DNA of 64,000 bases from Streptomyces albogriseolus (lineage in GTDB: Bacteria; Actinomycetota; Actinomycetes; Streptomycetales; Streptomycetaceae), in contig BMVA01000005.1 in the NCBI GenBank assembly GCA_014650475.1, positions 342,725-406,724 of the forward strand, given 5' to 3'. Below are positions 1-64,000 of the stretch, piece after piece. The notes under the pieces were generated by a model. That model saw only the letters and a program-made list of their open reading frames with translations, ran no database searches and was not told the origin of the DNA. Every line of letters begins with the position of its first letter. The stretch's first letter is position 1. A program made the position numbers and the translations under genes.

Positions 1-360
1 GCGCACCCGGTCGACGGCCCGCTGGGCGCTGTCGGCGGTGCCGTACGTGGTGACGGCGAGGAAGGTGCTGGTCCGCTGGAGCCGGCCCCAGGGGTCGCCG
101 CGGAAGCCGGAGTGGGCGGCGACGGCGGCCATGGCGAGCGGGTGGAGCGACTGGAGGAGCAGGGCGGACAGACCGCCGATGAACATCGACGCGTCGCCGT
201 GCACCCGGCGCACCGGGCGCTCGGGGCCGAACCAGCGGGGGCCCGGGGTGCCGTGGATGCGGGCGCGGTTGTCGGGCCCGTCCGGTCCGGCCACCCGCGA
301 GAAGATGGCGTGGCCGATGCGGCCGCGCAGCGCCGAGGCGGGTTCGGCGATCCGTTTCAT
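1..360 (-). CDS. Oxygenase MpaB family protein (DUF2236), N-terminal part only
   Basis: The first 120 codons of a minus-strand gene are visible; the rest lies beyond the window edge. The start is the ATG whose complement ends at base 360. The protein opens MKRIAEPASALRGRIG and carries RIHGTPGPRWFGPERPVRR followed by a conserved-looking stretch (residues about 55-75) with DASMFIGGLSALLLQSLHP. That is the N-terminal signature of the MpaB/latex-clearing-protein family (DUF2236), which binds heme and acts as an oxygenase in the members studied. The heme-ligand region lies further downstream and cannot be checked. The substrate cannot be inferred. Family assignment is fairly sure from these motifs; activity is inference. 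Confidence 0.8.
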   Translation of the reverse strand, partial: MKRIAEPASALRGRIGHAIFSRVAGPDGPDNRARIHGTPGPRWFGPERPVRRVHGDASMFIGGLSALLLQSLHPLAMAAVAAHSGFRGDPWGRLQRTSTFLAVTTYGTADSAQRAVDRVR

Positions 361-458
361 GCCCGTGGCGCCTCCTCCCGTCGGCGAGGACGGCCGGTGT
401 CCTACGGCTACGTCTGCCCCGGTGCCCGCTCCCGTACCCCCCGTCCGGGGCGGAACGG

Positions 459-725
459 TCAGGGGACGTCGCCCCGCCACTCGTACACCCGGTCGCCGGC
501 CGCGCGGGGCGCGTACACCGCGCGGCCGCCGGGGCCGTAGCGGCCTATCTCGGTGGGCAGGCCCACGCCGTGCCGCCGCTCCGCCGGGCCGTGGTCGGTG
601 ACGTCCAGCAGCAGCCCGTCCAGCGGGCCGCCGGACAGCTCCGCGTACACCCGCCCCTCGCGCGGACCCGGGTCGTCGTGGTCCGCCCCGTACACCCTGC
701 CGCGCATGAACTCCGTCTCGTCCAT
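459..725 (-). CDS. Small conserved hypothetical protein
   Basis: An 88-residue acidic, soluble protein with no signal peptide or membrane segment. Its C-terminal half (GRYGPGGRAVYAPRAAGDRV, then YEWRGDVP) has the look of a small beta-rich fold. An alternative start is the internal Met at residue 7 (about base 707). I do not recognise a named domain. The gene lies on the minus strand between the MpaB-family gene and the Mrr-like gene and is not overlapped by another convincing ORF. It is probably real because its codon third positions are GC-rich in this frame and the sequence is not arginine/alanine low-complexity like the shadow frames. No function is proposed. Confidence 0.6.
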   Translation of the reverse strand: MDETEFMRGRVYGADHDDPGPREGRVYAELSGGPLDGLLLDVTDHGPAERRHGVGLPTEIGRYGPGGRAVYAPRAAGDRVYEWRGDVP

Positions 726-761
726 ACCGGCAGGGTGGCATCCCCCACTGACAACGGCCCG

Positions 762-1550
762 CTACGCCGGTTCCTCCCGCACGGCCCCCGCCCACGGCGC
801 CGACGCCCGCCCCTGGCTCCACGCCAGCAGCCCGTCCCCGTCGACGCAGACGATCCCGCACCGCTCGGCGTACTCCAGCGCCGGAACGGTGAACTCCCCG
901 GTGGTGACGACGACGGCGACGTCGGCCTCGTGGACGGTGAAGCAGGTGCCGCCGAACCGCTGGAGGTCCTGCGAGCCGACCTTGTTGTCCTCGCCGTAGC
1001 GCTTGCACTGGACGACGAGGCGGCGGCCGTCGGGGGTCAGGGCCGTCACATCGGCGCCGAGGTCGCCCGCGCCGCCCACCACCTGGACCTGCGTGCAGCC
1101 GTCCCGGGCGCAGAGTTCCGCGGTGGCGGCCTCGAACTCGTCCGGTGTCAGGGCCTCGTGGTCGATGCCCTGGGCCACGGGCAGCGGTGAGGTGACCTCG
1201 TCGGGCGGACCGGCCTGGGCGGGGATGGTGAGCGGGGCCGGCGGCGGGGTGTCCAGGGCGTCGAGGGCGGTGGAGGTGCCCCGGGCCAGCGCGCGCCCGG
1301 CCTGCCGGGCGATCCGCGCCGCCGACAGGCGCCGCCTGCGGCGGCCGCGGGCCACGGCGACGGCGAGGACCAGGCAGAGCAGCACGACGGCCCACACCGG
1401 GCGCCGTTGCACCGCCCCGGCCAGCGCGCGTACCGCCAGGCCCCCGGTGACCAGCGCCGCGGCGAGCAGGCCGAAGAACATGGCGGTGGAGCGCAGGTCG
1501 AAGCGCCGGCCGGGGCGCAGCACACGGGTACGACGCTCGGGCATGGTCAC
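762..1550 (-). CDS. Membrane protein with Mrr-like restriction endonuclease domain
   Basis: About 262 residues. The N-terminal third has two hydrophobic helices (roughly residues 22-45 and 52-70) followed by a run of arginines, so the rest probably faces the cytoplasm. The C-terminal half begins LTPDEFEAATAELCARDG and contains GADVTALTPDGRRLVVQCKR, which matches the D-(X)n-Q/E-x-K catalytic core of the Mrr_cat/PD-(D/E)XK nuclease superfamily. Membrane-tethered proteins of this type are common in Streptomyces; the DNA target and role are unknown. The start is taken as GTG at base 1550, about 8 nt after GAGGGAG; the next ATG (base 1544) would also work. No methylase partner is adjacent, so this is not a classic restriction-modification system. 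Confidence 0.75.
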   Translation of the reverse strand: MTMPERRTRVLRPGRRFDLRSTAMFFGLLAAALVTGGLAVRALAGAVQRRPVWAVVLLCLVLAVAVARGRRRRRLSAARIARQAGRALARGTSTALDALDTPPPAPLTIPAQAGPPDEVTSPLPVAQGIDHEALTPDEFEAATAELCARDGCTQVQVVGGAGDLGADVTALTPDGRRLVVQCKRYGEDNKVGSQDLQRFGGTCFTVHEADVAVVVTTGEFTVPALEYAERCGIVCVDGDGLLAWSQGRASAPWAGAVREEPA

Positions 1551-1729
1551 CGTGGTGACTCCCTCTCTCTCGTCTCTCTGGCCGAAGATCACGTACGCCG
1601 TCTGCCCCCGATCGGCGCGCTCACCGAATACGGGGTGGGCGGCCTGTTTTCGTTCCGGGCGGGAAAGAGGCGACCCGTGAGGGATGCCACGATGGTCGGG
1701 AACACGGCCGGACGGAGGAGAAGACGGAC

Positions 1730-2422
1730 ATGGACTGGCGGCTTTTCGCTCAGCGCATGGCGTCGATGGCCCGGGATCTGCTCGCGGAGCACACGCTCGA
1801 CGCGACGCTGGAGCAGATCTCGCGCTCGGCGGTGGAACTCGTGGACGGCTGCGACGCCTCGGGCATCCTCGTCCTCAGCGAGGGCCGGGTGCGGTCGCTG
1901 GCGCCGACAGACCAGTTCGTCACCGACAGCGACACGCTGCAGGGCGAGCTGCGCGAGGGGCCGTGCTTCGACGCGGCCCGGCCCGACCGCCCGGAGCGGG
2001 TCTTCCGCATCCCCGATCTGACGGCGCCCCCGGAGCGCTGGCCGCACTTCGTGCCCCGGGCCCGGGAGCTCGGGGTGGGCAGCATGATGGGCTTCCTCCT
2101 GTACACGCGGGAGGAGGAGCTGGGCGCCCTGAACATGTACTCGCGCAAGCCGGGGATGTTCACCGAGGACAGCGAGACGGCGGGCTGGCTGCTGGCGTCG
2201 CACGCGGCGGTCGCCTTCGCCACCGCCCGCACCGACGAGCAGATGCAGGAGGCCATCACCACGCGCCATCTGATCGGCGAGGCGATGGGCATCCTGATGG
2301 GCCGGCACCACGTCACGGAGGACCAGGCGTTCGATCTGCTGCGCACCCGGTCGCAGCGCACCAACACCAAGCTGCGGGACGTGGCGCGGGAGATCTGCGA
2401 GTCGGGCGGCGCGGAGCGCTGA
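1730..2422 (+). CDS. GAF and ANTAR domain-containing regulator
   Basis: A 230-residue soluble protein. Residues about 15-165 form a GAF sensor domain, and residues about 170-225 an ANTAR domain (HLIGEAMGILMGRHHVTEDQ, then AFDLLRTRSQRTNTKLRDVA). ANTAR domains bind paired stem-loops in nascent RNA and promote antitermination. GAF-ANTAR proteins are a common one-component signalling form in actinobacteria; the ligand is not known. The ATG at 1730 follows GGAGGAGAAGACGGAC. It stands alone on the plus strand between minus-strand genes, so it is likely monocistronic. Domain assignment is secure; the RNA targets cannot be named from the window. Confidence 0.9.
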   Translation: MDWRLFAQRMASMARDLLAEHTLDATLEQISRSAVELVDGCDASGILVLSEGRVRSLAPTDQFVTDSDTLQGELREGPCFDAARPDRPERVFRIPDLTAPPERWPHFVPRARELGVGSMMGFLLYTREEELGALNMYSRKPGMFTEDSETAGWLLASHAAVAFATARTDEQMQEAITTRHLIGEAMGILMGRHHVTEDQAFDLLRTRSQRTNTKLRDVAREICESGGAER

Positions 2423-2449
2423 CCGCCCGGCTCGTCGGACGGCGCGCGC

Positions 2450-3040
2450 TCAGCGGGCGGCGGCGCCGGTCCAGGTGTGGGCGACGTCGATCACGAGACG
2501 CCCGTCGAGCTGCAGCACGCGGAACGGCAGCCGTCCGCGCACCCCGAGGCCGAGCTGGGTGTCGCCCTCGAAGCTGCCGGCGAACCGCGCGTCGCGGAAC
2601 GTGCGGTACCCGGTGAGGTCGACGCCCGGCAGGGGGCGTCCGGAGCGCGCCGGATAGGTGGCCGCGCCCGTGTCGGGGTCGTACGCGGGCGCGGTGACGC
2701 GGACCTCGAGGATCGCGCCGCCGGAGACGGGGATGTGCCGTCCCGAGCCGTCCTGGTGCAGCCGGTCGACGTAGCGGACGGAGTAGCCGAGGTCGCCGCG
2801 CGCGGCGCCGGGCACGTCGACGACCATGCGGTCGTAGCAGTCGTTCCGGCCGGTGCGGACGTTCCGCACGGACTCGGACGTGGCGGCGGTGGCCGCCTTG
2901 CCGGTGCTGCCCCAGCCGGTGGGGCAGGCCGTGGCCGCGGCGGAGGCCGCCGGAGGGGCGGCCACGGCCGGAACCGCCGCCGTCACCAGCGTGGCGCCGA
3001 GCAGCACCGCCGTCGCACAGATTGTTCTTGCTTGAATCAT
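2450..3040 (-). CDS. Secreted AMIN-like domain protein
   Basis: 196 residues with a clear signal peptide (hydrophobic core ICATAVLLGATLVTAAVPA, probable cleavage after AVA-A around residue 28). The mature part contains DCYDRMVVDVPGAARGDLGY, a recurrent pattern in the AMIN-like domain of actinobacterial secreted proteins. It ends with a beta-strand rich segment including LPFRVLQLDGRLVIDVAHTW, typical of this fold. Two cysteines (in ACPTGW and NDCYDR) could form a disulfide. AMIN domains target proteins to the cell envelope in other bacteria; the role of these stand-alone versions is unknown. It faces the SpoIIE gene divergently, sharing about 160 bp of upstream DNA. Confidence 0.8.
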   Translation of the reverse strand: MIQARTICATAVLLGATLVTAAVPAVAAPPAASAAATACPTGWGSTGKAATAATSESVRNVRTGRNDCYDRMVVDVPGAARGDLGYSVRYVDRLHQDGSGRHIPVSGGAILEVRVTAPAYDPDTGAATYPARSGRPLPGVDLTGYRTFRDARFAGSFEGDTQLGLGVRGRLPFRVLQLDGRLVIDVAHTWTGAAAR

Positions 3041-3199
3041 TTTCGGCCCCTAGGACGACAACGTTCTGATATCGGGTGAGACGACCGGGATGACCCGATG
3101 GTTGCGGTCCGTTCGGCCGGTCGCCGTACCGGCGCGCATGGCACATGCTGGTGGGGAGCGGACGAACGTCCCGTTCCGTGCGCACCGGGAGGGCGTCAC

Positions 3200-5776
3200 A
3201 TGGGTGGTGCAGCCGCCGCACCGCGCGGGGAGCGGCCGGCGGGCCTGCCCGTACCCGACGCGGAGGAGGGCCGGACCGGGCGCGGCGAGGCCCGTATCGA
3301 GGACGCGCTCGCGGACGCCGTGGTGAAGGCCGTGCGGGACACCGGAGGATACGGCGGGGCGGTGTACCTGCGGTCGCGGGACCGCAGGTCGCTGGTGCTC
3401 TGCGTGATGTCCGGCGTGCCCCGCTCGCTGCTGAAGCCGTGGTGGCGGATCCCGGTGAGCGGCGCGCTGCCGATGTGCGAGACGTTCCGCAGCGGCGAGA
3501 CCCAGTACCTGCCCGACGACCGGGCGACGATGCTGCGCTTCCCGCAGTTCACGGCCGCCCTGCCGTACTCGTTCGCGCACGCCTACCAGCCGGTGCGGGT
3601 CGGCGGCGAGACCGTGGGCGTCCTCGCGGTGCTGTGCTCCTCCTCCCGGGAGCCGGCCGGTGAGGAGGAGGTGCGCGAAGGGCTGCGCCGGGCCGGGCGG
3701 GACATGGAGGAGCGCCTCGCCGAGTACGCCCGAGGTCTGCCGGGCCGCACCGACGCGGACGCGGTGGCGTACGGCATCGAGTACGACGACCAGCCGGTCA
3801 GCGTGCGGCTGCCGACGCCGCCCGCGCAGGCGGTCGCGATCGGGATGATCGAGTGGGACCTGGCCGGCGACCGCTGGTCGGGGGACGACGACGCGCTGGA
3901 GCTGCTGGGGGTGTCCCGCGAGGAGTTCGGCGGCACCATGGCCGCGGTCGAGGAGCGGGTGTCACCGGACGACCTGTACGAGCTGCGGGCGGCCCGGCGG
4001 GACGCGGAGGACACCGGGCAGATCCGGGGCCGCCACTTCCGGGTGCTGGAGGAGCCGCGGGACGAGGGCGAGAGGGTCCACTACCGGCCGGTGGAGCTGT
4101 GGGGGCACGTGGTGCGCGCGAGGTCCTCCGACCGGCTGCTGGTGGGCGCGCTGATCGACGTGGCGGGCGGCGTCACCGCGGCGGAGGCCGCCGAGCGGCT
4201 GCCCGACGGGCTGTTCTCCCTGGACCAGGACGGCAGAGTCATCTACGCCAACCGCCGCTGCCAGGACCTGCTCGGCTCCGACCTGGAGCGGCTGCTCGGC
4301 CATTACCCCTGGGAGGTGCTGACCTGGCTGCGCGACCCCGCGTACGAGGACCGCTACCGGGCGGCGATGCTGACGCAGCAGCCGGTGTCGTACCTGGTGC
4401 ACACGCCGGACGGCGTGTGGCTGGGCTTCGTGCTCTACCCGGGTGTGCACGGGCTGACCGGCCGGGTCTTCCGCACCGCCGCCCCCGCGGGCGCGGAGCC
4501 GGGGCGGGCCCTGCCGCCGTCCTCGCAGGCGGCGGCCCCGCCGGCCGAGCTGGTCACCACCGCCCGCGCGGGGGCGCTGTACCACGTGGTGCAGATGGCC
4601 AGCGTGCTCACCGAGTCCGTCACCGTGCGCGACGTGTGCCGGGCCGTGTCCGAGCAGCTGCTGCCGGCGTTCGGGGCGCAGGAGGTCGCCCTCTACACCG
4701 TGCGCGACGGGCGGATGTACCTGCTGTGGGAGGACGGGTATCCGCAGCACTTCCTCGACCCGTTCGAGGGGGTGCCGCTGGAGGCGGACCTGCCCGGGGT
4801 GCACGCGCTGACCACGCGCCTGCCGCTGTTCTTCGAGTCGCCGGAGGAACTGGCCGGCGCGTACCCGAGGCTGGCGCTGGACCCCATGACGTCCTGGGCG
4901 TTCCTGCCGCTGATCGCCTCCGGCCACCCGGTCGGCTCCTGCATCCTCGGCTGGAACACCCCGCACCGCTTCACCGCGGAGGAGCGCAGCGCGCTGACCG
5001 CGCTGGCCGGGCTGACGGCGCAGGCGATGGAGCGGGCGCGGCTCTACGACGCCGAGTCGGCCGTGGCGCGCGGGCTGCAGGAAGGGCTGCTGCCGCACCG
5101 GCTGCCCACCGTCGACCGGTTGCGCGTCACCGCCCGCTATCTGCCCGGCACCAAGGGCATGGACATCGGCGGCGACTGGTACGACGTCATCCGGACGGGG
5201 CGCGGGGTGGCGCTGGTCATCGGGGACGTGGAGGGGCACAGCGTGGGCGCCGCGGCCGTCATGGGACAGCTGCGCAGCGCGGTGCACTCCTTCGCCGCGA
5301 GCGGGCGGCCGCCGCAGGAGGTCGTCACGCACACCAACCAGCTGCTCGCCGAGCTGGAGACGGACATCTTCGCCACCTGCTGCTACATCGAGCTGGACCC
5401 GGCGACCGGACACGCCCGGGCCGTGCGCGCGGGCCACCCGCCGCCGCTGCTGCGGCACCCCGACGGGAGCGCGGAGGTCCTGGAGCTGCCGGGCGGCGTG
5501 CTGCTGGGGGTGCAGCCGGACGCCGACTACCCGGTCGCCGAGTTCACCCTGGAGCCCGGCAGCGTCCTGGCGCTCTACACGGACGGGCTGGTCGAGGTGC
5601 CCGGCAGCGACATCGCGACCGGCATCGAGACGGTCCTCTCGTGTCTGGCCGTCAGCCGGACCGACTCCATGGAGGAGCTGGCCGACCGGATTCTCGGCGC
5701 GGCCCGCCGCGCGGAGGACCGGCCGGACGACGTGGCGCTGCTGCTCACGGCGTACGACCCGGCCGGGGCCGGCTGA
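3200..5776 (+). CDS. SpoIIE-type PP2C protein phosphatase with GAF and PAS sensors
   Basis: The start is the ATG at 3200, 7 nt after GGGAGG; an upstream in-frame start at 3098 lacks a ribosome binding site. The 858-residue protein has GAF-like (about 20-180), PAS-like (205-320), PAS (335-440) and GAF (490-645) domains, then a C-terminal PP2C/SpoIIE domain (665-855). Metal-binding motifs of the phosphatase are present: MDIGGDWYDV, VIGDVEGHS (the usual GHG is GHS here), ALYTDGLVE and DDVALLL. Such proteins dephosphorylate anti-anti-sigma factors (STAS proteins) in response to sensor input. Unlike the second SpoIIE protein of this window, it lacks a C-terminal HATPase kinase domain. No STAS partner is adjacent. 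Confidence 0.93.
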   Translation: MGGAAAAPRGERPAGLPVPDAEEGRTGRGEARIEDALADAVVKAVRDTGGYGGAVYLRSRDRRSLVLCVMSGVPRSLLKPWWRIPVSGALPMCETFRSGETQYLPDDRATMLRFPQFTAALPYSFAHAYQPVRVGGETVGVLAVLCSSSREPAGEEEVREGLRRAGRDMEERLAEYARGLPGRTDADAVAYGIEYDDQPVSVRLPTPPAQAVAIGMIEWDLAGDRWSGDDDALELLGVSREEFGGTMAAVEERVSPDDLYELRAARRDAEDTGQIRGRHFRVLEEPRDEGERVHYRPVELWGHVVRARSSDRLLVGALIDVAGGVTAAEAAERLPDGLFSLDQDGRVIYANRRCQDLLGSDLERLLGHYPWEVLTWLRDPAYEDRYRAAMLTQQPVSYLVHTPDGVWLGFVLYPGVHGLTGRVFRTAAPAGAEPGRALPPSSQAAAPPAELVTTARAGALYHVVQMASVLTESVTVRDVCRAVSEQLLPAFGAQEVALYTVRDGRMYLLWEDGYPQHFLDPFEGVPLEADLPGVHALTTRLPLFFESPEELAGAYPRLALDPMTSWAFLPLIASGHPVGSCILGWNTPHRFTAEERSALTALAGLTAQAMERARLYDAESAVARGLQEGLLPHRLPTVDRLRVTARYLPGTKGMDIGGDWYDVIRTGRGVALVIGDVEGHSVGAAAVMGQLRSAVHSFAASGRPPQEVVTHTNQLLAELETDIFATCCYIELDPATGHARAVRAGHPPPLLRHPDGSAEVLELPGGVLLGVQPDADYPVAEFTLEPGSVLALYTDGLVEVPGSDIATGIETVLSCLAVSRTDSMEELADRILGAARRAEDRPDDVALLLTAYDPAGAG

Positions 5777-5800
5777 CGCCCGCGAGGCGGGCGGGCGCAC

Positions 5801-5989
5801 TCAGGCGCAGTACCGGACCAGCCATTCGTCGGGGTTGTAGGCGAAGCGGGCCGGGTCCGGTGCGGCGGCCGGCTTCTCCTCGACCAGGTCCTCCACCCGG
5901 ACGGGCTCCGGCAGGCTCCCGAAACGGGCGTGGCGGGCCTGGGCGGCCACGTCGTCGTCCTCATGTGCGCGTACGGCGTCCCGGCTCAC
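5801..5989 (-). CDS. Small conserved hypothetical protein (62 aa)
   Basis: A short acidic protein starting with GTG at 5989, preceded by GAGGGGAAG at good spacing. An in-frame extension upstream is arginine-rich nonsense and was dropped. The C-terminal end, RFAYNPDEWLVRYCA, is strikingly non-random and looks like a conserved motif. No signal peptide or membrane segment is seen. The gene is convergent with the SpoIIE phosphatase, leaving only 24 nt between the stops. I do not recognise the family. The strong ribosome binding site and the ordered C-terminal motif are the reasons to believe it is expressed. Confidence 0.6.
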   Translation of the reverse strand: MSRDAVRAHEDDDVAAQARHARFGSLPEPVRVEDLVEEKPAAAPDPARFAYNPDEWLVRYCA

Positions 5990-6138
5990 GGCGCTTCCCC
6001 TCTCCGGCGGCCGGCGCTCTCCCCTCGGACGGCGCCGCGGCCTCGTGCGATCAAGTGTCACACACGGACGGCGTGACGGACCGGGTCGTGCACAGACCGG
6101 GGTCCGGCGGGCGAAGGCGTCCGCCCCGGCACGCGCGA

Positions 6139-6170
6139 GGGCGGCAGGGCCCTGGAGGGTCCTGCCGCCC
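6139..6170 (-). terminator. Hairpin terminator after the DUF1996 gene
   Basis: A perfect 10-bp stem (GGGCGGCAGG pairing with CCTGCCGCCC) with a 12-nt loop lies 20 nt beyond the stop codon of the DUF1996 gene. There is no U tract, as is usual for hairpin terminators in Streptomyces. Confidence 0.6.
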
Positions 6171-6189
6171 GTTGTGCGTGGGGTGGCCG

Positions 6190-8319
6190 TCAGGCGTTGC
6201 GCCGCACGCTCCGCAGCACGAAGAAGCCGAAGATCACCAGCACTCCGCCGATGAGGGCCGGCCACAGCTGGGCGCCGGTCTCGGCGAGGCTGCCGCTGCC
6301 GCCCTGGGCCCGGGTGCTGTCCTCGAGCTCGGGGAGGCTGCCGGGCACCTGGGCGGCCTGCGCCGCCTGGCCGCCGTCGTCGTTGCCGCCGTCGCCCGCG
6401 TCCGCGCCGCCCTTGGCGTCGTCCTGACCGCCGGCGTCGGCCGGCTCGGAGACCTTCACGTCCGGCTGGGCCGTGGCCTTGTCGTCCGCGGGCTTCTCGG
6501 TCGCCGCGGGCGGCTCCTGGCCACCGTCCTGGCCTCCCTGGTCACCGCCCTGGTCACCGCCCTGGTCGCCGTCGTCCTGGCCGCCGCCCTGGTTGCCGTC
6601 GTCCTGGCCGCCGTCGTTGCCCTGGCCCGGGTCGTCGGGCGTGGCGGTGGGCTGCTCGGCGCCGTTGTCGCCGCCGTTGCCGTTGTCGCCGCCGTTGTCG
6701 CCGCCGCCGTCGCCGTTGTCGCCACCGCCGTTGTCACCGCCGCCGGCGCCGGCGCCGCAGGTGCGGCCCTCGTTGATGCACGCGACCATCTCGTTCATCA
6801 GGTCTTCCTCGAAGACGTTGATGAAGTCGCCGTGGTCGGTGATCGGCTTGTGCAGCTGCTCGGGGAAGGAGTCCACCGCGAACAGCGGGACCGTCTTGCC
6901 GCCGTCCTCCAGGCTCGGCGCGTCGACGTCGTACACGATGCGCTGGACGAGCTGCGGGATCGGCTGGAAGCCGGCCGGGCAGTTGCCCTCGGCGTCCGTG
7001 AACGCCATGTGCGTACGGTGGTTGGCGCTGTCGATGTTGCGGCCGTCCCAGCAGCTCTGGAAGGCGAACGAGCGGACCACGTCACTGCCCTCGGGGCACA
7101 GCGGGTACTTGTCCTTCAGCTGCCGGTCCTCGAACCCGGTGCAGCTCCAGGAGGCGTTGGCGTTGGCCGGGCCGTTGACGAAGGACTTGGCGTCGCCTGT
7201 GATGATGCGCAGCAGCCGGGGCATGGCCGTGACCTTGCCCTTCGGGTTGCCGACGAAGGTCAGCGTGACGTCCTTCGGGGTGACGATCTCACCGGCGTTG
7301 CCCTCGATGCCGCCGCCCGGGGACTGGGCGTCGCGCTCCTCGGTGCCGTTCTGCAGGCGCAGCACCGGCCAGTAGTAGGAGGACTTGTCGCGCTGGTCCT
7401 CGCAACTGGTCTCCGCCCGCGTCAGCTCGTCGTCGCTGACGAACGCGTTGGTGGCCTGGTTGCCGATGTAGTCGTGGAAGTGGTGGGCGCCGTTGCTCAC
7501 GCCGGGCGCGGCGATGACGTTGTCCGAGTTGAACACGCCGTTCGCGTTGACGCCGCACTCGCTGGAGAAGGTGCCGGTGGAGGCGTTCCCGGACGGCTCG
7601 GGGGTGTTGACGTTGGGCTGGACGCTCTCGATGGAGACGTAGTCGCCCGCGACCGGTCCGTTGCCGGCCTGGCCGCCGTTGCCGCCGCCCTGGTCCTGGC
7701 CGCCCTGGTCCTGGCCGCCCTGCTGATCGCCGCCCTGCTGGTCGCCGCCCTGCTGGTCACCGCTCTGCTGGTCGCCGTTCTGCTGATCGCCGCCCTGCTG
7801 GTCGCCGTTCTGCTGGTCCTGGCCGTCGCCCGCCTGCTCGCCGCCCTCCTCGGGGGCGGGGGCGTTGCCGGAGTCGCGTACCGCGCAGGCGGCGAGGTCG
7901 TCGAGGCCCTGCGGCCGTTCGGCGCCGGCCTTCTCCACGGCGGCACCGATACGGGCCAGCACGGCGGCGCGCTTGTCCTTCAGCGGACCGGCGATGGCGT
8001 TCTCGGCGAAGCCGGGGTCCTGGCGGATCGCGTCGGCCGACTCGCCGAGCCGCTTGTAGGCCTCGGCGATCTGGGCGTCCAGATTGGCGAGTTCCCTGTC
8101 CACCTCCGCGCGGGCCTGGTCGGGCACCTCGGTCAGCTGGGTGGCCACGTCGGGGCAGTCGATGGTGGCGGCGCCCGACAGCACCTGCGCGTCCGTCGTC
8201 CCGCCGTCCGTGGCGGAAGCGTAGACGTTGGCCGCCATCATGCCGCCGCCGCCCAGGATCAAGGCGAAAGCGGCGAGCGTCGCGCGCTGTTTGGGGCGTC
8301 TGCGTGTGTTGCGTGCCAA
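6190..8319 (-). CDS. Cell-wall-anchored DUF1996 protein with LAETG sorting signal
   Basis: 709 residues starting at a TTG codon that follows AGGAGTACTGCC. The N-terminus has a basic stretch and one hydrophobic segment (about residues 12-32), a signal peptide or anchor. A helical region (60-150) leads into a Gln/Asp/Gly-rich low-complexity tract (about 165-210), then a DUF1996 domain (about 225-500) with the hallmark [13 protein letters not shown] second Gly/Asn/Asp-rich linker follows. The end is [16 protein letters not shown], a hydrophobic helix and the tail RSVRRNA. This is the LAXTG signal cleaved by class E sortases of Streptomyces, so the protein should be covalently attached to peptidoglycan. 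The DUF1996 function is unknown; several members are secreted and linked to polysaccharide-active enzymes. Confidence 0.9.
6520..6765. repeat. Low-complexity coding repeats (Gly/Asp/Asn linker)
   Basis: Short degenerate in-phase repeats inside the DUF1996 gene. On the minus strand they encode [10 protein letters not shown]-like units and [10 protein letters not shown]-like units. They form the spacer between the enzymatic domain and the cell-wall sorting signal and probably vary in length between strains. Confidence 0.7.
7675..7825. repeat. 15-bp tandem coding repeat (GDQQG linker)
   Basis: About nine copies of a 15-bp unit, CTGCTGGTCGCCGCC and close variants on the plus strand. In the DUF1996 gene they encode a run of (G/N/S)GDQQ units. 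The exact 15-bp period at DNA level suggests growth by slippage or unequal recombination. Confidence 0.75.
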
Positions 8320-8455
8320 GGCAGTACTCCTACGCTTCTGTCGCGGGGGACGGGCATTCGATTCCCACGCCCCATACGCAGGCGGACCGCCTCGTGTTCA
8401 TCCGGCTCGCATTTTTCTCGGGAAATCTCAGCGACCGCAGGCCACTTGAGACGCA

Positions 8456-8492
8456 CGGCCCCCGCCGGACGGGGTGCGTCCGGCGGGGGCCG
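8456..8492 (-). terminator. Strong hairpin terminator after the LPMO gene
   Basis: A perfect 15-bp stem (CGGCCCCCGCCGGAC pairing with its complement at 8478-8492) with a 7-nt loop lies about 30 nt beyond the LPMO stop codon. It is the longest perfect hairpin I saw in this part of the window. Confidence 0.75.
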
Positions 8493-8521
8493 GAAGGGTC
8501 AGGGCGCGATCGGCTCCCTGG

Positions 8522-9211
8522 TCAGGTGACGTTCACGTCGCTGCACAGGAAGTACGTCTGGTCCGAGTGCGAGGCCTGCCAGATCGTGTAGACGACGTGG
8601 TGGCCGCTCAGGCCGGACGTGCGCACCGGGATCGCGTAGTTGCTGCCCGGGGCGTAGGAGCCGGTGCGGGTCAGCAACTGGAGGTCGTCCCAGCGCAGCC
8701 GCTGGGTCTTGGGGTCGAAGCCCTGCTTGGTGACATAGACGAGGAAGTAGTCCGCGCCATGGCGGGCCTGGTCGTACAGGTTGACGGTGAAGCTGCTCCC
8801 GACGTTCGTGGTCTTCCAGGCGCCGGGCGTGTCCATGGAGCGGTAGCGGCCGTTCTCGGTGTTGCCGCCGCTGCAGAGCGTGCCGTCGGGGACGACCGCG
8901 CGGAAGTTGCCGCCCGAGCCGTCACGGTAGAGGCCGTTCCAGTTCCACATGGCGTTGGTGTTGTCCTGCCAGGCCTGCCAGCACATCGGGTCCTGCTGGG
9001 CCATCGCCGGGTTCTGGAAGTCGCTCCCCCACCGCTGCCAGCAGCCGTAGTTGCGGGACGCGGGGTCCACCACCGAGCCGTGGGCGTGGGCCGTGCCGCT
9101 CCAGGGGACCAGACAGAGCAGCGCGGCGACGACCGTGCTCAGGACGAGCGCGAGCCGGGACCGGCTCCGCATCGGATCACGCGACAATAGAGCATGCGCA
9201 TGCCAACTCAT
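8522..9211 (-). CDS. Secreted lytic polysaccharide monooxygenase, AA10 family
   Basis: 229 residues from the ATG at 9211, which follows GGAAGAGGAAACC; an ATG at 9172 would give a more conventional signal peptide. The signal peptide ends TAHA with mature HGSVVDPASRNYGCW. The exposed N-terminal His is the first copper ligand of the histidine brace. The second His is in QARHGADYFLVYVTKQG, and the Tyr/Phe and Cys pattern (YGCWQRW, PMCWQAW) matches Streptomyces cellulose- or chitin-active AA10 enzymes. It is a single catalytic domain without a binding module. AA10 enzymes oxidatively cleave crystalline polysaccharide using copper and peroxide or oxygen. A perfect CebR operator 64 nt upstream of the start argues for control by cello-oligosaccharides, and so for cellulose as the substrate. 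Confidence 0.95.
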   Translation of the reverse strand: MSWHAHALLSRDPMRSRSRLALVLSTVVAALLCLVPWSGTAHAHGSVVDPASRNYGCWQRWGSDFQNPAMAQQDPMCWQAWQDNTNAMWNWNGLYRDGSGGNFRAVVPDGTLCSGGNTENGRYRSMDTPGAWKTTNVGSSFTVNLYDQARHGADYFLVYVTKQGFDPKTQRLRWDDLQLLTRTGSYAPGSNYAIPVRTSGLSGHHVVYTIWQASHSDQTYFLCSDVNVT

Positions 9212-9274
9212 GGTTTCCTCTTCCGCCGTGGGGGTCGTGGAGTGCGGGCGCGGGCAACTCACGCCCGCACCTGA

Positions 9275-9288
9275 TGGGAGCGCTCCCA
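9275..9288. promoter_or_regulatory. Perfect CebR box upstream of the LPMO gene
   Basis: The 14-bp palindrome TGGGAGCGCTCCCA is identical to the operator consensus of CebR, the LacI-family cellobiose/cellotriose-responsive repressor of Streptomyces. It sits 64-77 nt upstream of the LPMO start, a sensible place to block transcription. CebR itself is not in the window. Confidence 0.88.
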
Positions 9289-9395
9289 GGGCAATGTGCG
9301 CCCGGACGACGGAAGGGGCAACCCTTCGTTCTCGCCACTTCCGTCACCCGGTGGCGTGTTCGACACTTTCGACGACGGCACACGCGGGGCTCCCG

Positions 9396-10031
9396 TCAGA
9401 GCCGGTCGAGGTCCCCCGTCGTACGGCCGAGGCAGACGACCGAGTCGTCCATCGGCACGCCCGCGATCTCCTCGAAGCCCATCCGGTCGTAGAAGGCGCG
9501 GGCGGGCTTGTTGGCGACCGTCATCACCAGGTGCACGGCCGGGACCCCGCGTTCCGCCAGGGCCGCGAGCAGGGTGCGCATCAGCCGGCGCCCGTGGCCC
9601 CGCCCCTGCCACTCGGGCAGCAGGTCGATGTGGAGATGGGCGGGCCAGGCGGCCAGTTCCGGGACGACCATCCGCTCGGGGTGGTGCAGCAGCCAGGCGA
9701 TCGTCTCGTCCGGGGTGGCCGGCGGACCGGACGGCGCGGGATGGCGCCCGGCGACCAGCGGGAGCCACTCGGTGCGGAAGCGCTCGGCGAACCGGGCGGT
9801 GTCGGCGGCGCCCACGACATAGCCGACCGCGCTCCCCCGCCCGTCGTCCAGCACGAAGGCCAGCTCCGGCTCCAGATGGGCATAGGGGGCGGCGAAGGCG
9901 GCGGTGAAGACGGAGGGGTCGGCGTAGTGGGGGCGGCTGTCCTGGCCGTTGTGCGCGGTGCGGACGCAGATCTCGTCGAGGGCCTCGCGGTCCTCGGGGC
10001 GGTACGGACGGACGGCTGGAGACTCGGTCAT
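9396..10031 (-). CDS. GNAT acetyltransferase resembling the O-GlcNAcase C-terminal domain
   Basis: 211 residues from the ATG at 10031. The fold is a GNAT acetyltransferase. The N-terminus VRPYRPEDREALDEICVRTA, the segment PELAFVLDDGRGSAVGYVVG and the ending DSVVCLGR follow the pattern of the acetyltransferase-like domain at the C-terminus of human O-GlcNAcase and its stand-alone bacterial homologues. Unlike the human pseudo-enzyme, the acetyl-CoA pyrophosphate loop QGRGHGRRL is intact, so it is probably active. The substrate is unknown. A perfect CebR box lies 21-34 nt upstream of the start, so it should be expressed when cello-oligosaccharides are present. It is followed by the LPMO gene on the same strand, which has its own box. 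Confidence 0.85.
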   Translation of the reverse strand: MTESPAVRPYRPEDREALDEICVRTAHNGQDSRPHYADPSVFTAAFAAPYAHLEPELAFVLDDGRGSAVGYVVGAADTARFAERFRTEWLPLVAGRHPAPSGPPATPDETIAWLLHHPERMVVPELAAWPAHLHIDLLPEWQGRGHGRRLMRTLLAALAERGVPAVHLVMTVANKPARAFYDRMGFEEIAGVPMDDSVVCLGRTTGDLDRL

Positions 10032-10051
10032 GACCGGCATCCTGCACCGCA

Positions 10052-10065
10052 TGGGAGCGCTCCCA
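10052..10065. promoter_or_regulatory. Second perfect CebR box, upstream of the GNAT gene
   Basis: A second exact TGGGAGCGCTCCCA, 21-34 nt upstream of the GNAT start codon and 87 nt before the divergent YihY gene. It could control either or both. Two perfect copies within 800 bp are very unlikely by chance. Confidence 0.85.
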
Positions 10066-10151
10066 CAAGGGGGGGTGCGACCGGTTTCGCGCCCGGCCGT
10101 GTCACCCGCGCACCCGTGCGTGACGTGGCGGACCGGGGGCACCCGGTGGCC

Positions 10152-11234
10152 ATGAAGCTGCACATCCCGGGCCGGGACGACCGGTCGGCACATCAGAAAG
10201 CACCGGACGAGTCCGCATCCTCGCGGCGGGCCGGGCAGCCGGCTGAGGAGCCGGGCCCGAGCGACGCGGTGGAACATGCGGCGCCGGACAGTCCGGCCAA
10301 GCTGCCCAAGGGCGCGTGGAAGGCGGCACTGAAGGGCAGTGTGCGCGAGTTCAAGGACGACGAGCTCACCGACCGCGCCGCCGCCCTGACGTACTACGGG
10401 ATGCTGGCGCTGTTCCCGGCGCTGCTGGCCCTGGTGTCGATCCTCGGCCTCACCGGCAGGTCGACCACGGACAAGGTGCTGGAGAACGTCCAGGAGCTCA
10501 CCGCCCCCGGCGCGGCGCGGGACATCATCACGCAGGCGGTCCAGCAGCTGCAGGGCAACGCGGGCGTCGGGTCGCTGGTGGCGATCGTCGGTCTGCTGCT
10601 CGCCATCTGGTCGGCCTCCGGCTACGTGGCGGCGTTCATGCGCTCGGCGAACGCGGTGTACGACATGCCCGAGGGACGCCCGGTGTGGAAGGTGCTGCCG
10701 GTGCGGGTGGGCGTGACGGTGGCGCTGCTGCTGATGGCCGGGATCAGCGCGCTGATCGTGGTCTTCACCGGCGGGCTGGCCCGTCGGGCCGGTGATCTGC
10801 TGGGGCTGGGCGACACGGCCCTGACGGTCTGGTCGATCGCCAAGTGGCCGGTCTTGGTGCTGCTGGTGACGATCATGATCGCGCTGCTGTACTGGGCAGC
10901 CCCGAACGCCAAGGTGAAGGGGTTCCGCTGGATCACCCCGGGCAGCTTCCTGGCGCTGCTGATCTGGCTGGCCGCCTCCGCCGGATTCGCCCTCTACGTC
11001 GCCAACTTCGGCTCCTACAACAAGACGTACGGCACGATGGCCGGTGTCATCATCTTCCTGATCTGGCTGTGGATCACCAATCTGGCGATCCTGCTGGGGC
11101 TGGAGTTCGACGCGGAGATCGCCCGGCAGTGGGCCATCGCCGGCGGTCATCCGCCGGAGGAGGAGCCGTACACGCAGCCGCGTGACACCCGCGCCTGGGA
11201 CGAGCAGGACCGGCAGAAGATGGACGGCGCCTGA
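10152..11234 (+). CDS. YihY/BrkB family inner-membrane protein
   Basis: 360 residues from the ATG at 10152; a GTG two codons upstream is possible and neither has a strong ribosome binding site. After a hydrophilic, charged N-terminal 55 residues comes the family core: ELTDRAAALTYYGMLALFPA. Six hydrophobic segments follow, including the conserved YWAAPNAKVKGFRWITPGSF and SYNKTYGTMAGVIIFLIWLW. This is the YihY/virulence factor BrkB family (once mis-annotated as RNase BN), a six-helix membrane protein of uncertain transport role. The tail is acidic and cytoplasmic. The gene shares an intergenic region with the CebR-boxed GNAT gene, so cello-oligosaccharide control is possible but unproven. Confidence 0.9.
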   Translation: MKLHIPGRDDRSAHQKAPDESASSRRAGQPAEEPGPSDAVEHAAPDSPAKLPKGAWKAALKGSVREFKDDELTDRAAALTYYGMLALFPALLALVSILGLTGRSTTDKVLENVQELTAPGAARDIITQAVQQLQGNAGVGSLVAIVGLLLAIWSASGYVAAFMRSANAVYDMPEGRPVWKVLPVRVGVTVALLLMAGISALIVVFTGGLARRAGDLLGLGDTALTVWSIAKWPVLVLLVTIMIALLYWAAPNAKVKGFRWITPGSFLALLIWLAASAGFALYVANFGSYNKTYGTMAGVIIFLIWLWITNLAILLGLEFDAEIARQWAIAGGHPPEEEPYTQPRDTRAWDEQDRQKMDGA

Positions 11235-11250
11235 CCCCGCGAGGTCAGGC
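11229..11250. terminator. Bidirectional hairpin between convergent genes
   Basis: GCCTGACC pairs with GGTCAGGC around a 6-nt loop. It overlaps the YihY stop codon and lies before the convergent flavodoxin gene end at 11266. It could serve as a weak shared terminator. Confidence 0.4.
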
Positions 11251-11265
11251 GGGGCCCGGCGGGCG

Positions 11266-11724
11266 TCAGCCCGCCAGCCCCGCCGCGATCGTGGCGCCCA
11301 GCTCCCAGCAGCGCTCCAGGGCGGCCTTGTCGGGCTCGCCCGTGACGGTCACCGCCTCGGCGGCGCGGCGCCAGCCGAGTCCGGTGGTGACCGACTCGAT
11401 CCCGCGCACGGCGCCGGTGACGTCGTTGCCGCCGTGCACGTAGTAGCCGAAGGGGCGGCCCCTCGTCGTGTCCAGGCAGGGGTAGTAGACCTGGTCGAAG
11501 AAGTGCTTGAGGGCGCCCGACATGTAGCCGAGGTTGGCGGGGGTGCCGAGCAGAAAGCCGTCGGCGCCCAGGACGTCGGCGGCGGTCGCGGACAGCGCGG
11601 CGCGGCGCACCACCCGGACGCCCTCGATCTCGGGGGCGGTGGCGCCGGAGACGACGGCTTCGAACATCGCCTGGCAGTTGGGCGAGGGCGTGTGGTGGAC
11701 GATCAGCAGGGTCGGCACATCCAC
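11266..11724 (-). CDS. Flavodoxin family protein / NAD(P)H-dependent FMN reductase-like
   Basis: 152 residues, GTG start at 11724. The N-terminal strand and phosphate loop TLLIVHHTPSPNCQAMFEAV corresponds to the FMN-phosphate binding loop of flavodoxins. GADGFLLGTPANLGYMSGAL and KHFFDQVYYP match the second FMN loop of the WrbA/flavodoxin_5-like group. No transmembrane segment or iron-sulfur motif is seen. Its partner and electron donor are not apparent. It is convergent with YihY and divergent from the methyltransferase. The family is clear; the reaction is not. Confidence 0.85.
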   Translation of the reverse strand: MDVPTLLIVHHTPSPNCQAMFEAVVSGATAPEIEGVRVVRRAALSATAADVLGADGFLLGTPANLGYMSGALKHFFDQVYYPCLDTTRGRPFGYYVHGGNDVTGAVRGIESVTTGLGWRRAAEAVTVTGEPDKAALERCWELGATIAAGLAG

Positions 11725-11839
11725 GACCCTGCCGTGCCGGGCGCCGCGTCCGCAAGCCGGGCCCCGGCGAGGTGCCGTTGTGGCGGCGGGGCCCGAGTGG
11801 CACGATGCCCGGCATCGGCAACGGGAAGCGGGGTGCGGC

Positions 11840-12481
11840 GTGGGCGGCGAGGAACACGGGTCACCGGCGGCGGTGGTGTTCGACGCGCTGGGCAGCGACT
11901 ACGAGAAGGCGTTCGCGTCCTCCGCGGCCCACCGGGCGTCGCTGGCCTGGCTGCTCGAACGGCTCTCCCCCGGCAGCACCGTGCTGGACGTGGGCAGCGG
12001 CACCGGACGGCCCACCGCCGCCACGCTGGCCGCCGCCGGCCACACGGTGCTGGGCGTCGACGTGTCCCCCGTGATGGTGGAGATCGCCTCCCGGCAGGTG
12101 CCCGAGGCGGAGTTCCGCTGCGTCGACATCTGGCAGCTCCCGCTCCCTGAGGGCTCGTACGACGCGGTCTGCGTGTACTTCTCGCTGCTGCAGATGACCC
12201 GGGCCGAGCAGAAGGAGCTGGTGCGCCGGCTGACGGCCGCGCTCAGGCCGGGCGGTCTGCTGGTGCTGGCCACGGTGCCGCTGGACGTGGAGGAGTTCGA
12301 CGGGACGTTCATGGGGCAGCCGGTGCGGGTCACCAGCTTCGCGGCGCAGGACGTCATCGCCCTGGTGCGGGAGGCGGGGCTGACGGTGGAGTGGGAGGAG
12401 AGCACGATGTTCACCCCGAGCCACCCGGAGGCCCGCCCGGAGCCGCATCTGTTCCTGCACTGCCGGCGCGGGGGCGCCTGA
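11840..12481 (+). CDS. Class I SAM-dependent methyltransferase
   Basis: 213 residues from the GTG at 11840; upstream in-frame sequence overlaps the flavodoxin gene antisense and is not convincing. Motif I, VLDVGSGTGRPTAATLAAAG, the acidic residue of motif II (VLGVDVSPVMVEIA) and the post-motif strand LRPGGLLVLATVPLDVEEF define a Rossmann-type methyltransferase of the Methyltransf_11/25 group. The acceptor substrate cannot be deduced. The N-terminal segment SDYEKAFASSAAHRASLAWL is a typical lid of small-molecule methyltransferases. It is probably monocistronic, since the next gene is convergent. Confidence 0.85.
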   Translation: MGGEEHGSPAAVVFDALGSDYEKAFASSAAHRASLAWLLERLSPGSTVLDVGSGTGRPTAATLAAAGHTVLGVDVSPVMVEIASRQVPEAEFRCVDIWQLPLPEGSYDAVCVYFSLLQMTRAEQKELVRRLTAALRPGGLLVLATVPLDVEEFDGTFMGQPVRVTSFAAQDVIALVREAGLTVEWEESTMFTPSHPEARPEPHLFLHCRRGGA

Positions 12482-12500
12482 CGCCCGGACGCCCGGGCCG

Positions 12501-12851
12501 TCATGACACGGGCCGGGTCTCCCCCTGGGTGGCCTGGAGGTCGGCGAGGAGTTCGGCCTGGCCGCTGAGGACGCCGGACAGAATGGTGCGCGCGACCCGC
12601 AGCAGCTCCGCCACATGGGGGTCGGTCAGCGAGTAGTAGACGGTCGAGCCCTCCTTGCGGCCGACGACCAGATTCGCCCGGCGCAGCACCGCCAGCTGCT
12701 GGGAGAGGTGCGCGGGCTCGATGCCCACGTGCGGGAGCATCTCCCCCACCGAGTGCTCGCGTTCGCTGAGCAGCTCCAGCACCCGGATCCGGGCGGGATG
12801 GCCCAGCGTCTTGAAGAACTCGGCCTTCAGCTGGTACAGCGGCGTGGTCAT
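12501..12851 (-). CDS. ArsR-family winged-helix repressor
   Basis: 116 residues; ATG after AAAGGGGACGGCACG. The ArsR fold is obvious: KAEFFKTLGHPARIRVLELL, recognition helix region IEPAHLSQQLAVLRRANLVV and wing GRKEGSTVYYSLTD. There is not one cysteine in the protein, so the classical arsenic (ELCVC) site is absent. Histidines and acids in the last helix may bind another ligand, or none. ArsR proteins of this type are often found next to SulP transporters in actinobacteria, and a SulP gene lies upstream on the same strand, so it is a plausible regulator of that unit. It lies 139 nt after the HATPase gene and may have its own promoter. Confidence 0.9.
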   Translation of the reverse strand: MTTPLYQLKAEFFKTLGHPARIRVLELLSEREHSVGEMLPHVGIEPAHLSQQLAVLRRANLVVGRKEGSTVYYSLTDPHVAELLRVARTILSGVLSGQAELLADLQATQGETRPVS

Positions 12852-12990
12852 CGTGCCGTCCCCTTTCCGGCGCGGCAGCAGTACGGCCCGTTCACCCGGT
12901 CCTCGGTTCCTCGCCTCGTCCGTGCGTAGCCATCGGCCTCGACGGTTTCCGACATTAGCAACTCGTCAGGTGCCCTCCCCGCCCCGGCCG

Positions 12991-13431
12991 TCATGGGCCG
13001 GTCCGCAGCGGGAGCGTGACCCAGACGCTCTTCCCCGGGCCGTCGGCGTCGCCGCGGACGACCGCGGTGCCGCCCAGGGCGTGGGTGAGCTCCAGGACCG
13101 TGGCCAGTCCGCCGGGGCCGGCCGCGTGCGGTCCGGTGAGGGCGGGGCGGTGGGGGTGGCGGTCGTGCACGGCGAGCACCAGGCAGTCGGGGCCGGCCGC
13201 GTAGAGCACCGTGGTCTGCGGCGACAGGGCGGCCGCGTGCCGGACGCTGTTGGCGACCAGTTCGCCGAGGATCAGCAGGGCCGGTCCGACCGCCGGGTGG
13301 TGCGCGTCGATCCCCCACTCCGCCAGGGCGCGCTCGGCGGTCTCGCGGGCGACGCGCACGGCGCCGGGCCCGGTGGGCACGGTGAGCACATGGCGGTGCG
13401 GCAGCGCGGCCGGCGCGCTCGCGGGCCTCAT
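12991..13431 (-). CDS. ATP-binding (HATPase_c) anti-sigma-like regulatory protein
   Basis: 146 residues. The GHKL ATPase core is visible: PALLILGELVANSVRHAAAL (N box with Glu and Asn) and DGPGKSVWVTLPL, with HAAGPGGLATVLELTHALGG resembling the G2 box. This is the RsbW/SpoIIAB-like serine kinase family very abundant in Streptomyces. Its ATG overlaps the stop codon of the SulP gene (ATGA), so the two are translationally coupled. The transporter carries a STAS domain, the same fold as anti-anti-sigma factors that are the natural partners of such kinases. It could therefore regulate the transporter rather than a sigma factor; that is inference. Confidence 0.87.
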   Translation of the reverse strand: MRPASAPAALPHRHVLTVPTGPGAVRVARETAERALAEWGIDAHHPAVGPALLILGELVANSVRHAAALSPQTTVLYAAGPDCLVLAVHDRHPHRPALTGPHAAGPGGLATVLELTHALGGTAVVRGDADGPGKSVWVTLPLRTGP

Positions 13432-15158
13432 GGCGCGTCACCGCTGGGGACGGGCGCCGCGGCCGGGGACCCGCCCGTGCGCAGCACCCCGTCGCGCTCC
13501 AGGTGGGCGCGGGCCGCCTCGATCGCCTCGGGGGTGGTGGCGCACTCCCGGCCCTCGTGGCGCAGCAGGTCGAGAACGCCGACGGAGTCGAGGGCGCGGC
13601 GGTGGCCGGGGCGGACGCCGGAGACCATGACGACGATGCCGCGCCGCCGCAGCTTGGTCACCGCGTCCTTGAGGACCAGCGCCCCGGTGGCGTCGACGAC
13701 GCTGACGTGGGACATCCGCAGGATGACCACGCGGACCTCGGCCAGCTCGGTGAGTTCCAGCAGGAAGCGGTGGGCGGCGGCGAAGAACAGCGGGCCGTCG
13801 ATGCGGTAGGCGACGATGTGCTGTGCGAGCAGCTCGTGCTCCTCGTCGGTGTGGTCGCCGCGGTCGAGCGGCAGCGGGGCGAGCCGGGCCTGCCGGGCGA
13901 CCGCGCCCAGGGCGAGCACGCCGGCGACGACCAGGCCGATGATCACCGCCTGGACGAGGTCGAGGACGAGCGTGGCGACGGCGGTGAGGACGAGGATCAC
14001 CGCGTCGGACCGGGTGGCACGGGTCATCGCCCGCAGCGAGCCGACCTCGACCATGCGCACCGCGGTCGCCAGCAGCACCCCGGCGAGGGCCGCCAGCGGG
14101 ATCCGCGACACGAGCGGGGCGGCGGCGAAGACGATCACGGCGAGCACGGCGGCGTGGGTGAGGGCGGCCAGCCGCGAGGTGGCGCCGGTACGGACGTTGA
14201 CGGCGGTGCGGGCGATCGCGCCGGTGGCGGGGACGCCGCCGAACAGCGGGGCGGCGATGTTGGCGAGGCCCTGCCCGAACAGCTCCCGGTCGGGGTCGTG
14301 CCGCTGTCCGACCGTCATGCCGTCGGCGACGGAGGCGGACAGCAGCGACTCCAGCGCGGCGAGCGCCGCGACCGCGAGGGCGGGGGCGAGCAGACCGCCC
14401 AGCGCGCCGGCGTCCAGGAACGACAGGGAGGGCGCGGGCAGCCCGGCCGGCAGGTCGCCGATGGGCCGTACGCCGTCGAGTCCCGCCGTCTCGACGACGA
14501 CCGTGGCCGCGATCACCGCGAGGACGGAGAAGGGGACGGTCGGCTTCCAGCGCGCGCCGGCCAGCATCACGGCCGCGACGCCGGCGGCCAGCGCAGGGGC
14601 GGCCCAGTGCGGGTCGCGGGCGAAGTCCCGCGCCGCGTGCCACACGACCTCCAGGACGCGCTCGCCGTCCGGCTGGGCCACGCCGAGGGCGCCGGGTATC
14701 TGCTGGAGCCCGATCACGCAGGCGATGCCGAGGGTGAAGCCCTCCACGACGGGCGCGGGCACGTAGCGCATGCTGCCGCCGGCCCGCAGCAGGGCCAGGG
14801 CGACGAGGATGACCCCCGCCATCAGTCCGACGGTGAGGACGCCGCCGGGTCCGTGGTCGGCGACGATCGGCACCAGGACCACGGTCATCGCTCCGGTGGG
14901 ACCGGAGACCTGGAGGTTGGAGCCGCCGAACACGGCCGCGAGGGCGCCGGCGATCACGGCGGTGGCCAGTCCGGCTTCCGCGCCGAGTCCGGAGGAGACG
15001 CCGAAGCCGAGGGCGAGCGGCAGCGCGACGACCGCGACGGTCAGTCCGGCCAGCAGGTCCCGGCGGGGATGGCGGCGGGCGGACGCGAGGTCGGCGCGGG
15101 TGGGGAGCAGCGAGGTGATCCGGGACCGGAACCCGGCGGGTGAAAGCGGTACGGACAC
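13428..15158 (-). CDS. SulP/SLC26 anion transporter with C-terminal STAS domain
   Basis: 576 residues from the GTG at 15158 (GAGGGGCC precedes closely). About 12 membrane segments lie between residues 35 and 425. They include the SulP signature region FGVSSGLGAEAGLATAVIAG and NLQVSGPTGAMTVVLVPIVA. The cytoplasmic STAS domain follows (about 450-560: AQHIVAYRIDGPLFFAAAHR, VVILRMSHVSVVDATGALVL). The family exchanges sulfate, bicarbonate or other anions. Many actinobacterial versions are fused to carbonic anhydrase; this one is not. Its stop overlaps the start of a HATPase gene, and an ArsR gene follows. An imperfect TTGC...GCAA palindrome about 50 nt upstream may be the operator. Confidence 0.92.
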   Translation of the reverse strand: MSVPLSPAGFRSRITSLLPTRADLASARRHPRRDLLAGLTVAVVALPLALGFGVSSGLGAEAGLATAVIAGALAAVFGGSNLQVSGPTGAMTVVLVPIVADHGPGGVLTVGLMAGVILVALALLRAGGSMRYVPAPVVEGFTLGIACVIGLQQIPGALGVAQPDGERVLEVVWHAARDFARDPHWAAPALAAGVAAVMLAGARWKPTVPFSVLAVIAATVVVETAGLDGVRPIGDLPAGLPAPSLSFLDAGALGGLLAPALAVAALAALESLLSASVADGMTVGQRHDPDRELFGQGLANIAAPLFGGVPATGAIARTAVNVRTGATSRLAALTHAAVLAVIVFAAAPLVSRIPLAALAGVLLATAVRMVEVGSLRAMTRATRSDAVILVLTAVATLVLDLVQAVIIGLVVAGVLALGAVARQARLAPLPLDRGDHTDEEHELLAQHIVAYRIDGPLFFAAAHRFLLELTELAEVRVVILRMSHVSVVDATGALVLKDAVTKLRRRGIVVMVSGVRPGHRRALDSVGVLDLLRHEGRECATTPEAIEAARAHLERDGVLRTGGSPAAAPVPSGDAP

Positions 15159-15208
15159 GGCCCCTCTGCTTCGTTCACGACGACATGATGAGACCAGCAT
15201 GTAGTGAC

Positions 15209-15224
15209 TTGCGAAAATTTGCAA
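15209..15224. promoter_or_regulatory. Candidate ArsR-type operator upstream of the SulP gene
   Basis: TTGCGAAAATTTGCAA, an imperfect palindrome (12 of 16 positions symmetric), lies in an unusually AT-rich patch 51-66 nt upstream of the SulP start. Its position and symmetry fit a winged-helix repressor such as the ArsR protein of the same locus. Confidence 0.35.
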
Positions 15225-15275
15225 TTCAGCAGATCACAAAGTCGGCGTCGGGGACGGGTGCGGTGAGCGTGGGGA

Positions 15276-15872
15276 TCAGCCGGTCATCCGCCTGCGCCAC
15301 GACGGCTCGACCTGGCGCCACTCGGCCTCCCAGAGGTCCAGGCGGCGCAGCCGCAGCCGGGCCCGGGCGATCCATCCGCAGAGCAGCACCATGCCCCCCG
15401 TGACGAAGAACACCGTGATGCCGGACATGACGATCTGGAAGTGCGCCTCGGCGCCCTCGGGCGGCGCGGACACGAGGCGGCCGTCCCCGTCGGTGTGGAC
15501 GGTGACCTGGTCGCCCTTCTCGCTGTCCGCGGGGACCTCGGCGCGTCCGGTGTGGCGGCTGCCGTCGGAAGCGGTCCAGCGCACCTCGGCCCAGACGCCG
15601 CCGTCGCCGTTCTCGGACACGGGCGCGGGGGCCGCGTCGCGCGCGTTCTCGACCAGCACGGCCGGGACCGTGCTGGTGCGTGCGCGGCGGTCGTCGAGCG
15701 ACGCGCCGACCGCGCCGGCCGCCGCCAGCCCCGCGAACCCCGAGAGGACCAGGGCGAGGACGGCCGTGGCGATCAGCAGCCAGGCCTCGGCGACGTCGCT
15801 GCGGCGGCACAGCGGATTGTCCCGCCATCGCCACCAGGGCACCGTGTGCCTCGCACCATGCGTCGTCGCCAT
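15276..15872 (-). CDS. Rv1733c-family membrane protein
   Basis: 198 residues; the ATG follows GAGGAGGTGACCTCCC. It has two transmembrane helices (about residues 30-55 and 148-170) flanking an extracytoplasmic beta-rich region. The N-terminal part WWRWRDNPLCRRSDVAEAWL is the signature of the Rv1733c family. Rv1733c of M. tuberculosis belongs to the DosR hypoxia/dormancy regulon, and Streptomyces carries many paralogues near stress genes. The biochemical function is unknown. A 12-bp palindrome, CGGACCGGTCCG, lies 95 nt upstream. The gene is on the same strand as the SulP gene but separated from it by about 118 nt. Confidence 0.88.
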   Translation of the reverse strand: MATTHGARHTVPWWRWRDNPLCRRSDVAEAWLLIATAVLALVLSGFAGLAAAGAVGASLDDRRARTSTVPAVLVENARDAAPAPVSENGDGGVWAEVRWTASDGSRHTGRAEVPADSEKGDQVTVHTDGDGRLVSAPPEGAEAHFQIVMSGITVFFVTGGMVLLCGWIARARLRLRRLDLWEAEWRQVEPSWRRRMTG

Positions 15873-15966
15873 GGGAGGTCACCTCCTCGCGCGGGTGCCG
15901 ACCGCGCCACCACCTCCAGGGTGACCCGTTCTCCCCCGGCCCGCACGGGCGGAACGGCCCTTTTCG

Positions 15967-15978
15967 CGGACCGGTCCG
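15967..15978. promoter_or_regulatory. 12-bp palindrome upstream of the Rv1733c-like gene
   Basis: CGGACCGGTCCG is a perfect palindrome with GGAC/GTCC half-sites, about 95 nt before the Rv1733c-like start. It resembles in a general way the half-sites used by DevR/DosR-type regulators; the spacing differs from the mycobacterial box. Confidence 0.3.
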
Positions 15979-16021
15979 GCCATTGCTACCCGGGCCGGTG
16001 CTTCCCGGGCCGGTGCGGCGG

Positions 16022-16043
16022 GGCGGGACGGCCGGGTCCCGCC
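16022..16043 (-). terminator. Hairpin after the alcohol dehydrogenase gene
   Basis: GGCGGGAC pairs with GTCCCGCC around a 6-nt loop, starting 15 nt past the dehydrogenase stop codon. No U tract. Confidence 0.45.
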
Positions 16044-16057
16044 GCCCCGCCCCGCGG

Positions 16058-17131
16058 TCAGACCGTCGGATGCACCGGGACGACCTCGTGCTGCGGGACG
16101 CCGAGGACGACCTTGAGCGCGCCCGTCTCGGCGGCGTTCGCGAACACGTCGTACGCCTCCTGCATCTGGTCCAGGGCGAAGGTGTGGGAGACCAGTCGGC
16201 GGGTGGGCAGCCGGCCGGCCGCGGCCATCCGCAGCAGGGTGGGCGTGGAGTGCGTGTCGACGAGGCCGGTGGTGATGGTGACGTTCTTGATCCACAGGTC
16301 CTCGAGGTGCAGCGTGGCGGGCGCGCCGTGCACGCCGACGTTGGCGACGTGCCCGCCGGGGCGCACCACCCGGGTGCACAGTTCGAAGGTCTCCGGCACG
16401 CCGACCGCCTCGATCACCACGTCCGCGCCGAGTTCCCCGGTGAGGTCCCCGACCAGCTGCTCGGGACTCTCGCTCGCGTCGGCCACCGCGTCGGCGCCGA
16501 ACTCCTTCGCCGCCTGGAGCCGGGACGCCGCCAGGTCCACCGCGACCACGCGCTCGGGACCGAACAGCTTGGCCGTGGCGATCGCGGCCAGCCCGACCGG
16601 TCCGGCGCCGACCACGACGACGGTGTCCCCGGGCCGCACCCGTCCGTTGAGCACGCCCACCTCGTAGGCGGTCGGGAAGATGTCCGCCAGCAGCACCGCG
16701 TCCTCGTCGGCGAGGCCGCCGGGCAGCGGGTACACCGACAGGTCGGCGAAGGGCACCCGTACGTACTCGGCCTGGGTGCCGTCGATCAGGTGGCCGAGGA
16801 TCCAGCCCCCGCCGCCCCGGCACTGCCCGTACATGCCCTCGCGGCAGAAACGGCAGCGCCCGCACGCGGTGATGCAGGAGACCAGGACCCGGTCGCCGGG
16901 CCGTACGGTGCGGACGTCGGCGCCCGTCTCGACCACCTCGCCGACCGCCTCGTGCCCGAGGACGGTCCCGGGGCGCACCTCGGGCACGTCGCCCTTGAGG
17001 ATGTGCAGGTCCGTCCCGCAGACGGTGACGGCGTCGACGCGGACGATGACGTCGCCGGGCTCCCGGATCTCCGGGTCGGGGACCTCCTCCCAGGCGGACT
17101 CCCCGGGACCGTGGAAGACGTAACCCTTCAT
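16058..17131 (-). CDS. Zinc-dependent alcohol dehydrogenase family protein
   Basis: 357 residues from the ATG at 17131, preceded by GGTAAGGATCGGC. It is a medium-chain dehydrogenase. The catalytic zinc site is VCGTDLHILKGD and GHEAVGEVVETG; the structural zinc lobe is CGRCRFCREGMYGQC (four cysteines). The cofactor loop VVVVGAGPVGLAAIATAKLF is followed by an Asp (VAVDLA), which favours NAD(H). Close relatives are threonine/sorbitol-type dehydrogenases and the zinc alcohol dehydrogenases in actinobacterial hypoxia gene clusters. The substrate is unknown. It stands between the Rv1733c-like gene and the P-type ATPase. Confidence 0.9.
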   Translation of the reverse strand: MKGYVFHGPGESAWEEVPDPEIREPGDVIVRVDAVTVCGTDLHILKGDVPEVRPGTVLGHEAVGEVVETGADVRTVRPGDRVLVSCITACGRCRFCREGMYGQCRGGGGWILGHLIDGTQAEYVRVPFADLSVYPLPGGLADEDAVLLADIFPTAYEVGVLNGRVRPGDTVVVVGAGPVGLAAIATAKLFGPERVVAVDLAASRLQAAKEFGADAVADASESPEQLVGDLTGELGADVVIEAVGVPETFELCTRVVRPGGHVANVGVHGAPATLHLEDLWIKNVTITTGLVDTHSTPTLLRMAAAGRLPTRRLVSHTFALDQMQEAYDVFANAAETGALKVVLGVPQHEVVPVHPTV

Positions 17132-17564
17132 GCCGATCCTTACCCTTCTCGCTGAGCGGCGGGCCCCGGCGCCGGGCGCACGCACCCCGCCTGCGTCGGC
17201 GGAGCCGGGGTGTCCGGAACCGCCCTGCACTTCCAGTGTGTGCACGGTTCGCCCGTTCTGCCGACACGGGCGTCCTTCTGCCGAGGGCGGGGGTGGACGC
17301 GGGCCTGGCCCACAGGGCTGCGGTCCTCGGGGCCCGGGCGCCGAGCCCCACCGCTCGCACCGCACAGGGCCGCCGCCATCGCCTGCGCCCGACGCGATCA
17401 TGGCCATACCCTCCCGGCCTCGTGCTCCCCCGTGGAACAGCCGGACCGTCCGCCGCCCCGGTTCGCGCCGCTGGAGGGACCTGTCCGGCGGGCGTCGCGT
17501 CGTCGGGGGGCCGACGGGATCGCCGTCACCCCGCGAGGCGGCCGCGCCGCGCGGGGACCCCGGC
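17132..17564. other. 433-bp region without a convincing gene
   Basis: It holds the upstream region of the alcohol dehydrogenase and the downstream end of the ATPase gene. A possible 7-bp stem (CCCCGCG / CGCGGGG at 17529-17535 and 17550-17556) could end ATPase transcription. ORFs here are proline/arginine-rich and without recognisable domains. Confidence 0.5.
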
Positions 17565-20500
17565 TCAGGCGACCGGGCGGGCGATGCCCGTGTGGAGCAG
17601 GTGGCGGGTGTGGCGGGCGGAGTCCGCCAGGCGCAGGGTGAGGCGGGTGGCAAGGTCGTACAGGCGGTGTACGGCGGCGAGGCGTTCCAGGCGGGGGGCG
17701 AGCGCGGACAGGGTGATGGCGAGGGCGACGCCCGCCCAGGCGACCGGGCCCAGCGGGACGCAGCCGAAGAAGTGGCTGACGCCGGGCGTCTGCACCAGCG
17801 CGGCCAGCACCGCGGCGGAGCCCAGCGCGGTCACCCACACCAGGGTGCTGTGGCGGCGTCCGGAAAGGGTCTGCACCAGTTGCGCGCCGACCACCCCGCA
17901 CAGCGCCATGGTGGTGGAGCGGCGCTCGGTGCCGGGGGTGAACCGGCCGATCAGATACGCCGTGACCGCGCCCAGACAGGTGGTGACGCCGCGCCGCCGG
18001 ATGGAGCGCAGCAGCGGCGTGCCGAGCACGTCGAGGCCCATCGGGCCGGTCGCGGCGTGCGCCGCCGTGGACGGGTCGGAGCTCGGCGTCACCGCCACGG
18101 CCATGGCCGGGAACATGTCGGTGAGCAGGTTGACCAGCAGCAGCTGGCGGGTGGACAGCGGCGAGGAGCCGGCGAGCAGGGTGCCGAGCACGCTGAAGCC
18201 GACCTCGCCCGCGTTGCCGCCGATGAGGATGCTCACCGCGTCGGCCACGCTGCGCCACAGCGCCCGGCCCTCGGCGAAGGCGTCCACCAGGACGGAGAGA
18301 TCGCCGCCGGTGAGGACGATGTCGGCGGCGTTGCGGGCGGCGGCGGAGCCGCGGGCCTCGATGCCGACACCCACGTCGGCGGCGCGGATGGCGGCGGCGT
18401 CGTTGGCCCCGTCGCCGGCCATCGCGACCACCCGGCCGGCCTGCTGAAGGGCCTCCACGACGTGCAGCTTCTGCTCGGGCGCCACGCGGGCGACGACCCC
18501 GGCGCCGTGCAGGGCGCGGACCCGTTCGGCGCGGCCCATGGCGACCAGGTCGTCCCCGGTGACCACCTGGGTCTCCTCGGGCCAGCCCAGTTGCAGGGCG
18601 ATGGCGCGGGCGGTCTCCGGGTGGTCGCCGGTGAGCATCACGGGCAGGATGCCGGACTTCCGCAAGGAGGTGAGGAGTTCCTGCGAGGTGTCTCGGGGCA
18701 CGTCCGCCAGGGCGACGAACCCGACGAGTTCCAGTCCGGTGAGGCCGGCCTGCACCTCCGCCTCCGGGTCGGAGCCCTCGTACCGGCGGCGGGCGACGGC
18801 GAGGACGCGCAGTCCCTGCCCGGCGAGGGTGTGGGCGGTGCCGGACGCCTCCTCGGGCAGGTCCGCGCAGGCGGGCAGCACCGTCTCGGGGGCGCCCTTG
18901 ACGACGAGATACGCGCCGTCCTCGCCGTCCCGGCCGACGGCCGCCGCGTAGCCGCGGCTGGCCTCGAAGGCCAGCTCGCCGTCCGGGGTCCACGCCTCGT
19001 CCGGCGGGGCCGCGTCCAGCACCGCCTCGTCGGTGGCGTGCGCGACCTTGCGACCCTCGGCGGTCTCCTCCTGGGGGCAGGCGCGCGCGGCCATCCGTAC
19101 GACCGGCACGGCCCGTGCGTCGTCCGGGGACAGGACGGCGCCGTCGGCGGTGGCGGCCCGCACCAGGCGAAGGCGGTTCTCGGTGAGGGTGCCGGTCTTG
19201 TCGAAACACATGGTGTCGACCCGGCCGAGCGCCTCCAGGGTGCGCGGGGTGCGCACCAGCACGCCCCGGCGGGACAGACGGCGGGCGGCGGCCATCTGCG
19301 CGACGGTCGCGACCAGCGGCAGCCCCTCGGGCACGGCGGCGACGGCCACGGCGACCCCGCCGCTGACGGCGCGCCGCAGCGGGCTGCCCCGCAGCAGGGA
19401 CAGGCCGGTCACCAGCGCGCCGCCGGTGAGCGTGACGGGCAGCGCCTTGCGGGTCAGCTCCTGCAGCCTGGCCTGCACACCGGCGGGCGGCGGGGTGCGG
19501 GAGGCGAGGGCGACGGCGCGGCCCGCCTCGGTGTGGTCGCCGGTGTCCACCACCAGCGCCTCGGCCCGGCCGGCCACCACGGTGGTGCCCTCGAACACCA
19601 TGCAGGTCCGCCGCGCCACCGGCGCGCCCGGCGTCGGACCGATGTCCTTGGCCACCGGCAGCGACTCGCCGGTGAGCGACGACTCGTCGACCTCCAGCCC
19701 CTCGGCGCTCAGCAGGCGGGCGTCCGCCGGTACGACGTCGCCGGCGATGAGGTCGATATGGTCGCCCGGCCGCAGCCGTGTCGCGTCGACGGTGACGGTG
19801 CGGCGGTGGGTGACGTGGCGTCGCGCGCGGGGCTGCTGCCGGGCGGCCAGCCGGGCGAGCGCCCGTTCGGCGCGCAGCCGCTGGAGGCCGCCCGCGACCG
19901 CGTTGAGGTCCATCGCGCCGACCACGAGCAGGGCGTCCACCAGTGAGCCGAGCAGCGCCGAGGCGACCGCGCCGGTGGCCAGGACCGGGGTGAGCGGGTC
20001 GTCCAGCTCGCGGCGGACCGCGCCGGCCGCCTCCCAGGTCCAGCGGGCGGGCGCGGCGGCGCCGGTCCCGGCCAGGCGCGCGGCCCGCTGCCGCACGCGG
20101 GCGCCGAGCAGGGCGAGCCCGACCGGTTCGGCCTCGGTGCCGGCGTGCCGCAGGAGGGTGCGCGCCTCGTGCGGTTCGAGGGCGTGCCAGGGCACGTGCA
20201 GCCGGGGTTCGGGCGGGGCGGCGCGGGCCACGCGGACGGCCTCGGTCCAGCCGGTGAGCAGGGCGCCGGCCGCGGCGACGTTCACCGGGGCGTGGCGGGT
20301 GAGCCGCTGCCACACACGGCCGCCGGGGGTGCCGCCGCGGGCCACCAGCAGCCCGGAGAGGGCGGCGCCCGCGCGGGCCAGGGTCTGCGAACGGCGGCCG
20401 ACGCGCTGGGCCGCCGGGATGGCGGTGAGCAGCCGCCAGACGTCCGCGAGTCCGCCCGGGGCGAGGGCGTCGGCGCCCCACGGGACAGCCGAGCGGCCGT

Positions 20501-21890
20501 CGGTGAGGGCGATCGCCACGTCCCCCGCGGGCAGCCCGTCCGCGACGTCCCGGTCCCCGCCGGCGGGTACCCGGGCCACGCTGACGACGATGTGCCCGTC
20601 CTGCTGGAGGGCGCGGACGGCGTCGCCGAACGGCAGGTCGGCGGGGGCGACCTCGTCGGCGAGGCGGGTGATGTCCTTCAGCTCGGAGCCGCCGGTGACG
20701 ACGACGTGCAGCCCGGCCCGGCGGGCCGCGTCGAGCACCGCCTCCGCCCACGGGTGCACGGGGTCGTGGTACGGCGCGGGCTCCTCGTCCTCGGCCGGGG
20801 GCAGGGCGCGCAGAGCGCCGGCGTGCAGCACCAGCGAGTCGGCGATCTCCAGCTGGCGCAGCCGGTCCCCGCCGCGCACCAGCACGCCGGTCCTGGCGAG
20901 TTCGGTGCCCAGCACGGAGTTGAAGGCGGCGGGACCGTAGCGCGCGGCCTTCGGCGAGCCCGCCAGGACGGCCTCGGCGGCCTCGCCGGTGTCGTGGGTG
21001 ACGAGGAAGGTGGCGGCGGCCCCGGCCACGCTGCCGGTGCCGGCGTTGGCCGCGTACGCCTGCGCCGGGGTCACGCGCAGGGGCGGGCGGATGCCCGGCA
21101 CGGGCGGGACGCTGGTGCGCCGCTCGTGGCACACGTCGTCGTGGATCGCCTCGAAGGCGGCGGCACGGGCCGTCGCCTCGGTGAGCTGCCCGGCGCGCAG
21201 CAGCCCGTCGAGCAGCAGCGACGCCGGGGACTGGGCGGCGCCGTGCGCGGCGGCGTTGGCGGCGGCGAGCAGCAGCTCCATGCGGCTGCCGCCGAACCGC
21301 TCGCGCAGCCGGGCGCGGAAGCGGGGGTTCTCCCGGAGCAGGGTGACGAGGGCGGTGACCGCCTTGGGGCTGCGCGGCAGGCGCAGCGACCGGCCCGCGA
21401 GGGCGCCGGCCGCACCGGCGGCGTCGAGCAGCAGCGCGGCGGCGGCGACCCGCACCTCGCGCGGGTCGCCGGGGTGCGTGGTGCCGGCCTCGGGCACGGG
21501 GCCGGCGTCCTCGGTGAGCCCGAGGCGCTCGGCGGTCTCGACGGCCCGCTCGGCGACGCGGTCGCCGGCCGCGTCGGTCACGGCCGTCACCACGAGCCGG
21601 GCCAGCCCCTCGTCCCAGTACGCGGCCACGACGTCGGGGTGCTCCAGCAGCTCGGCGGCGGCCCTGCGGGCGAGGGGGCCGACGGAGGCGTCGGGGTGGC
21701 GCAGTGCGAGGTGCACGCGGTGGCCGGCCCGCCAGTGGCGGTCGGTGCCGAGGGCGTTGCGGGCGACGTGCGTCAGCCGGCGCGTGGTGACGTGGACGGA
21801 CGCCACGCCGCGGACGGTCCCGCGGGCCGCCCCTGCGGCGGCCCCCGCCACGGCCCCGGCGAGCGGGGCGACGTCGAGCAGTGCGAGCAT
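17565..21890 (-). CDS. Large cation-translocating P-type ATPase (CtpI-like)
   Basis: 1441 residues from the ATG at 21890. All P-type ATPase signatures are present: SLTGESLPV (about 742), the membrane motif VAAVPEGLPLVA (about 858), phosphorylation site CFDKTGTLTENRL (Asp about 895), hinge MAGDGANDAAAIRAADVGVG (about 1159) and the M6 motif NLLTDMFPAMAVAVTP. PEGLP and NxxTD are P2-type features, as in Ca2+ pumps. The extra-long N-terminal region (about 600 residues) with a divergent HMA-like segment near residues 30-120 matches mycobacterial CtpI/CtpH. The transported ion is unproven. It follows a small membrane protein by 19 nt, and the two likely form an operon. Confidence 0.92.
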   Translation of the reverse strand: MLALLDVAPLAGAVAGAAAGAARGTVRGVASVHVTTRRLTHVARNALGTDRHWRAGHRVHLALRHPDASVGPLARRAAAELLEHPDVVAAYWDEGLARLVVTAVTDAAGDRVAERAVETAERLGLTEDAGPVPEAGTTHPGDPREVRVAAAALLLDAAGAAGALAGRSLRLPRSPKAVTALVTLLRENPRFRARLRERFGGSRMELLLAAANAAAHGAAQSPASLLLDGLLRAGQLTEATARAAAFEAIHDDVCHERRTSVPPVPGIRPPLRVTPAQAYAANAGTGSVAGAAATFLVTHDTGEAAEAVLAGSPKAARYGPAAFNSVLGTELARTGVLVRGGDRLRQLEIADSLVLHAGALRALPPAEDEEPAPYHDPVHPWAEAVLDAARRAGLHVVVTGGSELKDITRLADEVAPADLPFGDAVRALQQDGHIVVSVARVPAGGDRDVADGLPAGDVAIALTDGRSAVPWGADALAPGGLADVWRLLTAIPAAQRVGRRSQTLARAGAALSGLLVARGGTPGGRVWQRLTRHAPVNVAAAGALLTGWTEAVRVARAAPPEPRLHVPWHALEPHEARTLLRHAGTEAEPVGLALLGARVRQRAARLAGTGAAAPARWTWEAAGAVRRELDDPLTPVLATGAVASALLGSLVDALLVVGAMDLNAVAGGLQRLRAERALARLAARQQPRARRHVTHRRTVTVDATRLRPGDHIDLIAGDVVPADARLLSAEGLEVDESSLTGESLPVAKDIGPTPGAPVARRTCMVFEGTTVVAGRAEALVVDTGDHTEAGRAVALASRTPPPAGVQARLQELTRKALPVTLTGGALVTGLSLLRGSPLRRAVSGGVAVAVAAVPEGLPLVATVAQMAAARRLSRRGVLVRTPRTLEALGRVDTMCFDKTGTLTENRLRLVRAATADGAVLSPDDARAVPVVRMAARACPQEETAEGRKVAHATDEAVLDAAPPDEAWTPDGELAFEASRGYAAAVGRDGEDGAYLVVKGAPETVLPACADLPEEASGTAHTLAGQGLRVLAVARRRYEGSDPEAEVQAGLTGLELVGFVALADVPRDTSQELLTSLRKSGILPVMLTGDHPETARAIALQLGWPEETQVVTGDDLVAMGRAERVRALHGAGVVARVAPEQKLHVVEALQQAGRVVAMAGDGANDAAAIRAADVGVGIEARGSAAARNAADIVLTGGDLSVLVDAFAEGRALWRSVADAVSILIGGNAGEVGFSVLGTLLAGSSPLSTRQLLLVNLLTDMFPAMAVAVTPSSDPSTAAHAATGPMGLDVLGTPLLRSIRRRGVTTCLGAVTAYLIGRFTPGTERRSTTMALCGVVGAQLVQTLSGRRHSTLVWVTALGSAAVLAALVQTPGVSHFFGCVPLGPVAWAGVALAITLSALAPRLERLAAVHRLYDLATRLTLRLADSARHTRHLLHTGIARPVA

Positions 21891-21909
21891 GCCTGATCCC
21901 GTGCCCGGC

Positions 21910-22470
21910 TCAGCCGGAGCGCCGGGCGTGACCCGGCCGCCCGGAGGAGTCGTCGTGCCCGGCCGCCGCGGCGACCTTCCGCAACGCGGACGCGGTGCCT
22001 TCGTCGCCGACCTTGGCGGGCTGTACGCGCGGTGCGGGGTGGTGACGGCTGGGGGTGAGACGGTCGCCCGGGCCGGTGTCACGGGTCTCGTGGGTGCCGC
22101 CGGCGGAGTCGCCGCCCGCCGGGACCACGCCCTCGCGGGTCGCCGCGGCCCACGCCTCGTCCTCGGCGGCGGGGGCGGGGGCGGCCTGCGCGCCGTCGGC
22201 GGTCTCCCGTTCGTCCCGCGGTTTGGTCAGCCACGCGACCGCCGCGCCCGTGAGGGCGACGGGCCACTCCACGAGGCCGGTGACGCCGAGGACGCCCGCA
22301 CCGGTGTAGACGGCGATGCGGCGGCCGCGCGGGGACACCGCGCCGAGGGTGTCGAGGGCGGCGCCCGCCGCCCGGCCGACCTGTTCGGCGCCCGGCAGCC
22401 GCCGCAGGTGCGAGACGGCGGCCCGCAGGGGCTGCGGAAGCTCCGACGCACGCGAGGTGTCCTGCTCCAT
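21910..22470 (-). CDS. Small membrane protein coupled to the P-type ATPase
   Basis: 186 residues from the ATG at 22470, 5 nt after GGAGG. After an amphipathic N-terminus there is one hydrophobic hairpin (about residues 50-82, VYTGAGVLGVTGLVEWPVAL then TGAAVAWLTKP). A long disordered, charged cytoplasmic tail follows. No named domain is recognised. Its position 19 nt before the CtpI-like ATPase on the same strand suggests an accessory or regulatory subunit. A palindrome with GGAC/GTCC arms overlaps its promoter region. Confidence 0.75.
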   Translation of the reverse strand: MEQDTSRASELPQPLRAAVSHLRRLPGAEQVGRAAGAALDTLGAVSPRGRRIAVYTGAGVLGVTGLVEWPVALTGAAVAWLTKPRDERETADGAQAAPAPAAEDEAWAAATREGVVPAGGDSAGGTHETRDTGPGDRLTPSRHHPAPRVQPAKVGDEGTASALRKVAAAAGHDDSSGRPGHARRSG

Positions 22471-22485
22471 GTCGACCTCCACCAC

Positions 22486-22501
22486 CGGACACACGTGTCC
22501 G
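22486..22501. promoter_or_regulatory. Palindrome upstream of the ATPase operon
   Basis: CGGACACACGTGTCCG, two perfect 7-bp arms around AC, is 16-31 nt upstream of the membrane-protein start. The GGAC/GTCC half-sites recall those upstream of the Rv1733c-like gene. Confidence 0.35.
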
Positions 22502-22580
22502 CTTCAAGGACCTTTCACCCCATCGTCGGCCGGGAGCGGCCCGCGCGCCGCCCGGGTACGCCCGAAGCGGTCGTCCGGCC

Positions 22581-22875
22581 GCGCGGTTCCCCCGTCCCCG
22601 GGGGACTGCCGGACGCGGCGGCGTGTGCTGGGCGGGGGTCCATGGGCGGCCGCGGGGCGTCGGGGGCCGGCCGCGCAGTTCCCCGCGCCCCTGGAGGCCC
22701 GCCGGACGCTGCGGCGTGTGCCGGGCGGGCGTCCATCGGCGGCCGCAGGGCGTCGGGGGCCGGCCGCGCAGTTCCCCGCGCCCCTGGAGGCCCGCCGGAG
22801 GCATCGGCGTGCGCCAGGCGGGGGTCCATCGGTCGCGGGGGCCGACCGCGCAGTCCCCCGCGCCCCCGGCCGGTG
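22581..22875. repeat. GC-rich ~90-bp tandem repeat, about 3.5 copies
   Basis: Junction sequence CCGCGCAGTTCCCCGCGCCC recurs at 22671 and 22764, with degenerate copies at 22581 and 22846, giving periods of 90, 93 and 82 bp. Each unit also contains a CGGCGTGTGC..GGCGGGCGTCCAT segment. The junction is the same family as the inverted repeat at 35.9-36.0 kb. ORFs across it are by-products of the repeat. Confidence 0.85.
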
Positions 22876-22989
22876 GCCGGCCGGGTGGGCCGGTGTGTGT
22901 TGTTGCTCCTGCGCCGGTCCCGGCCCGTGTCGGAACGGGCGCGCCGGGTACCAGGAACACGCACACCAGGCCTCGTGGAAGGAGTGGTC

Positions 22990-23682
22990 ATGACGGAGGA
23001 CGGCGAGGACACCGCGCGGACGCGGCGCCCGGGGACACCGGATCTCCGTCTGGCCTCCGATGTTCCCGGTGAGGCGCCGCCGCTCGACGTGCGGGCCGAG
23101 CCGCCGCTCGGTCCCGACGGCGAGGCGGACCTGCCCCGCGACCGCAACCAGGCCATCCTGGAGGCGGCCAAGCAGGTTGGCGCCGTGCTGAAGCGGGGCG
23201 GGCATCTCTTCGCGCTGGCGGGCAGCGTCGCCGTGCACGCCCACGGCGGCAGCGGCAATCTCCAGCACGACGTGGACTTCTGCGTCCGCCCGGAGGACGC
23301 GGGCCCGGTCGCCGCCACGCTGCGGGACGCCGGGCTGATCGTCTACAGCCCGCCCGAGGACTGGCTGATCAAGGCGACCTGCTTCGGCCAGGACGTCGAC
23401 GTCATCTTCGAGCTGGCGCACCGGCCGGTCTCCGAGGAGATGCTGCGCCGCGCGCAGGAACTCCCCGTGGAGTCGGTCCGTATGCCGGTCCTCGCGCCGA
23501 CCGACCTGCTCACCGGTCTGATCGCCGCGTTCTCCGAGCACCACTGCGACTTCGGCGCCGTCCTGCCCATCGCCCGCGCCCTGCGCGAGAAGGTCGACTG
23601 GGAGCAGGTGCGGCGCGACTGCGGCGACGCGCCCATGCCCGCCGCGTTCTTCTTCCTGCTGGAACGCCTGAACGTCATCTGA
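22990..23682 (+). CDS. Nucleotidyltransferase-fold protein
   Basis: 230 residues from the ATG at 22990, 5 nt after GGAAGGAG. After about 50 disordered residues the domain shows LFALAGSVAVHAHGGSGNLQ followed by HDVDFCVRPED. This is the GS-x(n)-DxD pattern of minimal nucleotidyltransferases (MNT/AbiEii-like). The third carboxylate is probably in GQDVDVIFEL. Such enzymes add nucleotides to proteins, RNA or small molecules; some are toxins of toxin-antitoxin pairs. Here it begins a three-gene operon with a BON-domain protein and a metallophosphoesterase, so a nucleotide modification/removal pair is possible. That is inference. Confidence 0.82.
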   Translation: MTEDGEDTARTRRPGTPDLRLASDVPGEAPPLDVRAEPPLGPDGEADLPRDRNQAILEAAKQVGAVLKRGGHLFALAGSVAVHAHGGSGNLQHDVDFCVRPEDAGPVAATLRDAGLIVYSPPEDWLIKATCFGQDVDVIFELAHRPVSEEMLRRAQELPVESVRMPVLAPTDLLTGLIAAFSEHHCDFGAVLPIARALREKVDWEQVRRDCGDAPMPAAFFFLLERLNVI

Positions 23683-23705
23683 CCCGCCCGTGGAAGGGAA
23701 TCCCC

Positions 23706-23990
23706 ATGAACACCCACGACGCCGGTCCGGCGGGCGGCGCCCCGCCCGCGGGTCCCGAGTACCGCGTCGCCCACTTCCAGGACCGTCTCGCCTCCGGCGA
23801 GCTGGGCGAGCTCGGCGTGCACGCCGAGGTCCGCGGCGGGGCCGTCCTGGTCACCGGGACCGTGCCGTCGGCCCGCTGCCGCGACGACGTCCTGGAGGTG
23901 GTGCGCGAGGAGCTCGGCGGGCTCGACGTGCACTGCGACGTCGTCGTGAGCGAGTCCTCGTCCCCCGACCACGCGGAGGAGCTGTCATGA
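23706..23990 (+). CDS. BON-domain small protein
   Basis: 94 residues. YRVAHFQDRLASGELGELGV, then HAEVRGGAVLVTGTVPSARC and DDVLEVVREELGGLDVHCDV, fits the alpha-beta BON fold (a strand pair with the conserved glycine in V-x-V-T-G-x-V). There is no signal peptide, so unlike OsmY-type BON proteins it should be cytoplasmic. BON domains bind phospholipids or polysaccharides, or act as assembly modules. The gene begins 23 nt after the nucleotidyltransferase, and its stop overlaps the start of the phosphoesterase gene (ATGA). Confidence 0.8.
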   Translation: MNTHDAGPAGGAPPAGPEYRVAHFQDRLASGELGELGVHAEVRGGAVLVTGTVPSARCRDDVLEVVREELGGLDVHCDVVVSESSSPDHAEELS

Positions 23991-24748
23991 TCCGGGTCGC
24001 CGCCGTCGGGGACATCCACATGGGTCCCGACACCCGGGGCGTGCTGCGCCCCGCCTTCGACACCCTGCCCGACTGCGCGGATCTGCTGCTGCTGGCCGGC
24101 GACCTCACCCGGCACGGCACGACGGACGAGGCGCGGGTGGTCGCCGACGAGATCCGCGGCCTCGGGGTGCCGGTGGTGGCGGTGCTGGGCAACCACGACC
24201 ACCACGACGACCGTCAGGACGAGGTGTCCGAGCTGCTGCGGGAGGCGGGCGCGCACGTCCTGGAGGGCGAGGCGACGGTCCTGTCCGTCGGGGACGCGCG
24301 GGTGGGGGTGGCCGGCACCAAGGGCTTTGGCGGCGGGTTCGTCGGGGCGAGCGCCGGGGAGTTCGGCGAGCCGGTGATGAAGGAGTTCGTCCGGGTCTCC
24401 CGCCGCTGTGCCGACGGTCTGCGCACCGCGCTGGAGCGGCTGGCGGAGGAGGACTGCGACGTGCGGATCGCGCTCACCCACTACTCCCCTGTGCCGGAGA
24501 CCCTGGCAGGAGAGCCGCCGGAGATCTACCCGTTCCTGGGGAGCTATCTGCTGGCCGAGGCGATCGACACGGCCGGCGCCGACCTCGCCGTGCACGGGCA
24601 CGCGCACGCCGGCAGCGAGCACGGCATGACCACCGGCGGCGTCAAGGTGCGCAACGTCGCCCAGCCGGTCATCGGACGGGCCTTCCACGTGTACCACCTG
24701 CCGCTGCGCGAGCGGGTGGGCGCGGACGCCCGGGCGTCCGCCGGCTGA
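23987..24748 (+). CDS. Calcineurin-like metallophosphoesterase
   Basis: 253 residues; the start ATG at 23987 overlaps the BON gene stop. The complete metal-binding set is visible: GDIHMG, LLLAGDLTRHG, VLGNHDHHDD, LTHYSP and VHGHAHAGSEHG. This is a binuclear metallophosphoesterase of the cytoplasmic YfcE/MJ0936-like kind. The substrate (nucleotide, phosphodiester or protein phosphate) is unknown. It is translationally coupled to the BON protein and in operon with a nucleotidyltransferase. A strong terminator hairpin ends the unit. Confidence 0.9.
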   Translation: MIRVAAVGDIHMGPDTRGVLRPAFDTLPDCADLLLLAGDLTRHGTTDEARVVADEIRGLGVPVVAVLGNHDHHDDRQDEVSELLREAGAHVLEGEATVLSVGDARVGVAGTKGFGGGFVGASAGEFGEPVMKEFVRVSRRCADGLRTALERLAEEDCDVRIALTHYSPVPETLAGEPPEIYPFLGSYLLAEAIDTAGADLAVHGHAHAGSEHGMTTGGVKVRNVAQPVIGRAFHVYHLPLRERVGADARASAG

Positions 24749-24766
24749 TCCGTCCCCGGTCCCTGA

Positions 24767-24797
24767 AGCGCCGCCGGTCCTTCCGGCGGCGCTTTCG
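24767..24797 (+). terminator. Rho-independent terminator of the three-gene operon
   Basis: A perfect 11-bp stem (AGCGCCGCCGG / CCGGCGGCGCT) with the 5-nt loop TCCTT and a T-containing tail TTTCGTGT, 18 nt past the phosphoesterase stop. Confidence 0.85.
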
Positions 24798-24949
24798 TGT
24801 GCACCCTTCCCCGTACCGCCTGTGGTGTGAACGTCCCGCACGGCATACATCTGACGAGCATTTCGTCTGCCTAGCATGCGGATCTCCGTGTCCGCGGCCC
24901 CGCCTGCCCGCGGCTGCCGTCCACCCCGCCCCGTACGAGAGGACACCAG

Positions 24950-26617
24950 ATGGCGCTGCCGGGCCGCACCGGACGACCTGCCTCCGCGCTCGCCCCCACC
25001 TCGCACGAGGCCGAACTGCGCACCGCCGCCCGCCTTGTGTCACGCCGTCGCTTCCTGACCGTCACCGCCGCGGCAGCCGCCCTCGCCTTCTCCACCGGCC
25101 TCCCGGCGCGCGGCGCGTTCGCCGCGCCCCGGCTCGACACGGCGCGCATCACCGAGGACCCGTTCACCCTCGGCGTCGCCTCCGGCGACCCGCTGCCGGA
25201 CTCGGTGCTGATCTGGACCCGGCTCGCCCCGGCGCCGTTCACGCCGGACGGCGGTCTGGGGCAGCAGCGGGCGGAGGTGGCCTGGGAGGTCGCGCTCGAC
25301 GCGTCCTTCGCCCTGGTGGTCCGCACCGGCACCGCCCTCGCCCACCCCGAGTACGCGCACAGCGTCCGCGTCGACGTACGGGGCCTCGCCCCGGCGACGA
25401 CCTACCACTACCGCTTCCGCACCGGCGCCTGGATCAGCCCCCCGGGCCGTACCCGCACGGCGCCCGCCGCCGGCGACGACGTGACGCGGCTGCGGCTGGC
25501 CGCGGTCGCCTGCCAGGCGTACCACGACGGCTACTACACCGTGCACCGGCATCTGGCGCGGGAGGACGTCGACGTGGTGTTCCACCTCGGCGACTACCTC
25601 TACGAGTACGCCGTCGACTCCGCCGGCGGAGCCCGGGGTTACACGGACCGGGTACTGCCGTCCGTGTTCAACCGGGAGACGGCGACCCTCGCGGACTACC
25701 GGATGCGGTACGCGCTCTACAAGAGCGACCCGGACCTGCGGGCCGCGCACGCCGCGCATCCCTTCGTCGTCACCTGGGACGACCACGAGACGGAGAACAA
25801 CTACGCGGCCGAGCACGACGAGAACGGCAGCGACCCCGCGCTGTTCCTGGCCCGCCGGGCCGCCGCCTACCGCGCCTACTGGGAGAACCAGCCGCTGCGC
25901 GCGGGACAGCTCCCCGACGGGCCCGACGCCCAGCTGTACCGCCGCCTGCACTGGGGCACCCTCGCCCAGTTCGACGTCCTCGACACCCGCCAGTACCGCT
26001 CCGACCAGGCCTACGACGACAACCCGCACGTGCCGGGACCGGAGTCGGACGACCCTGCGCGCACCCTCACCGGGGACGCCCAGGAGCGCTGGCTGCTCGA
26101 CGGATGGGCGTCCTCCGCCGCGCTGTGGAACGTGATGCCCCAGCAGGTGTGCTTCTCCCAGCGCCGGCTGGACCTCAACGCCGAGGCCAAGCTGTCCATG
26201 GACTCCTGGGACGGCTACCGCGCGAGCCGCGGCCGGCTCGTCGCCGGGGCGAAGGCGGCCGGCGTCGACAACTGGCTGGTGCTCACCGGCGACGTCCACG
26301 TGGCCTACGCCTTCGACGTCAAGGACGACTTCGACGACCCCGCCTCCGCCACCGTCGGCACGGAACTCACCTGCACCTCCGTCGCCAGCGGCCGCGACGG
26401 GACCGAGCGCCCGGCCAACTGGGACACCTACATGAAGGCCAACCCGCACCTGCGGTTCTACGACGGCCGGCGCGGCTACCTGCGGGTGGAGCTGAACCGG
26501 GAGAACGCCCGCGCCGACTTCCGGACCGTGCCCGCGGTGACCACGCCGGGCGCGGAGGTGTCCACGGCGGCCTCCTTCGTGACGGAGGCAGGCGCGCCCG
26601 GTCTGACGCCCGTGTGA
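24950..26617 (+). CDS. phoD: Alkaline phosphatase D (PhoD) family protein, Tat-exported
   Basis: 555 residues; the ATG follows GAGAGGACACCAG. The signal sequence contains the twin-arginine motif SRRRFLTVTAAAAAL, with likely cleavage after GAFA-A near residue 58. Then comes a PhoD N-terminal Ig-like domain (FTLGVASGDPLPDSVLIWTR) and the phosphatase core with VFHLGDYLYEY, TWDDHETENNYAAE, VLTGDVHVAYAFDV and VGTELTCTSVASG, which hold the Fe/Ca ligands. It hydrolyses phosphomonoesters and phosphodiesters outside the cell to supply phosphate. Several PhoD paralogues are usual in Streptomyces. No convincing PHO box was found upstream. Confidence 0.93.
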   Translation: MALPGRTGRPASALAPTSHEAELRTAARLVSRRRFLTVTAAAAALAFSTGLPARGAFAAPRLDTARITEDPFTLGVASGDPLPDSVLIWTRLAPAPFTPDGGLGQQRAEVAWEVALDASFALVVRTGTALAHPEYAHSVRVDVRGLAPATTYHYRFRTGAWISPPGRTRTAPAAGDDVTRLRLAAVACQAYHDGYYTVHRHLAREDVDVVFHLGDYLYEYAVDSAGGARGYTDRVLPSVFNRETATLADYRMRYALYKSDPDLRAAHAAHPFVVTWDDHETENNYAAEHDENGSDPALFLARRAAAYRAYWENQPLRAGQLPDGPDAQLYRRLHWGTLAQFDVLDTRQYRSDQAYDDNPHVPGPESDDPARTLTGDAQERWLLDGWASSAALWNVMPQQVCFSQRRLDLNAEAKLSMDSWDGYRASRGRLVAGAKAAGVDNWLVLTGDVHVAYAFDVKDDFDDPASATVGTELTCTSVASGRDGTERPANWDTYMKANPHLRFYDGRRGYLRVELNRENARADFRTVPAVTTPGAEVSTAASFVTEAGAPGLTPV

Positions 26618-26772
26618 CGTCACCCGTCCGATCCCGCCCGCCTCCTGCACACGGGGCCCGTCGCGGTATCGAACGTGCGAATTCCGGCGTGTCCTGACAT
26701 CCCATCGGGTGGACCGGGCAAGGACACGGTCTCCGCGACAGCTACGTCGCCCAACGAATGGAGACGTACCGA

Positions 26773-28140
26773 ATGGTCCTCAGACACGCCCGGACCGCGC
26801 GCCGCTCGGCGCTCGTGGCCCTCGGCGCCCTCGTTCTCGCCGGACTCCCCTGCGCCGCGGCGGCCGACGCCTCCCCCGCCGGGGGGCCCGCGCCCGGGGC
26901 GGCCCAGACCCTCGGCGCCGACCGGCCCTCCCCCCATCTGCTCAGCGCCCTCCAGCGCGACCTGAAGCTCGACGAGGATCAGGCGTCCGCGCGCCTGGTC
27001 AACGAGGCCGAGGCGGGCACCCGCGCCGGCCGGCTGCGCATCGTGCTGGGCGAGCGGTACGCGGGCGCCTGGCTGCGGGGCGCGACCGCCGACGAGCTGA
27101 CGGTGGCGACCACCGACGCCGAGGACGTGGCGGCCATCGAGGCCGAGGGCGCCACCGCGCAGGTGGTCGAGCGGCCCCTGGCGGCGCTGCAGACGGCGAA
27201 GGAGAAGCTGGACGCGGCCGGCCGCGTCTCCACCCTCGACACGCCCGTCTGGTACGTCGACGTGGTGAGGAACCAGGTCGTGGTGCAGGCCGTCGACCAG
27301 GCCGCGGGCACCGCCTTCGTGGAGGCCGCGGGCGTGGCGGGCGAGGACGTCGGCATCCGTCTGGCGCCCGAACGGCCCCGGCTGCTGCAGGACATCACCG
27401 GCGGCGACGCGTACTACATCAACGACTCGGCCCGCTGCTCCGTCGGCTTCTCCGTCACCAAGGGCGCTCAGGGCGGCTTCGTGACGGCCGGCCACTGCGG
27501 CCGGGCGGGCGCGACCACCACCGGCTACGACCGCACCGCGCAGGGCACCTTCCAGGCATCCGAGTTCCCCGGGCGGGACATGGCGTGGGTGGCCGTCCAG
27601 AGCCAGTGGACGCCGACGCCCGACGTGAAGGCGGCGGACGGCCAGGAGGTCCAGGTCACCGGCTCGGCGCAGGCGCTCGTCGGGGCGTCGGTGTGCCGCT
27701 CCGGCTCCACCACGGGCTGGCACTGCGGAGTGATCGAGCAGCACAACGCGAGCGTCCGCTACCCGGAGGGCACGGTCAACGGGCTGACCCGGACGACGGT
27801 GTGCGCGGAACCGGGCGACTCCGGCGGTCCGTACGTGGCGGGCGCGCAGGCGCAGGGCGTCACCTCCGGCGGCTCCGGGAACTGCACCAGCGGCGGCACC
27901 ACGTTCTACCAGCCGGTCAACCCGATCCTCTCCGAGCACGGGCTGACCCTGACCACGGCGGCCGCGCAGGCCGCGCCCCAGGAGCAGGCGGGCGGAGCCC
28001 AGGCGTGGACCGCCGGCCGGGTCTACGAGACGGGCGCCGTCGTCACCCGCGACGGGGTGACGTACCAGTGCCTGCAGACCCACCAGGCGCAGGGCGCGTG
28101 GGCGCCCGCCGGGACGCCGGCGCTGTGGCAGGCTCTCTGA
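26773..28140 (+). CDS. Streptogrisin-like S1 protease with chitin-binding tail
   Basis: 455 residues; the ATG at 26773 is placed by GGAG 9 nt upstream. There is a signal peptide (residues about 1-33) and an alpha-lytic-protease-type prodomain (about 50-190, needed for folding). The S1 catalytic domain has His241 (TAGHCG), Asp269 (GRDMAWV) and Ser350 (GDSGGP). After an Ala/Gln linker the last ~45 residues, WTAGRVYETGAVVTRDGVTY through APAGTPALWQAL, form a small CBM5/12-type carbohydrate-binding domain as in streptogrisin C. The mature enzyme should be an extracellular endopeptidase tethered to chitin-like polymers. It is likely processed in two steps (signal, then pro-region). Confidence 0.93.
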   Translation: MVLRHARTARRSALVALGALVLAGLPCAAAADASPAGGPAPGAAQTLGADRPSPHLLSALQRDLKLDEDQASARLVNEAEAGTRAGRLRIVLGERYAGAWLRGATADELTVATTDAEDVAAIEAEGATAQVVERPLAALQTAKEKLDAAGRVSTLDTPVWYVDVVRNQVVVQAVDQAAGTAFVEAAGVAGEDVGIRLAPERPRLLQDITGGDAYYINDSARCSVGFSVTKGAQGGFVTAGHCGRAGATTTGYDRTAQGTFQASEFPGRDMAWVAVQSQWTPTPDVKAADGQEVQVTGSAQALVGASVCRSGSTTGWHCGVIEQHNASVRYPEGTVNGLTRTTVCAEPGDSGGPYVAGAQAQGVTSGGSGNCTSGGTTFYQPVNPILSEHGLTLTTAAAQAAPQEQAGGAQAWTAGRVYETGAVVTRDGVTYQCLQTHQAQGAWAPAGTPALWQAL

Positions 28141-28264
28141 CGCAGCGGACGCCATTCCGCAGGTCCGGTGCTCTTCGGCGAGCAGCACGTACGCGGTGGA
28201 CACGGAAAGGTCGTTCGAGCGGAAGCGGTGGTGCGGGCGGCGGCTGGCGCGGTGCCCGGGCAGG

Positions 28265-28481
28265 AGGCCCCGGCGTCGTAGAAGAAGCGGACCGCCTCCG
28301 GTCCGCGCAGGGCGAGGGCGGGGCGGCCCATGATCCGGGTGCGGACCACGGAGCCGGACGCGTCGCGCATCCGGTCGGGGAGCCAGGCGTACCTCTCGGC
28401 GAGGAGCGGCAGGGTGCGGTCGATCAGAGGGCGGCTGAGTGGTCCATGGCGGGCGGGTGCCCGCAGGTCCTGCCCGGACAC
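28265..28481 (-). pseudogene. 5' remnant of a CYP152-type cytochrome P450 gene
   Basis: About 72 codons read as a P450 N-terminus: PLIDRTLPLLAERYAWLPDR, then VVRTRIMGRPALALRGPEAV and RFFYDAGA. This matches the start of CYP152 family fatty-acid peroxygenases (residues ~10-85 of ~420). Beyond FYDAGA the reading frame turns into arginine/threonine nonsense and no heme-binding cysteine region follows; the protease gene lies there instead. It is best read as a truncated relic, cut at or near base 28265. No transposase or repeat marks the breakpoint. Confidence 0.75.
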
Positions 28482-28588
28482 CCTGCGCGGCCCCCGCCCC
28501 GCCGTGCCGGCGGTGTCACGCTCCGTAGTTCACTCGATCGCACCAGGCGACCGTGCCGTCCGCCGCTGTGCGGGTGAGGGTGTGGGGC

Positions 28589-29554
28589 ATGAGTAGCCCC
28601 ATATCCCGGAAGTGGGAGCACGCCGTCGTGACCGGCGGCGCCGGATTCGTCGGCTCCCATCTGTGCAAGGCCCTGCTCGACGCGGGCGCCGCCGTGACCT
28701 GCGTGGACGATCTCAGCACCGGACGGCCCGAGAACGTCGCCCCGCTGCTCGACCGGCCGGGGTTCACCCTGGTGCAGGCCGACGTGGCCCAGGAGCTGCC
28801 GGTGCGCAGGCGGCCCGACCTGGTGCTGCACTTCGCCTCCCCCGCGTCCCCCGCGGACTACCTGCGGCTGCCGCTGCACACCATGGAGACGGGCAGCGCC
28901 GGCACCCGCAACGCCCTGACGCTCGCCCATGAGTCGGAGGCCCGGTTCGTGCTGGCGTCGACGTCGGAGGTGTACGGCGACCCGCAGCAGAACCCGCAGG
29001 ACGAGCGGTACTGGGGCAACGTCAACCCGGTCGGCCCGCGCAGCGTGTACGACGAGGCCAAGCGGTTCGGCGAGGCCCTGACCACCGCGCACGCGGAGAC
29101 GTACGGCACGGACACCTGCATCGTCCGGCTGTTCAACACGTACGGCCCCGGCATGCGCGGCCACGACGGCCGGGCGGTGCCCACCTTCGTGCGGCAGGCA
29201 CTGGCCGGTGAGCCGCTCACCGTGACCGGTGACGGCCGCCAGACCCGTTCGCTGTGCTACGTCGACGACACCGTCGCCGGCATCCTCGCCGCCGCCGCCC
29301 ACGGCATGCGCGGCCCCGTCAACATCGGCAACCCCGCCGAGATCAGCATGCTCGGCCTGGCCCGCCTGGTGGTGGCCCTGGCGGGTTCCTCCTCCGAGGT
29401 GCGCTACATCGAGCGTCCCGTGGACGACCCGGCCGTGCGCTGCCCCGACATCACGCTGGCCCGCGACAAGCTCGGCTGGGAGCCGCGGGTGGGCGCCGAG
29501 GAGGGCCTGCGCCGCACGATCGACTGGTTCCGCGCCGAGGCGGCCCGCGGCTGA
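28589..29554 (+). CDS. NAD-dependent epimerase/dehydratase, UDP-glucuronate decarboxylase-like
   Basis: 321 residues from the ATG at 28589, 8 nt after GAGGG. Extended SDR fold: VVTGGAGFVGSHLCKALLDA (NAD loop), VDDLSTG, HFASPASPADYLRLPLHTM, then Ser/Thr of ASTSEVYGDP and the YxxxK pair in SVYDEAKRFGEAL. The ASPASP..Y segment and YDEAKR are hallmarks of the UDP-glucuronic acid decarboxylase (UXS) branch, which makes UDP-xylose. A related 4,6-dehydratase or a heptose epimerase role cannot be excluded. It is the first gene of the sugar cluster; the carbamoyltransferase gene follows 73 nt later. Confidence 0.85.
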   Translation: MSSPISRKWEHAVVTGGAGFVGSHLCKALLDAGAAVTCVDDLSTGRPENVAPLLDRPGFTLVQADVAQELPVRRRPDLVLHFASPASPADYLRLPLHTMETGSAGTRNALTLAHESEARFVLASTSEVYGDPQQNPQDERYWGNVNPVGPRSVYDEAKRFGEALTTAHAETYGTDTCIVRLFNTYGPGMRGHDGRAVPTFVRQALAGEPLTVTGDGRQTRSLCYVDDTVAGILAAAAHGMRGPVNIGNPAEISMLGLARLVVALAGSSSEVRYIERPVDDPAVRCPDITLARDKLGWEPRVGAEEGLRRTIDWFRAEAARG

Positions 29555-29627
29555 GCGGCCCGCCCCGCCGGCCCCTGGACCAGGCGGCCGATCCGGCCGC
29601 CGCCCCCACGCGAAAGGTCCGTCCGCC

Positions 29628-31312
<1,685 letters not shown>

Positions 31313-31316
<4 letters not shown>

Positions 31317-32374
31317 CCGGTCCTGCCGCTCCCGCCGGGGAGTACGCGGTGGTGGTGCCGACCCTGGGCCGCCCGTCGCTCGCGGCGTGCCTGCGGGCGC
31401 TGGCCGAGTCGGAGGGGCCGCGTCCGGCGCGGGTCGTGCTGGTGGACGACCGCCGGGACCCGGCCGTGCCGCTCACCGCGTCCGTGCCGCCCGCCCTGCG
31501 GTCCCGCACCGTCGTGGTGCGCGGCGGGGCGCGCGGCCCGGCCGCCGCACGCAACGCCGGGTGGCGGGCCGCCGGGGACGCGCCGTGGATCGTCTTCCTC
31601 GACGACGACGTGGTGCCGGGACCCGCCTGGGCCGACGACCTCGCGCTCGACCTCGCCGGGGCGAGCGTGGCGACCGCCGGGATCAGCGCGCGCGTCGAGG
31701 TGCCGCTGCCCGTGGACCGGGCGCCCACCGACTGGGAGCGCAACGTCGCGGGCCTGGCCGGGGCGCGCTGGATCACCGCCGACATGGCGTACCGGCGCAA
31801 GGCGCTGGCGGCCGTCGGCGGCTTCGACGAACGGTTCCGCCGTGCCTTCCGGGAGGACGCGGACCTGGCGCTGCGGGTGCTCGACGCCGGCTGGACGCTC
31901 GCGGAGGGACGCCGTACGACCACGCATCCGGTACGGCCCGCCGACCGGTGGGTCTCCGTGCGGCTCCAGGCGGGCAACGCGGACGACGTGCTGATGACGC
32001 GGCTGCACGGGCGGGACTGGTGGCGGCGGGCCGGCGCGCCCCGCGGCCGTCTCCCGCTGCACCTGGCGGTGACCTCGGCCGGGCTCGCGGCGGCGGTGTG
32101 CGCGCTGACCGGGCGCCCGCGCGCCGCGTCGGCGTGCGCCGCCGGGTGGCTCGCCGGGACCGCCGAGTTCGCCCTGGCCCGGATCCGGCCCGGTCCGCGC
32201 ACCCGGGACGAGATCGTCACCATGGCCCTCACCAGCGCGCTCGTCCCGCCGGCCGCGGCCTGGCACTGGCTGCGCGGGCAGGTGCGGCACCGCGTCACGC
32301 CCGCCCACCGCCACCGGGCCGTTCCCCCGTCGCCCTCCGCCGCGGCGCCGGCCGGCGAACGGATGCCGACATGA
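31313..32374 (+). CDS. Glycosyltransferase family 2
   Basis: 353 residues; the start overlaps the carbamoyltransferase stop (ATGA) after GGAGGTGTCCCG. The GT-A fold is clear: EYAVVVPTLGRPSLAACLRA, RGPAAARNAGWRAAGDAPW, the metal-binding IVFLDDDVVPGP and the acceptor-side FREDADLALRVLDAGW (ED). Two weak hydrophobic segments near residues 245-290 suggest membrane association. It transfers an activated sugar, donor unknown. Its neighbours imply a heptose, xylose or carbamoylated sugar. The C-terminal ~40 residues are Pro/Ala-rich and probably disordered. Confidence 0.9.
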
Positions 32375-32515
32375 CACGCCGGCCCTCCCCGCCCCGGCCC
32401 GCGACGGGCCCCGGCGGGCGCCGCGCGCATGCTCCCGGCCGCAGCCGCGGCCGGAACCCGATCCGCGGACGGCGGTGTCGGCACCCCGGCCGCGACCGAT
32501 CACGGAGGTGAGCCC

Positions 32516-33763
32516 ATGACCGCGGACTTCGCCCCTGTCCCCCCGGGCGTGCTGTCGATCGCGCTCGTCTCGGAACACGCGAGTCCCCTCGCCGCGCTCG
32601 GCGGGGTGGACGCCGGAGGCCAGAACGTCCACGTCGCCGCCCTGGCCACGGCGCTCGCCGGCCGCGGACACCGGGTCACGGTCCACACCCGCCGCGACGC
32701 ACCCGGTCTGCCGGACCGGGTGCGGCTGAGCGAGCGGGTGGAGGTCCACCACGTCACCGCCGGGCCCCCCGAACCGGTGCCCAAGGACCGGCTGCTGCCG
32801 TACATGGACGCGTTCGCGCGCGTGCTCGTCCGGGAGTGGCGGGCCCGCACCCCGGACGTGGTGCACTCCCACTACTGGATGTCCGGGCTGGCCTCGCTGG
32901 GCGCGGCCCGGGAGGTGGGCCTGCCGCTGCTGCACACGTTCCACGCGCTGGGCACGGTGAAGCGGCGCCACCAACGGGACGCCGACACCAGCCCGCCGGA
33001 GCGGATCGGCTGCGAGACCGAGGTGGGGCTCGGCTGCGACCGGGTCGTCGCCACCTGCCGTGACGAGGTCGCCGAGCTGGTCCGGATGGGCGTGCCCGCG
33101 GACCGGATCGGCGTCGTGCCCTGCGGTGTGGACACCGAGCGGTTCACGCCGGTGGGCCCGCGCTGGGCGCGCGGCCCGTACCGCCACCGGCTGGTGCAGC
33201 TGGGGCGGCTGGTGCCGCGCAAGGGGGCGGCCGTGTCGGTGGCCGCGCTGGCCCTGCTGCCCGGAACCGAGCTGCTCGTGGCGGGCGGGCCTCCCGCGGA
33301 GCGGCTGGACGACGACCCGGAGGTGCGCCGGCTGCGCGCGGTCGCGCGGGACGCCGGGGTCGCCGACCGGGTGCGGTTCCTGGGCGGGGTGGACGCCGAG
33401 CGCGTGCCGGCGCTGCTGCGCTCCGCCGACGTGGTGCTCTGCCCCGCCGACTACGAGCCGTTCGGCATCGTCCCGCTCGAGGCCATGGCCTGCGGCCGTC
33501 CCGTGGTGGCCAGCGCGGTCGGCGGCCAGCTCGACACGGTCGCCGACCCGGCCACCGGACGGCTGGTGCCGCCCGGCGACCCCGAGGCTCTGGCCGCCGC
33601 CGTGGCGAGCCTGCTCGCCGACCCGGCCGGCCGCGAGGCCTGCGGGGTGGCGGGCCGCCGCCGGGTGCTCGCCCGTTACGGGTGGGCGCGAGTCGCCGCC
33701 GCCACGGAGGCGGCCTACTGCGAGGTCCTCGACAGCGAGCCGGCCGTGACCAGGACCGGCTGA
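32516..33763 (+). CDS. Glycosyltransferase family 4
   Basis: 415 residues from the ATG at 32516, after GGAGGTGAGCCC. GT-B fold: the N-domain has LGGVDAGGQNVHVAALATAL and DVVHSHYWMSGLASLG, as in sucrose-synthase/MshA-like enzymes. The C-domain has LVQLGRLVPRKGAAVSVAAL and the E-x7-E motif in DYEPFGIVPLEAMACGRPVV. It is a retaining enzyme that uses a nucleotide sugar. It is separated from the GT2 gene by 141 nt, which contain no convincing gene. Together with GT2 it would assemble a short glycan or glycolipid. Confidence 0.92.
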   Translation: MTADFAPVPPGVLSIALVSEHASPLAALGGVDAGGQNVHVAALATALAGRGHRVTVHTRRDAPGLPDRVRLSERVEVHHVTAGPPEPVPKDRLLPYMDAFARVLVREWRARTPDVVHSHYWMSGLASLGAAREVGLPLLHTFHALGTVKRRHQRDADTSPPERIGCETEVGLGCDRVVATCRDEVAELVRMGVPADRIGVVPCGVDTERFTPVGPRWARGPYRHRLVQLGRLVPRKGAAVSVAALALLPGTELLVAGGPPAERLDDDPEVRRLRAVARDAGVADRVRFLGGVDAERVPALLRSADVVLCPADYEPFGIVPLEAMACGRPVVASAVGGQLDTVADPATGRLVPPGDPEALAAAVASLLADPAGREACGVAGRRRVLARYGWARVAAATEAAYCEVLDSEPAVTRTG

Positions 33764-33813
33764 ACCGCAGGCCCGACCGGGCCGCAGACGTCCGACGTTG
33801 GAAGGAGGTGCGG

Positions 33814-33858
33814 GTGCCGTCGCCGTCCCCCGAGGGCGGCGCGCCCGACACGCCATGA
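33814..33858 (+). CDS. Putative 14-codon leader peptide overlapping the gmhA start
   Basis: GTG at 33814 stands 5 nt after GGAAGGAGG, the best ribosome binding site of the cluster, but its frame (VPSPSPEGGAPDTP) stops after 14 codons. The TGA stop (33856-33858) overlaps the ATG of gmhA (33855) in an ATGA. No other in-frame start for gmhA exists between the ribosome binding site and 33855, and gmhA has no site of its own. Translation of gmhA therefore probably depends on reading this mini-ORF. The proline-rich content (4 Pro, two in SPSP) could slow ribosomes. The peptide itself may have no function. Confidence 0.45.
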   Translation: MPSPSPEGGAPDTP

Positions 33859-34481
33859 CCGAACACCCCGCTCTCGACGCCGCCCGTCTGCACTGCCGGT
33901 CCCTCCAGGACGCCCTCGACGGGCTCGGCCGGCACGGTCTGCCGCGGATCGCGGACTGGGGCGGCCGGCTCGCCTCCGTCCTCACCGGCGGCGGCCGGCT
34001 GCTGGCCGCGGGCAACGGCGGCAGCGCCGCCCAGGCCCAGCACCTCACCGCCGAGCTGGTCGGCCGCTACCGCAGCGAGCGGCCCGCCTACTCGGCGCTC
34101 GCCCTGCACGCGGAGACCTCCAGCGTCACCGCCATCGGCAACGACTACGGCTTCGACCACGTCTACGCCCGTCAGGTGGCCGCGCACGGACGCCCCGGCG
34201 ACGTGCTGATGCTGCTGTCCACGTCGGGACGCAGCGCCAACCTGATCGCCGCCGCGGTGGCGGCCCGGCGGGCCGGGCTCGGAGTGTGGGCGCTGACCGG
34301 TCCCGGCCCCAACCCGCTGATGGAGGCGGCCGACGAGAGCCTGTGCGTGGCGGCGGCCTCGACCGCGACCGTGCAGGAGATCCATCTGGTCGCCGTGCAC
34401 CTGCTCTGCGAGTGTTTCGACGCCGCCGTGGCCGCGCCACCGGCGCGGACCGTGGCGGCCGTTCCCGGGAGGCTGACATGA
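33855..34481 (+). CDS. gmhA: Sedoheptulose-7-phosphate isomerase (GmhA-like SIS protein)
   Basis: 208 residues from the ATG at 33855, coupled to the mini-ORF described separately. SIS domain: LLAAGNGGSAAQAQHLTAEL, the ligand-binding serines in DVLMLLSTSGRSANLIAAAV, and the family motif QEIHLVAVHLLCECFD near the C-terminus with the catalytic Glu/His. RYRSERPAYSALALHAETSS and AIGNDYGFDHVYARQV are typical of GmhA rather than DiaA. It converts sedoheptulose 7-phosphate to D-glycero-D-manno-heptose 7-phosphate. The next gene, HldE-like, overlaps by ATGA and takes the product. Confidence 0.92.
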   Translation: MTEHPALDAARLHCRSLQDALDGLGRHGLPRIADWGGRLASVLTGGGRLLAAGNGGSAAQAQHLTAELVGRYRSERPAYSALALHAETSSVTAIGNDYGFDHVYARQVAAHGRPGDVLMLLSTSGRSANLIAAAVAARRAGLGVWALTGPGPNPLMEAADESLCVAAASTATVQEIHLVAVHLLCECFDAAVAAPPARTVAAVPGRLT

Positions 34482-35893
34482 CCGGACCCGAACCGCTGGT
34501 GGTGGTGGGCGACGTCCTGCTCGACGAGGACATCGAAGGGGTCGCCACCCGGCTGGCCCCCGACGCGCCCGCCCCGGTCGTCGACGTCACCGGGGACCAC
34601 AGGCACCCGGGCGGCGCCGGGCTGGCCGCCGCGCTCGCCGCGCGCGGCGGCCGGGACGTGGTCCTGGTGACCGCGCTCGGCGACGACCCCGCGAGCGAGG
34701 CCGTACGGCAGCAGCTCAGCGGGCGGGTACGGCTGCTGGAGCTGCCGCTGCACGGCACGCTGCCGGTGAAGACGCGCGTCCTGGCCGGCGGGCGGCCGCT
34801 GGTGCGCATCGACCGGGGCGGCGGGACGCCCGGCGAGCCGGACGAGGCGGTGCGGGAGGCGCTGGCGTGCGCGCACGCCGTCCTCGTCGCCGACTACGGC
34901 CGGCACACCGCCGGCGCGGTCCGCCCGCACCTGGAGGAGGCCGCCCGGCGCACCCCGCTGGTGTGGGACCCCCACCCCCGCGGCGAGGCGCCGGTGCCGG
35001 GGGCGCGGCTGGTCACCCCCAACGCGGGCGAGGCGATCGCGCTGTGCGCGGGCACGCCCGGCGTGTCGGGCGTGTCGCTGGGCGCCTTCGCCGAGCGCGG
35101 CACGGAACTCGCCGAGCGCTGGCGGGCGGCGGGCGTCGCCGTGACGCTCGGCGAGCGGGGTGTGCTGCTGACCCGGCCGGGCGGCGGCACGCCGATGCTG
35201 ATCCCGGCGCCGTTCCACGCGGACGGCGACCCGTGCGGTGCGGGCGACTGCTTCGCGGCGACGACGGTCGCCGCGCTGGCGGACGGGCTGCTGCCGGAGG
35301 AGGCGCTGCAGCGGGCGGTCGCCGAGGCCGCCGCGTTCGTCGCGGCGGGCGGCGCGGGCAACCCGGACCTCTGGCACACGCCGGTCCCCCCGGTCCCGGC
35401 GCAGGACCCGGCCGCCGACGCGTTCGAACTGGCGCGGGAGGTACGGGCGCGGGGCGGGACCGTGGTGGCCACGGGCGGCTGCTTCGACCTGGTGCACGCC
35501 GGTCACGTGGGCCTGCTGGAGAGCGCGCGGCGGATCGGCGACTGTCTGATCGTGTGCCTGAACTCCGACGACTCCGTCACCCGCCGCAAGGGCCCCGGCC
35601 GCCCCCTCACCCCGGCCACGGACCGCGCGAAGGTGCTGGCCGCGCTGGGCAGTGTGGACGCGGTGGTGATCTTCGAGGAGGACACCCCGGAGAGGGTGCT
35701 GGAGCGCCTTCGGCCGGATGTGTGGGTGAAGGGCGGGGACTATTCCGTCCAGGATCTGCCCGAGGCGCGGGCGCTGCGGGAGTGGGGTGGGCAGGCGGTG
35801 GTCCTGCCGTACCTGGACGGCCACTCGACGACGCTGCTTGCGCGGCGGGCCGCGGACGCGGTTTCGGTGGCTCTGAAGCCGACGGAGGGATGA
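34478..35893 (+). CDS. hldE: Bifunctional heptose-7-P kinase / heptose-1-P adenylyltransferase
   Basis: 471 residues; the start overlaps the gmhA stop (ATGA) after GGGAGG. Residues about 1-310 are a PfkB/ribokinase-like kinase (HPGGAGLAAALAARGG, catalytic loop GDPCGAGDCFAATTVAAL). Residues about 325-471 are a cytidylyltransferase-like domain with GGCFDLVHAGHVGLLESARR (HxGH) and DVWVKGGDYSVQDLPEA. This domain order is that of HldE/RfaE, which phosphorylates heptose 7-phosphate and later makes ADP-heptose. The intervening phosphatase GmhB is not in the window. HldE is typical of Gram-negative LPS synthesis; in Streptomyces it occurs in cell-surface or antibiotic sugar clusters. Confidence 0.92.
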   Translation: MTGPEPLVVVGDVLLDEDIEGVATRLAPDAPAPVVDVTGDHRHPGGAGLAAALAARGGRDVVLVTALGDDPASEAVRQQLSGRVRLLELPLHGTLPVKTRVLAGGRPLVRIDRGGGTPGEPDEAVREALACAHAVLVADYGRHTAGAVRPHLEEAARRTPLVWDPHPRGEAPVPGARLVTPNAGEAIALCAGTPGVSGVSLGAFAERGTELAERWRAAGVAVTLGERGVLLTRPGGGTPMLIPAPFHADGDPCGAGDCFAATTVAALADGLLPEEALQRAVAEAAAFVAAGGAGNPDLWHTPVPPVPAQDPAADAFELAREVRARGGTVVATGGCFDLVHAGHVGLLESARRIGDCLIVCLNSDDSVTRRKGPGRPLTPATDRAKVLAALGSVDAVVIFEEDTPERVLERLRPDVWVKGGDYSVQDLPEARALREWGGQAVVLPYLDGHSTTLLARRAADAVSVALKPTEG

Positions 35894-35902
35894 GCGCCCT
35901 AC

Positions 35903-36025
35903 AGGGGCGCGGGGAACTGCGCGAACGGGGGTCCGGGGGCGGAGCCCTCGAAAGGGTGCTTCAGCACCGCGCGCTTCGGAGGTTCCGATCGTCGGACTTT
36001 CCCTCGCGCAGTTCCCCGCGCCCCT
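35903..36025. repeat. Inverted repeat pair, 22-bp arms, dispersed GC-rich element
   Basis: Arm 1 (35903-35924) contains GGGGCGCGGGGAACTGCGCG and arm 2 (36004-36025) is its exact complement over 22 bp; they are separated by 79 bp. The arms match 20 of 22 positions of the junctions in the 22.6-kb tandem repeat. Such AGTTCCCCGCGCCCC elements are widespread between Streptomyces genes. Being between convergent genes, it may also work as a terminator. Confidence 0.85.
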
Positions 36026-36065
36026 TCGGGGACGTTTCACCCACGCTTCTTCCCAGGGGACGGGG

Positions 36066-37373
36066 TTACGCCGCCGTCTGCAGCGCCGGCTGCGGGGCCG
36101 GGGCCTTCGCCGGCAGGGCAACCGGGTTCACCGTCCGGCGGCGGTGCAGGACATGGCCCGACGCGATGGACGCGGCGATGACCGCGCCGCCCGTGATCAG
36201 GGCGCCGCGCGGGCCCGCCAGTTCCATGAGGAGGCCGAGGGCCGGGGGGCCGCCCAGGCCCCAGACCGTGCCGATCGAGCCCCACACGCCCAGAACGCGT
36301 CCGCGCAGGTGCGCGGGCGGGTCGGTCTGGAGGACCGCCGTGCCCGCGGTGTCGGAGACGGACTCGACCACGGCCATGGGGAGGACCAGGACCAGCAGCA
36401 CCGCCAGGGAGGGCGACAGCCCGGCCGCGATCTGCAGCAGCGCCCCGGTCGCGGCGAGCGCGCCGACCAGGCGGACCGAGGGGCGGCGCAGGCGTGCGCC
36501 CAGGACCGCGCCGACGATGCCGCCGGCGGCGAGGACGGTGGACACCGTGCCGAAGGCTCCCGCCCCGCCCGCGAGCGGGCCGGTGACGAGGACGGCGAGG
36601 GTGAGGCCGTAGTTGCGGCCGAAGACCGCCGCGATGCCGGTCACCCCGGCGAGCGCGAGCAGCCGCGGGCGGCGGACGAAGAAGGCCAGGCCCTCGCGGA
36701 CGCCCATGTCGGACGTGGAGCGCCGGGCCGCCCGCCCGGTGACCTGCCGGACCGCGCCCGCCGCCGGGCGCAGGAACGGGATGACCGCCGTCACGAAGAG
36801 GAAGGAGAAGCCGTTGGCGAAGTAGGCCGCCGCCGTGCCGAGGAAGCCGACCGTCACGCCGGCCAGGGCCGCGCCCGCGAGCCGCCCCGCGTTGAAGACC
36901 AGCGCGCCGACGCCGATGGCGGAGGGCAGGTCCTCGGCGGGGACGAGGTCGTTGCCGAGCAGGGCGCAGGCCGGGTTGTCGACGGTGGCGACCATGCCGG
37001 TGACGGCGGCCAGCACCATCAGGGTGGTCATGTCGAGCCGGTCCAGCGCCACCAGGGTGGCCGTGGTGAAAGCGATGACGGCGAGCAGGGCCTGGCTGAC
37101 GGCGGCGGTCAGCCTGCGCGGCCAGCGGTCGACGGCCGCGCCGCCGAGCACGCTCATCAGCAGGGCCGGGGCCGCCTGGACGGACATGGACAGGCCGGTG
37201 GCCGCGGCGGACCCGGTGATCTGGAGGACCAGCAGGTTCTGCACGGTCAGCTGCATCCAGGTACCGGCGTTGGACACGAAGTTCGCGACGGACCACCAGC
37301 GCATGCCGCGGTGCCGGAGGGAACGCCAGGGCGACCGGGATCCGGCCTGGGCGGGGGAGGGTGTGGGAGACAC
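36066..37373 (-). CDS. MFS transporter
   Basis: 435 residues, GTG start at 37373 without a clear ribosome binding site. About 12 membrane helices lie from residue 28 to 410, with the family loop GGAAVDRWPRRLTAAVSQAL between helices 2 and 3 and a cytoplasmic middle loop around residue 205. The sequence is of the Enterobactin-exporter/MFS_3 type, often efflux of small molecules. No substrate is deducible. It is convergent with the heptose cluster and separated from it by the inverted repeat, so it is not obviously part of it. An export role for a cluster product is possible. Confidence 0.88.
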   Translation of the reverse strand: MSPTPSPAQAGSRSPWRSLRHRGMRWWSVANFVSNAGTWMQLTVQNLLVLQITGSAAATGLSMSVQAAPALLMSVLGGAAVDRWPRRLTAAVSQALLAVIAFTTATLVALDRLDMTTLMVLAAVTGMVATVDNPACALLGNDLVPAEDLPSAIGVGALVFNAGRLAGAALAGVTVGFLGTAAAYFANGFSFLFVTAVIPFLRPAAGAVRQVTGRAARRSTSDMGVREGLAFFVRRPRLLALAGVTGIAAVFGRNYGLTLAVLVTGPLAGGAGAFGTVSTVLAAGGIVGAVLGARLRRPSVRLVGALAATGALLQIAAGLSPSLAVLLVLVLPMAVVESVSDTAGTAVLQTDPPAHLRGRVLGVWGSIGTVWGLGGPPALGLLMELAGPRGALITGGAVIAASIASGHVLHRRRTVNPVALPAKAPAPQPALQTAA

Positions 37374-37550
37374 GGTGCGCTACTCGGGGAGGAGCCCCAC
37401 GGGGCTCGGCTGAGTGGGCGCGGGAAGGCGGACGCCGGCTGCGCTGCGCGGCGGTTCCCGGCGCCGGATCGGGCGCGCACCATCGTGGCAGAAGGGACCC
37501 CCGAGTCCTTTCCACCGCGTCAGCGCCAGGGAGGGACCCGGGGGTCAAGA

Positions 37551-37589
37551 AACCGCACCCGCGCGGCACTTGGCCACGCGAGTGCGGTT
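37551..37589 (-). terminator. Hairpin downstream of the DoxX gene
   Basis: AACCGCAC (37551-37558) pairs with GTGCGGTT (37582-37589), with inner CGCG/CGCG pairing possible. It starts 59 nt after the DoxX stop on the minus strand and is followed by TCTTG. Confidence 0.45.
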
Positions 37590-37647
37590 GCTCACAGGGA
37601 GGTTTGCGGGACAGATCCGCGGGCAGAGCCCCCGGCCCCGCTCCCGG

Positions 37648-38181
37648 TCAGTGGGACAGCTTGGCGCGGGCGCGTCCGGCCGCCGCGGCGGGTCCCGCGC
37701 CGGCCTTGAAGGCGCGCCGGGCGATGTGGGCCTCGCGGCGAAGGTCGTGGGCGGCGTGCCGGCCGCGCCACAGCACCGAGGGCCGGGCCCCGGTGTCGTC
37801 CGCCGCGATCAGCAGCCCGCCGAGCAGGCCGAGGTTCTTGAGGAAGTGGATCCGGTGCTGGGACTTGTCGCCGGCGTCCTCCTCCTCCCAGAAGCGGTGC
37901 GCGGCGAGCGTGGTGGGCACGAGGGTGGCGGCGATCGCGAGGGCGGCCGGGCGGGACATCCGTCCGGTGGCCAGCAGCAGTCCGGCGGCGACCTGGACGG
38001 CGCCGTTCAGCCGCACGGAGTCCTCGGTGCGGTCCGGCAGTGCGCTGATGCGGCCGGTGACCGGCCGCACCACGGGCTCCGCCAGCCCGGCGACCCGGTG
38101 GGGGTTGCGGAGGGTGTCCAGTCCGCCCGCGATGAAGATCGACGCCAGCATCGGCCGGCCGAGGACGCGCAACAGGCTCAT
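37648..38181 (-). CDS. DoxX family membrane protein
   Basis: 177 residues from the ATG at 38181 (CAGGAGAAGGAC upstream). Four hydrophobic segments; RPMLASIFIAGGLDTLRNPH at the start and RFWEEEDAGDKSQHRIHFLK in the middle are the DoxX family pattern. DoxX proteins are membrane components related to thiosulfate:quinone oxidoreductase subunits and to a mycobacterial oxidoreductase complex for thiol stress. The role of this one is not known. It probably forms a unit on its own; the small gene upstream is separated by about 85 nt. Confidence 0.87.
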   Translation of the reverse strand: MSLLRVLGRPMLASIFIAGGLDTLRNPHRVAGLAEPVVRPVTGRISALPDRTEDSVRLNGAVQVAAGLLLATGRMSRPAALAIAATLVPTTLAAHRFWEEEDAGDKSQHRIHFLKNLGLLGGLLIAADDTGARPSVLWRGRHAAHDLRREAHIARRAFKAGAGPAAAAGRARAKLSH

Positions 38182-38266
38182 GTCCTTCTCCTGGAGTGTG
38201 GAGGGTACGGTGCGCCGGGTTCCCCGCCGGGCGGGGAGCATGCGGCGGGGGCAGGCGTCGGGGCCG

Positions 38267-38590
38267 TCACCAGAAGCGGGTGGTGAGGGCGGGCCGGCGG
38301 ACCGCCTCGACGGCGTCGCGCAGGCACAGGGCGACGCCGATGGTGGCGCGCAGCACCGAGGGCCGTACGCTCTGCGCGGTCTCGGTGGCCAGGACCAGCA
38401 GGCAGCTCGCCGCCTGTTCGACCACGGAGACCGGGAGGGTGCAGTCGTCGGCGGCGGCCGCGCGGAACGCCTTCAGCGGGACACCCGCTCCGTCGACCGT
38501 CCGCCGGGCGGCCTGTTCCAGGTACGGGACGGCCTGTTCGCAGAGTGTGGCGGGCAGGGTGAGGGTGCGCTGGAACGATGAACTGGTCAT
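38267..38590 (-). CDS. Small conserved hypothetical protein (107 aa)
   Basis: 107 residues from the ATG at 38590, with GGGAG 10 nt upstream. It is largely alpha-helical with no membrane segment or signal peptide. Segments TLPATLCEQAVPYLEQAARR and VSVVEQAASCLLVLATETAQ look like paired amphipathic helices. Four cysteines are spread through the protein without a metal-site spacing. No family is recognised. It is upstream of the DoxX gene on the same strand and divergent from the fructosamine kinase gene. Confidence 0.6.
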   Translation of the reverse strand: MTSSSFQRTLTLPATLCEQAVPYLEQAARRTVDGAGVPLKAFRAAAADDCTLPVSVVEQAASCLLVLATETAQSVRPSVLRATIGVALCLRDAVEAVRRPALTTRFW

Positions 38591-38740
38591 ATTCAGAGTG
38601 CTCCCACGGCGTGGCGCGCCCGCATCGGGCGGCGCGGGTTTTTCACCGTCCCGCGTGAGCGTCCGCCGGGTCCGTGCCGGGCTCGTACGCTGGGCGGACC
38701 GCACACCGCCGAGCGCACCGCGATGCCGAGGAGGCCGCCG

Positions 38741-39622
38741 ATGCCCCTGTCGTCCCCCGCGTCCGGCGACGAGACCCCCGGCGCCGTGGCGGCGCGGCTG
38801 ACCGGACGGGCGGTGACCGGGCTGCGGCCGCTGTCCGGTTCGCTCGCCGAGGCCGCCCTGGACGACGGCCGCACGGTGATCGTGAAGCGCGCCGAGGACG
38901 CGGAGGCGGCGCGCGCCGAGGCGGCCGGACTGCGCTGGCTGGCGGAGGCGGACGCGACCCCGGTGCCACGGGTGCACGGCCGGGAGGAGGCGTGGCTGGT
39001 GCTCGACCGGGTGCGGGAGGGGCGTCCGGGCCGGGAGGCGGCGCTGCGGTTCGGGCGTGAACTGGCCGGCCTGCACACGGCCGGCGCGCCCGCGTTCGGG
39101 GCGCCGCCGCCGGGCGGTCCTGTGGAGGCGTTCATCGGGCTCGCCCCGATGCGCAACGTCACCGGCGACGACTGGCCGGCCTGGTACGCCGAGCACCGCG
39201 TACTGCCGTATCTGCGCCGTGCGGTCGACGCGGGCACGATGGACGCCGGCGAGGCGGCGGTGGTCGAGCGGGTCTGCGCGCGGCTGCCCGGGCTGGCGGG
39301 GCCCGCCGAGCCGCCCGCGCGGCTGCACGGCGACCTGTGGAACGGCAATGTGCTGTGGGGGGCGGACGGCAGGGTGCGGCTCATCGACCCGGCCGCGCAC
39401 GGCGGGCACCGGGAGACCGACCTGGCCATGCTGGCGCTGTTCGGCTGCCCGCTGCTGGACGCCGTGCTGGAGGGCTACCAGGACGTGGCGCCGCTCGCCG
39501 CGGGGTGGCGGACACGCGTCGGCGTGCACCAGCTGTTCCCGCTGCTGGTGCACGCCGTGCTGTTCGGCCGGGGCTACGCCGGGCAGGCGCTCGCGGCCGC
39601 CCGTTCCGCCCTGTCGCTGTGA
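38741..39622 (+). CDS. Fructosamine kinase family protein
   Basis: 293 residues from the ATG at 38741, 6 nt after GAGGAGG; an upstream ATG at 38723 lacks a site. It has a protein-kinase-like fold. The ATP-site Lys lies in RTVIVKRAED, the catalytic loop is LHGDLWNGNVLWG (HGDxxxxN), the metal Asp is in VRLIDPAAHGG and the family tail is GHRETDLAMLALFG. Fructosamine-3-kinase relatives phosphorylate sugar-amine adducts on proteins or free ketosamines and so reverse glycation. It is short of the usual P-loop but matches the family in size. Confidence 0.9.
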   Translation: MPLSSPASGDETPGAVAARLTGRAVTGLRPLSGSLAEAALDDGRTVIVKRAEDAEAARAEAAGLRWLAEADATPVPRVHGREEAWLVLDRVREGRPGREAALRFGRELAGLHTAGAPAFGAPPPGGPVEAFIGLAPMRNVTGDDWPAWYAEHRVLPYLRRAVDAGTMDAGEAAVVERVCARLPGLAGPAEPPARLHGDLWNGNVLWGADGRVRLIDPAAHGGHRETDLAMLALFGCPLLDAVLEGYQDVAPLAAGWRTRVGVHQLFPLLVHAVLFGRGYAGQALAAARSALSL

Positions 39623-39638
39623 TCCCCCGGCGGGGTCC

Positions 39639-41294
39639 TCAGCGGGTCACCACGTGCCGCTCGTCGGGCACGCAGTGGGTCATGGTCAGCCCCGTCACGT
39701 CGCGCGGGGGGTTGTCGCCGAGGCTGGCGAGCCGCTTGCGGTCCTCCTCGGTGAGGGTCTGGCCCTCCAGCGGCTCCAGGTGGGCGACGTCCTCCGGCAT
39801 GATGCCGAGGCCCTCGCCGACCCGGCGGCCCAGGTCGTTCTCGACCAGCAGGAAGTGCCACACCATGCGCTCCTGCACCGGCCGGTCGCACTGCGACAGC
39901 AGGTCGGTGAAGTTCTTCACCAGGTCGTCGCGCTCCCAGTCCTCCAGCAGCAGGTAGCGCTGGCCGGCCTGGAGGTAGTCGTTGGTGCGCTCGATCCGCT
40001 TGCGGGTGAGCCGGCCGCGGATCTCCGGGCCCTGCTCGTCGTGCGTCGGGTAGTGGCCCTCCCGCAGACCGCCCGTGATGGACGGCTCGTAGTTGACGTG
40101 GCTGTTGTCCCCGCCGTCCACGTGGTAGGCCATCTGGCCGTCGCGCTGGTTGGTGCGCACCTCCGCGTGCTTGGGCTGGTTGACCGGCAGCTGGAGGTAG
40201 TTGGGGCCGACCCGGTAGCGCTGGGTGTCGCTGTAGGAGAAGGTCCGGCCGACGAGCATCTTGTCGTCGGAGAAGTCCAGGCCGTCGACGAGGACGCCGG
40301 TGCCGAAGGAGATCTGCTCGTTCTCGGCGAAGTAGTTGTCCGGCATCCGGTTGAGCACCATCCTGCCCACCGGCTTCGGCGGGAAGTCCTGCTCGGGCCA
40401 GGTCTTGGTGTCGTCCAGCGGGTCGAAGTCCAGCTCCGGGTGCTCGTGGTCGTCCATCATCTGGACGAGCAGCTCCCACTCGGGGTGGTCGCCGCGCTCG
40501 ACGGCCTCGTAGAGGTCCTTGGTGGCGTGGCCGAGACCCTGTGCCTGGACGTTGGCGGCGTCCTCCTCGGTCATGGAGCGCACGCCCTGCTTGGGCATCC
40601 AGTGGTACTTGACCAGCTTGGTGTTGCCCTCCGCGTCGACCCACTTGTACGTGTTCACGCCGAAGCCCTGCATGTGGCGGTAGTCCGCCGGGATGCCGCG
40701 CGGGCTGAACAGGTTGACGAGCATGTGCATCGACTCGGGCGTCTGCGACATGAAGTCGAAGATGCGGCGCGGCTGCTGCTCGAAGGTGACCGGGTCGGGC
40801 TTGAGGGCGTGGATGACGTCGGGGAACTTGATGGCGTCCCGGATGAAGAAGACGCCGAGGTTGTTGCCGACGAGGTCCCAGTTGCCGTCCTCGGTGTAGA
40901 ACTTCACGGCGAAGCCGCGCGGGTCACGGGCGGCCTCGGAGGAGTCCCGGCCGCCGATGACGGTGGAGAAGCGGACGGCGAGGTCGGTGCGCTTGCCCGC
41001 CTCCTGGAACAGCTTGGCGCGCGTGTAGCGGGAGATCGGCTCGTCGCCCCACGTGCCGTACGCCTCGAAGTAGCCGTACGCGGTGACGCCGCGGGCGTGC
41101 ACGACGCGCTCGGGGATGCGCTCCCGGTCGAAGTGGCTGATCTTCTCCAGGAACTGGTAGTTCTCCAGCGTGGCCGGGCCGCGGGAGCCGACGGTGCGCT
41201 GGTTCTGGTTGTCGTAGACCGGGTGGCCCTGCCGGTTGGTGAGTACCTTGCGGTCGTCGCCGGTAGCGGGGCCCTGACTCGCGGTGTCCGTCAT
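39639..41294 (-). CDS. Heme catalase (monofunctional)
   Basis: 551 residues from the ATG at 41294, after AAGGAGCCC. Distal site [14 protein letters not shown] (His), [20 protein letters not shown] and the Asn in [15 protein letters not shown]; the proximal heme ligand Tyr is in [14 protein letters not shown]. Length and order fit clade 3-type monofunctional catalases. It decomposes hydrogen peroxide in the cytoplasm. It is convergent with the fructosamine kinase gene, whose stop is 16 nt away. No FurA or CatR-type regulator is adjacent. Confidence 0.95.
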
Positions 41295-41543
41295 GATTCG
41301 CTGGGCTCCTTGCGCTGTCGCTTCTGGCCGGTGACGGACCGGGGCACGGCGGCTCCGGGCCGTCGGCCGGTTCCTGGGGGCGGCCCGGGTACCCGGAGCC
41401 GCGGCGTCATGCACGCGTACGCTGCCCCCGCTCACGGTGAAGGCCGGGCGCGCGGGCGTGTACGAGGCCCATGCTGCCCCCGATCGGGACGGGCGGCGAC
41501 CGGAGTGCTGCGGAGCGTGACGGCCCTGGGGCGGCCGGCGGGC

Positions 41544-42320
41544 CTACGGGCGGGCGAGGAAGCGGTCCAGGACCGCGGTGAGGCCCTCGGGCCGCTCGAG
41601 GGGCAGTTCGTGTCCGGCGTCCAGGACGCGGATCTCGGCGTCCTGGTATCCCGTGGCGAGGCGCAGCATCTGCCGGACGGGGAGCTGGACGTCGTGGTAG
41701 CCGTGCACCATCAGGGTCGGCACGCGGATCTCTCCGGCCCGGTCGAGGACGTCGAAGGCGCGCATCGCCGCGTACAGGGTCATGACCACCTCGCGGGGCG
41801 TGGACGCCGAGGCGCGGATGTACTTCTCGACCTCGTCGCGGGGGTGGCCCGGTCCGAACGCGCGCCGGATGTTGGCGGCGACGAACAGCTTGAACGGCAC
41901 CAGCGTGGACGCGGCCATCAGCAGCCCGCGCGCCCGGCTGTACGTCATGCGGCCGATGGAGTTGACCAGGACCAGGCGTTCCACCCGTCCGGGGTGGGTG
42001 AGCGCGAGGGTCTGGGCGGTCATGCCGCCCATGGAGTGGCCGACGGGGATGAAGCGGTCGACGCCGAGGTGGTCCAGGAGGGCGACCACGTCCCGGGCGA
42101 GGGCGTCGATGGTGGGCGCGCCCGCGCCGGTGCTCTCGCCGTGGCCGCGCAGGTCGAGGCGGATCACCCGGCGGTGCGGGGAGAAGTGGGCCGTCTGGTG
42201 GTCCCAGCGGTGCCGGTCGGCGGTCCACCCGTGGATGAGGACCAGGGGCGTGGGGGCGGAGTCGCGGGGGCCTTCGTCGTCGTAGGCCAGTTCGGCGCCG
42301 TCGACCGTGAACCGCGCCAT
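41544..42320 (-). CDS. Alpha/beta hydrolase
   Basis: 258 residues; the ATG follows GAAGGCGAGG. The oxyanion strand PTPLVLIHGWTADRHRWDHQ, nucleophile elbow VGHSMGGMTA (Ser), the acid in MVHGYHDVQLP and the His in LDAGHELPLERPEGL make a complete triad. It resembles non-heme haloperoxidase/esterase-like hydrolases. The substrate is unknown. It is on the same strand as the catalase, 249 nt upstream of it, so probably independent. A 22-bp perfect palindrome lies 222 nt upstream, beyond the normal promoter zone. Confidence 0.88.
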   Translation of the reverse strand: MARFTVDGAELAYDDEGPRDSAPTPLVLIHGWTADRHRWDHQTAHFSPHRRVIRLDLRGHGESTGAGAPTIDALARDVVALLDHLGVDRFIPVGHSMGGMTAQTLALTHPGRVERLVLVNSIGRMTYSRARGLLMAASTLVPFKLFVAANIRRAFGPGHPRDEVEKYIRASASTPREVVMTLYAAMRAFDVLDRAGEIRVPTLMVHGYHDVQLPVRQMLRLATGYQDAEIRVLDAGHELPLERPEGLTAVLDRFLARP

Positions 42321-42541
42321 GGGGGCCTCGCCTTCGAAGTGCCTGCCGTTACCGGTCGGTAGGGTAGCGGCGGGCGGGCCCGTGCGACAGTGCGGGGCGG
42401 CGGAAGAACGCGTGCGGGCACCACAGAGGGCGGGGGTGCGACCGGTCCCCCGTTCCGGTCGTACCCCCGCCGTGGCTCGAAACTATGCAAGGCGAGGCCG
42501 GTCTGTGTACCGCGCCGGTGCCCGCTGCACGGGTCCACGGC

Positions 42542-42563
42542 ACTCACCTGTGCACAGGTGAGT
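42542..42563. promoter_or_regulatory. 22-bp perfect palindrome
   Basis: Two 11-bp arms meet without a spacer: ACTCACCTGTG followed by its exact complement. It lies 14 nt past the stop of the PucR-type regulator gene. With no loop and no T tract it is a poor terminator and looks more like a protein-binding site. Confidence 0.5.
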
Positions 42564-42577
42564 CCGAATCGCCCGGT

Positions 42578-44059
42578 TCACTCCCCCGCGAAGAACGGCT
42601 GCTCCAGGTCGCCGACCGCCAGATGGGCCAGGGCGACCTCGTAGAGATCGGTCCCGGCGGCCAGGAGCTGCCGTTCCAGGACCGGTTCCGCGCTGCGGAC
42701 GTGCTCGCGCACGGTCTGGGCGTGCACGCGGAGGGTCTGCGCCGCCCGCTCGGCGTTGGCCCCGGCGGCGATCCAGGTGCGCAGGGTGCGGCGCACGTTG
42801 CGCGGGTCGTCGTCGAGGCGGCCCAGCAGCTCCTGCGCCCAGGACGCGACGGCCGGTCCTGACAGCAGCTCGGTCAGGCACCGCGCGCTCGCCGCGGAGT
42901 CGGCGGCCCCCTGACCGTCCAGCAGGTTGATCTGGGTGTGCAGCGCCAGATGCACGACGGCCCGTACGGTCACGTCGTCGAAGTCGACGCCGAGCATGGA
43001 CTCCACGCGGTCCATGCGGGCGCGCACGGTGTTGCGGTTGACGCCGAGGATCTTGGCGGTGGCGACGGCGGTGAACTCCAGGCCGAGCCGGGTGGTGGCG
43101 AGCAGTTCGGCGCGGGTGTGATGGGGCAGCGCGTCGAGCGGGCGCAGCACCCGCGCCGCCCAGGTGCGCAGCGCCGCGGGGTCCATCAGCCGCTCGGGGT
43201 GGGTGCGCTCGGCGTACACCGCCGTCTTGTCCGGCCGGAAGCGGGCCACGGCCAGCGCGCTGACGGCCTGTCCGTAGGCGGTGGCGGTGCGTGCCAGGCT
43301 CTGCCAGACGCTCCCGCCGACGAAGGTGTCGGGGTGACGCTCCACCAGGGACCGCAGGTCGCCCGCGGTGGCCTCGCGCGGGCCGAGGACGATCACATGG
43401 CCGTCGACGGCCGGGCACCGCACCACCAGCGCCTCCTCCCGGGTGCGTTCGATGCACTCGGCCGCCAGCCGGTCGCGTACGGAGGGGTCGCACTCCAGGA
43501 CGTAGACGCAGGCGGTTTCGGCGTCCAGCAGTCCCGGCCAGAGTCCGGCGGCGACCCGGCGCGCGGAGACGGTGTCCTCGACCATCAGCAGCTGGAGGAT
43601 CGCCAGCCGCAGGTCGGCGGTGGCCCGCAGGAGCCGGACGCCGGCCGCCTGCGTCTCGTGGGCGGTGAGCAGCAGTTCGAGCACCTGTGCGGTGTGCGTG
43701 ACGACGTCCGAGGCGTGCCGGTCGAAGGGCGTGCCGCGGGAGACCGCCAGCACGCAGGCGCCCGTGGGGTGCCTGATGCGCACCATGCGCAGATGGCGTC
43801 CGTCCCCGTCCCACGCGGCGGACGCGATCCGGCCGGAGGCGACGTCCGCGGCGAGCGCCTCGTCCAGGGGCAGCGGGGTCCCGGCGAGCAGCCCGCCCGC
43901 GCCGTCGCGGAGGGCAGCCTCCGCACGCACCGCGCCGGCCAGCCAGTCCACGACCCGGCGCACGTCACGCCCGGCCGGCCGCAGGTGTTCCAGCAGTTCA
44001 CGCGCCCACCCCGGACGCTCCGCCGCCGCCCCGTGCGCCGTGTCCTTTCCGCCCGTCAC
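42578..44059 (-). CDS. PucR-type helix-turn-helix transcriptional regulator
   Basis: 493 residues, GTG start after GAGGGGAAGGCCGAG. The N-terminal ~380 residues form a sensory part. Two helix-turn-helix segments are at the C-terminal side: TAVATAKILGVNRNTVRARM (about residue 350) and a second near residue 460, NAERAAQTLRVHAQTVREHV. The HTH_30 (PucR C-terminal) signature with N-R-N-T-V-R is plain. PucR/CdaR-type activators control purine, diacid and other catabolic genes. No obvious target operon is beside it, apart from the palindrome just downstream. It may autoregulate; no direct evidence. Confidence 0.88.
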   Translation of the reverse strand: MTGGKDTAHGAAAERPGWARELLEHLRPAGRDVRRVVDWLAGAVRAEAALRDGAGGLLAGTPLPLDEALAADVASGRIASAAWDGDGRHLRMVRIRHPTGACVLAVSRGTPFDRHASDVVTHTAQVLELLLTAHETQAAGVRLLRATADLRLAILQLLMVEDTVSARRVAAGLWPGLLDAETACVYVLECDPSVRDRLAAECIERTREEALVVRCPAVDGHVIVLGPREATAGDLRSLVERHPDTFVGGSVWQSLARTATAYGQAVSALAVARFRPDKTAVYAERTHPERLMDPAALRTWAARVLRPLDALPHHTRAELLATTRLGLEFTAVATAKILGVNRNTVRARMDRVESMLGVDFDDVTVRAVVHLALHTQINLLDGQGAADSAASARCLTELLSGPAVASWAQELLGRLDDDPRNVRRTLRTWIAAGANAERAAQTLRVHAQTVREHVRSAEPVLERQLLAAGTDLYEVALAHLAVGDLEQPFFAGE

Positions 44060-44152
44060 CTCGGCCTTCCCCTCGTCTCCTCGCCCTGTGGCCCGGACGG
44101 GGGACGTTACCCCACGGGCCGGTGCGGCTCATCCCGGCGCGACGGGTCGGCA

Positions 44153-44158
44153 TAAGCT
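44153..44158 (+). promoter_or_regulatory. -10 element of a probable leaderless transcript (Sua5/YciO gene)
   Basis: TAAGCT, then six bases, then the ATG at 44165. No ribosome binding site precedes this start. The TANNNT-N6-start arrangement is the actinobacterial pattern in which transcription begins at the start codon. Confidence 0.55.
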
Positions 44159-44164
44159 CGGTGA

Positions 44165-44785
44165 ATGGCCAAGTACTTCGACGTGCACCCCGACAACCCC
44201 CAGCCGCGCACCATCGGTCAGATCGCCGCCGCCGTCCGCGACGACGCGCTGATCGCGTACCCCACGGACTCCTGCTACGCGCTGGGCTGCCGTCTGGGCA
44301 GCCGCACCGGCATCGACCGGATCCGCACCATCCGCAAGCTGGACGACCGGCACCACTTCACCCTGATGTGCCGCGACTTCGCCCAGCTCGGCCAGTTCGT
44401 ACGGATCGACAACGACGTCTTCCGCGCGGTGAAGGCGTCCACCCCGGGCCGCTACACGTTCATCCTGCCCGCGACCAAGGAGGTGCCGCGCATGCTGCAG
44501 CACCCCAAGAAGAAGACCGTCGGCGTGCGCATCCCCGACCATGTGGTCACCCAGGCGCTGCTGGAGGAGCTGGGCGAGCCGCTGCTGTCCAGCACCCTGC
44601 TGCTGCCCGGGGAGGACGAGCCGATGACCCAGGGCTGGGAGATCAAGGACCGGCTCGACCATGTCGTGGACGCGGTCCTGGACTCCGGGGACTGCGGCAC
44701 CGAGCCGACGACGGTGATCGACTTCTCCGGCGGCGAGGCGGAGATCGTGCGGGTGGGCGCGGGCGACGTCTCGCGCTTCGAGTGA
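44165..44785 (+). CDS. Sua5/YciO/YrdC family protein, YciO-like
   Basis: 206 residues. The fold signature is DALIAYPTDSCYALGCRLGS, KLDDRHHFTLMCRDFAQLGQ, RYTFILPATKEVP and TVGVRIPDH, the RNA/ATP-binding face of the family. The layout is that of the YciO branch rather than Sua5 itself (no C-terminal Sua5 domain). Sua5/YrdC make threonylcarbamoyl-AMP for tRNA t6A; the YciO role is less clear. Another protein with a YrdC-like domain, the carbamoyltransferase, is in the window but is not linked. The gene seems leaderless. Confidence 0.9.
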   Translation: MAKYFDVHPDNPQPRTIGQIAAAVRDDALIAYPTDSCYALGCRLGSRTGIDRIRTIRKLDDRHHFTLMCRDFAQLGQFVRIDNDVFRAVKASTPGRYTFILPATKEVPRMLQHPKKKTVGVRIPDHVVTQALLEELGEPLLSSTLLLPGEDEPMTQGWEIKDRLDHVVDAVLDSGDCGTEPTTVIDFSGGEAEIVRVGAGDVSRFE

Positions 44786-44812
44786 CGGCGAGTGACGGGA
44801 GGACGGCGCGAC

Positions 44813-45568
44813 ATGACGGACGTGGAGCGGACCGAGGTGCGCGTCCCCACCGAGGACGGGGCGGCGGACGCGTACCTGGCGCGTCCGGCGGACGGCGCGC
44901 CCCGGCCGGCGGTGCTCTGCCTCACCGACGCCTTCGGGGTGCGCCCGACGGTGCGGGAGGCGGCCGACCGCGTGGCGCGGGCCGGGTTCACCGTGCTGGT
45001 GCCGAACCTCTTCCACCGGCGCGGACCGGCCCCGGTGGTCGAGCTGCCCGGCTTCATCGACGCCGAGGCACGCGGCGAGCTGTTCCGCCGGCTCCGTCCG
45101 GCGCTGCGGGAGTTGACGCCTGAGCGGGCGACGGCCGACGCGGGCGCGTACCTGCGGTGGCTCGCCGCGCTGCCGGAGGCGGCGGACGGGCCGGTGGCGC
45201 TGGCCGGCTACTGCATGGGCGCGGGTCTCGCGCTGCGGGCGGCCGGCGCCTTCCCGGACCGGGTGGCGGCGGTGGCCGGGTTCCACGGCGGCCGGCTGGC
45301 GACGGACGACCCCCACAGCCCGCACCTGGCGGCGCCGCGGATCACCGCCGAGGTGTATCTCGGACACGCCGACGGGGACCCCTCGTTGCCGCCGGAGCAG
45401 ATCGAGCGGCTGGAGAAGGCCCTGACGGACGCGGGCGTCCGGCACCGCTGCGAGGTGTACCCGGGGGCGGTGCACGGCTTCACCCAGCCCGACACGGCGT
45501 CGTACGACGAGGCGGCCGACGAGCGCCACTGGGCGGCGCTGCTGGACCTGTTGGACCGCGCCTTCTGA
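44813..45568 (+). CDS. Dienelactone hydrolase family protein
   Basis: 251 residues from the ATG at 44813 (GGGAGG 10 nt upstream; the GTG at 44792 precedes the site). Alpha/beta hydrolase with the dienelactone hydrolase triad: Cys134 in GYCMGAGLALR, Asp in LGHADGDPS and His in GAVHGFTQPD. The opening EDGAADAYLARPADGAPRPA is typical. Family members open lactone rings in aromatic catabolism, but many actinobacterial copies have unknown substrates. It starts 27 nt after the Sua5/YciO stop and may be co-transcribed with it. Confidence 0.9.
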   Translation: MTDVERTEVRVPTEDGAADAYLARPADGAPRPAVLCLTDAFGVRPTVREAADRVARAGFTVLVPNLFHRRGPAPVVELPGFIDAEARGELFRRLRPALRELTPERATADAGAYLRWLAALPEAADGPVALAGYCMGAGLALRAAGAFPDRVAAVAGFHGGRLATDDPHSPHLAAPRITAEVYLGHADGDPSLPPEQIERLEKALTDAGVRHRCEVYPGAVHGFTQPDTASYDEAADERHWAALLDLLDRAF

Positions 45569-45643
45569 GTCGGCACGTCAACTCGGCGTCTCCGCAGCCA
45601 GGTTCACGCGGCCCCGCCCACCGTCCGTACGGGCCACCGTTGT

Positions 45644-45649
45644 TACGGT
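45644..45649 (+). promoter_or_regulatory. -10 element of a probable leaderless transcript (phosphoesterase gene)
   Basis: TACGGT, then six bases, then the GTG at 45656; no ribosome binding site. The hexamer is also the right arm of a small hairpin, CACCGT-TGTT-ACGGTG (45635-45650), which may be an operator. Confidence 0.5.
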
Positions 45650-45655
45650 GCACGC

Positions 45656-47161
45656 GTGTCCGAATCCTCACGCGACACCGCCGAGGGCGCCGGCTGGGGC
45701 GTCTCCGAACGCGGTGAGTACATGCGGCTGGTGCCGCGCCAGGCCGAGAAGATCTCCTGGCTGGACCCGAGGCATCTGTGGGCCGCCCGCAACGGCGTCC
45801 TGGCCTCCTGGCTCGGGGACCCCACCGGGGAGGTCAGAGCGCGCTGGGCGGCCCGGCGGGCGGCGGCCGGGGCGCCCGCCGACCGCGTGATCCGGCGCGA
45901 CGGCCCGGACCGCTTCTCGTTCCTGGTGATCGGCGACACCGGCGAGGGCGGCGAGCCCCAGTACGCGGTCGTGCCCGGCCTGTTGAAGGAAGGCCGGGAC
46001 ACCGCCTTCGCCGTGCTCGCCAGCGACGTCATCTACCCGGTGGGCGGCGCCGACGACTACGGGCCCAAGTTCTTCCGGCCGTACCAGGACTACCAGGCGC
46101 CGGTCTACGCGATACCCGGCAACCACGACTGGTACGAGGACCTGGCCGGCTTCATGCGGGTCTTCTGCGACGAGACCGGGCCGCTGCCGCCCGCCCCCGC
46201 GCCGCGCCCCCTCACCCGCGCCTGGCTGCGGTCCCTGCTGTGGCACCGGCCCCGCCCCGGCGACGGCGAACGTCTCGACGAGGCACGGAAGCTGCGCTCC
46301 TCCCCCGCGCAGCAGGCGGTGCAGCCGGGCCCGTACTGGGCCGTCGACGCCGGGCCGATACGCATCGTCGGCATCGACACCGGACTGCTCGGGACGCTGG
46401 ACGCCGAGCAGGGCGCGTGGCTGCGCGAGGTGTCCCGCGACCCGCGCCCGAAGATCCTGGTGACCGGCTCGCCCCTGTACGTGGACGGCGAGCACCATCC
46501 GTGCCCGATCGAGGGCGGCGGCACCGTCGACGACATCGTCCGCGACCCGGCTCACCGGTACGTGGCCGCGATCGGCGGCGACATCCACAACTACCAGCGC
46601 TACCCGGTGCGTCTGGACGACGGCCGCACCCTGCAGTACGTGGTGGCGGGCGGCGGCGGGGCGTTCACGCACGCCACCCACACCATCCCCCGGGTGGACG
46701 TCGCCGGGGTCACCGAGGCGGACTTCCGCTGCTACCCGCTGCGCGGCGACTCCCTCGCCTTCTACAGCGGGCTGTACGGGCGGCGGACGCGGCTGCGCCG
46801 GTTCTTCTCGCTGACCGAGGCGGAGGCCGCGGCGGTGATCGCCGAGCGCCTGGGCATCGGGCCGACCCGCGCGCCGGGCGCGCCGGTCCGGGTGACCCGC
46901 CGGATGCGGCTGGTCGCGGGGCTGCTCGGCACCGGACGCCGGCCGGACCGGGGGAAGCGGTTCCGGCTGCCGGTGCGCAAGGCGTACCAGTCGCTGTTCT
47001 CGCCCGGTTCGGCCACGTACAGCCCGCCGTTCTTCAAGTCCTTCCTGCGGATCGACGTGACCCCCCAGGCGCTGCGGCTGCGCTGCTTCGCGGCGACCGG
47101 GCAGCGGGCGCAGGAGGTCGCCCCGCCGGTGGAGGACGAGGTGACCGTCCCGCTGACGTGA
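45656..47161 (+). CDS. Metallophosphoesterase, large form
   Basis: 501 residues, GTG start at 45656. Residues about 85-360 hold the calcineurin-like motifs: FLVIGDTGEGGEPQ, ASDVIYPVGGADDYG (metal-binding Asp in place of the usual GD), IPGNHDWYEDL, VTGSPLYVDGEHH and AIGGDIHNYQRY. The C-terminal part (about 370-501) is extra, with a basic patch and RVTRRMRLVAGLLGTGRRPD. No signal peptide or membrane helix. The substrate is unknown. It appears to be a single gene with a leaderless start. Confidence 0.88.
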   Translation: MSESSRDTAEGAGWGVSERGEYMRLVPRQAEKISWLDPRHLWAARNGVLASWLGDPTGEVRARWAARRAAAGAPADRVIRRDGPDRFSFLVIGDTGEGGEPQYAVVPGLLKEGRDTAFAVLASDVIYPVGGADDYGPKFFRPYQDYQAPVYAIPGNHDWYEDLAGFMRVFCDETGPLPPAPAPRPLTRAWLRSLLWHRPRPGDGERLDEARKLRSSPAQQAVQPGPYWAVDAGPIRIVGIDTGLLGTLDAEQGAWLREVSRDPRPKILVTGSPLYVDGEHHPCPIEGGGTVDDIVRDPAHRYVAAIGGDIHNYQRYPVRLDDGRTLQYVVAGGGGAFTHATHTIPRVDVAGVTEADFRCYPLRGDSLAFYSGLYGRRTRLRRFFSLTEAEAAAVIAERLGIGPTRAPGAPVRVTRRMRLVAGLLGTGRRPDRGKRFRLPVRKAYQSLFSPGSATYSPPFFKSFLRIDVTPQALRLRCFAATGQRAQEVAPPVEDEVTVPLT

Positions 47162-47168
47162 GGCGTGC

Positions 47169-48143
47169 CTACCAGCGGCCCGGCGCGGTGCCGGTGAGAG
47201 GCTGCGAGGGCCGGCCGTCGACGCCGACGGGGACGTCCCCTGCGAGCATCACGCGATGCATGATCCGCGGGTGGTCCAGGTGGGCTGTGTCGCCGGGCGC
47301 GAGGTGGATGGTGGCCCGGTTGTCCCAGAACGCCACGGTGCCCGGCTCCCAGCGCAGCCGCACGGTGTACTCGGGCCGGGTGGCCTGCTCCAGCAGCATC
47401 TCCAGGATCGCCCGGCTCTCCGGGCGGGACAGGCCGGTGATCTGCTCGACGTAGTAGCCGTTGACGAACAGGATCCGCTCCCCCGTCTCGGGATGGACGC
47501 GCACCAGCGGGTGCTCGGTGGCGGTCTGGTGGTCCAGCAGATGGCGCAGGTAGGCGTCGTCACCGGGCCGGGGCTGGTAGCCCACGCCCAGCCGGTGCTC
47601 GGCGCGCAGCCGGTCGGCGAACTCCCGTACCGGGGCGGACAGTCCCGAGTAGGCGGCGGCCAGGTTGGCCCAGGTGGTGTCGCCGCCGTAGGGCGGCACG
47701 GTCTCGGCGCGCAGGATGGTCGCGGCGGGCGGGTCGACGCGGGCGCCGTGGTCGCAGTGCCAGCCGCGCAGCAGGGTGTGGCGGCGCCGCCGCAGCCACT
47801 CGTCGTGGTCCATGCCGTAGCGGCCGCCCAGTTCCAGGCGGTCGGCGGTGGTCTCGATCTCGGGGAAGTCCGCCGGGGAGGCGGAGCCCCGGCGGGGCAG
47901 GACGACCGGTGCGCCGAACCGGCGGGCCAGCGCCACATGTCCGGCGTGGTCCAGGCGCTGGCCGCGGAAGAAGACCACCTTCCAGCGCAGCACCGCCGCC
48001 CTGATCGCGGCGACCGTCTCCTCGTCGAGGTCCGCGGCGAGGTCGACGCACGTGATGTCGGCCCCGATGTGCCCGGCCGCGGGGCGCACCTCCAGCTCCC
48101 CCGTGTGCCCCCGGTCCGTCCCGACGCGGCTGTCCGTCGTCAT
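47169..48143 (-). CDS. TauD/TfdA family Fe(II)/2-oxoglutarate dioxygenase
   Basis: 324 residues from the ATG at 48143. The metal triad is His129-x-Asp131 (RGWHCDHGARVDPP) and His280 (RATIHLAPGD), and Arg293/Arg297 (HPRIMHRVM) would bind 2-oxoglutarate. The N-terminal IGADITCVDLAADLDEETVA and VVFFRGQRLDHAGHVALARR are family hallmarks. TauD/TfdA enzymes hydroxylate taurine, sulfate esters, aromatic ethers and others. No sulfonate transporter is nearby, so the substrate is open. It is convergent with the phosphoesterase gene, 7 nt apart. Confidence 0.92.
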   Translation of the reverse strand: MTTDSRVGTDRGHTGELEVRPAAGHIGADITCVDLAADLDEETVAAIRAAVLRWKVVFFRGQRLDHAGHVALARRFGAPVVLPRRGSASPADFPEIETTADRLELGGRYGMDHDEWLRRRRHTLLRGWHCDHGARVDPPAATILRAETVPPYGGDTTWANLAAAYSGLSAPVREFADRLRAEHRLGVGYQPRPGDDAYLRHLLDHQTATEHPLVRVHPETGERILFVNGYYVEQITGLSRPESRAILEMLLEQATRPEYTVRLRWEPGTVAFWDNRATIHLAPGDTAHLDHPRIMHRVMLAGDVPVGVDGRPSQPLTGTAPGRW

Positions 48144-48313
48144 GCGTCCCACTCCGTCGCTCGTACCCGCCGGCCCCGGACGGACCGGCTCCCGGAAAGA
48201 GCGTGGCAGGGGAAACGGCCCCTGGCGACAGGGCGCCGGGCCCGTCCGGTTGATCGACGCCCCCGCGGTGGCCGACGCTGGAGGGGACGACACCGCGACC
48301 GGAGGGCCCTCCC

Positions 48314-49144
48314 GTGACGAGCATCCCGCAGCACACCCTCGACGACGGCACCACGATCCCCGCCCTGGGCCTGGGCACCTGGCCGATGGACGACGCCGAG
48401 GCGGAGCGGGCGGTGACCTCGGCCCTCCACGCCGGGTACCGCCTGATCGACACGGCGGCCAACTACCGCAACGAGACCGGCGTGGGGCGGGCCGTGGCCG
48501 GGGCGGGCGTCCCGCGCGAGGAGATCGTCGTGACGACGAAGCTCCCCGGCCGCCACCACGGCTACGAGGAGACCCTCGCCTCCTTCGAGGAGTCCCGCGC
48601 CCGGCTCGGCCTCGAGTACGTCGACCTGTACCTGATCCACTGGCCGCTCCCCCGCGTCGACCGGTACGTCGACTCCTGGAAGGCCATGGTCAAGCTCCGG
48701 GAGGACGGTCTGGTCCGCTCGATCGGCGTCTCCAACTTCACGCCCGCGCACATCGAACGTCTTGAGAAGGAGACCGGGGTGCTGCCCTCGGTCAACCAGG
48801 TCGAGCTGCACCCGTTCTTCCCCCAGGAGGAGCTGCGCGCCTACCACGCGGACAAGGGCGTGCTCACCGAGAGCTGGAGCCCTCTGGGCCGCGGTTCGCG
48901 GCTGCTGGACGACCTCGCGGTGGCCGCCGTCGCCGACGCGCACGGCGTCACCCCGGCGCAGGCGGTGCTGCGCTGGCACGTCCAGCTCGGCGCGGTGCCG
49001 GTACCGAAGTCGTCGGATCCCCAGCGGCAGCGCGCGAATCTCGACGTGTTCGGGTTCGAACTGGACGACGCCCAGATGCGGACCCTCTCGGACCGGGCGC
49101 ACCGGCGGATCGGCGGTGACCCGGAGGCGCACGAGGAGTTCTGA
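48314..49144 (+). CDS. Aldo/keto reductase
   Basis: 276 residues, GTG start after GGAGGGCCCTCCC. The catalytic tetrad is complete: Asp46, Tyr51, Lys76, His109 (RLIDTAANYRNE, VVTTKLPG, YLIHWPL). The NADPH site is present as PVPKSSDPQRQRANLDVFGF. It looks like the 2,5-diketo-D-gluconate reductase subgroup. It reduces aldehydes or ketones with NADPH; the natural substrate is unknown. It is divergent from the dioxygenase gene and is followed 52 nt later by the LigD-type phosphoesterase gene. Confidence 0.93.
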   Translation: MTSIPQHTLDDGTTIPALGLGTWPMDDAEAERAVTSALHAGYRLIDTAANYRNETGVGRAVAGAGVPREEIVVTTKLPGRHHGYEETLASFEESRARLGLEYVDLYLIHWPLPRVDRYVDSWKAMVKLREDGLVRSIGVSNFTPAHIERLEKETGVLPSVNQVELHPFFPQEELRAYHADKGVLTESWSPLGRGSRLLDDLAVAAVADAHGVTPAQAVLRWHVQLGAVPVPKSSDPQRQRANLDVFGFELDDAQMRTLSDRAHRRIGGDPEAHEEF

Positions 49145-49196
49145 CCGGGTACCCGGGGGCCGCTCGCACGGACGGACCGGCGGAGGGAACGGCGCG

Positions 49197-49802
49197 GTGG
49201 GCGGAGCGGACCGGCTGCGGGACTACCACGGCAAGCGGCACTTCGACCGGACCGCGGAGCCGCGCGGCGGCGGCCGGGAGGCGGAGGACGCCCGGCCGCG
49301 CTTCGTCGTGCAGATCCACGACGCCCGCCGGATGCACTTCGACTTCCGGCTCCAGGTGGGCGACGTGCTGAGGTCGTGGTCGGTGCCGAAGGGCCCGTCC
49401 GCCGACCCGCGGGACAAGCGGCTGGCCGTGCCGACGGAGGACCATCCACTGGAGTACGAGGAGTTCGAGGGCGTCGTCCCGCGCGGCGAGTACGGCGGGG
49501 GCACGGTGATCGTCTGGGACCACGGCACGTACGAGCCGCTGAGCCACGACCGCCGGGGCCGGCCCGTGGACTTCGCCCGCTCGCTGGAGCGCGGGCACGC
49601 CACGTTCCGGCTGCACGGCGCGAAGCTGCGCGGCGCGTACGCCCTCACCCGCTTCCGCGGCGGGGAGGACGGCGAGGAGGCGTGGCTGCTGGTGCGGGCG
49701 GCCACGGGCGGGTCCGGCGGCCGGGGCGCGCCCGATCCCCGCCGGGCCCGCTCCGCCCGTACCGGCCGCACGCTCGCGCAGGTGGCGCGGGAGGACGGCT
49801 GA
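49197..49802 (+). CDS. Stand-alone LigD 3'-phosphoesterase domain protein
   Basis: 201 residues, GTG start at 49197 after GGAGGGAAC. The LigD phosphoesterase signature is plain: RFVVQIHDARRMHFDFRLQV (His41, His47 and Asp49 as metal ligands), WSVPKGPSADPRDKRLAVPT, EDHPLEYEEFEGVVPRGEYG and GTVIVWDHGTYEP. In bacterial end joining this domain trims 3'-phosphates and ribonucleotides from DNA ends. In Pseudomonas and mycobacteria it is fused to LigD. Here it is separate, and the ligase part is about 4 kb downstream. No Ku gene is in the window. Confidence 0.92.
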   Translation: MGGADRLRDYHGKRHFDRTAEPRGGGREAEDARPRFVVQIHDARRMHFDFRLQVGDVLRSWSVPKGPSADPRDKRLAVPTEDHPLEYEEFEGVVPRGEYGGGTVIVWDHGTYEPLSHDRRGRPVDFARSLERGHATFRLHGAKLRGAYALTRFRGGEDGEEAWLLVRAATGGSGGRGAPDPRRARSARTGRTLAQVAREDG

Positions 49803-49827
49803 GCCGCCTCGGGTCCTGAGGGGCGGC
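49803..49827. terminator. Small hairpin between convergent genes
   Basis: GCCGCC pairs with GGCGGC across a region that can also pair TC with GA. It lies immediately after the phosphoesterase stop and before the end of the convergent SpoIIE gene at 49831. Confidence 0.35.
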
Positions 49828-49830
49828 GGG

Positions 49831-52185
49831 TCAGCGGCGCGGGAGGGCCTGTTCCGCCCAGATGGTCTTGCCGCCGTCCGCCTGCCGGCTCCCCCAGCGC
49901 TGGGTGAGCTGCGCGACCAGCAGCAGCCCCCGGCCGCCCTCGTCGAAGGCGTGCGCCCGGCGCAGATGGGGCGAGGTGGAACTGGCGTCGGTCACCTCGC
50001 AGATGAGGGTGCGGTCGCGGATCAGCCGCAGCCGGATCGGGGGCTCCCCGTAGCGGACGGCGTTGGTGACCAGCTCGCTGACCACCAGTTCGGTGACGAA
50101 GGAGATGTCCTCCAGGCCCCAGGCGGACAGCAGGTCGAGCGCCCACTTCCGGACGGCGGCGACCTCCTCGGGGTCGGGTGCCACGTCCCGCGCGGCGACC
50201 TGCCCGGCGCCCAGCGCGCGGGTGCGGGCGAGCAGCAGGGCGACGTCGTCGCCGGGCTCCTCGGGCAGCACGCGCTTCAGCACGACGTCGCACAGGGCGT
50301 CCAGCGACTCCCTGGGCACCGTCAGGGCGCGGCAGAGCTCCTCCGTGGCGTGGTCGATGTCGCGGCCGCGGCCGGCGACCAGCCCGTCGGTGTAGAAGGC
50401 GACGACGCAGCCCTCCGGCAGCCTCAGCTCGGTCGCCTCGAACGGCATGCCGCCGACGCCCAGCGGCGGTCCCGCGTTCAGCGGCACGAGCCGGCAGGTG
50501 CCGTCGGGCAGCAGCAGGGCGGGCGCGGGGTGCCCGGCGGCGGCCACCGTCAGCAGGCGCGAGACGGGGTCGTAGACGGCGTACAGACAGGTGGCGCCGA
50601 GTTCCGGGATGTCGTCGCGGTCGTCGGCGGTGAGGTGGGCGACCAGGTCGTCGAGGTGGGTGAGCAGTTCCTCGGGCGGCAGGTCGACGTCCGCGAGGGT
50701 GCGCACGGCCGTGCAGAGCCGGCCCATGGTGGCCGTGGAGGGGATGCCGTGTCCGACGACGTCCCCCACGACCAGGGCGACGCGGGTGCCGGACAGCGGG
50801 ATGACGTCGAACCAGTCGCCGCCGATGCCCGCGGCGGACGCGGTGGGCAAGTACCGGTGGGCGATCTCGACGGCCGCCTGCCCGGGCCGCACCTTGGGCA
50901 GCAGGCTGTTCTGGAGGGTCATGGCGGTGGCGCGTTCCCGGGCGAAACGGCGGGCGTTGTCCACGCTCACGGCGGCCCGGCCGGCGATCTCCTCGGCCAG
51001 GACGGCGTCGTCCTCGGCGAACTTCTCGGGGCGGAGATTGCGCAGCGCGACCGCGACGCCGAGCCTGGTGCCGCGGGCGAGCAGCGGCACGGCGAGCTCC
51101 GCGTGGATGCGGGAGGCCCGTGCCGCCGCCGTCCGGAGGGACTGCGGCTCGCGCTCGGCCATCCAGTGGTCGAAGCCGTCCTCGCCCGCCCCGGCGAGCA
51201 CGGCTCTGCCCTCGCGCAGCGCCCTGGCGGGCGGCGAGTAGGGCGGGTAGGCGTCGGTGCGGCCGAGGGGGACGACCGTGGCGGGGGCGTCCGGTCCCGC
51301 GGAGGCGTGCGCCACGCGGCGCATCACGATGTCGGGGTCGTCCCGCGGCGGGGGCGCCTCCGCGTCGAGCACCCAGTCGAGCAGGTCGACCGCGGCGAAG
51401 TCGGCGAATTCCGGCACCAGCAGCGCCACGAGCTCCTCGGCGGTGCGGACGGCGTCGAGGGTGGTGCCGAGGGCGGTGGTGGCCTCGTCGATCAGGGCCA
51501 GCCGGCGGCGGGCGCGGTGCTGCTCGGTGCTGTCCAGGCCGGCCAGCGCGGTGCCGATCACCCGGCCGGTGGTGTCGCGCAGCGGCCACATCTCCACGTC
51601 CCAGGCGTGCGGGTCCGGGTCGGCGGCGGCCTGGCTGTAGGTCTCGTCGCGCATCGGGCGGCCGGTCTCGGCGACCGTGCGCATGGTCCGGTCGATGGAG
51701 CGGGTGTGCTCGCTGAGGCCCGCGGCGTCGAGGAAGGAACGGCCGAGCAGGGTCTCCTCGGAGCCGCCCAGCGCCTCGCAGGCGGCGGCGTTGAGCCGGA
51801 CGAGGCGGTGCTCGGCGTCGAACAGGGAGATGGGCAGGGACGACTGTTCGAAGACCTGGCCGGCCGGCGATGTCTCCCGCGCGCCGGCGGGCGCGGCGGT
51901 GATCACGTACCCGGCGGTCTCGTTCCGGGGCCCGTCGAGGGGGCACACCGCGATCCGGAGCGTCAGCGCGTGGCCGTCACGGTGACGCGCCGTGACGGCT
52001 CCCACGGGCAGGGGCGGGCGGCCGGGCGGGATCTCCCCGCTGCCCGGCTCCCCGGCGAGCAGGTCCCGCACGGGACGTCCCACGGCCTCGTCGGCGGCGA
52101 ACCCGGTCAGCCGCCGGGCTCCCTCGCTCCACCCCGTCACGACGCCGCGGGCATCGACGGTGAGCGCGGCGGAGGCGTCGTCCAT
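49831..52185 (-). CDS. SpoIIE phosphatase with PAS, GAF and HATPase domains
   Basis: 784 residues. Order: PAS (about 1-95), PAS (110-225), GAF (230-405), SpoIIE/PP2C phosphatase (430-640; GIGGDWFDVIPLSG, VVGDVVGHGIPST, VAFYTDGLVAGRG, GDDVALLLARTR) and HATPase (660-780; ELVVSELVTNAVRYGEPPIR, DEGGRGLLLVAQLTQRWG). Phosphatase and kinase in one protein can act in opposite directions on an anti-anti-sigma factor. The start lacks a ribosome binding site; GATCCT lies six bases upstream of the ATG, a weaker version of the leaderless pattern. Confidence 0.93.
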   Translation of the reverse strand: MDDASAALTVDARGVVTGWSEGARRLTGFAADEAVGRPVRDLLAGEPGSGEIPPGRPPLPVGAVTARHRDGHALTLRIAVCPLDGPRNETAGYVITAAPAGARETSPAGQVFEQSSLPISLFDAEHRLVRLNAAACEALGGSEETLLGRSFLDAAGLSEHTRSIDRTMRTVAETGRPMRDETYSQAAADPDPHAWDVEMWPLRDTTGRVIGTALAGLDSTEQHRARRRLALIDEATTALGTTLDAVRTAEELVALLVPEFADFAAVDLLDWVLDAEAPPPRDDPDIVMRRVAHASAGPDAPATVVPLGRTDAYPPYSPPARALREGRAVLAGAGEDGFDHWMAEREPQSLRTAAARASRIHAELAVPLLARGTRLGVAVALRNLRPEKFAEDDAVLAEEIAGRAAVSVDNARRFARERATAMTLQNSLLPKVRPGQAAVEIAHRYLPTASAAGIGGDWFDVIPLSGTRVALVVGDVVGHGIPSTATMGRLCTAVRTLADVDLPPEELLTHLDDLVAHLTADDRDDIPELGATCLYAVYDPVSRLLTVAAAGHPAPALLLPDGTCRLVPLNAGPPLGVGGMPFEATELRLPEGCVVAFYTDGLVAGRGRDIDHATEELCRALTVPRESLDALCDVVLKRVLPEEPGDDVALLLARTRALGAGQVAARDVAPDPEEVAAVRKWALDLLSAWGLEDISFVTELVVSELVTNAVRYGEPPIRLRLIRDRTLICEVTDASSTSPHLRRAHAFDEGGRGLLLVAQLTQRWGSRQADGGKTIWAEQALPRR

Positions 52186-52251
52186 TGGTCCAGGATCGAC
52201 CCGCGGCCGTCGCCTCTCAACCGCGGCGGGTGCCCGGGCGCGGGGGCCGCC

Positions 52252-52719
52252 TCAGCCCCGGTGGGCGCGCAGGGCGGCGAGCGCCTTGTCCGCGTGGGCG
52301 TTCATGCGCAGCTCGCTGCGCACGACCTCCAGCACGGTCCGGTCCTGGCCGATGACGAAGGTGGCCCGCTTGGCCGGGGCCACGGAGATGCCCCGCCTGA
52401 CGCCGAACATCTCGCGGATCGCGCCGTCGGCGTCGGACAGCAGCGGCATGCCGAGGGTGTGCCGTCCGGCGAACTCGGCCTGGCGTTCCACGGGGTCCGC
52501 GCTGACGCCGACCGGGCGGGCGCCCACCTCCGCGAACTCGGCGGCGAGGTCGCGGAAGCGGCAGGCCTGCGCGGTGCAGCCGGGGCTCAGGGCGGCGGGG
52601 TAGAAGAACAGCACCACCGGGCCGTCGGCGAGCAGTCCGGACAGCCGGCGGACGGTGCCGGTCTCGTCGACCGCGGCGAAGTCCTCGACCGTGTCGCCCT
52701 TCTCGACGCGCGCGCTCAT
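52252..52719 (-). CDS. Peroxiredoxin, BCP/PrxQ type
   Basis: 155 residues from the ATG at 52719, whose codon overlaps the stop of the DoxX-like gene (ATGA). The peroxidatic cysteine is Cys48 and the resolving one Cys53 (PAALSPGCTAQACRFRD), the C-x4-C spacing of atypical 2-Cys PrxQ/BCP enzymes. The C-terminal half has PLLSDADGAIREMFGVR and KRATFVIGQDRTVLEVV. It reduces peroxides using thioredoxin. Coupling to a DoxX membrane protein suggests a joint role in redox defence. Confidence 0.92.
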   Translation of the reverse strand: MSARVEKGDTVEDFAAVDETGTVRRLSGLLADGPVVLFFYPAALSPGCTAQACRFRDLAAEFAEVGARPVGVSADPVERQAEFAGRHTLGMPLLSDADGAIREMFGVRRGISVAPAKRATFVIGQDRTVLEVVRSELRMNAHADKALAALRAHRG

Positions 52720-53096
52720 GCCGTGCCCTCCGCGCCCTTGGCGACGCCGCGCGCCCACAGCACGAGCGGCACCTGAAGCGGCAGCCGGCCGAAGGCGGCG
52801 GCGCGCTGCGGGGCGGGGCGGTGGCGCCAGTCGACGGCCATCTTCACGTTGGCGGGGAACACCCCGACGAAGAACGCCGCCGCGGCCAGGGCGGCGGCCT
52901 TGCGGGTGCGGGGCAGCGCCACCCCGGCGGCCAGCGCCAGCTCGGCGGCGCCGCTGGCGTACGTCCAGGCGCGGGGCGAGCCGGGCAGGGAGCGCGGGAC
53001 GATGTGGTCGAACTGGCGGGGCGCGGCGAAGTGCGCGGTGCCCGCGGCGGCCAGCAGGCCGGCGAGCAGCAGGGGTGAGCGTGCGGACCGTGACAC
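52716..53096 (-). CDS. DoxX-like small membrane protein
   Basis: 126 residues, GTG start at 53096 after GGAGGAGGAACC. Four hydrophobic segments: PLLLAGLLAAAGTAHFAAPR, then YASGAAELALAAGVALP, AAALAAAAFFVGVFPANVKM and LPLQVPLVLWARG. The AHFAAP and FPANV patterns are typical of the DoxX-like/MauE-related group. Its stop overlaps the start of the peroxiredoxin gene, so the two proteins are made together. The function is unproven; a link to quinone- or thiol-based electron transfer is inferred from the family. Confidence 0.85.
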   Translation of the reverse strand: MSRSARSPLLLAGLLAAAGTAHFAAPRQFDHIVPRSLPGSPRAWTYASGAAELALAAGVALPRTRKAAALAAAAFFVGVFPANVKMAVDWRHRPAPQRAAAFGRLPLQVPLVLWARGVAKGAEGTA

Positions 53097-53167
53097 GGTT
53101 CCTCCTCCGACGACTGCCGCGCACGTTACCGGACGGTAAGGCGGCAGCCGCACGGGAGGGCGGGGGC

Positions 53168-53671
53168 TCAGTCCGCCGGGGACCCGGCGTCCGTCCCGGC
53201 CGCGTGGGCGAGGAAGTCGTCGACCATGCGGTGGAACAGCGTGGCCAGCCGGCCCAGGTCCTCCTCGGACCAGTGGGCGAGGGCGGCCTGCATGCCGCGG
53301 ACCCCGGCCTCGCGGATGCGGGCGATCGCCTCGCGGCCAGCGTCGGTGAGCTCGATGCGCTGGGCGCGGCGGTCGTCCGGGTCGGGGACGCGGATGACGT
53401 GCCCGGACCTCTCCAGATGCTGCACCGTGCGCGTGACGTGCGACGCCTCCACCCCGAGCCGCGCCGCCAGCTCCCCCGGCCGCATCGGCTCGGCGTCGGC
53501 CATCTTGCGCAGCAGCGCCGCCTCGGCCCGGTCCAGCGGTACGCCCGCCGCGGCCGTCAGCCGCTCGTGCTGCCGGGCGCGCGAGCTGAGGTAGGTGATG
53601 CGGTACAGCGCGCGCTCGATCTCGACCACCTCCGGGGAGGCGGAGACGTCGGAAGGCGGGGGCGTGGACAT
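53168..53671 (-). CDS. MarR family transcriptional regulator
   Basis: 167 residues. The winged helix is clear: LRKMADAEPMRPGELAARLG, VEASHVTRTVQHLERSGHVI and RVPDPDDRRAQRIELTDAGR (the wing with DxR). The sensor cysteine of the OhrR type is absent. The gene is probably leaderless: TAAAAT lies six bases upstream of the ATG and there is no ribosome binding site. The 53.68-53.71 kb region between -10 and -35 holds TTACGTAA and TGAG/CTCA symmetry and may be its own operator. Likely targets are the DoxX/peroxiredoxin pair just downstream on the same strand, or the divergent ligase gene. Confidence 0.92.
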   Translation of the reverse strand: MSTPPPSDVSASPEVVEIERALYRITYLSSRARQHERLTAAAGVPLDRAEAALLRKMADAEPMRPGELAARLGVEASHVTRTVQHLERSGHVIRVPDPDDRRAQRIELTDAGREAIARIREAGVRGMQAALAHWSEEDLGRLATLFHRMVDDFLAHAAGTDAGSPAD

Positions 53672-53677
53672 GAGCCC

Positions 53678-53711
53678 ATTTTACCATCTCATTACGTAAC
53701 TCAATCAACTG
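53678..53711 (-). promoter_or_regulatory. Promoter/operator of the MarR gene
   Basis: On the minus strand TAAAAT (53678-53683) is six bases before the ATG. TTGATT or TTGAGT lies 15-19 bases further upstream, with the palindrome TTACGTAA in between. It is the most AT-rich patch in the region. Confidence 0.6.
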
Positions 53712-53721
53712 AGCTGCGGGG

Positions 53722-53760
53722 AACGGAGCGCTCCACTCAGCCCCCGCCGGGCGCTCCGTT
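53722..53760. repeat. 10-bp inverted repeat between the MarR and ligase genes
   Basis: AACGGAGCGC (53722-53731) and GCGCTCCGTT (53751-53760) are exact complements with 19 bases between. The left arm also holds GGAGCGCTCC, ten bases in common with the CebR box core. It is probably a regulatory site for the ligase gene. Confidence 0.5.
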
Positions 53761-53785
53761 CGGGCGAAACAGCGAGGCCGGACGC

Positions 53786-54799
53786 GTGCGGCCGGGCGGC
53801 GGCGTCCACACCTCACCCGTGACCCTGCCGCTGATCCCGCCGATGCTCGCCACGCCCGGCCGGCTGCCGCCCCCGGCGGCGGACGCGCGCTGGGCGTACG
53901 AGACCAAGCAGGACGGACAGCGAGCGGTGCTCTACCTCCCGGGCGACGGGAGCATCGTGCTGCGCGCCCGGTCCGGCCTGGACATCACCGGCGCGTATCC
54001 CGAGCTGCGTCCGCTGGCGACCGCGCTCGGGACCCGGCCGGCCGTGCTGGACGGGGAGATCCTCGCCCTCGACGCGCAGGGCCGGGCCAGCTTCCAGCTG
54101 CTCCAGTCGCGGATGGGCCTGGCCCACTCCCCCGCGCGGGCGGCCCGCCGGGCGGAGACGGTGCCGGTGCATCTCATCCTGTTCGACGTGATGCACCTGG
54201 ACGGCCGCTCGCTGCTCCGCGAGCCGTACGTCCGCCGCCGCGAGAAGCTGCTGGACCTCGGGCTCGACGGGCCGTTCTGGTCCACCCCGGCCGCGATCGT
54301 GGGCCACGGCGCGGAGGCGCTGCGGGCCACCGTCGAGCACGGCCTGGAGGGGCTGGTCTGCAAGCGGCTTGACTCGGTGTACGAGCCGGGGGTCCGCTCC
54401 CGCGCCTGGATCAAGATCCGCAACATGCGCAGCGAGGACGTGCTGGTGGGCGGCTGGCTGCCGGGCAAGGGCCGGCTGACCGGACTGCCGGGCGCCGTCC
54501 TGGTCGGGCAGCGGGCGGGGGGCCGGCTGCGCTACGTCGGCGGCGTGGGCACCGGCTGGAGCGAGGCCGAACGCACCGAGCTGGCCGCGCTGCTGAAGGC
54601 CGCGGCGACCGACGTCTGCCCCTTCGACCCGCCGCCCGCCGTCCCGGACGCCCGCTGGGTGGTGCCCCGGCTGGTGGGCGAGGTGCGCTACAGCACCCGC
54701 ACCCGGGGAGGCATGCTGCGCCAGCCGTCCTGGCTGCGCCTCCGGCCCGACCTGGCGCCCGAGGACGCGGCGGCCGACCTCCCCGACGACCTGGCGTGA
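53786..54799 (+). CDS. ATP-dependent DNA ligase, LigD ligase-domain type
   Basis: 337 residues from the GTG at 53786, 8 nt after GAGG; an internal GTG at 53819 has no site. The adenylation motif is Lys41 in YETKQDGQRAVLY. Then come VLDGEILALDAQGRASFQLL, HLILFDVMHLDGRSL, EGLVCKRLDSVYEPG and the OB-fold with RSRAWIKIRNMRSED. This is the ligase module of LigD without the polymerase and phosphoesterase domains. It seals breaks in end joining, probably together with the separate phosphoesterase-domain protein of this window and a Ku encoded elsewhere. Confidence 0.92.
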   Translation: MRPGGGVHTSPVTLPLIPPMLATPGRLPPPAADARWAYETKQDGQRAVLYLPGDGSIVLRARSGLDITGAYPELRPLATALGTRPAVLDGEILALDAQGRASFQLLQSRMGLAHSPARAARRAETVPVHLILFDVMHLDGRSLLREPYVRRREKLLDLGLDGPFWSTPAAIVGHGAEALRATVEHGLEGLVCKRLDSVYEPGVRSRAWIKIRNMRSEDVLVGGWLPGKGRLTGLPGAVLVGQRAGGRLRYVGGVGTGWSEAERTELAALLKAAATDVCPFDPPPAVPDARWVVPRLVGEVRYSTRTRGGMLRQPSWLRLRPDLAPEDAAADLPDDLA

Positions 54800-54840
54800 C
54801 CCGGGGGCGGCCCCGTCCCGCCCGGTCCGCGCGCCCCCGG

Positions 54841-54883
54841 TGACACTCACGCGCCTCTGACACGCACACACCTCTGACACGCC
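54841..54883. repeat. Direct repeats upstream of the NPP1 gene
   Basis: CCTCTGACACGC occurs twice (54854-54865 and 54871-54882), 17 bp apart, with a third partial TGACACTCACGC at 54841. The array begins about 135 nt upstream of the NPP1 start and may be an activator site. Confidence 0.45.
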
Positions 54884-54975
54884 CGCCCTCTTGGCATGGG
54901 CACGTCCGACCGGGATGCTGTGAACTCCCCAGCCCCCCACAGCCGTTGGGCTGCGCCTGTCCCGAGGAGGACGCA

Positions 54976-55749
54976 GTGTCGCCGAGCAAGTCCCCCACGC
55001 ACGCGAGGAGATGGCTGACCGGCCTGGCCGCCGCCGCCCTGGTCGTCGCCTTCCCCGCCACAGCCTTCGCCGCGCCCCCGCCCGCGCTCCCCGCGAACGC
55101 CGACGCCCTGGAGAGCACCTACCAGCCGGCCTACGACTACGACACGGACGGCTGCTACTCCTCCGCGGCGATCGGACCGGACGGCGCCGTCAACCCCGGG
55201 CTGAAACCGACCGGCGCCCTCAACGGCGACTGCCGTGACGCCTCCGACCTGGACAACACCAACGGCTACGCGCGCGCCAAGTGCAACAACGGCTGGTGCG
55301 CGGTGGTCTACGCGCTCTACTTCGAGAAGGACCAGGCCCTCCCCGGCGTCAGCCTCGGCGGCCACCGCCACGACTGGGAGCACGTCGTGGTGTGGGTGCA
55401 GAACGACACCGTGCAGTACGTGGCGACGTCCAACCACGGCTCGTTCACGATCCACCCCCGCTCGTCCGTCCGCTTCGAGGGCACCCACCCGAAGGTCGTC
55501 TACCACAAGGACGGCATCAGCACCCACTGCTTCCGCCTGGCCGGCGCGGGCGACGAACCGCCCGAGAACCACAAGGGTTCCTGGCAGTACCCGCCGCTGG
55601 TCGGCTGGAACGGCTATCCGCCGGGGCTGCGCGAGAAGCTCGTCGCCCACGACTTCGGCAGCGCCCACTTCGGCCTGAAGGACGGCAGCTTCGCCGCGCA
55701 CCTCGCCGAGGCCATGCCGTCCGGCATCCCCTTCGACCCGAACGGATGA
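54976..55749 (+). CDS. Secreted NPP1 (Nep1-like) family protein
   Basis: 257 residues, GTG start at 54976 five nt after GAGGAGG. The signal peptide ([20 protein letters not shown]) is cleaved near residue 33. The heptapeptide GHRHDWE, central to NLP proteins and forming the metal and glycosylinositol-phosphoceramide site, is complete. [18 protein letters not shown] and [16 protein letters not shown] complete the fold. Plant-pathogen NLPs are cytolytic to dicots, but many saprophytic streptomycetes carry one and its role there is unknown. It is followed by hemC with a gap of 80 nt. Confidence 0.93.
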
Positions 55750-55817
55750 CACGGATGGGCGAGTTGACGTCCGGGGCCACGACGCCGTGTCCCCGGCACC
55801 GGGGTGCGACGGGGGTC

Positions 55818-55823
55818 TATCGT
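55818..55823 (+). promoter_or_regulatory. -10 element of a probable leaderless hemC transcript
   Basis: TATCGT, then six bases, then the ATG at 55830; no ribosome binding site. Same arrangement as at 44153 and 45644. Confidence 0.5.
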
Positions 55824-55829
55824 GACGCC

Positions 55830-56765
55830 ATGGCCGTCCCGGAACTGATCCGTATCGTCTCCCGCGACTCGCCCATGGCGCTCGCCCAGGTAAAGCGCGT
55901 CCGCGCGGAGTTGACCGCAGCCCACCCCGGGGTGCGCACCGAGGTCGTCCCGGTGCGCACGACCGGGGACAAGTGGCTGGGCGATCTGTCGCAGGTGGAG
56001 GGCAAGGGCGCGTTCACCAAGGAGGTGGACGCCGCGCTGCTGGCCGGTGAGGCGGACCTCGCGGTGCACTGCGTGAAGGACGTCCCCGCCGACCGGCCGC
56101 TCCCGGCGGGCACCGTGTTCGCCGCGTTCCTGGAGCGGGACGACGTCCGCGACGCGCTGGTCCACCCGGAGGGTCTCACCCTGGACGAGCTGCCGCCCGG
56201 CACCCGGGTCGGCACCTCGTCGGTGCGCCGGGTCGCGCAGCTCGCCGCCACCCACTCGCAGCTGCGCTGCGTGCCGCTGCGCGGGAACGCCAACCGGCGG
56301 CTGGCGAAGCTGGCGGAGGGCGAGGTGGACGCGCTGCTGCTGGCGGCCGCGGGTCTGGAGCGGATCGGCCGCAGCGACGTGATCAGCGAGGTGCTGTCCC
56401 CGGACGTGATGCTGCCGCCGGTCGGCGCGGGCGTCCTGGCCCTGCAGTGCCGGGAGGGCGACACCGGTCTGATCGAGGCGGCCGCCGTCCTCAACCACCC
56501 TGACACGCACCGCGAGACGACCGCCGAGCGGATGCTGCTGCACGTCCTCCAGGGGCACTGCAACAGCCCGATCGCCGGGCTCGCCCGCGTGGACCGCAGC
56601 GGTGAACTGTCCTTGCGCGCCTGCGTGTTCACCCCGGACGGCAAGACCCGGCTGAACGCCCACGAATGGGCGGGACGGCTGGACCCGGCGACGCTCGGCA
56701 CGTCGGTCGCCGTGGCGCTGCTGCGTCAGGGCGCCCGCGAGGTCATCGACGGCATCCCGCACTGA
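55830..56765 (+). CDS. hemC: Hydroxymethylbilane synthase (porphobilinogen deaminase)
   Basis: 311 residues. Substrate-binding segments are intact: [53 protein letters not shown] and [16 protein letters not shown]. The cofactor-attachment Cys is in [19 protein letters not shown], where canonical HemC has a GGC motif. It condenses four porphobilinogen molecules to hydroxymethylbilane in heme/corrin synthesis. No other hem gene is near, so this looks like a second copy apart from the usual hemA-hemC-hemB block. The odd cofactor loop (GHCNSP) hints at divergence. Confidence 0.92.
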
Positions 56766-56784
56766 ACCCCCCGGGACGGGCGGG

Positions 56785-57306
56785 TCAGGCGGTGCCCTCC
56801 TCCGCCTGCTCCTGAAGGAACAGGCTCACCTGCTGGGCGAGGCTCTCGCGGGCCGCCCCGGCCGTCGCCCCCGCCGGGGGTTCGAGCACGCCGACGCCGC
56901 CCGTCCACAGCCGGCGCCCGGCCCACTCCTCGTCGGCGCGCAGCTGCACCTGGACGTCGATCTGCGCCAGGGACGCCTCGGGCGCGGCCGCGTAGAGCAC
57001 GGCGGTGGCGCGGCGCAGCGGATGGACGTCGAATCCCTCGATGAATTGCGAGTTGCGCCAGTCGATGAATGCGCTCTCGCCGTCGGGGCCGGTCCGCAGA
57101 TCGATCTGACCGTCCTCGAGGTGAATGCACACAGGGCGCTCGCCCCGGTTCTCCACGGTCACCCGGACCCGGAAGTACGACAGCCCTTCGGCGGCGTCGT
57201 CCCGCCCGCGCGGCGGGTCGCCCGCTTCCAGACGATGGACGCGGACCCGCAGACCGGCATGCTCGTCGTACTCCTGCCAGTCCCCGACCACGTTCGGCTC
57301 GTACAC
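56785..57306 (-). CDS. Hypothetical beta-rich protein
   Basis: 173 residues, GTG start at 57306, six nt after AGAGG. No signal peptide or membrane helix. The middle reads as an immunoglobulin-like beta-sandwich: YFRVRVTVENRGERPVCIHL, then DGQIDLRTGPDG, similar in style to DUF4352-like domains but without the lipobox. The C-terminal tail (SLAQQVSLFLQEQAEEGTA) is helical. No family is firmly recognised. The gene is convergent with hemC, 19 nt apart. Confidence 0.65.
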   Translation of the reverse strand: MYEPNVVGDWQEYDEHAGLRVRVHRLEAGDPPRGRDDAAEGLSYFRVRVTVENRGERPVCIHLEDGQIDLRTGPDGESAFIDWRNSQFIEGFDVHPLRRATAVLYAAAPEASLAQIDVQVQLRADEEWAGRRLWTGGVGVLEPPAGATAGAARESLAQQVSLFLQEQAEEGTA

Positions 57307-57656
57307 AGTGCACCTCTCGACCTCTGTCCGCTGCTTCCTATCTGTGGGCTCAGCGCACTGTCAAATGAGCGGAATGCGCTGTGGTCAGGCAGTTCGCCCG
57401 ATCTGATCGCCGATCAAGCGCTGCGCAGGAGGAATCGTCCGGCCGGGCCGCGGGCGCGCCGCGGGGGCGTGCCGTACATCACGTCCGGCGCGGCGGCCGC
57501 CCCCGCACCGGCGGCGCCGCGGCCCCTTCCCCGTCGGCGCGGTCCCGCACCCGCGTCCCGGCCTGCCGCCTTTCACCCCCCGAATTCTCTCGATTCCGCA
57601 GCGTGCGTATTTCCGGAATTCAACGGAACGCGGTCGCGACGGTTTTTCCGGGAGCC
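57307..57656. other. 350-bp region without a gene, upstream of the sigma factor
   Basis: It holds the upstream sequence of the hypothetical gene and the sigma gene. It includes a comparatively AT-rich patch from 57580 and nothing coding that I can support. Confidence 0.5.
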
Positions 57657-57683
57657 GTTTTGAAATCGCTGCGCACCGGGAAA
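57657..57683 (+). promoter_or_regulatory. Candidate SigB-type promoter of the sigma-factor gene
   Basis: GTTTT, 16 bases, GGGAAA. This approximates the GNNT-N14-16-GGGTA(C/T) pattern of SigB-family promoters in Streptomyces, 75 nt before the start. It would make the sigma factor self-activating. Confidence 0.35.
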
Positions 57684-57757
57684 GGAATTCTCAGTGCTTC
57701 GGACAGGAGGCACGTCCGTGTTCTGTCCATCCGGCACCCGCTCAGGGAGGTGCGCGC

Positions 57758-58555
57758 GTGATGCGTACCGTCAGTCCCAGGAAGCCCCACTCCCATGACG
57801 ACGCCCCCGAGACGACCCGTGACTTCGAGCGTCTGGCCGGTCTGCCCGACGGGCCGGAGCGCCGGAGGCTGCGCGACGAGCTGGTCACGGCGTGGCTGCC
57901 GATGGCCGAGCGCATCGCCGTCCGGTTCCGGGGCCGCGGAGAGGCACTGGAGGACCTGTACCAGGTGGCGGCCCTGGGTCTGGTGAAGGCCGTCGACCAC
58001 TACGACCCGGCGCGCGGCAACGCCTTCGAGGCGTACGCGGTCCCGACCGTCACCGGCGAGATCAAGCGCCACTTCCGCGACCACATGTGGAGCCTGCACG
58101 TGCCGCGCCGGGTGCAGGACCTGCGCAACCGGGTGCGCACCGCGGCGAAGGAGCTGTCGCAGACCACGCCCGGGCGGGCGCCCACGGTCGCCGAGATCGC
58201 CGCGCACGCCCGGCTGACGGAGGACGAGGTGCGCACCGGGTCGGAGGCCCTGGAGTGCTTCTCCGCGCTCTCGCTGGAGGCGGAGATGCCGGGCACCGAC
58301 GGGTACGCCCTGGGCGACTCGATCGGCGGCCCGGACCCGGCGTACGACGCCGTCGTGGACCGGGTGGCGGTGCGGCCGTGTCTGGAGGCGCTGCCGGAGC
58401 GCGAGCGGCTCATCCTCTACCTGCGCTTCTTCAAGGGGATGACGCAGAGCGGCATCGCCGACCAGCTGGGCATCTCCCAGATGCACGTCTCCCGCCTGCT
58501 GAGCAGCTGCTTCGCGCAGGTGCGCGAGGAGCTGGCGTCGGCCGACGGCTGCTGA
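57758..58555 (+). CDS. RNA polymerase sigma factor, SigB/SigF/SigG family
   Basis: 265 residues; the GTG at 57758 (or the ATG next to it) follows GGGAGG. Region 2: DLYQVAALGLVKAVDHYDPA and YAVPTVTGEIKRHFRDH. Region 3: RVQDLRNRVRTAAKELSQ and APTVAEIAAHARLTEDEV. Region 4 has an HTH with GMTQSGIADQLGISQMHVSR. It is a group 3 sigma factor of the stress/sporulation type, normally held by an RsbW-like kinase and released by STAS proteins. Two SpoIIE phosphatases and a HATPase protein are in the window but not beside it. Downstream is a convergent ANTAR gene. Confidence 0.95.
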   Translation: MMRTVSPRKPHSHDDAPETTRDFERLAGLPDGPERRRLRDELVTAWLPMAERIAVRFRGRGEALEDLYQVAALGLVKAVDHYDPARGNAFEAYAVPTVTGEIKRHFRDHMWSLHVPRRVQDLRNRVRTAAKELSQTTPGRAPTVAEIAAHARLTEDEVRTGSEALECFSALSLEAEMPGTDGYALGDSIGGPDPAYDAVVDRVAVRPCLEALPERERLILYLRFFKGMTQSGIADQLGISQMHVSRLLSSCFAQVREELASADGC

Positions 58556-58571
58556 CCGCTCAGGGCTCCGG

Positions 58572-58892
58572 TCAGGGCTCCGGGGGGACGTCAGGGAGGC
58601 GGATGGGGCCGAGCCGGTCGAGGGTCTCCTCGAGGACCGTGCGGACCTCGGCGGGCAGCGCGCCCGTGCGGCCCCAGACGAGGATCATGTCCGCGATGCT
58701 GCGCAGCTTGATGTTGGTCCGCTGGGACACCTCCTTCAGGACCGTCCAGCCCTGGTCGGGCGAGACCCGCCCGAGTGCGACGATCATGCCGATGGCCTGG
58801 TCCACCACCGCGTGCGAGACGACCGCGTCCTTCAGCTGCTGGACTTCTTCCTCCAGCTGGAGGATCCGGTTCGCGCCCCCGTCCGTGGGCAT
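58572..58892 (-). CDS. ANTAR domain-only regulator
   Basis: 106 residues from the ATG at 58892 (GGAGGTGACC upstream; longer in-frame starts lack a site). A short coiled coil (ILQLEEEVQQLKDAVVSHA) precedes an ANTAR domain (about residues 25-85: VVDQAIGMIVALGRVSPDQG, WTVLKEVSQRTNIKLRSIAD). No GAF or receiver domain is fused, so the sensory input must come from a partner or the coiled coil. It binds nascent RNA. It is convergent with the sigma factor; the 16-nt gap carries a duplicated TCAGGGCTCCGG. Confidence 0.88.
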   Translation of the reverse strand: MPTDGGANRILQLEEEVQQLKDAVVSHAVVDQAIGMIVALGRVSPDQGWTVLKEVSQRTNIKLRSIADMILVWGRTGALPAEVRTVLEETLDRLGPIRLPDVPPEP

Positions 58893-59143
58893 GGTCACCT
58901 CCGGTTCCGGTGTGCCGCTGCCGCGGCGCCTTCGCCCCATGCTTGAGTGCCTTCACCCGGTGTCCGATTCCTCCATGGTCACCACTCGGGCCGCCCCTTG
59001 CCACCGGGGTGGCCCACGGGTGGCCGGGGTCACCGTTTCGGGGTCGCCGCCGGGGTACTCGGCAGGCGCCCGGGCCGGTGCCCCACGGACACTGGTGTCA
59101 TCCGGGTGGCTGCCGGGCCGACGAAGATCAGGACACGACCGCC

Positions 59144-59947
59144 ATGAACCACGACATGACCTCCTCCGCCGGCGCGACGGGCGTCGTCTCGACGCACGCC
59201 GTGTACGGGGCGCCCTGCTGGGTGAGTCTGACCAGTCGCGATCTGCAGACCACCGAGGAGTTCTACGGCGCCGTCCTGGGCTGGGAGTGGCGTCCGGTGC
59301 GGCTGGGCGACCGGTTCCGGGTGGCCCTGGCGAACGGTCGGCCGGTGGCGGGCATCGCCGCGGTCGCCGGGATGTGGCAGATGGCCGTGGCGTGGACGCC
59401 CTACTTCGCGGTGCGCAGCGCCGACGAGGCGGCCGCGCGGGTGCAGGAGCGCGGCGGGACCGCCGCGGTGGGCCCGATCTCGCTGCCGCCCGGGCGCGCG
59501 GCGCTGCTCGCGGACCGGGACGGGGCGACGTTCGGCGTGTGGGAGGGCGAGCTGTTCTCCGACTGGCCCACCTGGCGGCGGGCGCAGCTGGCGTTCGTCC
59601 GGCTGCACACCCGGGACGCCTTCGACGCGGCGATCTTCTACGGCGAGGTCTTCGACTGGGCGTCCGGCCGGCCCGGCGGCTGCGAGGTGCACTACGAGGG
59701 CGAGGAGGTGGTGCTGCGCAGCGACGGGGACGTGGTGGCGCGCATCACCTCGGGGGCGCTGGGGTCGGCGCCCGACCCGCGGATCCGTCCGCACTGGCAG
59801 GTCCACTTCACCGTGCCGGACGTGGAGGTGTGCGCCCGCGCCGCCGAGGAGCACGGGGGCAGTGTGCTGGTCCTGGACCCCGAGGAGGCGGTGCTGAGCG
59901 ACAACGAGGGCGCCCGTTTCACGGTCACCTCGCGCCGCGAGCACTGA
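59144..59947 (+). CDS. VOC superfamily protein with two glyoxalase-like domains
   Basis: 267 residues. Two paralogous beta-alpha-beta-beta-beta modules: APCWVSLTSRDLQTTEEFYG with VLGWEWRPV in the first half (about 25-140), and LAFVRLHTRDAFDAAIFYGE with VFDWASG in the second (about 150-260). The metal ligands typical of active glyoxalases are not obvious in the right places, so it may be a binding protein. The pattern is common in Streptomyces and near antibiotic-resistance or oxidoreductase genes. Function unknown. It is convergent with glgX, 20 nt apart. Confidence 0.87.
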   Translation: MNHDMTSSAGATGVVSTHAVYGAPCWVSLTSRDLQTTEEFYGAVLGWEWRPVRLGDRFRVALANGRPVAGIAAVAGMWQMAVAWTPYFAVRSADEAAARVQERGGTAAVGPISLPPGRAALLADRDGATFGVWEGELFSDWPTWRRAQLAFVRLHTRDAFDAAIFYGEVFDWASGRPGGCEVHYEGEEVVLRSDGDVVARITSGALGSAPDPRIRPHWQVHFTVPDVEVCARAAEEHGGSVLVLDPEEAVLSDNEGARFTVTSRREH

Positions 59948-59967
59948 CCCTCCCCGGGGCCGCCCGG

Positions 59968-62108
<2,141 letters not shown>

Positions 62109-62112
<4 letters not shown>

Positions 62113-62621
62113 CGGACCTCCTCCAGGAGGCCGCCGGGCGTTCGGATCCGGGCGGTGACCGTGGAGACGCTCACCTCGCGGGGCAGGTCCAGGCCCTCGC
62201 TCTCGCGCGGGTCCGGCGCGGTGGGGACGAGGGGCACGCGTTCGCCGGCGCGGGCGCGCTGTGAGAACCAGATGACCTTGCTGCCGGTCTCGGTGGCGCA
62301 GCCGCCCCATCCGTCGCTGCTGGCGGCGAGGTGCTCGAGGCAGCCGCGCAGCTCCTGGTCGGGGCGCAGGCCGCGGTCGTTGTCCGCGATGGCCGTGATG
62401 AGGTGCTGCCCGTTCCACCACATCTCGATGGAGGTGTTCTTGTCGGTGGCGTGCTCGTCGATGGCGCGGAGCAGCATCTCGGTGCCGCCGCAGACGGGCT
62501 CCATGAGGTTCTCCAGGTCCCAGAACCGGAGGTGAGCGGCCAGTATCCGGCTGACCTGTCCCACCCGCTCCGGGCTGACTTCCACGTCGAGGTGGTAGTA
62601 GCAGGGCACTGCGGTCTTCAT
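62109..62621 (-). CDS. PepA2-like HATPase-fold regulatory protein
   Basis: 170 residues. [20 protein letters not shown] is followed by [20 protein letters not shown] and [20 protein letters not shown], a degenerate GHKL ATPase pattern (N-box Glu/His/Asn altered) as in Streptomyces PepA2 proteins. There is no catalytic kinase evidence. [20 protein letters not shown] is conserved-looking. Its stop overlaps the glgX start, and glgE is on the opposite strand about 0.7 kb away. A role in controlling storage-sugar genes or sigma signalling is conceivable but unproven. Confidence 0.8.
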
Positions 62622-62979
62622 CGTTGTGGCTCCTCACCGCGAAGCTCGCGCTCCTCCCGTCCGGCGGACGGGCCCCCGGACACGGAACGTGAGCGGGTGT
62701 CGCTTCTGAGTCACCTTCAGACTGAGGGGGTTGGTCCATTCGTGCAACACGAGCGCACGGGTGAGACGGACGGGACCGCATCTGAGCGCATCACAGCCGT
62801 CCGACCTGCGCGCTCGCGTCGAAGCAGTGGTTGAAACTCCAACAAGACGGTGGGTCACTGTCCGTGCACCATGAGTGAAGACCTCGATCGCCGTTACGGG
62901 TCCGTGCACCGGTGCGCACGGCTCCGCCCGACCGTCGGGACGACGCGCACCCATCGAGCCCCGGAAAGGTGAACGGCGC
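62622..62979. other. 358-bp divergent intergenic region
   Basis: It separates the PepA2-glgX operon from the DUF5133/glgE genes and must hold promoters for both. It is less GC-rich around 62700-62860. I see no strong palindrome or consensus that I can name. Confidence 0.5.
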
Positions 62980-63282
62980 ATGCTGCTACCCGCAAAAGCC
63001 GAAGTTGCCCGGCAGTTGCGTCGCTACCGGGCCTGGGAACGCGTGATGCTGGCCGCCCCCACCGACCACACGGTGCGGGCGACCTTCGAGGACTCCGGCT
63101 ACACCCTCTGCGTGCTGATGGGGAAGCGCTGCGCGCGCGAGGCGGCCGACGCCGCCGAGCGGTACCTGCGCACCACGCCCGTCACCTATCTGCAGGAACA
63201 GAACGACCGGCCCCGTCCGGCCGCCACGGTCCGGCGCGGCCCGCCCGCCGTCGAGCGGCGCTCCCCGGCGGGAAGGCAATGA
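62980..63282 (+). CDS. DUF5133 domain-containing protein
   Basis: 100 residues from the ATG at 62980 (GGAAAGGTGAACGGCGC). The opening MLLPAKAEVARQLRRYRAWE, RVMLAAPTDHTVRATFEDSG and YTLCVLMGKRCAREAADAAE is the DUF5133 pattern of Streptomyces. A soluble helical protein of unknown function. The basic C-terminus is disordered. It precedes glgE on the same strand with a gap of 74 nt. Confidence 0.85.
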   Translation: MLLPAKAEVARQLRRYRAWERVMLAAPTDHTVRATFEDSGYTLCVLMGKRCAREAADAAERYLRTTPVTYLQEQNDRPRPAATVRRGPPAVERRSPAGRQ

Positions 63283-63356
63283 CCTTCCCGCCTCCCTGTG
63301 GTTCCCCCGCCCGGGCGTCTGCCCGGGCCTCACGAGCGGCGGAGGTGCGCAGGCCC

Positions 63357-64000
63357 ATGAAGACGACCCCGACCATCGGCCGGGTCCCGGTACGGGACGT
63401 CCGGCCGTGCGTCGACCGCGGCAGGCGGCCGGCGAAGGCTGTCGTCGGCGAGGCGTTCGAGGTGACGGCGACCGTGTTCCGTGAGGGGCACGACGCGGTG
63501 GCGGCCAACGTGGTGCTGAAGGACCCGGAGGGGCGTCCGGGTCCGTTCACGCCGATGCGGGAGCTGGCCCCCGGCACGGACCGCTGGGGCGCGGAGGTGG
63601 TCGCGGACGCGCCCGGCCACTGGACCTACCGCGTCGAGGCCTGGGGCGACCCCGTGACGACCTGGCGGCACGTCGCCACCGTCAAGGTCCCGGCGGGCAT
63701 CGACACCGGGCTGGTCCTGGAGGAGGGCGCCGACCTCTTCGCGCGCGCCGCGGCCGGGGTGCCGCGCGACGCCGGACAGGACGTGATCCTCGAAGCGGCC
63801 GCGACCCTGCGTGACGACACCCTGCCCTGTGCCACCCGGCTGGCGGCGGCGCTGACGCCGGAGGTGGACGCGGTGCTGGCCCGCCATCCGCTGCGGGAGC
63901 TGGTCACCAGCAGCGAGCCGCTCCCCCTGCTGGTGGAGCGGGAGCGTGCCCTGTTCGGCTCGTGGTACGAGTTCTTCCCGCGTTCGGAGGGCACGCCCGA
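63357..64000 (+). CDS. glgE: Alpha-1,4-glucan:maltose-1-phosphate maltosyltransferase, N-terminal part
   Basis: The ATG at 63357 follows GGAGGTGCGCAGGCCC; the gene runs off the window edge after 214 codons. Visible are the beta-sandwich of the DUF3416 N-terminal domain (GEAFEVTATVFREGHDAVAA, LKDPEGRPGPFTPMRELAPG, WGDPVTTWRHVATVKVPAGI) and the helical insert ending with ERERALFGSWYEFFPRSEG, which is the GlgE hallmark. GlgE extends alpha-glucan from maltose-1-phosphate in the trehalose-to-glycogen pathway (TreS-Pep2-GlgE-GlgB). Its usual partners should lie beyond the edge. Confidence 0.95.
   Translation, partial: MKTTPTIGRVPVRDVRPCVDRGRRPAKAVVGEAFEVTATVFREGHDAVAANVVLKDPEGRPGPFTPMRELAPGTDRWGAEVVADAPGHWTYRVEAWGDPVTTWRHVATVKVPAGIDTGLVLEEGADLFARAAAGVPRDAGQDVILEAAATLRDDTLPCATRLAAALTPEVDAVLARHPLRELVTSSEPLPLLVERERALFGSWYEFFPRSEGTP

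Follow-up and report, generated by a model that had tools for sequence, protein, structure and literature searches.

Two genes lie in tandem on the minus strand of the window (the whole stretch of 64,000 nucleotides of Streptomyces albogriseolus DNA that was analyzed). The upstream gene, at 9396..10031, encodes a GNAT acetyltransferase of the SsAT/OgpAT family (PF00583), and the gene downstream of it, at 8522..9211, encodes a single-domain AA10 LPMO (PF03067, E 4.6e-48) in which the PF03067 match runs from residue 44, the His following AHA, with a signal peptide and its cleavage site recognized by reading. On the other side of GNAT a divergent YihY/BrkB gene (PF03631) occupies the plus strand; its open reading frame was read to 11234 and its start was taken as the ATG at 10152. 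Exact copies of the 14-bp palindrome TGGGAGCGCTCCCA are present at 10052..10065 and at 9275..9288, and we read them as the predicted CebR operators (minus strand) of the GNAT gene and the LPMO gene, respectively. They are 777 bp apart with the GNAT gene between them; the GNAT start comes 20 nt past its own box, the LPMO start 63 nt past its own, and the YihY start is 86 nt from the 10052 box. A first-pass annotation of this DNA had described two perfect palindromes at 9275 and 10052, both of which are exact in our scan, and its distances of 64 and 21 nt take in the start codon's first base, the gaps themselves being 63 and 20 nt.

No further TGGGAGCGCTCCCA site at ≤2 mismatches occurs anywhere else in the 64-kb window. 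When the window is shuffled there are on average 0.68 matches at ≤2 mismatches, and 12 of 100 shuffles have two or more; such pairs are therefore not rare, and it is the exactness of both copies that carries weight, since exact copies are expected at only 0.0008 per 64 kb and about 0.10 per 8,066,392-base genome. The genome-wide scan for the 14-mer that had been proposed with the annotation gave 10 exact and 6 one-mismatch sites, and a reversed control pattern gave 2 sites at ≤1 mismatch and no exact site in the same genome. Across 246 genomes of the genus the corresponding exact counts are 1373 for the operator and 2 for the reversed control.

Nine of the 10 exact sites in this genome are in upstream regions of genes for cellulases, LPMOs, CebE, an esterase or the GNAT. 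They precede GH12-CBM2, GH9 and GH6 genes, a second AA10 LPMO gene, cebE, a GDSL-CBM2 esterase gene and the LPMO and GNAT genes of the window, and one lies between divergent GH6-CBM2 and GH48-CBM2 genes. The cebE box has a LacI-family gene on its opposite side; this gene (on contig C8) adjoins sugar ABC transporter genes and a GH1 β-glucosidase gene, in the order cebR-cebEFG-bglC, and the names cebR and cebE are assigned here from that gene order next to the GH1 gene, the cebE product having no NCBIfam match. The GH1 gene has a one-mismatch box that ends at its ATG. Among the other one-mismatch sites, three are inside predicted genes and one is about 280 nt from the closest predicted start. 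A further one, TGGGAGCGCTTCCA, has the same form as the box of the GH1 gene and is found 48 nt before a GFO/IDH/MocA oxidoreductase gene (L024:2990-3003; G000 C2:369089), which is a possible additional member of the regulon. There is also an exact box between convergent acetyl xylan esterase and aconitase genes (L019:3042-3055; G000 C4:380141-380154), and its last A can start the ATG of a minus-strand frame (MSAADRNPSPG...), as does the one-mismatch box at the GH1 gene; no clear gene was recognized at this place.

Comparison with the CebR regulons described in S. scabies and SirexAA-E is informative in understanding these sites. Table 1 of PMC5332605 gives an identical operator at S. scabies cellulose genes. 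In PMC4890002 the cebE and bglC sites are reported to be shifted by CebR in gels, an effect inhibited by cellobiose and cellotriose, and PMC4898821 describes the deletion of cebR as well as CebR sites at genes for single-domain AA10 enzymes. The regulons are alike in the 14-bp operator, in the cebR-like gene beside transporter and β-glucosidase genes and in the target classes GH6, GH9, GH12, GH48 and AA10 named in these papers, and the first-pass identification of the palindrome as the CebR operator agrees both with the published site (PMC5332605, PMC4890002, PMC4898821) and with the LacI-family gene, transporter and boxed GH1 gene in this genome. They differ at the acetyltransferase, which is absent from the S. 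scabies genes in Table 1 of PMC5332605. The LPMO operator is an ordinary one, of the kind described for single-domain AA10 genes in PMC4898821.

Of the 246 genomes sampled in the genus, 97 have a GNAT orthologue (E ≤ 1e-30), and the surrounding region was read in each of them. The best site between -200 and +30 of the GNAT start is an exact copy in 42 orthologues and differs at one base in 12 and at two bases in 11. Thus 65 of the 97 orthologues have a box with ≤2 mismatches, in all of them within 80 nt upstream and in 41 of them at -32 or -33. The remaining 32 show no box, and because a few of these are incomplete or abut a contig end (L059, L120 and L125 among others) 65 is a lower bound. 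The 65 box-bearing loci fall into 61 flank clusters at 70% identity; when cluster representatives are compared with one another, identity is 93% in the box and 37% in the flanks. In a named set made up of the best 80 of 554 relatives, which overlaps the 97, the box is found in 56 and is exact in 44, and the same set includes two Actinacidiphila loci, one of them with the box. This conservation supports the earlier suggestion that the GNAT gene joins a cellulose-use regulon, and we consider it very likely that the gene is a direct and conserved member of the CebR (cello-oligosaccharide) regulon that stands next to an LPMO gene, each with its own operator. Binding of CebR at this site and induction of the gene are what we infer from the boxes and their conservation.

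The box has a patchy distribution within the genus. A tree was made from 92 of the 97 proteins together with five outgroup rows (bootstrap not settled); it requires 12 changes of box presence, where shuffling gives a mean of 28. We take the box to be an old feature of the main clade that was probably lost several times. The GNAT gene of S. scabiei 87.22 (72% identity) has no box, its best match having 5 mismatches, and CAGGAT is kept before the start; the S. violaceoruber gene has a 3-mismatch version of the box. The 12 loci outside the window family have no box (best 4 mismatches). Of the five relatives closest to SsAT in this set, four (L141, L142, L136 and L134) likewise lack the box, and the remaining one, L059, sits at the end of a contig. 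An N-terminal extension of SsAT that hides a CebR box is not supported, as the testable closest SsAT relatives are without one.

Presence of the GNAT gene is associated with GH48 and with a larger number of exact boxes elsewhere in the genome. GH48 is present in 82 of 97 genomes with the gene versus 70 of 149 without it (Fisher 2e-9, a value that ignores kinship), and the median number of exact boxes besides the GNAT gene's own is 8 versus 3, a comparison that likewise ignores kinship. Within the genomes that have the GNAT gene, the box itself is not linked to GH48, which accompanies 55 of 65 boxed and 27 of 32 box-less genes (p = 1).

The position of the 10052 box allows it to be assigned to other genes, and the first-pass annotation had suggested that YihY might belong to the regulon as well. 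Among relatives the box remains with GNAT where YihY sits elsewhere. YihY homologues were sought in 30 hand-picked genomes of the 149 that have no GNAT gene and were found in 23; of the 30 loci taken, only one has a box (≤2 mismatches, ≤400 nt; the starts of distant homologues are extrapolated), and that box is an LPMO's, placed between the divergent LPMO gene and YihY in a locus that has no GNAT. We thus reject membership of YihY in the regulon. Repressors of the LacI type are able to loop DNA, and the two operators stand on either side of GNAT, so the 10052 box might instead be a second, looping operator for the LPMO, with GNAT as a bystander. The LPMO gene adjoins GNAT in 9 of the 97 loci, and in all nine of these tandem loci it has a box of its own (7 exact, 2 with one mismatch). 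No LPMO gene adjoins GNAT in 57 of the 65 boxed loci, within fetched stretches that reach at most 5 kb to either side, and 56 of those 57 have no second box at ≤1 mismatch there, while the LPMO retains its own box in the GNAT-less locus described above. Looping is not needed as a reason for the second box, because GNAT boxes stand alone in other loci, and it is very improbable that the 10052 box serves the LPMO or YihY with GNAT uninvolved.

The identity of the regulator is a separate question, since a LacI-family paralogue might read the operator in place of CebR or together with it, in which case GNAT would answer to another sugar signal. This genome does encode such a paralogue (L156; G000 C1:198084-199088), which is 57% identical to CebR and shares with it the stretch GRGTVSRVIN, which we take to be the recognition helix; the gene adjoins the GH12 gene and its box. 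The upstream region of that GH12 gene also holds CGGGAGCGCTCCCG variants. However, the identical box is found upstream of cebE beside cebR in this same genome, and CebR binding to the operator and the effect of a cebR deletion have been published for other Streptomyces (PMC4890002, PMC4898821), so we regard control by the paralogue as unlikely and continue to favor CebR as the regulator of GNAT.

The GNAT box appears to be built into a promoter. A predicted -35 hexamer, TTGTGG (10063..10068, minus strand), overlaps the operator, and a predicted -10 hexamer, CAGGAT (10039..10044, minus strand), is 7 nt before the ATG; the role of TTGTGG as a -35 element is inferred, and CAGGAT could alternatively be a Shine-Dalgarno site. 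In the 61 flank clusters the bases TTG directly 5' of the box are conserved at 92-97% each. In 32 of the 65 boxed loci the spacer from TTGNNN to a CAGGAT-like hexamer measures 17 bp, and in 19 more it measures 18 bp (51 together); 7 loci are without the TTG and 7 without a hexamer at ≤2 mismatches. A hexamer with ≤1 mismatch that ends 6-7 nt before an in-frame start is present at 48 of 62 boxed loci (three others had no start found) and at 16 of 29 box-less loci (two others had no start and one was at a contig end), as compared with 2.3% and 1.2%, respectively, in shuffled upstream sequence. A spacing of 17-18 bp is typical of a sigma-70-type promoter, and the transcript start then falls on the start codon; this arrangement predicts a leaderless GNAT mRNA, with the operator in the promoter spacer. 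The AGGA of CAGGAT could instead mark a ribosome-binding site, but because the distance between TTG and hexamer is fixed we favor the promoter reading. The GNAT promoter is thus probably a repressed and leaderless one, the leaderless part being somewhat less sure than membership in the regulon. In the mechanism that we propose, CebR would occupy the palindrome between the -35-like TTGTGG and the -10-like CAGGAT and block the promoter, imported cellobiose or cellotriose would free CebR from the operator, and a leaderless GNAT mRNA would then be made along with those for the cellulases, LPMOs, Ceb transporter and BglC. That mRNA would encode an acetyl-CoA enzyme of the SsAT/OgpAT family whose closed tunnel would admit a small acceptor.

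The GNAT protein has no match above the cut-off in NCBIfam, and its far weaker matches, well below cut-off, are to streptothricin and arsinothricin acetyltransferase models. In a phmmer search it matches 4bmh (SsAT) at E 3e-94, 3zj0 (OgpAT) at 1e-32 and then O-GlcNAcase domains. The alignment with 4bmh covers residues 2-207 with one single-residue gap and includes the 55-residue insertion between β3 and β4. A profile of 14 orthologues reaches the 916-residue O-GlcNAcase 5m7r, presumably the human enzyme, at 1.7e-21 over residues 715-915. The residues given for catalysis and acetyl-CoA binding in SsAT (PMC3919268) correspond in the 4bmh alignment to Y50, H132, H134, D136, the P-loop, N174, F180 and Y181 here. 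These were followed through 92 of the 97 orthologues (five rows were too short, two of them with an internal stop codon): H132, H134, D136, G145 and G147 are kept in 92/92 and Y50, Q142, N174, F180 and Y181 in 91/92, and P-loop positions 143, 144 and 146 vary. GNAT is an orthologue of SsAT and, as its residues indicate, a catalytically complete and probably active acetyl-CoA enzyme.

The known relatives are like the window protein in sequence and differ in setting. SsAT of S. sviceus (PDB 4bmh) has the same P-loop, His pair, Asp, Tyr and Asn, and a tunnel-like acceptor site that fits a small polar molecule, the acceptor being given as unknown (PMC3919268); in contrast to the boxed window gene, four of its five closest relatives have no box. 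OgpAT and the pseudo-acetyltransferase domain of human O-GlcNAcase are homologous to the window GNAT over nearly the whole domain. The OgpAT gene directly follows a GH84 gene, and the human domain, which is part of one protein with GH84, shows no binding of acetyl-CoA (PMC3814719), whereas the window gene stands alone under a cellulose operator and its product retains the catalytic residues. A distinct fungal GNAT region is fused to a GH3 hexosaminidase and has glucosamine acetyltransferase activity (PMC4680927).

For the GNAT acceptor the likeliest candidate is a small amine, derived from a sugar or otherwise, that is encountered while polysaccharides are broken down, although this is much less sure than membership in the regulon. 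The relatives that are next to or fused with GH84 point towards glycan chemistry, and they, like the fungal GNAT-GH3 fusion, are leads to a sugar-derived acceptor and not tests of one. Gene neighbors give no consistent answer within the genus, where they are too variable to guide a choice of substrate. A GNAT that is a generic detoxifier, acetylating an antibiotic or arylamine and having no sugar-related substrate, is compatible with regulon membership, cellulose then marking a competitive or plant-rich niche. The SsAT pocket can hold serotonin in superposition (PMC3919268) and the weak streptothricin and arsinothricin matches are in this direction, but GNAT relatives adjoin or are fused to GH84 hexosaminidases (PMC3814719), even though no such neighbor is present in the window genome, where the only GH84 match is not near GNAT. 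We think such a detoxifier a real possibility, if a rather doubtful one, and still prefer an acceptor encountered in polysaccharide breakdown. Taken jointly, the data may also be read as follows: the bacterial O-GlcNAcase-AT-like relatives would be glycan-catabolism enzymes that acetylate a sugar-derived amine, Streptomyces would have recruited one of them into the cellulose regulon by means of an operator in a leaderless promoter, and some lineages, S. scabiei included, would later have released it. This whole sequence of events is speculative, and we would not expect every part of it to hold.

As had been supposed when the operators were first pointed out, a GNAT member of the CebR regulon seems not to have been described: none was found among the open-licence papers listed, some of them judged by title, though supplementary tables (e.g., S4 Table of PMC4898821) may include the gene as a predicted target. 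The word "acetyltransferase" is absent from the main texts of PMC4898821, PMC8914351 and PMC12527672, and "acetyl" is absent from PMC4890002. The promoter layout, the absence of the box from several clades and from S. scabiei, and the orthology with SsAT are additions to what the first-pass annotation contained. SsAT and OgpAT were reportedly crystallized in order to understand human O-GlcNAcase. The operator suggests when the Streptomyces protein would be made, namely during growth on cello-oligosaccharides, and its conservation thus offers this orphan family a physiological setting and points to culture conditions under which the GNAT substrate might be sought. It would also add a non-hydrolase enzyme with no evident export signal to a regulon whose descriptions center on secreted cellulases and the uptake of sugars, and S. 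scabiei, a main CebR model, is without the box at its GNAT gene.

Several features of the surrounding genes deserve mention. One of the 12 out-of-family loci, an actinobacterial one (L191; G275 C1:4366657-4379211) that encodes a GNAT homologue with 34% identity, adjoins GH84, SIS, BadF-type kinase and GntR/UTRA genes and so resembles the OgpAT-GH84 arrangement of Oceanicola. By eye, the other 11 have no GH84/SIS/BadF/GntR set among the open reading frames that a script adjusted for high G+C predicts up to 4.5 kb away, nor was the GH84 neighborhood of these relatives found in the window genome. At 16 loci (including L072, L074 and L107) a gene for a Peripla_BP_2-like protein, below the Pfam cut-off and with no obvious signal peptide, lies directly downstream of GNAT on the same strand with a gap of -3 to 144 nt, and it is a possible operon partner. 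In the window itself, a DUF1996 protein with Gln/Gly/Asp-rich repeats is encoded downstream of the LPMO gene (6190-8319) and has, by reading, an LAETG-like sortase motif and a C-terminal anchor; members of the DUF1996 family are near GNAT in 19 of the 97 loci.
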